Source: Rubellimicrobium roseum
GTDB lineage: Bacteria > Pseudomonadota > Alphaproteobacteria > Rhodobacterales > Rhodobacteraceae
Direction: 5' to 3'
DNA: 40,124 nucleotides
NCBI RefSeq assembly: GCF_006152145.1
Contig: NZ_VDFV01000035.1
Coordinates: 1-40,124, forward strand
This document shows positions 1-40,124 of this stretch, piece after piece (position 1 is the stretch's first letter; each line of letters opens with the position of its first letter). The notes beneath the pieces were generated by a model. It saw only the letters and a list, made by a program, of their open reading frames with translations, had not been told where the DNA came from and made no database searches. The translations under genes and the position numbers were made by a program.

Positions 1-359
1 TGGTGGGCGAGGTCTGGGGCGATCCCCCGGCGCTCGACTTCACCGCCACCAAGCGGCTGGCCCTGCGCGCCGAACAGGGCGGGGTGCCCGCCTGGCTCCT
101 GCGCCGCGCCGCCCGGCCCGACCTCAGCGCCGCGCGCGAGCGCTGGCGCATCGCCGCCCTGCCCTCGCCGCCCGATCCCGACGACGGGCGCGCGCCGGGG
201 CCGCCCCTCTGGCAGGCCGAACTCTTCCGCGCCCAGGGGCGGAAGCCGGGGACCTGGGTGGCGCAGCCGGACGGTCGGAGGCTGGCCTTCCGGCACTCCA
301 TGTCCGTGGCCGAGCCGGAGCCTGCCGAAGGCTGGGAACAGGTTGCCCGGAGGTTCTGA
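1..359 (+). CDS. imuA: ImuA C-terminal fragment (5' end outside window)
   Basis: Only the last ~118 codons are present; the frame is open at the left edge, so the real start lies upstream. The fragment is Trp/Arg/Pro-rich with no P-loop left. It is called ImuA mainly because its TGA overlaps the ATG of imuB (TGATG, 357-361), the usual translational coupling in ImuA-ImuB cassettes. ImuA is a RecA-like accessory factor of the SOS-induced mutasome that works with ImuB and DnaE2. Its residues 'GTWVAQPDGRRLAFRHSM' do not decide function alone. The identity rests on context; the coding status is clear from codon use. Confidence 0.7.
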   Translation, partial: VGEVWGDPPALDFTATKRLALRAEQGGVPAWLLRRAARPDLSAARERWRIAALPSPPDPDDGRAPGPPLWQAELFRAQGRKPGTWVAQPDGRRLAFRHSMSVAEPEPAEGWEQVARRF

Positions 360-2041
360 TGACAGCCCGGGTCCTCCGCTTCCCGTCGCGCGCCATGGCG
401 CCCGCTCCGTCCGGGTCCGCCGTCCCCGGCCTGGCCGGGGCGCCGGGCCGCCCGACCTCCGCCGGCACGGACGGCCCCCCGACCGGGACCCCGGAGCCGC
501 CCCCGGAGGAGCGGCGCCTCCTCGCCCTCCACCTGCCCCGCCTTGCGGTGGAGCGGCGGTTCCGTCTCCTGGCCCGCCGGAACGCCGCGCCGCCGCCCGA
601 CCACCCCTTCGCGCTCATCATCGACGGCCCGCATGGCTTCTTCATCCACGCCGCCACCCCCGCCGCCGAGGCCGCCGGCATCCATCGCGGGGGGCGCCTG
701 GTCGACGCCCGCGCGGTCTGCCCCGACCTCCTGGCGCAGGAGGCCGATCCGGCGGGCGACGAGGCGGCGCTTCTCGACCTCGCGCTCTGGTGCCGCCGCT
801 GGTGCCCCTGGACCACGCCGGACGGGACCGACGGGATCGCGATGGACGTGACGGGCTCCACCCATCTCTGGGGCGGGGAGCCCGCGCTCCTGGAGGAGAT
901 GGAGGCCCGCCTCGCCGGCCTGGGGCTTTCGGCGTCCACGGCCATCGCGCCGACCCGCGGCGCGGCCTGGGCGCTCGCCCGCTTCGGCGCGGGCCGCGAA
1001 ACCTGCGCGCCCGAGCGTCTGGCGGAGCGCGTGGCGCCCCTGCCGGTCCCGGCGCTGCGGATCGACGCCGACACCGCTCTCCTGCTGCGGCGACTGGGCC
1101 TGGCCACCGTGGGCGCGCTGGCCGCCATTCCCCGCGCCCCCCTCGCCCGCCGCTTCGCCCGCACGACGCCCGAGCGGAATCCTCTCCTTCGTCTCGACCA
1201 GATGCTGGGCCGCCGGCCCGAGCCGCTGCCCTGCCCCGAGGATCCGCCACGCTTCCTCGCCCGCGCCACCCTGTCCGAGCCGGTGCTCGATCCCACGCCG
1301 CTCCTGCCCGCGCTGGCCGCCGAGCTTTGCGCCATGCTGGCGGCCAAGGGCTTCGGCGCGCGGCGGATCGCGCTCACGGTGTTCCGCAGCGACGGCGCGG
1401 TCTCGGCGGCCGAGGCGGCGACGGCCCGCGCCACGCGCGATCCCGCCCACCTCGCGCGGCTCTTCGACGGGCGGCTCGACCGGCTCGACCCCGGCTTCGG
1501 CTTCGGCTTCGATCACGTGACGCTGGGCGCGACGGTGGCCGAGCCGCTGCCCTCGCGTCAGGCGGGCCTCGACGCGCGCCGTGACGAAGGCGAGGACCTG
1601 GCCCGCCTCGTCGACCGGATCTCGGCCCGCTTCGGCCCCCACGCGCTGGCCCGCCCCGCCTTCCACGAGAGCCACATCCCCGAGAGGCGCGAGGTCTGGG
1701 TGCCCGCGCTGGGCCCCGCCCCGCCCCAGCCGCCGGTACCGCACGCGCGGCGCCCGCTCCGCCTCTTCGACCCGCCCGAGGAGGTGCGCGTCCTTTACGC
1801 CTTGCCCGAGGGCCCACCCGCGCAGTTCACCTGGCGGCGCGTGACCCACCGGGTGACCCGCTTCGCCGGGCCGGAGCGGATCTCTCCCGAATGGTGGCGC
1901 GACCGGCCCGGCACGCGCCTGCGCGACTACTACCGCGTCGAGGACCACGAGGGGCGGCGCTTCTGGCTCTACCGCGAAGGGCTGCCCGACGACGGCCGGG
2001 GCGGGACGCCCCGCTGGTTCGTGCAGGGGATCTTCGGATGA
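359..2041 (+). CDS. imuB: ImuB, non-catalytic Y-family polymerase homologue
   Basis: 560 residues. After a ~50-residue Pro/Ala-rich leader comes the Y-family fold: 'LALHLPRLAVERRF' replaces the catalytic DxD strand, and 'DGIAMDVTGSTHLWGG' matches the palm motif but lacks the usual Asp-Glu pair, as expected for ImuB, which is catalytically dead. The segment 'RRPLRLFDPP' near residue 465 resembles a beta-clamp binding peptide. The C-terminus ('GTPRWFVQGIFG') is typical of ImuB. Known role: hub that links the clamp, ImuA and DnaE2 in error-prone repair. The start overlaps the imuA stop. Unusually, no dnaE2 follows; only a 31-codon ORF overlapping by ATGA is found. Confidence 0.9.
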   Translation: MTARVLRFPSRAMAPAPSGSAVPGLAGAPGRPTSAGTDGPPTGTPEPPPEERRLLALHLPRLAVERRFRLLARRNAAPPPDHPFALIIDGPHGFFIHAATPAAEAAGIHRGGRLVDARAVCPDLLAQEADPAGDEAALLDLALWCRRWCPWTTPDGTDGIAMDVTGSTHLWGGEPALLEEMEARLAGLGLSASTAIAPTRGAAWALARFGAGRETCAPERLAERVAPLPVPALRIDADTALLLRRLGLATVGALAAIPRAPLARRFARTTPERNPLLRLDQMLGRRPEPLPCPEDPPRFLARATLSEPVLDPTPLLPALAAELCAMLAAKGFGARRIALTVFRSDGAVSAAEAATARATRDPAHLARLFDGRLDRLDPGFGFGFDHVTLGATVAEPLPSRQAGLDARRDEGEDLARLVDRISARFGPHALARPAFHESHIPERREVWVPALGPAPPQPPVPHARRPLRLFDPPEEVRVLYALPEGPPAQFTWRRVTHRVTRFAGPERISPEWWRDRPGTRLRDYYRVEDHEGRRFWLYREGLPDDGRGGTPRWFVQGIFG

Positions 2042-2102
2042 GCCGCCCGCCGCCCGCTCTTCCCGATGCTGCCCCGCGATGGAAGGCCGCGCGGCCCCGT
2101 CG

Positions 2103-2129
2103 GGCCGGTAAGGTAATATTTACCCGGCC
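2103..2129 (+). terminator. Hairpin downstream of imuB
   Basis: Inverted repeat GGCCGGTAA (2103-2111) and TTACCCGGCC (2120-2129), one bulged C, 8-nt AT-rich loop. It lies 62 bases after the imuB stop and just before the small gene at 2167. There is no T-tract, so it could end imuAB transcription only weakly, or be an operator for the next gene. Confidence 0.35.
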
Positions 2130-2166
2130 GTGATCTCCTGCACGCCAACAACGAGATGAGGGACGG

Positions 2167-2322
2167 ATGGATTCGCAGGACCTGTTCAAAGAACTGATGA
2201 GGGAGATCTGCGCCCTCTGCGAGACGCGCCAGGCCCCGGCGGCCAACGTCGTGCCGTTCAGTCGCCCCACCCCCCGCGGGTCGCGGCCGAAAGGACCTGC
2301 GCCGCGGGACGGCGCGGCCTAG
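2167..2322 (+). CDS. Small 51-residue protein with a CxxC motif
   Basis: ATG at 2167 is preceded by GAGGGAC (2158-2164), a good ribosome binding site. The 51-residue product begins MDSQDLFKELMREICALC, an amphipathic helix ending in a CxxC pair (CALC), followed by a Pro/Arg/Lys-rich basic tail. Its TAG shares the CTAG at 2319-2322 with the TAG of the convergent sensor kinase. I do not recognise the family. An AT-rich stretch at 2110-2122 lies upstream and may hold its promoter. It could be a small regulator or zinc-binding peptide; this is a guess from the cysteine pair and basic tail. Confidence 0.45.
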   Translation: MDSQDLFKELMREICALCETRQAPAANVVPFSRPTPRGSRPKGPAPRDGAA

Positions 2323-3761
2323 TCCGACGGAGGCAGCGGCACTTCCAGCGCGAAGACGGCCCCCCGGCCCGGGGGGCCGATCTCCAGCCGGCTGTCGAGC
2401 TGCCCCACCAGCGCGGCCACGATCCGCATGCCCAGCCCCCCCGACCGGCGGGGGTCGAAGCCTTCGGGCAGGCCGGGTCCGTCGTCGGCGATCTCGACCC
2501 GCAGCCGGTCGCCGCGCCGGTCCAGGCCCAGGCGGACGGTCCCGCTCCGGCCTTCGGGAACGGCGTACTTGACCGCGTTGATGAGAAGCTCGCTCACGAT
2601 GAGCGCGAGCGGAAGCGCCTGGGCGAGCGGCAGCACCGCCTCGCAGCGCGCCGCGACCTCCAGCGCCACGCGCCCGTCCCCCTGCGCGCTCACCGTGTCC
2701 TCGGCCAGGCGCAGCAGGAAGGCCGGGATGTCCACCGCCCCATGCGCCCCCGAGGCGTAGAGGCTGCGGTGGATGGCGCCCACCACCTCGACGCGCGCCT
2801 GCGCCTCGACGAGCTGGCGGCGCACCTCGGGGCTGTCGCTCCGCCCCGCCTGCATGGCCAGAAGGCCGGCCACGACCTGGAGATTGTTCTTCACGCGGTG
2901 GTTGAGCTCGTAGAGCAGCGCGTCCTTCATCTCGACCGCCTGGGCGAGCCCGGCCTCGACGCGCTTGGCCTCGGTGATGTCGAGGACCGTGCCGATGAAG
3001 CGCACGCCCGTCCGCGCGCCCGGCCCCGGGGCGAAGGTCACGCGCCCCCGCGCGTCCACCCAGCGCACCGTCCCGTCAGGCCAGAGCGCGCGGTACTCGC
3101 TGCGGTAGCGGCCCTCGCCCTCGGGATCGAAGGCCCGCTCCACCGCCTCGAGCACCAGCGCGCGGTCGTCGGGGTGGATGCGCGACATGAACAGCTCGTC
3201 GCTCATCTCCGCCTCGGGCGGCAGGCCGAAGATGGCCTTGCACTCGGCCGACCAGCGCATCTCGCTCGTGGCGGGGGTCCAGGCGAAGGTCCCCACCCCC
3301 GAGGCCTCCTGCGCCAGCCGCAGCCAGGCCTCGGCTTCCCGCGCGGCGGCCTCGGCGGTCTTGAGGTCGTGGACGTCGGTGCAGGTGCCCACCCAGGCGC
3401 GGATCGCGCCGGCCCCGTCGCGATGCGGCGCGGCGCGGCCCTTGAACCAGCGAAAGACCCCGTCGGCGCGGCGCAGGCGGTACTCGACCTCCACGGGGCG
3501 CCCCTCGGCCAGGGCCGCGCGCCAGGCGGCGGAAGTGGCCGGGCGGTCCTCGGGATGCACCACCTCGGCCCAGCCCCCGTCCAGGAGCACGTCGGCCGGC
3601 AGCCCGGTGTAGCCCCGGTAATGGGCGTTGACGAAGACGGTGGGCCCCCCGGGATCGGTCACGAAGACGATCTCGGGCAGCGCGTCGAGCATCGCCAAGG
3701 CCGACGATTCGACCCCAACCTCGCGGACATGGAGTTCGGTGAAAGGCAGCCGCACGTTCAT
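2319..3761 (-). CDS. Double-PAS sensor histidine kinase (HisKA_2 family)
   Basis: 480 residues from the ATG at 3761; an upstream ATG in frame at 3920 exists but its extension looks non-coding. Two PAS domains (about 21-135 and 140-265, each ending in a PAC-type 'GTxxDIxxxK' segment) precede a HisKA_2 dimerisation domain with the phospho-acceptor His288 in 'ELNHRVKNNLQ', and a HATPase_c domain (Asn395 in 'ELLINAVKYA', DDGPG at 426-430, GGLGMR near 441). There are no membrane segments, so it is a cytoplasmic sensor. This family often phosphorylates response regulators of the general stress response (PhyR type) or stand-alone receivers. No receiver gene is adjacent. It is divergent from the dynamin operon. 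Confidence 0.88.
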   Translation of the reverse strand: MNVRLPFTELHVREVGVESSALAMLDALPEIVFVTDPGGPTVFVNAHYRGYTGLPADVLLDGGWAEVVHPEDRPATSAAWRAALAEGRPVEVEYRLRRADGVFRWFKGRAAPHRDGAGAIRAWVGTCTDVHDLKTAEAAAREAEAWLRLAQEASGVGTFAWTPATSEMRWSAECKAIFGLPPEAEMSDELFMSRIHPDDRALVLEAVERAFDPEGEGRYRSEYRALWPDGTVRWVDARGRVTFAPGPGARTGVRFIGTVLDITEAKRVEAGLAQAVEMKDALLYELNHRVKNNLQVVAGLLAMQAGRSDSPEVRRQLVEAQARVEVVGAIHRSLYASGAHGAVDIPAFLLRLAEDTVSAQGDGRVALEVAARCEAVLPLAQALPLALIVSELLINAVKYAVPEGRSGTVRLGLDRRGDRLRVEIADDGPGLPEGFDPRRSGGLGMRIVAALVGQLDSRLEIGPPGRGAVFALEVPLPPSD

Positions 3762-4237
3762 CCCCGACCCCAGCCCCGCCTGAAGCCACTCAAGTCCAAG
3801 CCGACGCCTTGCGTCAATGCATCTGTTGTGGCTTGATCCCGGGCCCCGCGGCGCGCCGGAGCGAACGTTCATCGTTCGCCCTGCGGGCCCAATCCACGAT
3901 TCCGGCGGCGGATTGGCCATCCCGCCTCAAAAAAACACGATTCACGACAAACGCCTTGCAAGGTTCCCGCTCATTTTGGTCGCACCGGTTCCGCTTCGGG
4001 CTTGCCCCTCGCCGGACCGATCCGCCCCGGCCGCCCCACGATCCCGGCCGGCCGCAACCGAGGAGACGACAGACGTGCTGGACGCAAGGCCGAACCACCC
4101 CGGCGCAGGGAGCGCCCGCCGCCCCCGCGGACGGGTCGCGCGACGCGCCGGCCCGCCCGCGACGGCGGCCCCGCCGCGCCCATCCTGCGCTCGCGCATCG
4201 CTCTTCCTGACGGCTTCTCTGACAAAGGCTTGACCCC
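3762..4237. other. 476-bp divergent intergenic region, sensor kinase / dynamin operon
   Basis: No convincing gene is seen here; ORFs across it are short or Arg/Pro-rich shadows. It holds a 19-bp perfect inverted repeat at 3861-3879, inside a wider GGGCCC...GGGCCC pairing (3841-3890), and an A-rich stretch (3928-3950) with two CACGATTC copies (about 3895 and 3937). Promoters for both flanking units must lie here, but I cannot place -35/-10 boxes with confidence. Confidence 0.5.
3861..3879. promoter_or_regulatory. 19-bp inverted repeat, possible operator
   Basis: GCGAACG (3861-3867), 5-nt spacer, CGTTCGC (3873-3879): perfect 7-bp arms. Outer GGGCCC copies at 3841-3846 and 3885-3890 can pair too. 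It contains GAAC-N7-GTTC, but this is not the direct GTTC-N7-GTTC repeat of alphaproteobacterial LexA. It could be a repressor site or an RNA hairpin in a leader. Confidence 0.35.
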
Positions 4238-6316
4238 ATGAACGACCTCGCCTCCAAGAACGGGTTCCAGACCGGGCAGCCCGCCAGCGCCATCACCGGC
4301 CAGCTCCTCGGCATCGGAACCGACCGCCTGACCGACCTCAAGGACGAGAAGAACTCCCTCGCGGACGTCATCTCGGGCCTCCTGTCGGCCGCCGACGACC
4401 GGTCGCGCGACAAGCTGCGCGCGCTCGAGGGCGAGCTGAAGGCGCACTCGGCGACCATCACCGTCGTGGGGCAGGTCAAGGCCGGCAAGACCTCGGTCAT
4501 CAACGTGCTCACGGGGCATCCGGGCTTCCTGCCTTCGGACGTGAACCCCTGGACCTCGGTCGTGACCACCGTCCACGTCAACAAGCCCGCCCCCCGGGGC
4601 AACATCAAGGCGTCGTTCCAGTTCTTCGAGCGCGACGAATGGGAACGCCTGATGCGCGGCGGCGGCCGCCTGGGCGAGATGGCCAAGCGCGCCGGCGCCT
4701 CGGACGAGATGGAGCGGATCGAGGCGCAGCTCCTCGACGTGCGCCGCAAGTCGCAGGAGCGCCTGGGCCGCAACTTCGAGCTGCTGCTGGGCCAGACCCA
4801 CAACTACGACCGCGCCGACACCCAGCTCATCGAGCGCTACGTCTGCATGGGCGACCCCGACGCCATCGACGCGGAATTCTCCAAGCAGGGCCGCTTCGCC
4901 GACCTGACGCGCGCGGCCGACCTTTACATGAGCCTGCCGCAGTATCCCTTCCCGTTCTCGCTCCAGGACACGCCCGGCGTGAACGACCCCTTCCTGATGC
5001 GCGAGCAGATCACGCTCCGCTGCGTCCGGAACTCCGAACTCTGCATCATGGTGCTGTCCGCCGCGCAAGCGCTCAACACCGTGGACCTCGCGCTGATCCG
5101 GCTGCTGTCCACGCTGGACCGCCGCCAGCTCATCATCTTCGTCAACCGCATCGACGAGCTGGAACGCCCCGCCGAGCAGGTGGAGGAGATCCGCGCCTCG
5201 CTCAACGCCACGCTCCAGCGCCACGGCATCGGCAGCGTGACCGACATCGTCTTCGGCTCGGCCAAGTGGGCCGAGGCGGCGTTGACGGGCCGTCCGGGCG
5301 ACCTGCCCGAGGCGGGCCAAGCCGCGCTCCTCGACTGGGCGCGCGTGGCGAACGTCCCGCGCGAGGCGACCGACCCCTGCGAATCGATCTGGCACCTCTC
5401 GGGGATGCCCGCGCTCATCCGCGCCATCGGCGACCGGGTGGCCGAGGGCTCGCCCCACCGGCTGATGCAGAAGGTGCGGCGCGACCTCAAGAACGTCGTC
5501 TCGCAGTCCTACGCCAGCATACTGGGCGAAGGCGGCCCCACGGGCGGCATCGACCGGGTCAACCTGTCCGAGGCCGAGGTGCAGGGCCGCGTCAAGGCGA
5601 TCGTGGCCAGCCTCCAGGCCGAGCTGCACCAGGACAGCCAGGAGATCCTGGCCGAGCTGCGCGCCCGCCTGGGCGCCGCCTCCGAGCAGTTCGTCGAGAC
5701 CACCGTCGCGGCGATGATCCGCCACATCGAGGTCTACGGCATCGAAGGCCAGTGGGAATGCGACCCCATGCGCCTGCGGGTGCAGCTCCGCGCCGCCTAC
5801 ATGGGCTTCGCGCGGTCGATCCGCGCCGTGGCCCAGCGCGTCCTGGGCCGCGCCGCCGACGAGATGACCGGCGTCTACCACGGCCTCCTGGGCGAGCCCG
5901 GCCGCACGCTGCGGCTCGAGCCTCCCATGGTGCCGCAGATCCCGGCCCCCGTGGCCATCGGCAAGACCATCGTCGTCGATCTTCAGGGCGGCTGGTGGAA
6001 GCGCTGGATCAAGCTGCGCCGTGGCGCCCAGGCCTTCGCCGCCGAATACCGCACGCTCATCGCCAACGAGGCGCAGACCATCGTCGCCGAGATCGAGGAG
6101 CAGCAGGTCGCCGTGGTCGAGGCCGCGCTGCGCCGCGCCCTCCAGGAGTTCCTGGACGAGCACGCGCAGACGCTGACCGGCATCGCCAAGGCCGGCGGCG
6201 TGACCCAGGCGGGCCTGCGCTCGGCCGTGGGCGCCGACCGCTACGCCGAGCTGCGCAAGCAGCTCGAGGCCGCCGCCGCGCTTCTCGACGCCGACCTGCG
6301 CGCGGCGTCCGCCTGA
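4238..6316 (+). CDS. Dynamin-family large GTPase (first of operon)
   Basis: 692 residues; ATG at 4238 follows an AAAGG. The GTPase domain shows P-loop GQVKAGKTS (78-86), switch threonines in 'NPWTSVVTTV' (103-112), DTPG (244-247) and an NRID G4 motif (303-306) after 'RRQLIIFV'. The long C-terminal part is helical; near 575-597 is a Trp/Lys-rich segment ('GGWWKRWIKLRRG') that could touch membranes, with no clear transmembrane helix. Bacterial dynamin-like proteins assemble on membranes and use GTP to tether, fuse or reshape them. It opens a four-gene operon with a second, different dynamin-like GTPase 23 bp downstream and two Roadblock/LC7-like genes. The specific function is unknown. Confidence 0.85.
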   Translation: MNDLASKNGFQTGQPASAITGQLLGIGTDRLTDLKDEKNSLADVISGLLSAADDRSRDKLRALEGELKAHSATITVVGQVKAGKTSVINVLTGHPGFLPSDVNPWTSVVTTVHVNKPAPRGNIKASFQFFERDEWERLMRGGGRLGEMAKRAGASDEMERIEAQLLDVRRKSQERLGRNFELLLGQTHNYDRADTQLIERYVCMGDPDAIDAEFSKQGRFADLTRAADLYMSLPQYPFPFSLQDTPGVNDPFLMREQITLRCVRNSELCIMVLSAAQALNTVDLALIRLLSTLDRRQLIIFVNRIDELERPAEQVEEIRASLNATLQRHGIGSVTDIVFGSAKWAEAALTGRPGDLPEAGQAALLDWARVANVPREATDPCESIWHLSGMPALIRAIGDRVAEGSPHRLMQKVRRDLKNVVSQSYASILGEGGPTGGIDRVNLSEAEVQGRVKAIVASLQAELHQDSQEILAELRARLGAASEQFVETTVAAMIRHIEVYGIEGQWECDPMRLRVQLRAAYMGFARSIRAVAQRVLGRAADEMTGVYHGLLGEPGRTLRLEPPMVPQIPAPVAIGKTIVVDLQGGWWKRWIKLRRGAQAFAAEYRTLIANEAQTIVAEIEEQQVAVVEAALRRALQEFLDEHAQTLTGIAKAGGVTQAGLRSAVGADRYAELRKQLEAAAALLDADLRAASA

Positions 6317-6339
6317 CGACCCCCAGAGGAGGGACCGGA

Positions 6340-7761
6340 ATGCCCAGAAGCGATCATCCCCGCCACGTCTCGGACGAGCGTCTGGCCCGGCTTTCCCACT
6401 GGGCCCGGGCCAAGCCCCGCATCGGCCTCATGGGCGAGTTCAGCTCGGGCAAGTCGACCCTGCTGAACCTGCTGATCGGCGAGGACGTCCTGCCCACCAA
6501 GGTCACGGCGACCGAGCTGCCGCCCGTGTGGTTCAGCCACGGCGAGGAGCAGCGCGCCTACTGGATCGACCGTGACGGCCGGCGCCATCCCCTGCCCTTC
6601 GGGGACTTCCGAGGCGTGCCGATGGCGGCGCGTTGCGTGCGGGTCTTCACGCCCTCGCCGATGCTGGAACGCTGCGACATCATCGACACGCCCGGCATCT
6701 CGGACCCCAACCTGGCCGAGGACTCCTGGCGCTTCGCCGTGGGCCAGTCGAACTTCATCCTGTGGTGCACCACCGCCACCCAGGCCTGGCGCGAGACGGA
6801 GCGCTCCACCTGGCTGTCGCTGCCCACGCGCCTGCGCGACAAGAGCGTGCTGGTCGTGACGCGCGCCGACAAGCTCGCCGGGCCCAACGACCGCGAGAAG
6901 GTCATGCGCCGCCTGATGCGGGAAACCCTCGGCCTGTTCGGCGGCCTGGTGATGCTGTCCTCGGTCGACGCCGTGCGCGGGCAGGAGCTGTTCCGCACCA
7001 CGGGCGACATGTCGGTCTGGGACCACAGCGGCGGGCGCGAGCTCGACCGCCGCATCGAGGCGGGCCTCAAGGGCGTGTCGGCCGAGCGGCTCGACCTGCT
7101 CGACCGCTACGTGTCCACCGGGCCCGAGCATCCCTTGGCCGAGCCCGTCCTCGCGCCCGAGCCGGCCCCCGTGCCCCAGGTGGCGCCCGAGCCCGAGGCC
7201 GGCGTGCCCGCCGCGCTGCTGCGGCTCTTCGGCCAGCCCGAGCCGGCCCCCGCCCCGGCCGCGCCCGTGCGGGCCGAGCGCCCCGCCGCGCGCTCGCTCT
7301 GGATCGAGGACGAGGAAGACCAGCCGCTGGTCTCCCTCCCCGCCGAGCCAGACCCGACGCCCGAGCCCGAGCCCGAGCCTGCCACCGAGGCATCGGTCGC
7401 GCCGGACAACGTTCCCGAGGTCCCGGTGATCCCCGTGACCTCGGTGGCGACCGCGCCGGTCGCGTCCGTCGTCCCGGCACAGCCCGCTGCCCTGCCGCTG
7501 GCCGAGGCGGAGCCCGACCCCGTCCAGGCCGTCCTGGCGGCCATGGCCGAGGCGCCGCCCCCGCGCGCGCCGGTCGAGACGCTGCCGAACGCCGTCCGCA
7601 TCTGGCGCGACATCGTGGCCCGCGCCTCGGAAGTTTCGCAGAATGACCCGGTTGTGGCCATGATTGACCAACTTCTCTTCGAATTGTCGCGCGATGGTCA
7701 ACTATCCGCGACTCTGGGCCCGACGCCCACGGAGAGCATCGAGCAAGACCAGGCCGCCTGA
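6340..7761 (+). CDS. Second dynamin-like GTPase with long Pro/Ala/Glu tail
   Basis: 473 residues from the ATG at 6340, preceded by AGAGGAGGGA. The N-terminal GTPase domain has P-loop GEFSSGKST (32-40), switch I 'TKVTATELP' (53-61), DTPG (116-119) and G4 TRAD (174-177). The domain ends near residue 225; then comes ~180 residues of Pro/Ala/Glu-rich low complexity, and a short helical end (about 425-473, 'RIWRDIVARASEVSQ'). It lacks the long helical stalk of the first GTPase, so the two may form a hetero-complex, as paired bacterial dynamins are known to do. The frame is open far upstream because of GC content, but the ribosome binding site fixes this start. Confidence 0.85.
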   Translation: MPRSDHPRHVSDERLARLSHWARAKPRIGLMGEFSSGKSTLLNLLIGEDVLPTKVTATELPPVWFSHGEEQRAYWIDRDGRRHPLPFGDFRGVPMAARCVRVFTPSPMLERCDIIDTPGISDPNLAEDSWRFAVGQSNFILWCTTATQAWRETERSTWLSLPTRLRDKSVLVVTRADKLAGPNDREKVMRRLMRETLGLFGGLVMLSSVDAVRGQELFRTTGDMSVWDHSGGRELDRRIEAGLKGVSAERLDLLDRYVSTGPEHPLAEPVLAPEPAPVPQVAPEPEAGVPAALLRLFGQPEPAPAPAAPVRAERPAARSLWIEDEEDQPLVSLPAEPDPTPEPEPEPATEASVAPDNVPEVPVIPVTSVATAPVASVVPAQPAALPLAEAEPDPVQAVLAAMAEAPPPRAPVETLPNAVRIWRDIVARASEVSQNDPVVAMIDQLLFELSRDGQLSATLGPTPTESIEQDQAA

Positions 7762-7796
7762 CCCGGGGCGGCCTTGAACGGGAGGGGGATCGACAA

Positions 7797-8405
7797 ATGA
7801 AGCTGTTCCAAAGGCTGGGACTCGGGGGCGACAAGAAGCCCGCCTACGAGGAGCCCGAGGAGGACCAGGGCGGGTTCGGCCCGCCGGGCGGCGTCCTGTG
7901 GACGACCCCCGGCGACGTGCTGTCGGACCGGCCCAAGTCGGCGCCTCCCGTGCAGCCGACGATGGCGCCCGCCCTGCCCGAGGCCGACCACGCGGCGCCG
8001 GCGCCGGGCGTGCCGTCGTCGCACAGCGACGCCCTCCAGCGCACCGGCCTGATGTCCACCGACATCGCCGGCACGGCCTTCATCGCGGGCTTCGTGGGCT
8101 CCTGCCTCGTGGACAGCGACTCGGGCCTGCTGCTCGCGGCCGAAGGTGACGGCCGGATCGACATGGAGGCCGCCGCCGCGCTCTACACGCAGGTGGTCAA
8201 GGCCGAGCACGAGGTGATCGAGGTTCTCCAGCTCGAGGACCACATCGAGGACATCCTCATCACCATGCACAGCCAGCTCCACTTCATCCGCCCCCTGGAG
8301 AAGTCGCCCTCGGTCTTTCTCTACGTCGCGCTCGACAAGAAGTCCGCGAACCTCGGCATGGCCCGGATGCAGGTCACCAAGATCGAGAGCAACCTGAAGA
8401 TGTGA
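7797..8405 (+). CDS. Roadblock/LC7-like protein with disordered N-terminal extension
   Basis: 202 residues, start 35 bp after the second GTPase. Residues 1-85 are charged and Pro-rich; residues 86-202 are a compact alpha/beta domain ('IAGFVGSCLVDSDSGL', 'EDILITM', 'FLYVALDKKSANLGMARMQV') that fits the Roadblock/LC7 (MglB-like) fold. By hand alignment this domain is about 72% identical over 117 residues to the next gene product. Roadblock proteins bind small Ras-like GTPases and can act as their activators or scaffolds. Here the only GTPases at hand are dynamin-like, so a role as their regulator or scaffold is an inference. The fold call is by eye. Confidence 0.7.
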   Translation: MKLFQRLGLGGDKKPAYEEPEEDQGGFGPPGGVLWTTPGDVLSDRPKSAPPVQPTMAPALPEADHAAPAPGVPSSHSDALQRTGLMSTDIAGTAFIAGFVGSCLVDSDSGLLLAAEGDGRIDMEAAAALYTQVVKAEHEVIEVLQLEDHIEDILITMHSQLHFIRPLEKSPSVFLYVALDKKSANLGMARMQVTKIESNLKM

Positions 8406-8512
8406 CCGGCGGCGCGGCCCCCCGCGCCCCCTGTCCTGAACGCCCCCCTCCCGCACCGGCCGTCCCGCCTCTCCCCCCCCCAGGCGGACGGTCCCAGCAA
8501 AGGACAACATCA

Positions 8513-8866
8513 ATGTCGACCAACATCGCGGCCACGGCCGACATCGCCGGGTTCATCGGAGCCTGCCTCGTGGACAGCGAATCGGGCCTCATGCTCGCCT
8601 CCGAAGGCGGCGGCAAGCTGGACATGGAGGCCGCCGCCGCGCTCAACACGCAGGTGGTCAAGGCCAAGCTGCAGGCCATGGAGCTGCTCGGCATGGCCGA
8701 CCAGATCGAGGACATCCTCATCACCATGGGCAAGCAGCTCCACATGATCCGGCCGCTGGAAAAGGCGCCGGGCGTGTTCCTCTACGTCGCGCTCGACAAG
8801 AAGGCGGCGAACCTCGGCATGGCCCGGATGCAGGTCAAGCGCATCGAGAGCGGCCTGAGCATCTGA
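8513..8866 (+). CDS. Stand-alone Roadblock/LC7-like protein
   Basis: 117 residues from the ATG at 8513, with AAAGGA at 8499-8504; an upstream in-frame ATG at 8402 would add a Pro-rich stretch and overlaps the previous stop, so I reject it. The protein is a bare copy of the C-terminal domain of the preceding gene ('MSTNIAATADIAGFIGACLV', 'EDILITM', 'RPLEKAPGVFLYVALDKK', 'NLGMARMQV'). The pair is clearly a tandem duplication, and homo- or heterodimers are expected for LC7 domains. It ends the operon; a GC-rich hairpin follows at 8884. Confidence 0.72.
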   Translation: MSTNIAATADIAGFIGACLVDSESGLMLASEGGGKLDMEAAAALNTQVVKAKLQAMELLGMADQIEDILITMGKQLHMIRPLEKAPGVFLYVALDKKAANLGMARMQVKRIESGLSI

Positions 8867-8883
8867 ATCCCCCGTCGCGCGGC

Positions 8884-8917
8884 CCGGGCCGGCTCCGTCG
8901 CCGCGGGGCCGGCCCGG
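8884..8917 (+). terminator. GC hairpin ending the dynamin/Roadblock operon
   Basis: Perfect 10-bp arms CCGGGCCGGC (8884-8893) and GCCGGCCCGG (8908-8917), 14-nt loop, followed by CCGTTTCCC. It sits 18 bp after the last stop of the operon. The T-run is only three bases, as is common in GC-rich genomes. Confidence 0.55.
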
Positions 8918-8982
8918 CCGTTTCCCGGGGTCCGGAACGGCGGGCCGGGGCCGGCGTTGATCCTCCTGAAAGGGGGTCCCCC

Positions 8983-9867
8983 ATGCGCCGCGCCACCCTG
9001 TCCGTTCTCCTGCCCCTCGCGCTCTGGCCCGCCACCGGGCTCGCGCAGGAGGGGCCGTCCTTCGACTGCCGCGACGCCGGCACCCGCACCGAGATCGCCA
9101 TCTGCGCCGATCCCGGGCTCGTCCGCCTCGAGCGGCGGATGTACGACGCCTACCTCGACCTCGTGGAGCGCATCGGCGCGCGCGAGGCGCGGCGCATCGC
9201 CGACGAGCTCCTGATCCGACGGCAGGCCTGCGAGGGCGACACCGACTGCATCGCCGAACGGCTTCTCGTCTCCACCGAGGTCTTCGACCAGCGCGGCCGC
9301 TCGGCCACCGAGCTTGCGGGCCTCGCGGAGCCGGAGGTCACTCCGGCGGCCGAGCCGCCCGATCTTCCGCTCGCGGCCCAGGCGCCCCTGTCCCTCGACG
9401 CCGCGGCCCCGCCCGAGTCCGCTCCGGTCCCGCCCCTGCGCCCTCGCCGCGACCGGGATCTGGCGCGCGTCGAGATCGCCCCCGGCGACCTCGACGCGGC
9501 CATCGCCGGGGCCGAGCTGGCCTCCTCCGACGCGGCCGGCGAAGGCGCCTCGCCCGACGCCATGGCGCCCTTCGACACGCCGCTCTCCTGGGCCTTCATG
9601 GACCTGGAGCGGGAGGCGCGGGCCGATCTGCAGCGCAACCTGCAGGAGGCGGGCCTGCTCGACGGCCCCGCCGAAGGCACTTGGACGCGCGGCACTCTGA
9701 CGGCCATCGAGGCCTTCCTCACCACGCCCGAAGGGCAGAGCTTCGACGCCACGACCGCCTCCGGCGCGGCGCTCGCTCTCGACTTCCTGGGCTCGGACGC
9801 CTTCGCGGCGGCACGCGGCGAGGCGCTGGGCGCCGAGCCCGATCCGCTCGCCTCGACTGAGTGGTGA
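8983..9867 (+). CDS. Secreted LprI-like (DUF1311) protein with C-terminal PG-binding-like segment
   Basis: 294 residues; AAAGGGGG upstream of the ATG. A signal peptide (1-21, cleaved after 'GLAQ') leads into a Cys-rich helical domain ('FDCRDAGTRTEIAICADPGL', later 'RQACEGDTDCIAERL') that matches the lysozyme-inhibitor LprI / DUF1311 pattern. A Pro/Ala-rich linker follows, and residues ~200-260 ('LQRNLQEAGLLDGPAEGTW') look like a degenerate peptidoglycan-binding-like repeat. It is probably periplasmic and may act on or sense cell wall. It stands alone, 116 bp after the Roadblock operon, and its stop is 4 bp from that of convergent ureG. A second LprI-like gene occurs at 16291-16656. Confidence 0.65.
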   Translation: MRRATLSVLLPLALWPATGLAQEGPSFDCRDAGTRTEIAICADPGLVRLERRMYDAYLDLVERIGAREARRIADELLIRRQACEGDTDCIAERLLVSTEVFDQRGRSATELAGLAEPEVTPAAEPPDLPLAAQAPLSLDAAAPPESAPVPPLRPRRDRDLARVEIAPGDLDAAIAGAELASSDAAGEGASPDAMAPFDTPLSWAFMDLEREARADLQRNLQEAGLLDGPAEGTWTRGTLTAIEAFLTTPEGQSFDATTASGAALALDFLGSDAFAAARGEALGAEPDPLASTEW

Positions 9868-9871
9868 GGGG

Positions 9872-10486
9872 CTAGAGGCCCCCCATCTCGCGCAGATGCG
9901 CCACCACCGCGTCGAGCCCCCGCCCGTGGCGCAGCGCGGTGAAGAGGAACGGCCGTTCGCCCCGCATCCGCCGGGCGTCGCGCTCCATGACCTCCAAGGA
10001 GGCGCCCACATGAGGGGCAAGGTCGGTCTTGTTGATGACCAGCAGGTCCGACCGCGTGATGGCGGGACCGCCCTTGCGCGGGATCTCCTCGCCCGCCGCC
10101 ACGTCGATGACATAGACGGTCAGGTCCGCGAGCTCCGGCGAGAAGGTGGCCGACAGGTTGTCCCCGCCCGACTCGATCAGCACGAGCTGCAGGTCCGGGT
10201 GCCGCGCCCGCAGCTCGGCCACGGCGGCGAGATTGATCGAGGCGTCCTCGCGGATCGCCGTATGCGGGCAGCCCCCCGTCTCCACCCCCATCACCCGGTC
10301 GGCGGGCAGGATCTGCATCCGCATCAGCGCCTCGGCGTCCTCCTGCGTGTAGATGTCGTTGGTGATGACGGCGAGCGACAGCTCGTCCTTCAGCGCGCGG
10401 GCAAGGCTCGCGGTCAGCGTCGTCTTGCCCGCGCCCACGGGGCCGCCGATGCCGATCTTGAGGGGGCCGTGGGGAGAGTCGCGCAT
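9872..10486 (-). CDS. ureG: Urease accessory GTPase UreG
   Basis: 204 residues from the ATG at 10486, the normal UreG length. P-loop [10 protein letters not shown] (14-23), the metal-binding CPH motif (73-75), '[17 protein letters not shown]' (105-121) and NKTD (152-155) are all intact. UreG hydrolyses GTP to drive nickel delivery from UreE into the UreABC-UreDFG complex. It is the last gene of the minus-strand urease cluster, 14 bp after ureF. A longer reading frame upstream lies inside ureF and is not coding. Confidence 0.96.
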
Positions 10487-10500
10487 GGGGTCAAGGTCCT

Positions 10501-11175
10501 TCAGGAACGGAAGATCCGGGGCTCCAGCCCCTCGTGCCGCATGGAGCACAGGTCCACGGCCAGCGCGCAGGAGCCGATGTCGTCCGGGGACAGCCCCATG
10601 CCCTCGGCGGCGACCGCCGCGCAAGGGGGCGCGAGCCGCAGGATCACCCCCTGCGCCGCCGTCTGCCCAAGCGGCATGAGCCGCTGCGCCGCCTGCGTCA
10701 GCGTGGTGACGAAGCCCTGCAAGGCCATCTCGGCCACGGGCCGCGCGGGCAGCCCCCCGAGCCGCGCCGCGCGGCCCAGCGTCACCGGAAAGGGAGCGTC
10801 CGGCAGGTCCCAGCCATGCAGCGCCCGCAGCGTCGTGGCAAAGGCCGCGCCCTGCTGCGCCGCCTCGGCCCGCCTTTCGCGCGACGGCGCGAGCGCGGTG
10901 GCCAGTTCGGCCAGCGCCGGCAGGTCCGCCTCCTTGGCCCGATGCGCGGCCCCGATCAGGATGGCGTCCGTCCGCCCCGCTCCGTGCCGCAGCACCGCAT
11001 CCAGCCAGTCCTCCAGGGTGCCGGCATCCCGCACGGTCCCGTCGCCCACGGCCTGTTCGAGCCCATGGCTCCAGGCGAAGGCGCCGGTCGGGAAAGCGGG
11101 CGATAGCCAGCGCGCCAGCGTCAACAGTTGCAGGGGCGAGAGCGCGGCGGCCTCCGGCTCAGAGGTCGGGGTCAT
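10501..11175 (-). CDS. ureF: Urease accessory protein UreF
   Basis: 224 residues from the ATG at 11175. The helical UreF signature '[20 protein letters not shown]' is near the N-terminus, and the conserved C-terminal tail ends '...[11 protein letters not shown]'. UreF bridges UreD and UreG in the nickel-insertion complex and controls GTPase timing. The start overlaps the 3' end of ureE by 17 bp, showing tight coupling. Typical family length; no defects seen. Confidence 0.94.
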
Positions 11176-11653
11176 GCGCCAGATGCCCCAGACCCTCGCC
11201 GGGTCCGTGCGAATGCCCCAGGACGCGACCCTCGCCATAGGCGCCACCCTCGGGAACGAAGGGGCCGTCGATCTCGCGAAGCGTCGCCCCGAGCCCTTCC
11301 AGCATCCGCGCCATCACGCGGTCGCGGCGGACCAGCAGCCGGTCGGGCTCGATCCGCGCGGGGGCGTGGCGGTTGCCGATGTGCCAGGCCAGCCGGGCAA
11401 GGTCGCCCCGGACCTCCAGCAGCGGCTCGACGGCGGCGCGGACGGCGATCCACCGTCCGTCCTCGACCTCCAGAGCGTCGCCGTCATCAAGGCCGGTCGT
11501 GGCGGGCAGGTCCACCAGAAGCGCGAGGCCGCCGTCGGTCACGATCCGCTTCCGCCGGATCAGCCGGTCCTCGTAGGCGAGCGTCACGCGGTCGTCCACC
11601 GGCCCGTCATGGGCGCGGCGGACCGCGGTCGCGCGCAGGAGCGGGGCGCTCAT
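11159..11653 (-). CDS. ureE: Urease nickel metallochaperone UreE
   Basis: 164 residues from the ATG at 11653. The N-terminal domain has 'VTLAYEDRLIRRKRIVTDGG' and the central domain 'AWHIGNRHAPARIE', the conserved UreE nickel-site region. The tail is modestly His-rich ('[20 protein letters not shown]'), less than the poly-His tails of some relatives. It delivers Ni2+ to UreG/urease. It is preceded by the DUF1127 gene rather than directly by ureC. Confidence 0.94.
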   Translation of the reverse strand: MSAPLLRATAVRRAHDGPVDDRVTLAYEDRLIRRKRIVTDGGLALLVDLPATTGLDDGDALEVEDGRWIAVRAAVEPLLEVRGDLARLAWHIGNRHAPARIEPDRLLVRRDRVMARMLEGLGATLREIDGPFVPEGGAYGEGRVLGHSHGPGEGLGHLAHDPDL

Positions 11654-11675
11654 CGGCCGCGCCCCGTCCATGTCG

Positions 11676-11894
11676 TCAGATCGAGGCGCGGATGCCGAAG
11701 ATGCGCCGGATCTCGTCCTCGCGCGAGGTGCCGCGGGCGGCCAGATCCTCGTCCGACAGCCGGTTCAGCCGCTCGACGGCCGCGAGGCGCGGGTTCGCTT
11801 CGGCCAGAAGCGTCAGGAACGAGACGACCGCCTGGAACGGCGCGGCGATCGTGTCGCGAAGGTTGCGGTGGTGGGTGTCGGCGATCATGGCCAT
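11676..11894 (-). CDS. DUF1127 (YjiS-like) small protein
   Basis: 72 residues from the ATG at 11894, with AAGGA (on the minus strand) 8 nt upstream. The C-terminal half 'AVERLNRLSDEDLAARGTSR' matches the DUF1127 motif, an Arg-rich helix-turn-helix-sized domain. Some DUF1127 proteins in alphaproteobacteria bind RNA or modulate small RNA turnover. It sits between ureC and ureE, where it is not part of the canonical urease set, and has its own 147-bp upstream region with a CTGC-N3-GCGG palindrome. Confidence 0.78.
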   Translation of the reverse strand: MAMIADTHHRNLRDTIAAPFQAVVSFLTLLAEANPRLAAVERLNRLSDEDLAARGTSREDEIRRIFGIRASI

Positions 11895-11944
11895 GGTGGC
11901 AATCCTTGGGTCTGGAAGAGAGCCTTCCGTGACCGCAATATGGG

Positions 11945-11961
11945 ATGCTGCATCGCGGCAT
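11945..11961 (-). promoter_or_regulatory. ATGCTGC-N3-GCGGCAT palindrome upstream of DUF1127 gene
   Basis: Seven-base arms with one mismatch around ATC. It sits 51-67 bp upstream of the DUF1127 start. The same core, CTGCATCGC(A/G)G, occurs upstream of ureD at 18153-18163. The CTGC-N3-GCAG form is that reported for the PHB regulator PhaR; binding here is an inference. Confidence 0.4.
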
Positions 11962-12041
11962 ACCACCGACAGTTGAGCAGGCCCGCCATGCAGGGAATGC
12001 AACCTCGGGCGCGAAAGCCTGAAAAGCGGGCATGTTCCGCC

Positions 12042-13751
<1,710 letters not shown>

Positions 13752-13900
13752 GAAGGACTCCTCGGGGGCGCGTGCGGGCCGAGTGACACCCGCCCCACCC
13801 CGGTTGCCAAGCCCCGCCACGCCTCGCGCCCGGGACGCCGGGGCCATATGCCCATCCCCGGCGCGGAATGCCCGTTTTCCGGGCACCGCGCGAACGCCCC

Positions 13901-14296
13901 TCAGGCGCGGAAGCGCTCGTCCACCTCGACCCCCAGCGCGGTAGCGAGAGCGTTGGTCTGCATCGCCAGCGCGATCACCCGCAAGAGCTCTGCGTGCATC
14001 TCGGGCGTCATGCCCTTGGACCGCGCCGCCGCCGTGTGGGAATGGACGCAATAGGCGCATCCGTTCACCGTGGACACCGCGACATAGACCAGTTCCTTCA
14101 CCAAGGGGTCGAGCGCCCCCGGCCCCATCACCGCCTGCGCCCGGTCCCAGACCTCGCGAAGCTGCGCGGGATCGTGCGCCAGAGCCCGCCAGAAGTTGTT
14201 GACGTAGTCCGTCTGGCGCTTGGCCCTCAGGTCGTCGAAGACCGCCCGCGCCTCCGGGGCGGCCTCCTCGTCGCCCAGCAGCGGGACCGTCCCCAT
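13901..14296 (-). CDS. CMD/AhpD-like protein
   Basis: 131 residues. The sequence contains '[20 protein letters not shown]', the CxxC...H signature of the carboxymuconolactone decarboxylase/AhpD superfamily, within an all-helical protein of typical length. Members are either small peroxidase-type thiol enzymes or decarboxylases; the CxxC pair favours redox activity. Its ATG overlaps the stop of the upstream cyclase gene (TGATG at 14294-14298), so the two are co-translated and probably work in one pathway. It lies inside the urease cluster. Confidence 0.85.
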
Positions 14297-15108
14297 CAGA
14301 GCATCGCCAGCACGCGGGCGGGCCCGCCGGTGCCCTGCGCGTGCTTGGGCGCGCCGATGAAGATCGTGGCCCCGGTCGCCGGCAGCCCGTCGAGCCCCGC
14401 GAGGTTCTCGATCCCGAAGCGCCCGCCCGGCAGCCAGGAATTGTGCACCGCGAAATCCGCCGAGTTGCCGGGATCGAGGCTCAGCGTGTCCACCCCGATC
14501 GAGGCGGCCCCCCGCTCGGCCAGCAGGTCCGTCGCCGCCTGCGAGAAGCCGGGGAAGGCAAAGGCGCCCTCGGCGTTGGTGCGGAACGAAGGCGTGCCCA
14601 CCTTGGCCGCCCAGCCCGAGCGCATGGCCACGCAGGCTCCCGCCGGAATCTCGCCGTTCGCGCTGATCCAGGCCTCGATGTCCTCGGGGTCCACGGTGGC
14701 GTTGGGGTCCTGCGCCGCCTTCTCCGTGATGTCCACGATGCAGAGCGGCGCCAAAAGCTGCTCGACCGGCAACTGGTCCACGCTCGCCCCGTCGGCGCTG
14801 AAGTGGAGCGGCGCGTCGATATGGGTGCCCGAATGCTCCATGATGGTCAGCTTCCAGAGCTGGTAGCCCTGGTCGATCGTCACCGCCCATTCCTTGGCAA
14901 GGCCGGGCTGGCCGTCGAAGGTCGGGAAGACCTCGTCGAAGGTGTGCGTCAGGTCCACGATCCGGCCCGTGGCCTGCGCCAGCGCCGGCCGGGCCGACAC
15001 CAGCCCCGAGGCAACCGACGCCGCCCCCAGCGCCGCCGCGCCGGTGAACAGGTGGCGCCGCGACAGCATCGACCGCTTCACGTTCTCCATCACGCAGGCA
15101 TGGCACAT
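14296..15108 (-). CDS. Tat-exported cyclase-family hydrolase (KynB-like fold)
   Basis: 270 residues. The N-terminus carries a twin-arginine segment '[15 protein letters not shown]' ending in 'ALAQA', so export by Tat is likely. The mature part has the metal-binding signature '[12 protein letters not shown]' of the PF04199 cyclase family (kynurenine formamidase and related amidohydrolases), plus a downstream '[10 protein letters not shown]'. These enzymes open amide or cyclic bonds using Zn or Mn. The substrate cannot be read from sequence. It is coupled to the CMD-like gene. An in-frame Met at residue 14 is an alternative start, and would still keep the Tat signal. Confidence 0.82.
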
Positions 15109-15190
15109 GGTTCCGCTCTCTCCGGCTGCCGCGCCTCCTCGGGCGCATGGCCGCAGCGAAGCGCGCCCGGCGCCCCTGCGTCAAGCCGGA

Positions 15191-15484
15191 TCAGCGGCGG
15201 GGCTTGGTCAGCCGCCGGACGTTCGAGCCGGTGCGCCGGGCGATGGGCCGGATGGCCGCCTGCGCGATCTGGTCCGGGCTGCGCCCCTGCAGCGCCGCCA
15301 CGCCCGCCGCCATCGCGGCCTCCGCGAAGGCCGGACCCTTCTCCGAGAACATGGTGGCGTTCTCGCCCGCCGCCGCCGGCAGGACGCCCATCATGCCCAT
15401 GGTGCGCAGCGCGATCACCGTCTGCGCCTGCGCCATCATGGCCCAGAAGTCGAAGGCGGACCGCCACGGTTGGAACGGGTTCAT
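15191..15484 (-). CDS. Small helical protein, paralogue of the upstream gene's ends
   Basis: 97 residues; GAGGGAAG precedes the ATG on the minus strand. It starts 'MNPFQPWRSAFDFWAMMAQA', and by eye 19 of the first 31 positions match the start of the 235-residue protein encoded just upstream; the basic ends also look alike. It is helical with many Met/Ala and has no signal peptide. Similar small proteins in this order are, as I recall, annotated variously as phasin-like or 'antifreeze'; I would not assign a function. It could coat a hydrophobic surface such as PHB granules. Confidence 0.65.
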   Translation of the reverse strand: MNPFQPWRSAFDFWAMMAQAQTVIALRTMGMMGVLPAAAGENATMFSEKGPAFAEAAMAAGVAALQGRSPDQIAQAAIRPIARRTGSNVRRLTKPRR

Positions 15485-15555
15485 CGTCGGCTTCCCTCAC
15501 TCACCTGGGCCATGTTCCGTTCCAACGCGGCGCGCGTCCGTCAGGTCCCGAACGA

Positions 15556-15574
15556 GCCCCCGAAAGGAGGGGGC
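15556..15574 (-). terminator. Small GC hairpin between the paralogous small-protein genes
   Basis: GCCCCC (15556-15561) and GGGGGC (15569-15574) form a 6-bp stem with a 7-nt loop, 7 bp beyond the stop of the 235-residue gene. There is no T-run. It may attenuate transcription or mark an mRNA 3' end. Confidence 0.35.
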
Positions 15575-15581
15575 GTCCCGG

Positions 15582-16289
15582 TCAGGACGCCGACTTCGGG
15601 CGCCCGTTCCGGCGCGACGGCGGCAGGCGGCGGCCCGGACGGGCCGAAACCGACTTGGCCGCCGCGGCGATCTCGGCCGGGGCGGGCGCCTCGGCCTGTT
15701 CGAGGATCGGCAGCATCGCCGCCTCGACCAGCCCCGCGGGCGCCGCCTCGGCCAGCACGGCGAGGGGCTCGGCGGGCTCGGCCGGGGCCGGCGGCTCGAC
15801 CGAGGGGGCCGCCTCGGGCTCGGGCTCGATCGCCGCGAGGATCGCGGCCGGGCTCGCCTCCGACAGGATCTCGGCCGGGATATGTTCGGCCGGGGCCGCC
15901 TCGGGCTCCTCCGTCAAGGCCGTCGCGGGCTCTGCGGCCGGCGCCAGGGCTTCGGTCGGCTCCACAGGCTCGGCGGCCAGCGCCTGGTCTTCGGTCGCCT
16001 CCAAGGGCTCGACCGGCGGCACGGTGGTCTCGACGACCGGCGGCGCGGCGGCCTCGACCGGAATGACCGCGACCGGCTCGACCGGCGCGGGCGCCTCGGC
16101 GCGCGCGAAAGGCACGACCGTCGCCGTCACCACCGCGACGGGCGGCTCGAAGGCCCGCGCCATGGGCTCGGCCCGCCGGACCGCGCGCCGGCGGTTCATG
16201 TCCATCATCCGCAAGGTCACCACGGCCGGCGCCTGCGCCATCGCCGCCCAGAAGTCGACGGCGGATTTCCAGGTCTGATACGTGTTCAT
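15582..16289 (-). CDS. Pro/Ala/Glu-rich protein with the same N-terminal helix as its neighbour
   Basis: 235 residues from the ATG at 16289 (an in-frame ATG 5 codons earlier overlaps the previous gene). Residues 1-35 ('MNTYQTWKSAVDFWAAMAQA') match the next gene's start, residues ~50-205 are Pro/Ala/Glu/Val-rich and probably disordered, and the end is strongly basic ('SARPGRRLPPSRRNGRPKSA'). It looks like the 97-residue neighbour with a long disordered insert. The layout (helical anchor, acidic spacer, basic tail) would suit a granule- or DNA-binding scaffold, which is inference only. I do not recognise a named family. Confidence 0.6.
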   Translation of the reverse strand: MNTYQTWKSAVDFWAAMAQAPAVVTLRMMDMNRRRAVRRAEPMARAFEPPVAVVTATVVPFARAEAPAPVEPVAVIPVEAAAPPVVETTVPPVEPLEATEDQALAAEPVEPTEALAPAAEPATALTEEPEAAPAEHIPAEILSEASPAAILAAIEPEPEAAPSVEPPAPAEPAEPLAVLAEAAPAGLVEAAMLPILEQAEAPAPAEIAAAAKSVSARPGRRLPPSRRNGRPKSAS

Positions 16290-16290
16290 C

Positions 16291-16656
16291 TCATCTCTCC
16301 GCATAGGCCCTCAGGTCTTCCGTCCGTTGCGCCGTCAGCTCCCTCAGGCACCCGGACCGGATCATCGGCTGGGCCGACCCCCCTTCCCACAGCACGGCCT
16401 CCGCCTCGCAGGCGGCGTCGCGAAAGGCGATCCAGGCCCGCTGCGCCGCGCGCAGCGTTTCCTCGCCCCGCGGACCGATGCGCCGCGCCGTGTCCATCGC
16501 CACCGCATAGGCGGCATTCAGTTCCTCGTCCGCGGCCACGAAGTCGGCCTGGGCGCATTCGGTCATGTCGGCCTGCGTGACCGCGCGGCTGCAATCCAGC
16601 CCCTGCGCGGCCAGCGGCGAGCCCGCCACGGCCAGAAGCGCCCAGAGCCCCCTCAC
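16291..16656 (-). CDS. Secreted LprI-like (DUF1311) protein
   Basis: 121 residues from a GTG at 16656 that overlaps the ureB stop (GTGA), so it is translationally coupled to ureB. A signal peptide (to about 'PLAAQG') is followed by '[20 protein letters not shown]', '[17 protein letters not shown]' and 'SGCLREL', the cysteine and Trp pattern of the LprI/DUF1311 domain. It has no disordered tail, unlike the protein at 8983-9867. It is periplasmic and has no evident role in urease, although its coupling to ureB suggests long co-evolution. Confidence 0.8.
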
Positions 16657-16958
16657 AGGGGGCCTCCGACGCGGCCGTTGAAGCCATGCACCACCCGGTC
16701 GCCCGACAGCGGGATCAGCCGCACCTCGCGCCGCTGTCCGGGCTCGAAGCGCACCGCCGTTCCCGCCGCGATGTCGAGCCGGCGCCCGCGCGCCGCGTCG
16801 CGGTCGAAGTCCAGCGCCGCGTTGGTCTCGGCGAAGTGGTAGTGCGAGCCCACCTGCACGGGCCGGTCGCCGGTGTTGGCGACCATCAGCACGATGGCCT
16901 CGCGCCCCGCGTTCAGCTCCAGGTCGCCCTCGGCGGTCACGATCTCTCCGGGGATCAT
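16653..16958 (-). CDS. ureB: Urease beta subunit UreB
   Basis: 101 residues, typical length. It begins '[20 protein letters not shown]' and carries the conserved '[20 protein letters not shown]' and '[10 protein letters not shown]' segments. It forms the trimer-of-trimers with UreA and UreC. It follows ureA by 12 bp and overlaps the LprI-like gene by 4 bp. Confidence 0.97.
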
Positions 16959-16970
16959 CGCGCGGACTCC

Positions 16971-17273
16971 TCAGCGGATCGGGTTGTGGACGGTCACGAG
17001 CTTCGTGCCGTCGGGAAAGGTGGCCTCGACCTGGACCTCGGGAATCATCTCGGCCACGCCCTCCATGACCTGCTCGCGGGTGACGACCTGCGCCCCCGCC
17101 TCCATCATGTCGGCGACGCTGCGCCCGTCGCGCGCCCCTTCGACCACGGCATCGGTGATCAACGCGATGGCCTCGGGGTGGTTCAGCCTGACACCGCGCG
17201 ACAGGCGCTTGCGCGCCACCTCGGCGGCCATGGAGATGAGAAGCTTGTCCTTCTCGCGGGGGGTGAGCTGCAT
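16971..17273 (-). CDS. ureA: Urease gamma subunit UreA
   Basis: 100 residues, typical length. '[20 protein letters not shown]', '[20 protein letters not shown]' and '[13 protein letters not shown]' are the family blocks. It starts one base after the ureD stop (TAG 17275-17277, ATG at 17273), indicating one transcript. Confidence 0.97.
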
Positions 17274-17274
17274 T

Positions 17275-18114
17275 CTAGAGTGTCCATACCTTCGGAAGGG
17301 CCGCGCCCGTCAGGCGACAGATGAGGGGCACCAGAGCTGCGCGCAAGGCATAGCCGTCCGGGGCCATGAGTCGCGCGAACAGCACCCCCTCCGCGATGAG
17401 CGACGCGCCGCCGCTGCCCGCCAAAAGGGCACGCGCGGCATCCAGATGCGCCTCGGCCGCCGCGCCCGCGAACAGGACCGAGGCCACCGCCCGCGCCCCG
17501 CCGCCCACGCCCGGCCGGTCCAGCGTCGCCGCCATGTCGCCGCCCAGCCGCAGCGCGTCCGCGAAGACGAGCCGCCCGTCGCGCCGCACCTCCCATCGGT
17601 CCAGGAGCCGCCCCTCGCGCACCTGCTCGCCGCGCGCGAGCCGCCCGAACAGCAGGGGCTCCACCAGCAGCGCCGTCGCCGTGGGGGCAAGGTCCATGAC
17701 CAGCTTCCGCTCCAGCCGCGCCCCGTCGAACAGGATCGTCTCCTGCGGCAACCAGTCGATCCGCGCGCCGTCCTCGGCGACCAGCCGCGACTCGACCCGC
17801 GCGGGGGGATCGCCCGCCGCGCGATAGGCCCGCTCGGCCGCCTGCGTGGTCAGCCGCATTTGCGCCCCCGCCCGGGCCGTGGCCGTCAGCCGCATCGCGT
17901 CGCCCGAGGTCAGCCCCCCGGCGGTGTTGAGCGTCACCACGTCCAGCGCCGGCCCCGCCCCCCGCGGGAACAGGGCCTTGAGCGAGCCCTGCTGGCGCAG
18001 GTCCCCCAGCCGCGTCACGCCCCCCGCGACCTTGGCCGAGACGACGACTTCGCCCCGCGCCCGGGGGGGCTGGGACATGGGTCGCGGCAGGGTCAGGGCA
18101 TCCGGGGCGTCCAT
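17275..18114 (-). CDS. ureD: Urease accessory protein UreD
   Basis: 279 residues from the ATG at 18114; alternatives are Met at residue 13 or an upstream ATG at 18174 that would cross the palindrome. Family blocks are visible: '[20 protein letters not shown]', '[11 protein letters not shown]' and '[20 protein letters not shown]'. UreD binds apo-urease and provides the nickel tunnel with UreF and UreG. It is the first gene of the cluster; a CTGC-N3-GCAG palindrome lies 38-50 bp upstream. No urea transporter genes are adjacent. Confidence 0.92.
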
Positions 18115-18151
18115 GCCCGCACTATGCCGCCCCGATTCTCCCATGGCGAGC

Positions 18152-18164
18152 GCTGCATCGCAGC
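18152..18164 (-). promoter_or_regulatory. GCTGC-N3-GCAGC palindrome upstream of ureD
   Basis: Perfect 13-bp palindrome (GCTGC-ATC-GCAGC) just upstream of the urease cluster. It matches the CTGC-N3-GCAG site described for PhaR-type PHB regulators, and resembles the element upstream of the DUF1127 gene at 11945-11961. Confidence 0.4.
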
Positions 18165-18204
18165 ATGACGGCATTCGGCGGAAATCCCCGCCGAAAAGCC
18201 ACAG

Positions 18205-18612
18205 TCAAGCGGCGAGCTCGGGCGCGGGCAGCACGATCACGCCATTGATCCGCCAGCCCTCGGGCAGCTCGACCATCTCGTAGTCCAGCAGCCAGCCGCG
18301 CCCCTCGGCGTCCTCGACCAGCACGGTCTGCCGCAGCGCGCCCGACTCCTCGCGCAGCTCCAGGAACCGCGCCTCCGAGTTCGTCCAGACCATCGGATAG
18401 CCCTGCTCGACCATGCGGCCGAAATTCTCGGGGCTCTCGAAGATCTCCTGGATCGTCGGGCTCGCGTGCTCCCAGGCGCCGGGCACGTCGCGGGCGTTGA
18501 AATCCGAAAGCTGGTCGCGGATCACCTCCGCGATGGCGGCGCGGTCGGCGTCGTCCTGCGCCGGCGCGGCCAGCGGCAGGGCGATCAGGCACAGGGTGGG
18601 CAGAAGGCGCAT
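18205..18612 (-). CDS. DUF4864-like exported protein
   Basis: 135 residues from the ATG at 18612. A signal peptide (1-19, 'LCLIALPLAAPAQ') is followed by 'AAIAEVIRDQLSDFNARDVP', 'ASPTIQEIFESPENFGRMVE' and 'GWRINGVIVLP', an NTF2-like alpha+beta pattern that fits DUF4864. Probably a periplasmic small protein with a ligand pocket; no catalytic residues can be named. It is divergent from the CHAD gene, with 88 bp between the starts, and lies 90 bp downstream of nothing related to urease. Confidence 0.7.
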   Translation of the reverse strand: MRLLPTLCLIALPLAAPAQDDADRAAIAEVIRDQLSDFNARDVPGAWEHASPTIQEIFESPENFGRMVEQGYPMVWTNSEARFLELREESGALRQTVLVEDAEGRGWLLDYEMVELPEGWRINGVIVLPAPELAA

Positions 18613-18700
18613 GGCATCGGTCCTCCGGTCGGGGTTCTCCCTTGCAAGATACGGAACAGCGCGCCGATAAGTTTCGCCACGAAGAAAGAGGAAGCGAACC

Positions 18701-19576
18701 ATGCCCTATGCGATCACCCCCGAGGACGCGAGCGTGGAGGCCGCGCTCCGCCGCGTCGCGCAGGAGGAGGCCCGCCACGCCCTCGGGATGGTGCGCGCCA
18801 CGGGCGACCTGGGCCCGCGCGTCCACGAGATGCGCAAGAGCGTCAAGAAGCTCCGGGGCCTGCTGCGCCTCGTCCGCCCGGTCTTCGCCGACGCGGCGGC
18901 CGAGAACGCGGTGCTGCGGGACGCGGGGCGGGGCCTGTCGGGGCTGCGCGACGCCGCCGTGCAGCTCTCCACCGCCGAAGGCCTGAGCGCGGGCCTGCCC
19001 GAGGACCGGCGCGAGGCTCTCCTCGCCCCCTTCCGCGAGGCGGCCGCCCATCACGACGCCCGCGCGGCCGAGGACCTCCTGCCCCCCTTCGCCGCCACGA
19101 TGGATGCGCTCGTGCTGCGGACCGAGGGCTGGCACCTCCGGCGCGAGGGCTGGGACGCCATCGAGCCCGGCCTCCAGGCCACCTGGACGGCCGCGCGCCG
19201 CGCCATGGCCGCCGCGCGCGAGAATCCCGATCCAGACGCGCTCCACGAATGGAGGAAGCGCGTCAAGGACCACTGGTACCAGGCGCGTCTCCTCAAGCCC
19301 ATCTGGCCCGCGATGATGGAGCCCCACATCGCCGCCGCCGACGACCTGGGCGAATGGCTGGGCCTCGTGAACGACCTCGCGGTGTTCCGCGACCGGATCG
19401 AGGCCGCCTCCCTGCCGCCCGCCCTCCGGTCCGAGGCCCAGGATCTCGCCACGCTGCGGCACGCCGAGCTGATGGCGCGGGCCGTGCCGCAGGGCCGGCG
19501 GCTTCTGGCCGGAAAGGCCGACGCGCTGACCGCGCGCTGGAGCGTCTGGTGGCGTCGCCGGCACGACCCGGCCTGA
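18701..19576 (+). CDS. CHAD domain protein
   Basis: 291 residues; AGAGGAAG upstream of the ATG. Two similar helical halves carry the conserved histidine/lysine face: 'VHEMRKSVKKLRGLLRLVRP' near 42-60 and 'LHEWRKRVKDHWYQARLL' near 183-200. CHAD domains bind inorganic polyphosphate through these basic residues. There is no CYTH triphosphatase domain fused, and no ppk/ppx gene in the window. It would be cytoplasmic. A 525-bp non-coding gap follows. Confidence 0.88.
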   Translation: MPYAITPEDASVEAALRRVAQEEARHALGMVRATGDLGPRVHEMRKSVKKLRGLLRLVRPVFADAAAENAVLRDAGRGLSGLRDAAVQLSTAEGLSAGLPEDRREALLAPFREAAAHHDARAAEDLLPPFAATMDALVLRTEGWHLRREGWDAIEPGLQATWTAARRAMAAARENPDPDALHEWRKRVKDHWYQARLLKPIWPAMMEPHIAAADDLGEWLGLVNDLAVFRDRIEAASLPPALRSEAQDLATLRHAELMARAVPQGRRLLAGKADALTARWSVWWRRRHDPA

Positions 19577-20101
19577 TCCGCCACGCCCCGGCCGAAGGCC
19601 TCGGAACCCGTCCAAACCGACACGCCCCCGAGGCTTGATTGTTTACGCTGCGTCAACAATGACGTAGGATTCCCGGCGTGGCGTCGTCGTTGGCAGGTGT
19701 AAGGGGTGGATTCATAGGGGCTCTGCGGACTGGTGACGCCACACCGCCGCCCGTGCCCCTCAGGCGGTCTCTCCCGGGGTTCTGCCTCTCACCCGGCGCA
19801 CGGGCCCCGCTGAGCCCGACCACGTCCCGGCGACCGGCTCCACCCGGCCCGTCATCCGCGTCCTCGCGATAGCCGCGCCGCCGCCCTCCACCGCCGGTCC
19901 GGGCGGCGGGCGGGGCTCATCGCGCGGGTGGCACCGGCCACGACAGCCCACGCTCACGCCCCGGCGACCCTTGCAATCGCCGCGCTCCTGGCCCGGAGCG
20001 CGATCACCCACCGGCTCTTATCCCGGTCGGAACCGGCCCGCCAGCCCCGGGAACGGCCTCGGCCAGAACCCGCAGGTGGGACGATGGCCGGGCCGCCGGC
20101 C
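19577..20101. other. 525-bp gap between convergent CHAD gene and lysyl-tRNA synthetase gene
   Basis: Convergent genes rarely leave this much space. The left end has a near-perfect palindrome (19638-19660). Beyond it, 19715-20060 is GC-rich with many short inverted repeats but no tRNA, SRP, RNase P or tmRNA signature that I can find. A 64-codon GTG ORF (19678-19872) runs through it, but its Ser/Pro/Arg-rich product looks non-coding. It could encode an unlisted small RNA. Confidence 0.5.
19638..19660. promoter_or_regulatory. 23-bp near-perfect palindrome, probable operator
   Basis: Arms ATTGTTTACGC (19638-19648) and GCGTCAACAAT (19650-19660) around one central T; only one pair is mismatched. 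The size and TTGTTGAC...GTCAACAA shape resemble GntR- or LacI-type operators. No gene start follows on either strand within 400 bp, so it may control an RNA or an unrecognised short gene. Confidence 0.5.
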
Positions 20102-21673
20102 TCAGCCCGCCGCCGCGAGCCGCTCCTCGATCAGCCGCACCGTCTCGTCGACCCCGTAGAGCGCGACGAAGCCACCGAAGCGCGGCCCCTCGGCCGCCCC
20201 CAGCAGCACCTCGTAGAGCGCCTTGAACCAGTCGCGCAGCGGCTGGAACCCGTGCTCGTTGCCTACCGCGTAGACGACCGTCTGCAAGGCCTCGGGGTCC
20301 TGCTCGCCCGCGTGGGCCCGCAGCCGCGCCGCCAGATCCTCCATCGCCGCCCGCTCCCTGTCGGTGGGCGCGCGGAACTGGCGCGTGGGCTTCACGTGGT
20401 TCTGGAAGTAGCGCACGGCATATCCGGCGGCCGCGTCCAGCCCCGGATGCGTCTCGGGGCTCGCCTCGGGGGCGTAGCGGCGCAGGTACTTCCACAGCGC
20501 CGCCCTGTCCTCGGCCCCCGCCACGCTGGCGAGGTTCAGGAGCATCGCGAAGGGCACCACCATGTCCGACGCGGGCGGCTGGCCCCCATGGATGTGCCAC
20601 ACCGCGTTGGACAACTGCTGCTCGGGCGTCTGCGTGGGATAGCCGCGCAGGGACTGGTGGTACTCGTCCACGTTCTTCGGGATCACGTCCCAGTGCAGCC
20701 GCTTCGCCGTCTTGGGCTTCTGGAACATGAAGTAGGACAGCGACTCGGTCGCCGCGTAGTCCAGCCACTCGTCGATGGTCAGCCCGTTGCCCTTGGACTT
20801 GGAGATCTTGCCCCCCTCCTCGTCCAAGAACAGCTCGTAGACCATGTGGTTGGGCGCACGTCCCCCCAGCACCTCGCAGATGCCGTCATAGATCGGCGTG
20901 TTAGTGCTGTGGTCCTTCCCGTACATCTCGAAGTCCACGCCCAGCGCCGCCCAGCGCGCGCCAAAGTCGGGCTTCCACTGCAGCTTCACGTGCCCGCCCG
21001 TCACCGGCAGCGTCCACTCCCGCCCCGAGCCGTCGTCGAACGTGATCGTCCCGTCCTGGGCGTTCACTTCCTTCAGCGGCACATAGAGCACCCGCCCCGT
21101 CTCCGGATGGATCGGCAGGAAGCAGGAATAGGTCTGCTGCCGCTCCTCGCGCAGCGACTTCAGCATGATCGCCATGATCGCGTCATAGCGCTCGGCCGCC
21201 AGCCGCAGCGTGTCGTCGAACTGCCCCGACCGGTAGAAGTCGGTGGCCGAGACGAACTCGTACTGGAACCCGAACGTGTCCAGGAACCGCCGCAGCATGG
21301 CGTTGTTGTGGTGCCCGAAGCTCTCGTGCGTCCCGAACGGGTCCGGCACCGTGGTCAGCGGCTGCTGGAGGTGCAGCCGCAGCATCTCGGCGTTGGGCAC
21401 GTTGTCCGGCACCTTCCGCATCCCGTCGAGGTCGTCCGAGAACACCACGAGCCGCGTCGGCCTGTCCGAGATCACCTCGAAGGCCCGCCGGATCATCGTC
21501 GTGCGCAGCACCTCCCCGAAGGTGCCGATATGCGGCAGCCCCGACGGCCCGTAGCCCGTCTCGAACAGCACATGGTCCTTCGCGGGTCCCTTCTCCACCC
21601 GTTTCAGCAGGGCGCGGGCCTCCTCGAAGGGCCAGGCCTTCGACGTCATCGCCGCGTCGCGAAGGGATGCCAT
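20102..21673 (-). CDS. lysK: Lysyl-tRNA synthetase, class I
   Basis: 523 residues. Class I signature motifs are clear: HIGT at 48-51 in '[13 protein letters not shown]' and KISKS at 289-293. '[21 protein letters not shown]' type sequence (77-93) and '[20 protein letters not shown]' are characteristic of the archaeal-type LysRS that alphaproteobacteria use in place of the class II enzyme. It charges tRNA-Lys in the cytoplasm. An alternative start is Met9. Convergent with the CHAD gene; divergent from the TerB-like gene, 96 bp away. Confidence 0.95.
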
Positions 21674-21769
21674 GGTGCGCGCCTTTCCTTGGGGATGGAC
21701 CGGGGGCCTCCCTATTGCGGGGCCCTTGCCCCGTCAATAAAGCTGGCCCCATCCCAAGGAAGAGCCGCC

Positions 21770-22189
21770 ATGCCCGAGACGACCATCCTTTCCCCGCAGG
21801 ACGCCCTCGTGGCCCTCATGCTCGCCGTGTCCGCCGCCGACGGCACCGTGCGCACGGCCGAGCTGGTGCAGATCTCCAACCTCGTGGAGAACCTGCCCGC
21901 CTTCGCCGACTACGACGGCGCGCGCCTGCAGGAGATGGGCCCCCTGGTCATGGGCATCATGGACCGCGAGGACGGGCTCGACCGCCTGTTCGAGATGGTG
22001 CGCCGCTACCTGCCCGAGCGGCTGTGGGAGACGGCCTACGCCTTCGCCTGCGACGTGGCCGCCGCCGATGGCCGCATCACCGGCCCCGAGGCCGAGATGC
22101 TCGACGCCATCCGCGAGGAGCTGTCCCTCGACCGCCTCCACGCCGCCGCCATCGAGCGGGGGGCGCGGGCGCGCTACCAGCGGGTGTAA
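21770..22189 (+). CDS. TerB-like protein
   Basis: 139 residues; AAGGAAGAG upstream of the ATG at 21770. It is all-helical with two pseudo-repeats, each with an acidic 'AADG' turn ('LAVSAADGTVRTAE' and 'CDVAAADGRITGPEAEM'), the TerB/TerB-N fold pattern that can bind metal. Stand-alone TerB proteins are widespread and rarely linked to tellurite resistance; here there are no other ter genes. Cytoplasmic. Role unknown. Confidence 0.82.
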   Translation: MPETTILSPQDALVALMLAVSAADGTVRTAELVQISNLVENLPAFADYDGARLQEMGPLVMGIMDREDGLDRLFEMVRRYLPERLWETAYAFACDVAAADGRITGPEAEMLDAIREELSLDRLHAAAIERGARARYQRV

Positions 22190-22208
22190 GGACGCGCTGC
22201 CCAACCCG

Positions 22209-22223
22209 TTAACTATTTGATAA
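22209..22223 (+). promoter_or_regulatory. CtrA-like box upstream of RTX gene
   Basis: TTAA-N7-ATAA (22209-22223) differs by one base from the CtrA consensus TTAA-N7-TTAA. It lies 90 bp upstream of the RTX start in an AT-richer patch. CtrA is the motility/cell-cycle regulator in this order; binding is inferred. Confidence 0.4.
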
Positions 22224-22312
22224 CACTTCTTCCCTGAAACGCCCCGGCGCAACCACGATCTCGCCATGGGGTTCCCCGATCTCCGCAGGGCCACTCAATC
22301 GCGGAGGTCACG

Positions 22313-23230
22313 ATGGCAAAGGTCTGGGCGAACAGCGCCTTCAATTTCGACAAGTACAACCTGGCCGCGTTCATCGAGGATCACGATGCCAACGGGGTGG
22401 AGCGGCGTTTCGACTTCCCCACCACGGTCCACGGCGTCACCTATGACAGCCGCTACGACTTCACCTACTACGGCGGCACCGTCACCATCGCCGGCGACGA
22501 CCTCCTGTTCATCGATGAAGGGGAATACGAGGACAACCCGATCGTCGAGGGTACCGTCAGGGCGCTCGCCGGGCCGGTCACGGGCGACGGCTCGAACGCC
22601 AACACCGGCTTCGAAGGCCTCTCCGTCCCCCTGATGGATCTGTTCATGTCGGCCTTCGGTCAGACCGACCAGCTGCGCGCGCTCCTGGGCCGCGAGCTGT
22701 CGGGCGCCGACCGGTTCGACCTGTCCTCCTCCGCCGACCTCGCGCGCGGCTTCGGCGGCAACGACGTGATGAACGGCAAGGGCGGCTCCGACCGTCTCTT
22801 CGGCGACGCGGGCGACGACAAGCTGTTCGGCGGCGCGGGCGCGGACCGGCTCATGGCCGGCAAGGGCAAGGACCTCCTCGTGGGCGCGGCGGGCAAGGAC
22901 GTCCTGATCGGCGGCACCGACTCGGCCGCGGACACCTTCGATTTCAACTCCCGGTCCGACAGCGGCACCGGCACCGCCCGCGACGTCATCCAGAACTTCA
23001 CCACCAAGGCCGACGACATCGACCTGCGCGACATCGACGCCCGCGGGGGCACCGACCCGGACGACGCCTTCGCCTGGCACAACCAGACGGCGGCCAAGAA
23101 CGCGGTCTGGTGGACCAAGGCCGGCGACGACGTCGTCCTCCACGCCGACGTGACGGGCGACGCCAAGGCCGACTTCCAGATCATGCTGGACGGCGTCTCG
23201 TCCCTGGGGCAGGGCGACGTCCTCCTCTGA
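22313..23230 (+). CDS. RTX calcium-binding protein, probable type I secretion substrate
   Basis: 305 residues; 'GCGGAGGTCACG' upstream of the ATG. There is no signal peptide. Residues ~146-201 carry five or six glycine-rich nonapeptide RTX repeats ('GGSDRLFGDAGDDKLFGGAG'), followed by 'DTFDF...DVIQNFTTKADDIDL', the peptidase-M10-type serralysin C-terminal fold that typifies type I secretion substrates. Residues 1-145 show no known enzyme motif. The repeats fold on binding Ca2+ outside the cell. No HlyB/HlyD/TolC genes are in the window. A hairpin follows the stop. Confidence 0.9.
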   Translation: MAKVWANSAFNFDKYNLAAFIEDHDANGVERRFDFPTTVHGVTYDSRYDFTYYGGTVTIAGDDLLFIDEGEYEDNPIVEGTVRALAGPVTGDGSNANTGFEGLSVPLMDLFMSAFGQTDQLRALLGRELSGADRFDLSSSADLARGFGGNDVMNGKGGSDRLFGDAGDDKLFGGAGADRLMAGKGKDLLVGAAGKDVLIGGTDSAADTFDFNSRSDSGTGTARDVIQNFTTKADDIDLRDIDARGGTDPDDAFAWHNQTAAKNAVWWTKAGDDVVLHADVTGDAKADFQIMLDGVSSLGQGDVLL

Positions 23231-23238
23231 CGGCGACC

Positions 23239-23265
23239 GGCCTCCGGAACCGGGTTCCGGGGGCC
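23239..23265 (+). terminator. Hairpin after RTX gene
   Basis: GGCCTCCGGAACC (23239-23251) and GGTTCCGGGGGCC (23253-23265) can pair with one mismatch; the innermost bases would form the loop. It starts 9 bp after the stop codon. No T-run. Confidence 0.5.
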
Positions 23266-23392
23266 ACGCCCACCCTTGCGCCACGCCGCCCAAGGTGTTG
23301 CGCGAACCGGCGGGGGACCGTTCGGTACTGTCAGAAATCGTTAACCCCTGGCGCGCATCCTGGGCCGGACACCGCCCCACGCGAGCCCGCCC

Positions 23393-23773
23393 ATGGACCC
23401 CGACACCGCCCTCCGCGACCCCCTGCGCCTGCCTTTCGCCCGGCGCCAGCCTCTCCACCGCCTGCACGCCCATCTCGACGCCCTGAGCGCGGGCCGCGCC
23501 GACGCCCGCGCGCTCGCCGCCGGCGCCTTCCTCCGCGCCCTCGCGCTCGCCGCCTCCCCCTGCACGGACAAGGCGCTGGCCACCGGGGTCGCGCAGGAGA
23601 TGGACGGCTTCACCGCCGCCTATCTCTCGCTGGACTGGTTCGACGCCCCCGCCGCGCCCGCCCGCCCCCTGCTGCCCGCCTGGGCGCGCCGCGCGGCCCT
23701 CGACGCCATGCTCCCGCCCGAGCACCGGCGCGACCGCCCCCTGCCACCGCTCCGGCCCGCGCCGGACGCCGCC
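23393..23773 (+). CDS. Unrecognised ORF running into antisense dacB (3' end undefined)
   Basis: The ATG at 23393 opens a frame whose first ~127 codons (to the end of dacB at 23774) have strong C/G third-position use and a plausible helical protein ('LHRLHAHLDALSAGRADARA', 'EMDGFTAAYLSLDWFDA'). No stop occurs before dacB; the frame stays open to 25972 antisense to dacB and nadD, which is a shadow of those genes. Either the real gene overlaps dacB 3', or a frameshift or sequence error hides the stop, or it is not a gene. The ribosome binding site is weak. I do not recognise the family. Confidence 0.35.
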
Positions 23774-25273
23774 TCACACGGTCAGGAGTCCCCAGCGCTG
23801 CAGCAACTCCTGCTGGAGCCGGCGCGACCGTTGCAGGAAGTCGCGGCTCCCGGCCGGGATCTCGTCGTCCGCGTCGGCGGCCGCCCGCGCCTCCAGGTCG
23901 GCCGAGAAGTAGGCGAAGACCAGATCGCCCCCCGCCTGCGCCCGCGCATACCCCGCGAGCGCGGAGACGAAGTTCAGCGTCCCCGTCTTGGCCCGCACCA
24001 GGGCCGGGGGCAGCGGCAGCGCCTCGCCATTCGCCCCGGTGAGCGGGATGTCCTTGAGAAGGGGCCGCAGCCGCTCCATCACCCCGCGCGAGGCGAGCGC
24101 GAGCGCCATCTCGGAGGCCGCGACCCGGCTCCCGCTCCCCAGCCCCGAATGGTCCAGGAGCCGGGTTTGCGCGCCCGTGGCGCCGCGCAGCCAGCGGTTC
24201 ATGGCGTCGGCCGACTCGGCCAAGGTCGCGGGCGACAGCCCCCGCGCCCGGCTGGCCGCCAAGCCCACGACCTCGGCCGTCAGGTTGGTGGAATGCAGGA
24301 GCATCTCCCGCAGGATCTCGGACAGGGGGGCGCTCTCGATCCGCGCGATCTCGACCGTGCCCTCGGGCAGCGCCGCGATCCGGCGCGGCGCGGGCAGCGC
24401 GATCCCCTGCTCGTTCGCCAGCCGCAGGAAGGCCTGCCCGGCATAGACGGCGGGGCTGCGCACCGGCAGCCAGCGGCTCCCGCCGTCCCCGAGCTGCCCC
24501 CGCGCCACGGTCCAGAGATCGGCCTCGCCCGCCGCGGTGTAGGTGTAGACGGGGAGGGAGCGGTCGGCGACGCGCATCTGCGCGATGGTCACGTCGGGGC
24601 GGTGGTCGTCGCCCAGCGCCTCCATCCGCACCCGGTACTCCTCGCCCGCGCGCTCCCAGCCGAACCAGACGCGGTTGAAGTTGAGGTTCAGCCCCGACAC
24701 GGACGGGTTGTAGTCGAGATGCGGCATCTGCTCGGCCGAGATTTCGCGGATCTCCGGCAGCGCCCCGCCCCAGACGCGGAAGGCCCCCACCTCGCGCACC
24801 CCCGCCGCCGCGAGCTGCATGGCGAGCTCCGCCAGCCGGTCGGTGGACAGCGTCGGGTCCCCGCCCCCCGCGAGGATCAGGTCCCCCTCGATCCGCCCGT
24901 CCACCACCGGCGCCGTGGCGAGAAGCCGGGTCGCGAAGCGGTGCTCCCCGCCCAGGGCGTCCAGCGCATAGAGCGCCGTCAGCGCCTTGGCGACCGAGGC
25001 CGGGGGCCGCATCGTCCCGGCGTCATGGGCGGCGACCAGCGTCCCGTCGTCCACGTCGACCAGCGCGACCGAGACCTTTCCGTCCATCCCCGCCGCGCGG
25101 ACGAGCGCGTCGAGCTCCACCCGCGCCTCGGGCCGCCTCCCCGACGGGGGCTGGATGGGCTCGGGCGCGGGCCGGGCCTGGGGGCGCACCAGCGGCGCCT
25201 GCGCCCAGGCCATCCCGGCCAGCGCCGAGACGCCTCCCGCCAGCAACCCCCGCCGCGTCCATTCCCTGCCCAT
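23774..25273 (-). CDS. dacB: D-alanyl-D-alanine carboxypeptidase/endopeptidase (PBP4, S13 family)
   Basis: 499 residues. The three penicillin-binding motifs are present: SVAK at 93-96, STN at 328-330 and KTG at 429-431. The N-terminus 'TRRGLLAGGVSALAGMAWAQ' is a signal peptide, possibly Tat-type, so the enzyme is periplasmic. It trims or cleaves peptidoglycan peptide stems. A long insert between the SxxK and SxN motifs is normal for this family. It lies 78 bp downstream of nadD on the same strand. Confidence 0.94.
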   Translation of the reverse strand: MGREWTRRGLLAGGVSALAGMAWAQAPLVRPQARPAPEPIQPPSGRRPEARVELDALVRAAGMDGKVSVALVDVDDGTLVAAHDAGTMRPPASVAKALTALYALDALGGEHRFATRLLATAPVVDGRIEGDLILAGGGDPTLSTDRLAELAMQLAAAGVREVGAFRVWGGALPEIREISAEQMPHLDYNPSVSGLNLNFNRVWFGWERAGEEYRVRMEALGDDHRPDVTIAQMRVADRSLPVYTYTAAGEADLWTVARGQLGDGGSRWLPVRSPAVYAGQAFLRLANEQGIALPAPRRIAALPEGTVEIARIESAPLSEILREMLLHSTNLTAEVVGLAASRARGLSPATLAESADAMNRWLRGATGAQTRLLDHSGLGSGSRVAASEMALALASRGVMERLRPLLKDIPLTGANGEALPLPPALVRAKTGTLNFVSALAGYARAQAGGDLVFAYFSADLEARAAADADDEIPAGSRDFLQRSRRLQQELLQRWGLLTV

Positions 25274-25350
25274 GCCTGCCTCCGAACCGATTCCGGCCGG
25301 ACCCTAGTCGCGCGCCCGGCGCCCGCAAGGCCCGGCCGGTCAAGCCCGCG

Positions 25351-25953
25351 TCAGCCGGACCAGCCGCCCCGGGCCCGGATCGCCGTCGAGGACAGCGGGC
25401 TCAGCGCATGGTCCAGCGCCACCCAGGCCGGGGGCGCGCGCCGCTTCAGCTGCCGCGCGTCGCGCTCGTTGAGCTGGGCCGGACGGAAGGCGCGGGCGGC
25501 GGGCGCGAAGCGGGCCCGGAGCCGCGCCCCGGGCCGGGCCATCACCGCGACCGGCACCGTGCCCATGATCCGCCGCCAGTCGCGCCAGCGATGGAACTGG
25601 GCAAGGTTGTCCGACCCCATGATCCAGACGAAGGTGACCTGTGGATACCGCGCCCGCAGCCGCGCCAGCGTCTCGGCGGTGAAGCGCGTGCCCAGCCGCG
25701 CCTCCAGATCAGTGACCTTCACGCGGGGATTGCGCACCAGCGCCCGCGCCGCCGCGATGCGCTTCCCGAGCGGCGCGGGCCCGCGCGCCTTGAGCGGGTT
25801 GCCCGGGCTCACCAGCCACCAGACCCAGTCGAGCCCCAGCCGCCGCATCGCCTCGTCGCTGATGCGCACATGGCCCTCGTGGGGCGGGTCGAACGATCCC
25901 CCCAGAAGCCCCACGACCTGCCCGGGACCTGCGAAGGGCGCGCCCGGTCCCAT
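25351..25953 (-). CDS. nadD: Nicotinate-nucleotide adenylyltransferase NadD
   Basis: 200 residues from the ATG at 25953, overlapping the stop of the propeller gene (TGATG). The nucleotidyltransferase motif '[11 protein letters not shown]' is at 18-28 and the C-terminal 'LSSTAIR' (187-193) supplies the second phosphate-binding motif. It adenylates nicotinate mononucleotide in NAD synthesis and is essential in most bacteria. It is unusual to find it translationally coupled behind sugar-use genes. Confidence 0.94.
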
Positions 25954-26777
25954 CAGGGCACGAACCGCATGAAGGCGAAGCGGCGGGAGTCGGGCGCCCA
26001 GCAAGGCACGTTGATCGTCCCCTGCCCGCCGAAGAGCCGCACCACCTCGCGACCCTCGCCCCCGTCGGCCGGCATCAACCGCAGGGCCACGTCGAGGTTG
26101 GCCGGATGTCCCTTGGTCCCCGGCGGGTAGGCGAGGTAGAGCACCTGAGCCCCGTCCGGCGAGGGATGCGGGAACCAGTCCACGGTGTCGCCGTCCGTCA
26201 TCCGCTCGCGCCCCGATCCGTCGGGCCGGATGCGCCACAGGTCCACGTGGCCGTCCTTCTCCCCGTTGAACCAGATCCACCGGCCGTCCGGCGTGTAGTC
26301 CGGCCCGTCGATGTGGTCGAAGTCGTCGGCCAGGCAGACCTCGTCCGACCCGTCCAGAGCGCAGGTGTAGAGCGAGACTGGTCCGCCCTCGCGCCGCACG
26401 CCGACATAGGCGAGCCGCCCCCCGTCCGGCGACCATCCGTGCCACCAGGACGGCACTTCGGCCGTCACCAGCCGGGGCTCCCCGCCCTCGAGCGGCATCA
26501 GGTAGATGCAGGACTTCCGGTTCGAGTCATGCGCCGATATGGCCAGCGTCTGCCCGTCGGGCGAGATCCCGTGATCGTTGTTGAGCCCCCCGACCGAGCC
26601 CGTGTGCACCGGCTCCAGCCGTGGCGCATCGAGAGGCACGCGAAAGAGCCGCCGGTCGCCGTTCACGAGGAGGAACCCATCGGGATGCCAGTTCGGCGCC
26701 TCGATGATTCCCTCATGCGTGAGCAGGATGGAAGTCTCGCCTGTCCCCAGGTCGTGAATGCAAAGCTCGCTTCTCAT
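25953..26777 (-). CDS. Cytoplasmic TolB-like beta-propeller (PD40 repeats)
   Basis: 274 residues, no signal peptide. Repeats of the PD40/WD40-like type are visible as '...SPDGxxLAI/Y...' units ('[16 protein letters not shown]', '[15 protein letters not shown]', '[18 protein letters not shown]', '[15 protein letters not shown]'). Such propellers are related to TolB and to the oligogalacturonate-lyase fold; no catalytic residues can be assigned. It follows the GH43 gene by 1 bp and overlaps nadD, so it belongs to the sugar cassette. A lyase or sugar-binding role is possible. Confidence 0.75.
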
Positions 26778-26778
26778 C

Positions 26779-28374
26779 TCATTCTCCCGGCCAGTAGCCG
26801 AAGCGGGCGAAGCGGGCCTCGCGCCCCTGCCCCGTCAGGTCCATGGCGAACATCCCCACGAAGGCGCCAGTGAAGGAGCCATGCTCGCCCCGCCCGCCCT
26901 CGTCCGAGATCACGGCCGCGTCCAGATCGGGCCCGATCGAGGTCCAGTCGCCCCCGCCCTGCCGCCAGAGGAACCGCTGCGTGGCCCCGCGGACCTCGAC
27001 GCGCATCTCCACCGGCCCCGGCCCGACCGGCACGGGCTCGGCCGGATAGGACAGTCGACCTTCCGGCCAGTCGCCGGGGCAGCTCGCCACCACCAGCGCC
27101 GGTCCCCCGCCCTCCTGCGTGAGCCAGAGCGCATGGCACTTGTGCCGGTTGTAGTAGGTCACGAGCCCCGCCGCCTGCTGGTAGGATGCGGGATCGAACT
27201 CCACCGACGTCTCGACGTCGTAGGCGTGATGCTCCTGCCGCCGCGCGACCAGCGCCTGCTCGAACCAGCTTCCCAGCGACTCCCGCCCGATCAACACCAG
27301 CGCGTCGCCCTCGCAGCGGAAAATGCGCTCGGGCTGCGGCGTGCGCAGCCACTGGAACTCGGGCGGCAGCGCGTCCCATTGCTCCCGCATCACCGGCACG
27401 GGCGGCGCGGGCTCGGCCTCGACCGGGCTGGGCACCTCGACGCGCGGCACGGTCCCACCTCCGGCCAGCCAGAGCCAGCCGTCGCGCCAGACGACCTCCT
27501 CCAAGCCCGTCTCGCGGCCCAGCGGACAGAAGCGCCCCGTCCCGTCCGGCCCCGCGATGGGCCGCCCCATCAGGAACGAATGGTAGTGCCGCCCCCAGTG
27601 GGTCTCGACGTATTGCCCGTGCCCCGTCCGCTGGATCGGCCCGTCCACCCCCTTGGTGGTGATGACGTGCTTCCCGGGATGAACCTCGTAGGGCCCGCGG
27701 ATCTCGCGCGCCCGCGCCATGGTCACGGCGTGGTCGTAGCCCGTGCCCCCCTCGGCGGTGGTGAGGTAGTACCACCCCTCCCGCTTGAAGAGATGCGGCG
27801 CCTCCGTCAGCCCCCGGTCGGTCCCGGCGAAGATGTTCGTGACCTCGCCCACCAGCCCCCGCTCGGGCGACCATTCCTGCAGCAGGATGCCGTCGAACCG
27901 GTCGTTCGCCAGGTTGCAGCCCGACCCTGCCCCCCGGTGGTTCCAACGCATCTGCACGAACCACTTCCGCCCGTCCGCGTCGTGGAACAGCGATGGGTCG
28001 AAACCCGAAGCGTTCACGAACCAAGGGTCACGCCATTCACCCTCCACCGTGTCGCAGCAGGTGACGTAGTTGCGCGCGTCCTTGAAGCTGCCGTCCAGGC
28101 GCTTCACGTCCGTGTAGACCAGCCAGAAGCGCTCGCCGTCGTGGGACAGCGCCGGGGCCCAGATGCCGCAGGAATCCGGGTCCCCCCGCATGTCCAGCAG
28201 CGCCGCCCGGTTCAGCGGCCTTGCGACCAGCCGCCAGTTCACCAGGTCGCGCGAATGGTGGATCTGCACCCCCGGGTACCACTCGAAGGTCGAGGTCGCG
28301 AGATAGTAGTCCTCGCCCACGCGGCAGAAGGACGGGTCCGGGTTGAAGCCCGGCAGGACGGGATTGCGGATCAC
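26779..28374 (-). CDS. GH43 family beta-xylosidase
   Basis: 531 residues from a GTG at 28374, 1 bp after the upstream stop. It starts 'NPVLPGFNPDPSFCRVGEDY' with catalytic base Asp13, pKa-modulating Asp126 ('GFDPSLF') and general acid Glu191 ('TEAPHLF'), the GH43 triad of five-bladed propeller enzymes. The segment from ~320 is the C-terminal beta-sandwich found in xylosidases of the XynB type. No signal peptide, so it acts on imported xylo-oligosaccharides in the cytoplasm. Arabinofuranosidase activity cannot be ruled out. Confidence 0.9.
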   Translation of the reverse strand: MIRNPVLPGFNPDPSFCRVGEDYYLATSTFEWYPGVQIHHSRDLVNWRLVARPLNRAALLDMRGDPDSCGIWAPALSHDGERFWLVYTDVKRLDGSFKDARNYVTCCDTVEGEWRDPWFVNASGFDPSLFHDADGRKWFVQMRWNHRGAGSGCNLANDRFDGILLQEWSPERGLVGEVTNIFAGTDRGLTEAPHLFKREGWYYLTTAEGGTGYDHAVTMARAREIRGPYEVHPGKHVITTKGVDGPIQRTGHGQYVETHWGRHYHSFLMGRPIAGPDGTGRFCPLGRETGLEEVVWRDGWLWLAGGGTVPRVEVPSPVEAEPAPPVPVMREQWDALPPEFQWLRTPQPERIFRCEGDALVLIGRESLGSWFEQALVARRQEHHAYDVETSVEFDPASYQQAAGLVTYYNRHKCHALWLTQEGGGPALVVASCPGDWPEGRLSYPAEPVPVGPGPVEMRVEVRGATQRFLWRQGGGDWTSIGPDLDAAVISDEGGRGEHGSFTGAFVGMFAMDLTGQGREARFARFGYWPGE

Positions 28375-28375
28375 C

Positions 28376-29410
28376 TCACATCACCGTCTCGGAGGATCTC
28401 GCCCACAGGTTCACGTCCTCCTCGCGCGCGAAGCGGTCGATCTCGGCCAGCTCCTCGGGCGTGAAATCGAGGTTCTCCACCGCCTTCGCGCAGTCCTCGA
28501 CCTGAGAGGGCCGCGACGCGCCGATCAGCGCCGAGGTGATGCCGCCGCCGCGCAGCACCCAGGCCAGCGCCATCTGCGCCAGCGTCTGCCCGCGCCGCTG
28601 CGCAATGGCGTCGAGGTTGCGCAGGTTCTCGATCACACCCGGCGCCAGCATCTTCGGGTTGAGGCTCTTGCCCTGCATGGCCCGGCTGTCCTCGGGCATG
28701 CCGTTGAGGTACTTGGCCGTCAGCATCCCCTGCGCGAGCGGCGTGAAGGCGATGGAGCCCACGCCCAGCTCGGCCAGCGCGTCCTTGAGCCCGTCCCGCT
28801 CCACCCAGCGGTTCAGCATGTTGTAGCTGGGCTGGTGGATGAGGAGCGGCGTGCCGAGGTCCTTCAGGATCGCCACCGCCTCGCGCGTGCGCTGGCTGTT
28901 GTAGCTGGACAGGCCCACGTACAGCGCCTTCCCCGACCGCACGATCTGATCGAGCGCGCCCATGGTCTCCTCCAGGGGCGTGTCGGGGTCGAAGCGGTGC
29001 GAATAGAAGATGTCGACGTAGTCGAGCCCCATTCGCTTGAGCGACTGGTCGCAGGAGGCGATGAGGCTCTTGCGGCTGCCCCATTCCCCATAGGGCCCCT
29101 CCCACATCAGGTACCCGGCCTTGGACGAGATGACGAGCTGGTCGCGCAGTCCCGCGAAATCCGTCCGCAGGATCTCGCCGAAGGCCTCCTCGGCGCTGCC
29201 GGGCGGCGGACCGTAGTTGTTGGCCAGGTCGAAATGCGTGATCCCGCAGTCGAAGGCCGTGCGCAGGATGTCGCGCTTCACCTGATGGGGCGTGTCATGC
29301 CCGAAGTTGTGCCACAGCCCCAGCGAGATCGCGGGCAGCTTCAGCCCGGACCGGCCGCAGCGGTTGTAGATCATGCGGGAATAGCGGTCCTCGCGCGGGC
29401 GATAGGTCAT
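28376..29410 (-). CDS. YghZ-type aldo/keto reductase
   Basis: 344 residues from the ATG at 29410 with a strong GAGGAGG site. The catalytic tetrad is visible as Asp61, Tyr66, Lys97 and His138 ('HFDLANNYG', 'ISSKAGY', 'YSHRFDPDTPLEETM'). The sequence resembles L-glyceraldehyde-3-phosphate reductase (YghZ) and the potassium channel beta-subunit relatives. It uses NADPH to reduce aldehydes; with GH43 next door a role in pentose or sugar-aldehyde metabolism is likely. First gene of the packed minus-strand cluster. Confidence 0.9.
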   Translation of the reverse strand: MTYRPREDRYSRMIYNRCGRSGLKLPAISLGLWHNFGHDTPHQVKRDILRTAFDCGITHFDLANNYGPPPGSAEEAFGEILRTDFAGLRDQLVISSKAGYLMWEGPYGEWGSRKSLIASCDQSLKRMGLDYVDIFYSHRFDPDTPLEETMGALDQIVRSGKALYVGLSSYNSQRTREAVAILKDLGTPLLIHQPSYNMLNRWVERDGLKDALAELGVGSIAFTPLAQGMLTAKYLNGMPEDSRAMQGKSLNPKMLAPGVIENLRNLDAIAQRRGQTLAQMALAWVLRGGGITSALIGASRPSQVEDCAKAVENLDFTPEELAEIDRFAREEDVNLWARSSETVM

Positions 29411-29483
29411 TGGCGGCGTCCTCCTCACGTCGGCGCGAGATGGCCACAGCCCCGCGCCGACGTCCAGCCTTCCGCAGCTGGGG

Positions 29484-30788
29484 CTACTCGGCCAAAAGCG
29501 GCGTCACGCGCTCCTCGCCCGGCGCAACGGTCGGCGGGCTCTCGTGCCGCGCCTCGGCCTGGGTGCGGAACGGGGCGCTTTCCAGCGCCGGGCCGGTGGT
29601 GGCCTTGTTGGGCACCTCGTCGGGCTTGGTCGCAGGGTCGCCCGACAGGAAGCTGCCCAGGATCTGAAGGCTTTCCACGTTGTCGCAGACCGCCTTGACC
29701 ACCACCAGGAAGGGCACCGCCAGGATCGCTCCCGGCACGCCCCAGAGCCAGGTCCAGAAGGCCACCATGATGAGCTGGCTCACCTGGTTCAGTTCCAGCC
29801 GCCGCCCCACGATCACCGGCGTCACGATCTGGCTTTCCAGCGCCGACAGCGCGATCACCGCCACGGGGGGCAGCGCCGCCGCCCAGAGACTGTCGTAGGT
29901 CACCAGCGCCACCGCCCCGACCAGCCCGACGGTCAGGATATTGCCCACGAAGGGGATGTAGTTGAGCAGGAACCCCAGCATGCCCCAGAGCACCGCCATC
30001 GGCATCCCGAGCGCCCAGGTCGCCAGCCCGATCGACATGCCCAGCAGCAGGTTGATGAGCGTGATGGAGCCCAGGTAACGTGAGATCTGCCGCTCCACGT
30101 CGCGGATGATGGTCAGGGCCTTCTTCTTGTCCTTGAGCCGCGGCGCCGCCTCGACGATGCGCCGGTGATAGAAGTCGCCCGAGGCGAGCAGGAAGGCCGC
30201 CAGCACCAGCGCCGCCCCCACCGCGCCCCCCGCCGAAGCGAGGCTCGAGGCCACGTAGCCCACGACACCGCCCGTCTGGTCCTCCTCGACCACGGCCACG
30301 ACCTGCTCGTTGGCCACGCCGTCGCCGTCGGCATCGACCACGGCGCCAGTCTCCTCGCCCGTCACCGCCCCGGCCTGCTCGGCGATGTCGCGCCAGCGGT
30401 CCAGGAGGCCCGCGAGCTTCGCCTGGATCTCATCCATCATGAGCGGCACGTCGGCCACCATGGTCTGGACCGGTCCCGACAGGAAATAGCCCCCGATCAC
30501 CAGGGCCAGAGCCAGGACGACCATCAGCGCGACCGAGGTCACCGGCGGCGGGATCCGCAGCCGCTCGCCCCAGCGGATCACCGGCAGCATCGTCAGCGTC
30601 AGCACGACGGCCAGCACGATGGGCAGCAGCACGTCGCGCGCGAAGTAGACCGCCGTGAACAGCGCCAGCAGGAAGGACATCATCAGGTAGCGCCGGATGC
30701 TCCGAAGCTCCACATGGCTGTCCTCGGCGACCTCGAGCTGCTGCTCCTCGACGTCGTCCTCGACCTTGTCGGTCAGCCTCTCGGCCAT
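29484..30788 (-). CDS. AI-2E family permease with an acidic Ca-loop-like insert
   Basis: 434 residues. Charged N-terminal helix (1-30), then the AI-2E/PerM topology: three membrane helices (35-102), a soluble segment to ~175, and four or more helices to 390, with 'GFLLNYIPFVGNILTVGLVG' and 'GVPGAILAVPFLVVVKAVCD' as family blocks. The soluble segment has 'DADGDGVANEQ' (152-162), like an EF-hand or type-3 repeat loop; I do not know this as a family feature. The C-terminal 45 residues are disordered. Role: putative exporter or ion-coupled permease. Divergent from ettA. Confidence 0.87.
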   Translation of the reverse strand: MAERLTDKVEDDVEEQQLEVAEDSHVELRSIRRYLMMSFLLALFTAVYFARDVLLPIVLAVVLTLTMLPVIRWGERLRIPPPVTSVALMVVLALALVIGGYFLSGPVQTMVADVPLMMDEIQAKLAGLLDRWRDIAEQAGAVTGEETGAVVDADGDGVANEQVVAVVEEDQTGGVVGYVASSLASAGGAVGAALVLAAFLLASGDFYHRRIVEAAPRLKDKKKALTIIRDVERQISRYLGSITLINLLLGMSIGLATWALGMPMAVLWGMLGFLLNYIPFVGNILTVGLVGAVALVTYDSLWAAALPPVAVIALSALESQIVTPVIVGRRLELNQVSQLIMVAFWTWLWGVPGAILAVPFLVVVKAVCDNVESLQILGSFLSGDPATKPDEVPNKATTGPALESAPFRTQAEARHESPPTVAPGEERVTPLLAE

Positions 30789-30936
30789 GCGCGCGCTCCC
30801 CCAGGACCTTCCGGTGAACCCGCGCGAGCATCACCGGGTTCCAGCCGCGAAGGGGGGCCGCGCCGGTTGTCCCGGAGCGGGGGCTTGGATAAGGAGGGGG
30901 CCAAATCCGGAAACGCCAGACCCCAGGAGCGCCCCC

Positions 30937-32592
<1,656 letters not shown>

Positions 32593-32595
32593 GGG

Positions 32596-32958
32596 GTGGA
32601 TTGGACAGCAATTAGCGTTGCTGCAATCACTGGGCTTCTGACTGGGGGAGCGGCCAGCTTGGCCGCTCCCTGGGCAAACTGGGGCGTTGAAGAACGAAAG
32701 TCAATTCGCTGCTCTAGGATAGAACTTATTGCGGCTGCTCGCACAAAGTTATCTGCTGGGTCGTCGCGTCAATTTACAACGACGTCGGAATATTCACGGC
32801 TTCGATCATATTTGAAGCCTGAACTTGTTAAGAACCTAGAGAGCGGCCGCATGATTAAGTTTACGCCTCCTGGCAGAGATGATGCAGACGACACCGGTTT
32901 TCGGATCGACATTCTAGACGAGCTTGCCCGGATCGAACGAGACTGGAAGCTGATATGA
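32596..32958 (+). CDS. Hypothetical 120-residue protein of foreign composition
   Basis: Starts with a GTG 3 bp after ettA; GAGGG just before it is a usable ribosome binding site. Residues 5-28 ('AISVAAITGLLTGGAASLAA') are one membrane helix, followed by a basic soluble part with 'NWGVEERKSIRCSRIELIAA'. Codon use is far richer in A/T than anywhere else in the window, e.g. AGC/TCT serines and AAA/AGA codons. Such one-helix proteins occur in mobile or phage regions; I know no function. It begins the AT-rich island and is convergent with the transposase remnant. Confidence 0.6.
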   Translation: MDWTAISVAAITGLLTGGAASLAAPWANWGVEERKSIRCSRIELIAAARTKLSAGSSRQFTTTSEYSRLRSYLKPELVKNLESGRMIKFTPPGRDDADDTGFRIDILDELARIERDWKLI

Positions 32959-32964
32959 TATCGC

Positions 32965-33225
32965 CTAAAGACGGTTCTTAAATAAACGTCTGCGTTCGAC
33001 CTCATCAACGGAGTAGAGAAGCTCAGACCGTCTCCAGTGCGTGAACCCTGGTGGCGCCGAAAACCACACACCATACGGGTCTCTCCGCTGAAAGGAAGGG
33101 TATAGTCACCCTTCCGGCTTGGCGACCAGCCCATGCTTGACAGGATCGAGCCAGCAGCACAGGACGCAGGCGGCCAGCTTTTCCGCGTTCCTGATATAAC
33201 GTTCTCAGAACCGCCACGCCCCATA
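32965..33225 (-). pseudogene. Remnant of a REP-associated Y1 (IS200-like) transposase
   Basis: Reading the minus strand from 33225 gives 'YGAWRF', TGA, 'ERYIRNAEKLAACVLCCWLD', 'PVKHGLVAKPEG', TGA, 'LYPSFQRRDPYGVWF' and on to a TAG at 32965. This follows the C-terminal consensus of RAYT transposases, '(R)FWE..IRN...Y.NPVKHGLV..P.DWPYSS'. Both in-frame TGAs (33205-33207, 33106-33108) sit where Trp is expected, suggesting G-to-A decay. The N-terminal catalytic HUH part is missing. It lies in the AT-rich island. Identification is by eye on a short block. Confidence 0.6.
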
Positions 33226-33349
33226 TGACTGGAACGTCGCATCTCGGCAAAAAGCCTATGAGCGAAGCGCGACACGGAGCAATGCTAGCGACGTTTCTTT
33301 CACTCAGCGTGAAGATAGCACCTTTAATCCGGATCGAATGGGCGCCCCC

Positions 33350-33625
33350 TCACGCCTTCTTCCGCGCCTTCGCCTTCTTCTTCGGCTCCAGCGCCGCCGC
33401 GATGGCCGCCGCATTGGCCTCCTCGGCCTCCTTCGCCATCCGCGCCTCGCGCAGCTTCGCGACCTGGGCATTCCGCTTCTCGGTCTGCGCGTCCGTCATC
33501 TCGCGGGCGACGCGCGTCGTCTCGGCGGCGCGAACCTCGGCCGGGGTGCGCGTCGTCGCCAGACGGGTCTTGGACGAGCTTGCGGCGGGTCGGGTCGTCG
33601 TGGCGTCGGTCTTGGTCGTGTCCAT
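33350..33625 (-). CDS. Small Lys/Ala-rich charged protein
   Basis: 91 residues from the ATG at 33625, GCGAGGG upstream. Thr/Lys-rich start, then a long charged helix ('AREMTDAQTEKRNAQVAKLR', 'AKEAEEANAAAIAAAL') and a basic tail 'EPKKKAKARKKA'. The helix could form a coiled coil; the tail resembles histone H1/HU-type nucleic-acid-binding tails. Family unknown. It is divergent from the first cold-shock gene; both could use the 330-bp region between them. Confidence 0.6.
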   Translation of the reverse strand: MDTTKTDATTTRPAASSSKTRLATTRTPAEVRAAETTRVAREMTDAQTEKRNAQVAKLREARMAKEAEEANAAAIAAALEPKKKAKARKKA

Positions 33626-33801
33626 CGGGGGCCCTCGCACTGGTTCGGAATCCTCGGCCCGGCGCCTCCGGGGGCCGCCGCGCCTCATGCCTCGAAATGG
33701 CCCGCGTGACCGGCCTTGCGAGGGGACAGGATCTGAAATCGCGCAAGTCCCGGGCAAGGATGGGATTTTCCCCGTCGCTCCGATCTTCTTCGCCCCCTGC
33801 C

Positions 33802-33830
33802 CTTGCAATATGGCCTCTTGAGGGCCATAT
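33802..33830 (+). promoter_or_regulatory. Putative CTTG-type promoter of first csp gene
   Basis: CTTGCA (33802-33807), 17 nt, CCATAT (33825-33830): layout close to RpoH (sigma-32-type) promoters. An inverted repeat AATATGGCC (33807-33815)/GGCCATATT (33823-33831) overlaps it and could be an operator. The same CTTGCA sits in the same place upstream of the second csp gene. Confidence 0.45.
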
Positions 33831-33837
33831 TCGGAAG

Positions 33838-33869
33838 GCGAACGTTACTCTCCTTCGATCACTGTCTCC
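33838..33869 (+). promoter_or_regulatory. Conserved csp leader block, copy 1
   Basis: A 32-nt block containing GCGAACGTTAC and CACTGTCTCC, repeated with two substitutions and two one-base gaps at 35158-35187. It starts 7 bp after the putative -10, so near the transcription start, and may be a cold-box-like mRNA element. Confidence 0.55.
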
Positions 33870-33955
33870 CTCTGCGGCTTCAGTTTCTTCGTTGCGACAC
33901 TGACCGAGCCGGGCTGCCGCACGCTGCGGGCAGCGATCTGACAGGAGACATCACG

Positions 33956-34162
33956 ATGGCCACCGGCACCGTGAAATGGTTCAACGCCACCAAGGGCTTC
34001 GGCTTCATCGCCCCCGATGGCGGCAAGAAGGACGTGTTCGTCCACATCTCCGCCGTCGAGCGGGCGGGCCTGACGGGCCTCAAGGACAACCAGAAGGTCA
34101 CCTTCGACATCGAATCCGGCCGCGACGGCCGCGAATCGGCGACCAACCTCCAGCTCGCCTGA
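33956..34162 (+). CDS. CspA-family cold-shock protein (copy 1)
   Basis: 68 residues; ATG at 33956 with AGGAG at 33943-33947. Both RNA-binding motifs are visible: RNP1 'KGFGFIAP' and RNP2 'DVFVHI'. Starts '[18 protein letters not shown]'. Csp proteins bind single-stranded RNA and melt structure. An in-frame upstream start at 33803 would lie in the leader and is rejected. About 118 nt of leader after the conserved block suggests post-transcriptional control. A hairpin terminator follows. Confidence 0.96.
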
Positions 34163-34491
34163 GCTGACGACGGGCCGGCCGCCCCACGGCGGCCGCCCAG
34201 CCTTCGGGCCCCCTGCGTCCCCCCGGCCACAGGGCCGCGCCGGACGCACCCCCTCTCCCATGATCGATGGACGGAACGGCCGCAGGTCCCTAGCCTTGCC
34301 GCCAACTGGTCGCCGCGCCCGGCCGTCGCGGTGCGTCCGCCGAACCGGCTTGCCAAGGCCACGCCGCCGGACCGATTGGGTCAGCTTTCCGTTCCCTTTG
34401 CCACATCTCCCCGATCGGGACAGGAATAAACCACATAAAAGACGCATTCGAGGTCTGAACTGGAGTAGTTAATAACACGGGAGGATGAGCG
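34163..34491. other. 329-bp spacer after first csp gene
   Basis: Holds the csp terminator (34172-34198), then GC-rich non-coding sequence, and an AT-rich stretch at about 34430-34475 (AATAAACCACATAAAAG, TTAATAAC) that probably carries the promoter of the small membrane protein gene. No gene seen. Confidence 0.45.
34172..34198 (+). terminator. Terminator of first csp gene
   Basis: GGCCGCC (34177-34183), loop CCAC, GGCGGCC (34188-34194), extended by outer GGGC/GCCC (34172-34175, 34195-34198) with one bulge. It begins 9 bp after the csp stop. No T-run. Confidence 0.6.
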
Positions 34492-34695
34492 ATGGGTTTC
34501 GTGCTGCTGGCGACGATCCTGGGCTTCGTGGAGGCGGCGGTCGTGCTGCTCCTCGGATCCGGTTGGCTCGTGGCTCTCGGGGTATGGACCTTCGGCGGAA
34601 CGGCCTCGGCGGCGGCGCTTCTGATGCTCGCCCGGCTGCGCGCCCCGTCCCGCGCGATCTCCATCGAAAGCCTGCTGCCCCGCGGCCTAGCCTGA
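34492..34695 (+). CDS. Small two-helix membrane protein
   Basis: 67 residues; ATG at 34492 with GGGAGG at 34479-34484, a good spacing that favours this over the ATG at 34485 in another frame. Two membrane helices, 3-26 ('VLLATILGFVEAAVVLLLG') and 28-49 ('VALGVWTFGGTASAAALLML'), then a short basic end. Family unknown. It lies between the two csp genes and is followed by a perfect 18-bp hairpin. Confidence 0.65.
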   Translation: MGFVLLATILGFVEAAVVLLLGSGWLVALGVWTFGGTASAAALLMLARLRAPSRAISIESLLPRGLA

Positions 34696-34698
34696 GTC

Positions 34699-34742
34699 CC
34701 GCCCCGGTCTGTCGCGATGGGAGGCGCGACAGACCGGGGCGG
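34699..34742 (+). terminator. Perfect 18-bp hairpin after small membrane protein gene
   Basis: CCGCCCCGGTCTGTCGCG (34699-34716), 8-nt loop, CGCGACAGACCGGGGCGG (34725-34742). The arms are exactly complementary, 4 bp after the stop. No T-run. Strongest hairpin in the window. Confidence 0.65.
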
Positions 34743-35120
34743 CGACCCGCAGGACCAACCTACCGCCCTGGCCGAGGCCCGACACCCCCTCTGAGGCTTG
34801 CGGCATCGGCGCCTGCCGACGGCACACCGCGGTTCCGCGCAGCACCCGATCTTCCCCCTTGGGCTCCCGGCGCCACTTTCTCAGGGGACCGCGCGACCGC
34901 GCCAGCCCGTCCCAATCCTTCCCGTCACGACCTCAAGCCACGATTCCGGCCCGTGCCGCGCAATGGCCCCGGCCTCGGCGTGGCGTCGCCCTTCTGTTGC
35001 CGCTTTTCTCGCGTCATGGTTGCACCTGAAAGCACGGCCAAAGGCCGGCACGAGGGACAGCGACAGCGACGGGCCGGGGTACCCTTGGGCGCGACCCGGC
35101 CCGTTCGCCTCAACGAAACT

Positions 35121-35149
35121 CTTGCAACGAATCAGCGGCGCTGTCATCG
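35121..35149 (+). promoter_or_regulatory. Putative CTTG-type promoter of second csp gene
   Basis: CTTGCA (35121-35126), 17 nt, TCATCG (35144-35149), then 8 nt to the shared leader block. The spacing matches copy 1; the -10 is weaker. Confidence 0.35.
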
Positions 35150-35157
35150 TCGTCATT

Positions 35158-35187
35158 GCGACGTTACCTCCATCGACCACTGTCTCC
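35158..35187 (+). promoter_or_regulatory. Conserved csp leader block, copy 2
   Basis: 30-nt version of the block at 33838-33869, with GCGACGTTAC, TCGA and CACTGTCTCC. Lies 81 nt upstream of the csp start. Confidence 0.55.
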
Positions 35188-35268
35188 GTTACGGCCCAGG
35201 GCATCGATAAGCGCTGACGAGCCGGTCCGCTGCATCCCGCGAGCGGAATGTTACTAATGGAGACTGGG

Positions 35269-35475
35269 ATGCCCACTGGCACCGTCAAATGGTTCAACAC
35301 CACCAAGGGTTACGGCTTCATCGCCCCCGAAGGCGGCAAGAAGGACGTGTTCGTTCACATCTCCGCTGTCGAGCGGTCGGGCCTCACCGGCCTCAAGGAC
35401 AACCAGAAGGTCCAGTTCGACATCGAGAACGGCCGCGATGGCCGCGAGTCGGCCGTCAACCTGTCGCTGGCCTGA
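35269..35475 (+). CDS. CspA-family cold-shock protein (copy 2)
   Basis: 68 residues from the ATG at 35269 with GGAG upstream (GGAGACTGGG). RNP1 'KGYGFIAP' and RNP2 'DVFVHI' intact; starts '[18 protein letters not shown]'. By eye it is highly similar to copy 1 (68 residues, few substitutions, e.g. Ala/Thr, Phe/Tyr, Asp/Glu). It is the second of a pair with a shared leader, so dose or condition differences are likely. The following gene's start overlaps its 3' end. Confidence 0.96.
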   Translation: MPTGTVKWFNTTKGYGFIAPEGGKKDVFVHISAVERSGLTGLKDNQKVQFDIENGRDGRESAVNLSLA

Positions 35476-36133
35476 CGCCCTGACGCGCGGGGCGCTCCTC
35501 ACGCGCCTCGCCGCGCTCTCGACGCTGGCGCTGGCGGCCCTTGCCGCCTGCGCCCCCCCTCCGCCGCCCGCCCCCACCGGCCCGCGCGGCACCTACGAAG
35601 GTCCCGGCCGCGTGCTGGCGACCTCGCCCCGCGCCCAGCGCCCCCCGGTCGTCGAATCCACCGCCACGGGGATCGAACGCGCCTATGTCACGGCGATCCT
35701 GTCCGACCTCCAGCAGCGCTCCTTCGCCCAGAACCGTGAGTTCTGCGGCTACATCGGGCTCGACCCCGTCGACCGCTGGATGACCACCCCCGTCATGGCC
35801 GGGACCGAGGCCTCCTGCCCCCTGCCCACGATCCCGTCGGGGATGCGCGTGGTGGCCTCGTTCCACACGCATTCGACCTACAGCCCCTACTACGCCTCCG
35901 AATGGCCCACCACGCAGGACGTGGCCACCGACGCCGCCGACGACATCGACGGCTACATCGCCACGCCGGGGGGCCGGCTCTGGCACGTGGACACTGACAC
36001 GATGACCGTGCGCCAGCTCTGCGGGCGGGGCTGCCTGCCGCAGGACCCCGCCTACGTGGCCGCCGACGACGGGCCGCTGCGCCCCGTCATGACCTACGGC
36101 GACCTCCTCGCCTGGGAGCGCTCGCCCTTCTAG
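35438..36133 (+). CDS. Probable lipoprotein with JAB/DUF4329-like domain
   Basis: 231 residues. A hydrophobic signal ending in a lipobox 'LAAC' (Cys38) points to an outer-membrane or periplasmic lipoprotein, followed by a Pro-rich linker. The domain from ~75 has 'NREFCGYIGLD' (Glu101), 'FHTHSTY' (143-145) and Asp161 after 'SEWPTTQD', which resembles a JAMM metallo-peptidase arrangement and DUF4329. Only ATG 35438 is in frame before the signal, and it overlaps the csp gene by 38 bp, giving an unusually long n-region; a non-ATG start near 35480 is possible. Substrate unknown. Confidence 0.62.
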   Translation: MAASRPSTCRWPDALTRGALLTRLAALSTLALAALAACAPPPPPAPTGPRGTYEGPGRVLATSPRAQRPPVVESTATGIERAYVTAILSDLQQRSFAQNREFCGYIGLDPVDRWMTTPVMAGTEASCPLPTIPSGMRVVASFHTHSTYSPYYASEWPTTQDVATDAADDIDGYIATPGGRLWHVDTDTMTVRQLCGRGCLPQDPAYVAADDGPLRPVMTYGDLLAWERSPF

Positions 36134-36750
36134 GCTCCGGCCTGTTCGGCCAGTTCCACCACACGCGGCCCCAGCCGGTCGACGATCCGCTCCACGCCCG
36201 CCGCGTTCGGGTGGATGCCGTCAGGCTGCATAAACTCCCGCTGCGCCGCGGCCAGGTTGCCCCCCGCACGCAGGGCGGCGAAGAAATCGGGCTCCACGAG
36301 CGTCTCGAACTCGGCCGCGAGATCGGGATACATCGCGTCGAAGGCCTGCTCGTAGTCCGGCCCGTATTGTCCGCTCGCGTCGATCCCCACCAGCAGCACC
36401 GGCAAGTCGCGCGCCCGCGCCGCCTCCAGGATGGCCCGCAGGTTCGCCCGGCTCACTTCCGGGTCGATCCCCCGCAGGAAGTCGTTGCCCCCGAGCTGCA
36501 CGATCAGCGCGTCCGCGTCCTCGCCCAGCGACCAGTCCACGCGCGACAGCCCCCCCGCCGTGGTGTCGCCCGACACGCCCGCGTTCTGCACCGCGATCCC
36601 CGCGCTGGCCTCGTCCAGCCAAGCCTGGAGCCGCGCCACGAACCCGTCCTCCTGCGCCAGCCCGTAACCCGCCGTCAGGCTGTCGCCCAGCGCCACCACC
36701 GTCACCGGCTCCTGCGCGAGCGCGGGCGAAGCGAGCAGCATTGAGAGCAT
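36130..36750 (-). CDS. TesA-type SGNH esterase/arylesterase
   Basis: 206 residues from the ATG at 36750. SGNH blocks: GDSLTAGYG near 22-30 (Ser nucleophile), 'LGGNDFLRG', and 'DGIHPN' with the catalytic Asp/His. The signal peptide 'MLSMLLASPALA' lacks a basic start; a TTG at 36786 would give a normal one with 'LRRIRN'. Periplasmic thioesterase/lysophospholipase, as for TesA. It is divergent from the ABC pair, the same arrangement as tesA-ybbA-ybbP in E. coli. Its stop overlaps the end of the DUF4329-like gene. Confidence 0.9.
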   Translation of the reverse strand: MLSMLLASPALAQEPVTVVALGDSLTAGYGLAQEDGFVARLQAWLDEASAGIAVQNAGVSGDTTAGGLSRVDWSLGEDADALIVQLGGNDFLRGIDPEVSRANLRAILEAARARDLPVLLVGIDASGQYGPDYEQAFDAMYPDLAAEFETLVEPDFFAALRAGGNLAAAQREFMQPDGIHPNAAGVERIVDRLGPRVVELAEQAGA

Positions 36751-36808
36751 CAGGTTGCGGATGCGGCGCAGGCCCCCATATGCCAAGCGGACCGCGAAAG
36801 GAGCTTCC

Positions 36809-37504
36809 ATGCCCGACCCCGCCCTGTCGCTCACCGACGTGCGGCTCACGCTGCGCGGCAACGCCGGCCTCGTGGACATCCTGCGCGGCATCACGCTGGA
36901 GATAGCGGCGGGCGAAAGCGTGGGGCTCGTGGGGCCGTCGGGCTCGGGCAAGTCGTCTCTCCTCATGCTCATGGGCGGGCTCGAACGCGCCACCGGGGGC
37001 GAGGTCCGGGCTCTGGGCCAGGACCTCACGCGGATGGACGAGGATGCCCTCGCCCGCTTCCGCCGCGACAACATGGGCGTGGTGTTCCAGAGTTTCCACC
37101 TGATCCCGACGATGACCGCGCTGGAGAACGTGGCGACCCCGCTGGAGCTGGCGGGGAGCCGCGACGCCTTTCCCCGCGCGCGGGCGCAACTCGATGCCGT
37201 GGGCCTGTCGCAGCGCGCCGACCACTACCCCGCGCAGATGTCAGGGGGCGAGCAGCAGCGCGTGGCCCTTGCCCGCGCCTTGGTAGGCCGCCCGCGCCTC
37301 CTGCTCGCCGACGAGCCCACGGGCAACCTCGACGAATCGAACGGCCGCGCGATCGTCGACCTCCTCTTCGGCCTGTCCGAGCAGGCGGGCGCGACGCTGG
37401 TCCTCGTGACGCACGACGAACGGCTCGCCCGCCGCTGCGACCGGGTGATCCGCCTGCGTGACGGTCGCCTTGATGACTCCCGCCGGGCCGAGGCCGCCGA
37501 ATGA
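36809..37504 (+). CDS. ABC transporter ATPase (YbbA/LolD type)
   Basis: 231 residues; AAGGAG at 36797-36802. Walker A GPSGSGKSS (42-50), Q-loop 'VFQSFHLIPTMTALENV', signature MSGGEQQRVALARAL, Walker B 'LLLADEPTGNLD'. This is the MacB/LolD-like ATPase class that works with FtsX-like permeases in non-transporting mechanotransmission. Its stop overlaps the permease start (ATGA). Together with the divergent esterase gene it matches the E. coli tesA-ybbA-ybbP locus. Confidence 0.92.
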   Translation: MPDPALSLTDVRLTLRGNAGLVDILRGITLEIAAGESVGLVGPSGSGKSSLLMLMGGLERATGGEVRALGQDLTRMDEDALARFRRDNMGVVFQSFHLIPTMTALENVATPLELAGSRDAFPRARAQLDAVGLSQRADHYPAQMSGGEQQRVALARALVGRPRLLLADEPTGNLDESNGRAIVDLLFGLSEQAGATLVLVTHDERLARRCDRVIRLRDGRLDDSRRAEAAE

Positions 37505-40029
37505 CCGCCGCCCGCCTCGCCTGGCGCGAGCTGCGCGGCGGCCTCAAGGGCGGCCTGCGCGGCTTCCGCATCTTCCTTCTCTGCCTCATGCTCGGCGTCG
37601 CAGCCATCGCCGCCGTGGGCTCGGTCCGCACGGCCATCGAGACGGGGCTGGAGCGGGAAGGCGCCCGCCTCCTCGGCGGCGACGCCGAGGCCGAGCTGAC
37701 CTACCGCTTCGCCACCCCCGAAGAGCGCGCTTGGCTGGAGGCCACCGGCACCCGCGTCTCCGAAGTCGTGGACTTCCGCTCCCTCGCCGTCGCGGACCCC
37801 GAGGGCCGCGCCGAGCGCGCCCTCACGCAAGTCAAGGCAGTTGACGACCTCTATCCGCTGATCGGCGAGGTCGAGTTGGACCCGCCCATGCCCCTGTCGC
37901 AGGCCCTCGACGGCGGCACCCTCCCCGGCCTCGTCATGGAGCGCGTGCTCGCGGACCGCCTCGCGCTCGCGGTGGGCGACACGGTGCGCCTCGGCGCGCA
38001 GGACTTCACCCTCACGGCGATCCTCGCGCGCTTCCCAGACAACTCGACGGCCGGCTTCGGTCTCGGCCCCAAGACCATCGTGCGCACCTCCGCGTTGGCC
38101 GACTCCGGCCTTCTCGCCGAAGGCACGCTCTTCAACACGCTCTACCGCCTCGACCTGCCCCCGACCGCCGACCTCGACGCGCTGGCGCAGGAGGCCGAGT
38201 CCCTCTGGCAGGACCAGGGGATGCGCTGGCGCGACGCGCGCGACGGCGCGGGCGGCACCCAGGAGGTGGTGGAGCGCCTGGGCCGCTTCCTCGTCCTCGT
38301 CGGGCTCTCGGGCCTCGCCGTGGGCGGCGTCGGCGTCTCGGCCGCTGTGGGCGCCTATCTCTCGGCCAAGGCCGAGGTCATCGCCACCCTCCGCACGCTC
38401 GGCGCCTCCCGCGCCACGATCTTCGCCAGCTACTTCCTCCAGGTCGGCGCTCTGGGCCTCGTGGGCGTCGCGCTGGGCCTCGCCCTCGGCGCGGGCCTCC
38501 CCCTCCTCCTCGCCCCCTGGATCGAGGCGCAGCTTCCCGTCCCCGCCGTCTTCGCCCTCTACTGGGTGCCGCTGGGCGAGGCCGCACTCTACGGCATCCT
38601 CGCCATGCTCCTGTTCACGCTCTGGCCGCTGGCGCGGGCGGGCGATGTCCGCGCGGCCACCCTGTTCCGCGACGCGCTGGCAGGGGGTCCGCGCCTGCCC
38701 CGCCTGCCCTACCTCCTCGCCACGGCCCTTGTCCTCGCGGTCCTGCTCGCCACGGCCTCGCTCTTCCAGGGCAACGTGGGCCTGACCCTCTGGACCGCCG
38801 CGGGCATCGCGGGGGCGCTCCTTCTTCTCGTGCTGGCCGCGACCATCGCGCGTCACCTCGCCCGCCGCCTGTCGGGCCGCGCGCGGGGCCGCCCGGCGCT
38901 GCGCCTCGCGCTCGGCTCCATCGGCAGCCGGGGCGGCGAGGCCTTGCCCGTGGTCCTGTCCCTCGGCCTCGGCCTCTCGGTGCTGGCCACCGTGGGCCAG
39001 ATCGACGGCAACCTGCGCCGCGCCATCACCGGCGACCTGCCGGAGGTCGCGCCCTCCTACTTCGTCGTGGACATCCAGCCTGACCAGATCGAGAGCCTGC
39101 GCCAGCGCCTCGATGCCAACGGGGGCGTGGAGCGGGTCGAGGCCGCGCCCATGCTCCGCGGCCTGATCTCCCGCATCAACGGCGTCCCGGCCGAGGAATA
39201 TGCGGGCGGGCACTGGGTCCTGCAGGGCGATCGCGGCATCACCTATTCGGCCACCCCGCCACCCGGCACAACGATCACGGCCGGCGAGTGGTGGCCCGAG
39301 GACTACCAGGGCCCGCCCCTCGTCTCGGTCGCCGCCGAGGAAGGGGGCGAACTCGGCCTCCAGCTTGGCGACACGATCACCGTGAACGTGCTGGGCCGCG
39401 ACATCGAGGCGTCCATCGCCAGCTTCCGCGAGGTCGATTTCCGGAGCGCTGGCATCGGCTTCATCTTGTCCTTCAACCCCTCGGCGCTGCAGGGCGCGCC
39501 CCATAGCTGGATCGCCACCATCTACGCCACCGAGGAGGCCGAAGCCCCCCTCCTGCGCGAGCTGGCCGAGGCCTATCCGAACATCACCGCCATCCGCATC
39601 CGCGACGCCGTGGACGAGGCGCAGCGCATCATCGAGGGCGTGGCCTCCGCCATCCGCGTGGCGGCTCTGGCGACGCTCGCCACGGGCTTCCTCGTCCTCC
39701 TGGGCGCGGCGGCGGCGGGCGAACGCGCCCGCGCCTGGGAGGCCGCGATCCTCAAGACCCTCGGCGCGCAACGCCCGCTGATCCTGCGCAGCTTCGCGCT
39801 CCGCGCCGCTCTCCTGGGCCTTGCCGCCGGGATCGTGGCGCTCGGCGCGGGGCTCCTCGGAGCCTGGGCGGTGATGACCTTCGTGATGGACGGCGATTTC
39901 CAGGTCGTCTGGCCCAACGCGCTGGCCATCATCGGCGGCGGCACGCTGGCCACGCTCCTCACGGGGCTTCTCTTCGCGCTCCGACCTCTTGCCGTGCGCC
40001 CCGCCCGCGTCTTGCGCGCGCGTGAGTGA
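37501..40029 (+). CDS. FtsX-like ABC permease (YbbP type)
   Basis: 842 residues. First membrane helix near 21-45, a periplasmic domain, then three helices from ~255-365 ('LVLVGLSGLAVGGVGVSAAV') and further groups (400-455, 470-500, 720-830), giving two FtsX domains each with an extracytoplasmic part, as in YbbP and MacB-family permeases. It starts in the overlap with the ATPase gene. Cargo is unknown; the esterase neighbour suggests lipid or envelope work. The stop is intact. Confidence 0.92.
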   Translation: MTAARLAWRELRGGLKGGLRGFRIFLLCLMLGVAAIAAVGSVRTAIETGLEREGARLLGGDAEAELTYRFATPEERAWLEATGTRVSEVVDFRSLAVADPEGRAERALTQVKAVDDLYPLIGEVELDPPMPLSQALDGGTLPGLVMERVLADRLALAVGDTVRLGAQDFTLTAILARFPDNSTAGFGLGPKTIVRTSALADSGLLAEGTLFNTLYRLDLPPTADLDALAQEAESLWQDQGMRWRDARDGAGGTQEVVERLGRFLVLVGLSGLAVGGVGVSAAVGAYLSAKAEVIATLRTLGASRATIFASYFLQVGALGLVGVALGLALGAGLPLLLAPWIEAQLPVPAVFALYWVPLGEAALYGILAMLLFTLWPLARAGDVRAATLFRDALAGGPRLPRLPYLLATALVLAVLLATASLFQGNVGLTLWTAAGIAGALLLLVLAATIARHLARRLSGRARGRPALRLALGSIGSRGGEALPVVLSLGLGLSVLATVGQIDGNLRRAITGDLPEVAPSYFVVDIQPDQIESLRQRLDANGGVERVEAAPMLRGLISRINGVPAEEYAGGHWVLQGDRGITYSATPPPGTTITAGEWWPEDYQGPPLVSVAAEEGGELGLQLGDTITVNVLGRDIEASIASFREVDFRSAGIGFILSFNPSALQGAPHSWIATIYATEEAEAPLLRELAEAYPNITAIRIRDAVDEAQRIIEGVASAIRVAALATLATGFLVLLGAAAAGERARAWEAAILKTLGAQRPLILRSFALRAALLGLAAGIVALGAGLLGAWAVMTFVMDGDFQVVWPNALAIIGGGTLATLLTGLLFALRPLAVRPARVLRARE

Positions 40030-40058
40030 CGCTGCGGAACCCGCCGATCCGTGCTAGG

Positions 40059-40124
40059 GCTTGTTGACGTTTGAGGATTCCCTAGCTGGTCGGCGAGTGA
40101 TTCAAGGTTGCCAAACGGGAGGCG
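40059..40124 (+). mobile_element. Possible left end of an IS5-like insertion sequence (runs off window)
   Basis: GGGCTTGTTGACGTTTGAGG, then 'GTGATTCAAGGTTGCCAAACGGGAGGCG' with a ribosome binding site at the very edge, look like an IS5-family (IS427-like) left end and transposase leader, from memory. A CTAG just before (40054-40057) could be the target. A GCTAGGG...CCCTAGC inverted repeat (40053-40086) is an alternative, a terminator for the permease gene. Confidence 0.4.

Follow-up and report, generated by a model that had tools for sequence, protein, structure and literature searches.

The dynamin-like proteins Cj-DLP1 and Cj-DLP2 of Campylobacter jejuni are paired in an operon and form a 2:2 complex, as described in passages of PMC6104087. 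In the LeoA/LeoBC system, according to passages of PMC4159319, LeoBC is a single dynamin that is split in two. Passages of PMC4316618 and PMC10933270 describe Roadblock/LC7 proteins as platforms for small or Ras-like GTPases. Double-GTPase systems that include a third partner are described in passages of PMC7159879; these are built on another GTPase family and the word 'dynamin' is absent from that paper.

The locus described here lies in a 40,124-nucleotide stretch of the Rubellimicrobium roseum genome (the window), which is contig C80 of the 4.85 Mb genome. Four plus-strand genes (A to D) follow one another with spacers of 23, 35 and 107 bases. The first two encode GTPases with the P-loops GQVKAGKTS (A) and GEFSSGKST (B), each accompanied by a DTPG motif, and the products of the last two are 72% identical (84/117). 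The gene order, spacers, P-loops and approximate C/D identity given by an earlier, sequence-only reading of the locus were all re-found. The features are as follows.

2319..3920, minus strand: PAS/HisKA_2 sensor histidine kinase, a divergent neighbour (Pfam match)
4238..6316, plus strand: gene A, dynamin-family GTPase of 692 aa, a G domain followed by a long C-terminal part
6340..7761, plus strand: gene B, 473 aa, a dynamin-type G domain at about residues 1-255 (by homology) and a tail rich in Pro/Glu/Ala
7797..8405, plus strand: gene C, 202 aa, an N-terminal tail of about 85 residues with an LC7-like domain behind it
7857..7937, plus strand: conserved peptide of the C tail, EEDxGGFGPPGGVLWTTPxDV and following residues, near-identical in four same-genus loci
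8052..8402, plus strand: LC7-like domain of C, 72% identical to D
8513..8866, plus strand: gene D, 117 aa, Roadblock/LC7 fold by predicted structure, a mixed profile matching PDB roadblocks and a weak Pfam match
8870..8930, plus strand: GC-rich inverted repeat 3' of D, indistinguishable from chance

The values of pN/pS between same-genus locus pairs were 0.26-0.35 for A, 0.50-0.67 for B and 0.40-0.55 for C (three loci each) and 0.17-0.38 for D (four loci), and thus A to D evolve like real genes. The same gene set is also carried by contigs of R. rubrum and R. mesophilum. The divergent histidine kinase is absent beside the set in two of the same-genus loci (L035 and L040) and is therefore probably no part of it. 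The hairpin that had been taken to mark the end of the operon could not be upheld as a terminator or special element, since the folding energy of the stretch after D (-64.4 kcal/mol) is no better than that of shuffled versions (z -0.84; 35/200 equally good) and the region from 3700 to 9100 holds no terminator-like site. A phage origin was likewise rejected, as none of the four proteins matches a PHROG at E up to 0.01. By eye, the upstream flank holds what we take to be an ImuB-like gene and the downstream flank what are presumably urease genes.

By its sequence, A is a dynamin relative. It scores 43.4 bits against Pfam Dynamin_N (cut-off 27), and its closest PDB match by profile is 5owv chain A (3e-17), from the Campylobacter dynamin pair. 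In an alignment of 92 rows of 600-760 aa, the G1, G2, G3 and G4 residues of A are kept in all or nearly all rows, and A carries a dynamin-type G domain with G1-G4. The PADLOC profiles for LeoA and LeoBC also match A (8.8e-14 and 9.9e-11), reaching residues 480-491, and the Leo profiles match 17/18 and 18/18 A proteins. No transmembrane-like stretch was found in A. Its C-terminal part contains a pair of tryptophans (WW, residues 586-587) that is conserved in 85-86% of the 92 rows and that could, by analogy, be a lipid-touching tip.

B scores 47.2 bits against Dynamin_N (cut-off 27), and the closest PDB match of its G domain by profile is 5owv chain C (7e-21), so that B also has a dynamin-type G domain. 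An LC7 domain forms the C-terminal part of B in 5/126 B-type rows (L044, L045, L094, L232 and L269), and the G domain of L269 is dynamin-type by Pfam. In the B tree of 126 rows, L045 falls among the second-pair GTPases, apart from the other four fusions, and two B-LC7 fusion events are therefore likely, L045 sitting on a long branch of unsure placement. The predicted structure of L044 (420 aa, pLDDT 80.8) consists of a G domain, one helix (228-251), a low-confidence linker and the LC7 domain, and has no stalk. A Foldseek search with this model ranked dynamins first (IniA, BDLP, mitofusin) and Rag/Gtr GTPases lower. The superpositions on Rag/Gtr covered 414-427 columns with an rmsd of 17-21 and a TM-score of 0.24-0.29 to the query, hence the likeness is in domain order only and the orientation differs. 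Judged by this one modelled relative, B probably lacks a stalk behind its dynamin-type G domain and would then not be a full dynamin. The earlier description of two dynamin-type GTPases therefore stands for A and for the G domain of B, but the stalkless L044 model makes 'two dynamins' too strong a term for the pair. For the second B-type GTPase (B2) of some loci, the strict model finds a C-terminal LC7 domain in L045 only and iterated models add L130 and L097; that B2 proteins end in LC7 generally was not supported by a profile built from six of these ends.

The AlphaFold2 model of D, calculated from 30 aligned sequences (alignment A3, which includes five rows of the protein termed 'd' that is described below), has a mean pLDDT of 91.5 and a pTM of 0.85. 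Its elements are ordered a-b-b-a-b-b-b-a, and passages of PMC5696360 give the roadblock topology as a-b-b-a-b-b-b-(a), the same order. Foldseek returned 80 PDB matches at E up to 0.001, and the best 50 of these 80 are all Ragulator/LAMTOR, MP1-p14, MglB or Roadblock/LC7 entries, with TM-scores to the query of 0.69-0.81 and E-values of 1.6e-6 upwards. Hence D is, by its predicted structure, a Roadblock/LC7 protein, in line with what had been proposed for the two small proteins, and C, being 72% identical to D, should share the fold. Profile searches give a fainter signal. On Pfam Robl_LC7 (PF03259), C and D score 17.6 and 17.4 bits, below the curated cut-off of 23, which is a score threshold and not a structural feature. 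The same search across the whole genome finds two places, both on contig C68 and none in the window; one C68 paralogue scores 23.1 with its neighbours in frame included. Among the aligned relatives of D, 14/35 match Robl_LC7 at E up to 0.1 (best 6.2e-5). Against the PDB, a profile search with D alone gave no match and strict D rows gave 7yh1 at E 0.12; a roadblock match at 1.8e-4 was obtained only with A1, a mixed set that also holds 'd' rows.

Within the tail of C, a stretch of about 25 residues is near-identical in the window, L035, L040 and L157 amid variable surroundings, and this stretch is a possible docking peptide. The N-terminus of C was also considered as a strong amphipathic helix, but its hydrophobic moment is only 0.34 and the case for such a helix is weak. 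The R. roseum genome holds nine D-type genes, two at this locus and seven elsewhere, and a single match to A, which indicates that LC7 has other uses in the host.

In most surveyed loci the place of D after B is occupied not by strict D but by 'd', a protein of about 127 aa. Its link to D comes from a mixed, iterated profile, and a search with a 'd' profile picks up a small number of D proteins (1.8e-4, 2.5e-3 and 8.9e-3; also 9e-5). None of 47 'd' proteins was found by the strict-D HMM at E<=1, the 'd' profile had no match in the PDB, and the hhalign probability of the 'd'-D match was 60 in one comparison and 15 in another. We regard 'd' as a candidate divergent LC7 protein on these profile comparisons.

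The conservation of the set was surveyed in 390 Rhodobacterales genomes. A is present in 135/390 (E up to 1e-3), of which three are weak (E about 1e-4) and none of these is among the genomes with D, and some copies are plasmid-borne. Strict D (profile A6, E up to 1e-8) is present in 27/390 genomes, and 27/27 of these also have A (hypergeometric 5.6e-14; at genus level 13/13 versus 51/139, 7e-7; both uncorrected for kinship). In 18/27 genomes, the window's included, the distance from D to A or B is no more than 1.5 kb. The genes are thus conserved together, and neither this result nor the fold of D is the outcome that the earlier reading had named as its refutation. In the remaining 9/27 neither A nor B lies within 1.5 kb of D, which counts against a link between LC7 and the GTPases. 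Five of the nine are of genus g44 (Ruegeria), three are of genus g160, in which D is fused to a kinase, and one (G441) has two D genes; in G441, G130 and G263 wider stretches of 15-19 kb around D contain no A or B. D was found in 4/8 genomes searched of the window's own genus.

Among 59 A loci, hand-picked mostly as one per genus (L140, with wrong coordinates, was left out of 60), all have B, ten have strict D, 44 have 'd', one has an iterated-profile match only and four have neither (L049, L107, L117 and L129). Among the best 80 of 497 confirmed B loci, every one of which has a title naming Rhodobacterales or Alphaproteobacteria, A is present in 80/80, strict D in eight and 'd' in 64; the eight with neither are L160, L163, L168, L170, L182, L189, L207 and L226. 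In L049, L189 and L207 the contig has a length of about 3.45 kb and stops shortly past B. The two sets overlap, such that some places are counted twice (for example L091 = L227), and the HMMs for D and 'd' were partly built from surveyed loci. When the reading frames of the 80 B loci and one more locus were reversed, the mixed D profile matched none of them. The position of D varies, as it occurs after B, before A and fused to B, and the D-GTPase link therefore survives rearrangement.

The window carries a short form of the set, with two LC7 genes, that elsewhere often lies within a longer operon. Neighbours were counted in the 76 of 87 loci in which the gene caller found A, the window being among the 11 dropped. 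Within 7 kb, the 76 loci contain a kinase (42), an FHA protein (38), a PP2C phosphatase (36), 'd' (46), strict D (14) and a protein termed c2 (45), with Pfam confirming Pkinase, FHA and PP2C on a single representative of each. Most often the genes are arranged as kinase, FHA, PP2C, B-like GTPase, A, B, d, c2; the arrangements D, A, B, A2, B2 and A, B, D also occur. The c2 and n11 proteins were rejected as LC7 proteins (hhalign probabilities 0.07 to 1.5, no Pfam match). In three genomes of genus g160 (G247, G263 and G423), LC7 forms the C-terminal part of a Ser/Thr kinase frame, and the kinase part in G263 matches the operon-kinase profile (3e-142) and Pfam Pkinase. Two annotated Ruegeria plasmids label the GTPases 'dynamin family protein' and the protein in the place of D 'hypothetical protein'.

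Outside the order the picture is different. A sample of 349 genomes of the phylum, in which three candidates were scored per genome for A at E up to 1e-15, contains D in 30 genomes and A in eight. All four D genomes from the family of the window carry A; none of the 26 D genomes outside the family does at this threshold, which counts against the LC7-dynamin reading. In 7/16 D loci inspected outside the family, a frame no more than 1.5 kb away has a P-loop pattern. The four such neighbours that were tested (L272, L274, L275 and L276) exceed the Pfam Ras cut-off and are Arf/Ras-like; another, in L281, is presumably a TsaE-like protein. B (E up to 1e-12) was found in 9/398 genomes, eight in the window's family and one (G814) of the same class, in which A and B occur without D or 'd'. 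This type of LC7 protein thus ranges well past dynamin genes, partly beside small GTPases, and the LC7-dynamin tie was observed in Rhodobacterales only.

We consider it reasonably likely that the set is a two-GTPase switch under LC7 control. The best-supported reading of the sequence data is that the LC7 proteins would act as a dedicated regulator or scaffold of the A/B pair. The core of this claim, already made from the sequence alone, has independent support from the fold of D, the co-conservation and the fusions of LC7 to B and to a kinase; 'two dynamins' says too much, B being probably stalkless, and the membrane-remodelling machine of that reading is putative. We propose that A and B would bind each other by their G domains, in the manner of the Campylobacter proteins, and that C and D would form an LC7 dimer, perhaps a C-D heterodimer because both genes are kept. 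This dimer would sit on B as MglB does on MglA and set the nucleotide cycle or the place of B, and LC7 could be a GAP, a GEF or a scaffold. The tail of C may tether the LC7 platform, while the long C-terminal part of A may act at the membrane, and we infer a membrane output of the system. In the B-LC7 fusions the LC7 domain would stand in place of a stalk. In other genera, the Ser/Thr kinase, FHA protein and PP2C phosphatase may supply this core with a phosphorylation signal. More tentatively, and with less confidence than in the switch itself, it is possible that Rhodobacterales combined a dynamin-superfamily GTPase with an LC7 platform of the type that, outside this order, adjoins Arf/Ras-like small GTPases at four or more loci of the phylum; the result would be a bacterial switch whose domain order is that of Rag/Ragulator. 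With all its members (kinase, FHA, PP2C, second B-type GTPase, A, B and LC7) the set would then be a phosphorylation-gated dynamin system of an undescribed kind, LC7 replacing the stalk in one member of the pair.

Several observations could also be accommodated by a signalling switch that does not reshape membranes, with B acting like a small GTPase that is read by LC7 and effectors and A acting as its partner. The modelled relative of B is stalkless, at four loci from other families D-type LC7 genes adjoin Arf/Ras-like GTPases, in many loci the core has kinase, FHA and PP2C genes beside it, and LC7 proteins serve small GTPases as platforms (PMC4316618 and PMC10933270, in the passages cited above). 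However, A retains a long C-terminal part, in which the WW pair is a possible lipid-touching tip by analogy, and it is present at every one of the 80 B-selected loci (the best 80 of 497), and we regard this alternative as rather doubtful. It is highly improbable that the LC7 genes are independent neighbours, members of a multi-copy family that landed next to the GTPase pair. Only two of the nine D-type genes of the R. roseum genome are here, and some D copies elsewhere have no A or B nearby, but chance proximity is at odds with the 27/27 co-occurrence, the fusions to B and the three gene orders.

The LeoA/LeoBC pair is listed among defence systems as Eleos or dynamins, and the set could by comparison be an anti-phage system in which the GTPase pair guards or reseals the envelope upon infection and LC7 is the trigger. 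The matches of A to the PADLOC LeoA and LeoBC profiles point in this direction, as does the patchy spread of A (135/390 genomes, some copies on plasmids), but the profile matches may reflect mere shared dynamin descent and the flanking genes in the two annotated Ruegeria plasmids are metabolic and regulatory. LeoBC is, moreover, a split dynamin and B is not (PMC4159319, in passages). A defence role is improbable on this evidence.

If the LC7-controlled switch is correct, control of a dynamin-type GTPase by LC7 would widen the rule by which LC7 proteins are platforms for Ras-like GTPases, and bacterial dynamins would gain a directly testable partner. For structural studies the B-LC7 fusions offer a handle in a single chain, and in other genera the genes for the kinase, FHA protein and PP2C phosphatase point to an input signal.

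Among described systems, the set resembles Cj-DLP1/Cj-DLP2 (PDB 5owv and 5oxf) in its side-by-side pair of genes, A best matching chain A and B chain C of 5owv, which were assigned by chain length to Cj-DLP1 and Cj-DLP2. It differs in that B keeps the G domain and probably has no stalk and in the addition of the LC7 genes; the passages of PMC6104087 mention no LC7 partner. With LeoA/LeoBC it shares a bacterial dynamin pair and the profile matches of A, but LeoBC is split and B is unsplit, and the word 'roadblock' is absent from the main text of PMC4159319. As in MglA/MglB and the actinobacterial conservons (PMC4316618, which does not contain the word 'dynamin'), an LC7 protein is encoded beside a GTPase, and the model of D fits MglB chains with TM 0.74-0.80 to the query. 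The GTPases of MglA/MglB and of the conservons are Ras-like, whereas those here are dynamin-type, so the LC7 proteins do not have the partner that defines the MglB family. Nor is the set a conservon (histidine kinase, LC7, conserved third protein and Ras-like GTPase), because its GTPases are dynamin-type and the divergent kinase is not kept in L035 and L040; six proteins tested against Pfam DUF742 gave no match. A search of titles and the beginnings of abstracts in the open-access literature, a scope that leaves out most subscription journals, gave no link between a bacterial dynamin and LC7 among the matches listed, and the open-access papers that combine dynamin, roadblock, bacteria and LC7 all concern MglA/MglB or Myxococcus polarity. 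The B-LC7 fusions follow the Rag/Gtr and Ragulator plan of a G domain and then a C-terminal roadblock, and the window has a separate roadblock pair; Rag G domains are Ras-like and those of the fusions dynamin-type, such that domain order alone is shared and the fusions are not Rag/Gtr proteins. The double-GTPase systems of PMC7159879, as its passages present them, have a plan similar to that of the A/B/LC7 set. The combination of a dynamin-type pair with LC7 proteins looks new.

The LC7-like domain encoded by gene C is preceded by an N-terminal tail of about 85 residues, in which one stretch is conserved:

window 7857-7937: conserved peptide in the tail of gene C, the remainder of the tail being variable

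In a pattern search of the loci collected for comparison, this peptide was matched at four places only, all within the same genus.

Relatives of gene D (D-type LC7 genes) recur in the R. roseum genome itself, where another contig (C68) carries three more inside 2.4 kb (L032:7446-9777). The first of these encodes 264 amino acids, and its N-terminal part is found again at a further locus, L039. At a Ruegeria locus (genome G130, L266:7849-10522), a lone D-type LC7 gene is followed by putative response regulator and sensor kinase genes, as judged by eye. In other families of the phylum (L272, L274 and L276), a D-type LC7 gene shares a cassette with an LC7-like gene and with genes for a protein of ∼200 amino acids and an Arf/Ras-like small GTPase. 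Two D-like LC7 genes accompany an annotated LC7 gene on a Streptomyces plasmid (L098:3203-5345), together with a gene weakly resembling DUF4388 (score below the DUF4388 cut-off). A C-terminal LC7 domain is also joined to a Ser/Thr kinase in one reading frame in three genomes of one genus (L267:6353-7813; also L260-L262), and at L267 the 15 kb read contain no dynamin gene.

Dynamin genes of the A type are borne on plasmids of 33-179 kb in Leisingera, NZ_CP081073.1 among them. Some B-type GTPases have lost the DxxG motif and kept the P-loop (L045:9325-10743, L097:6538-7665 and L090:14225-15397); these may be inactive partners.
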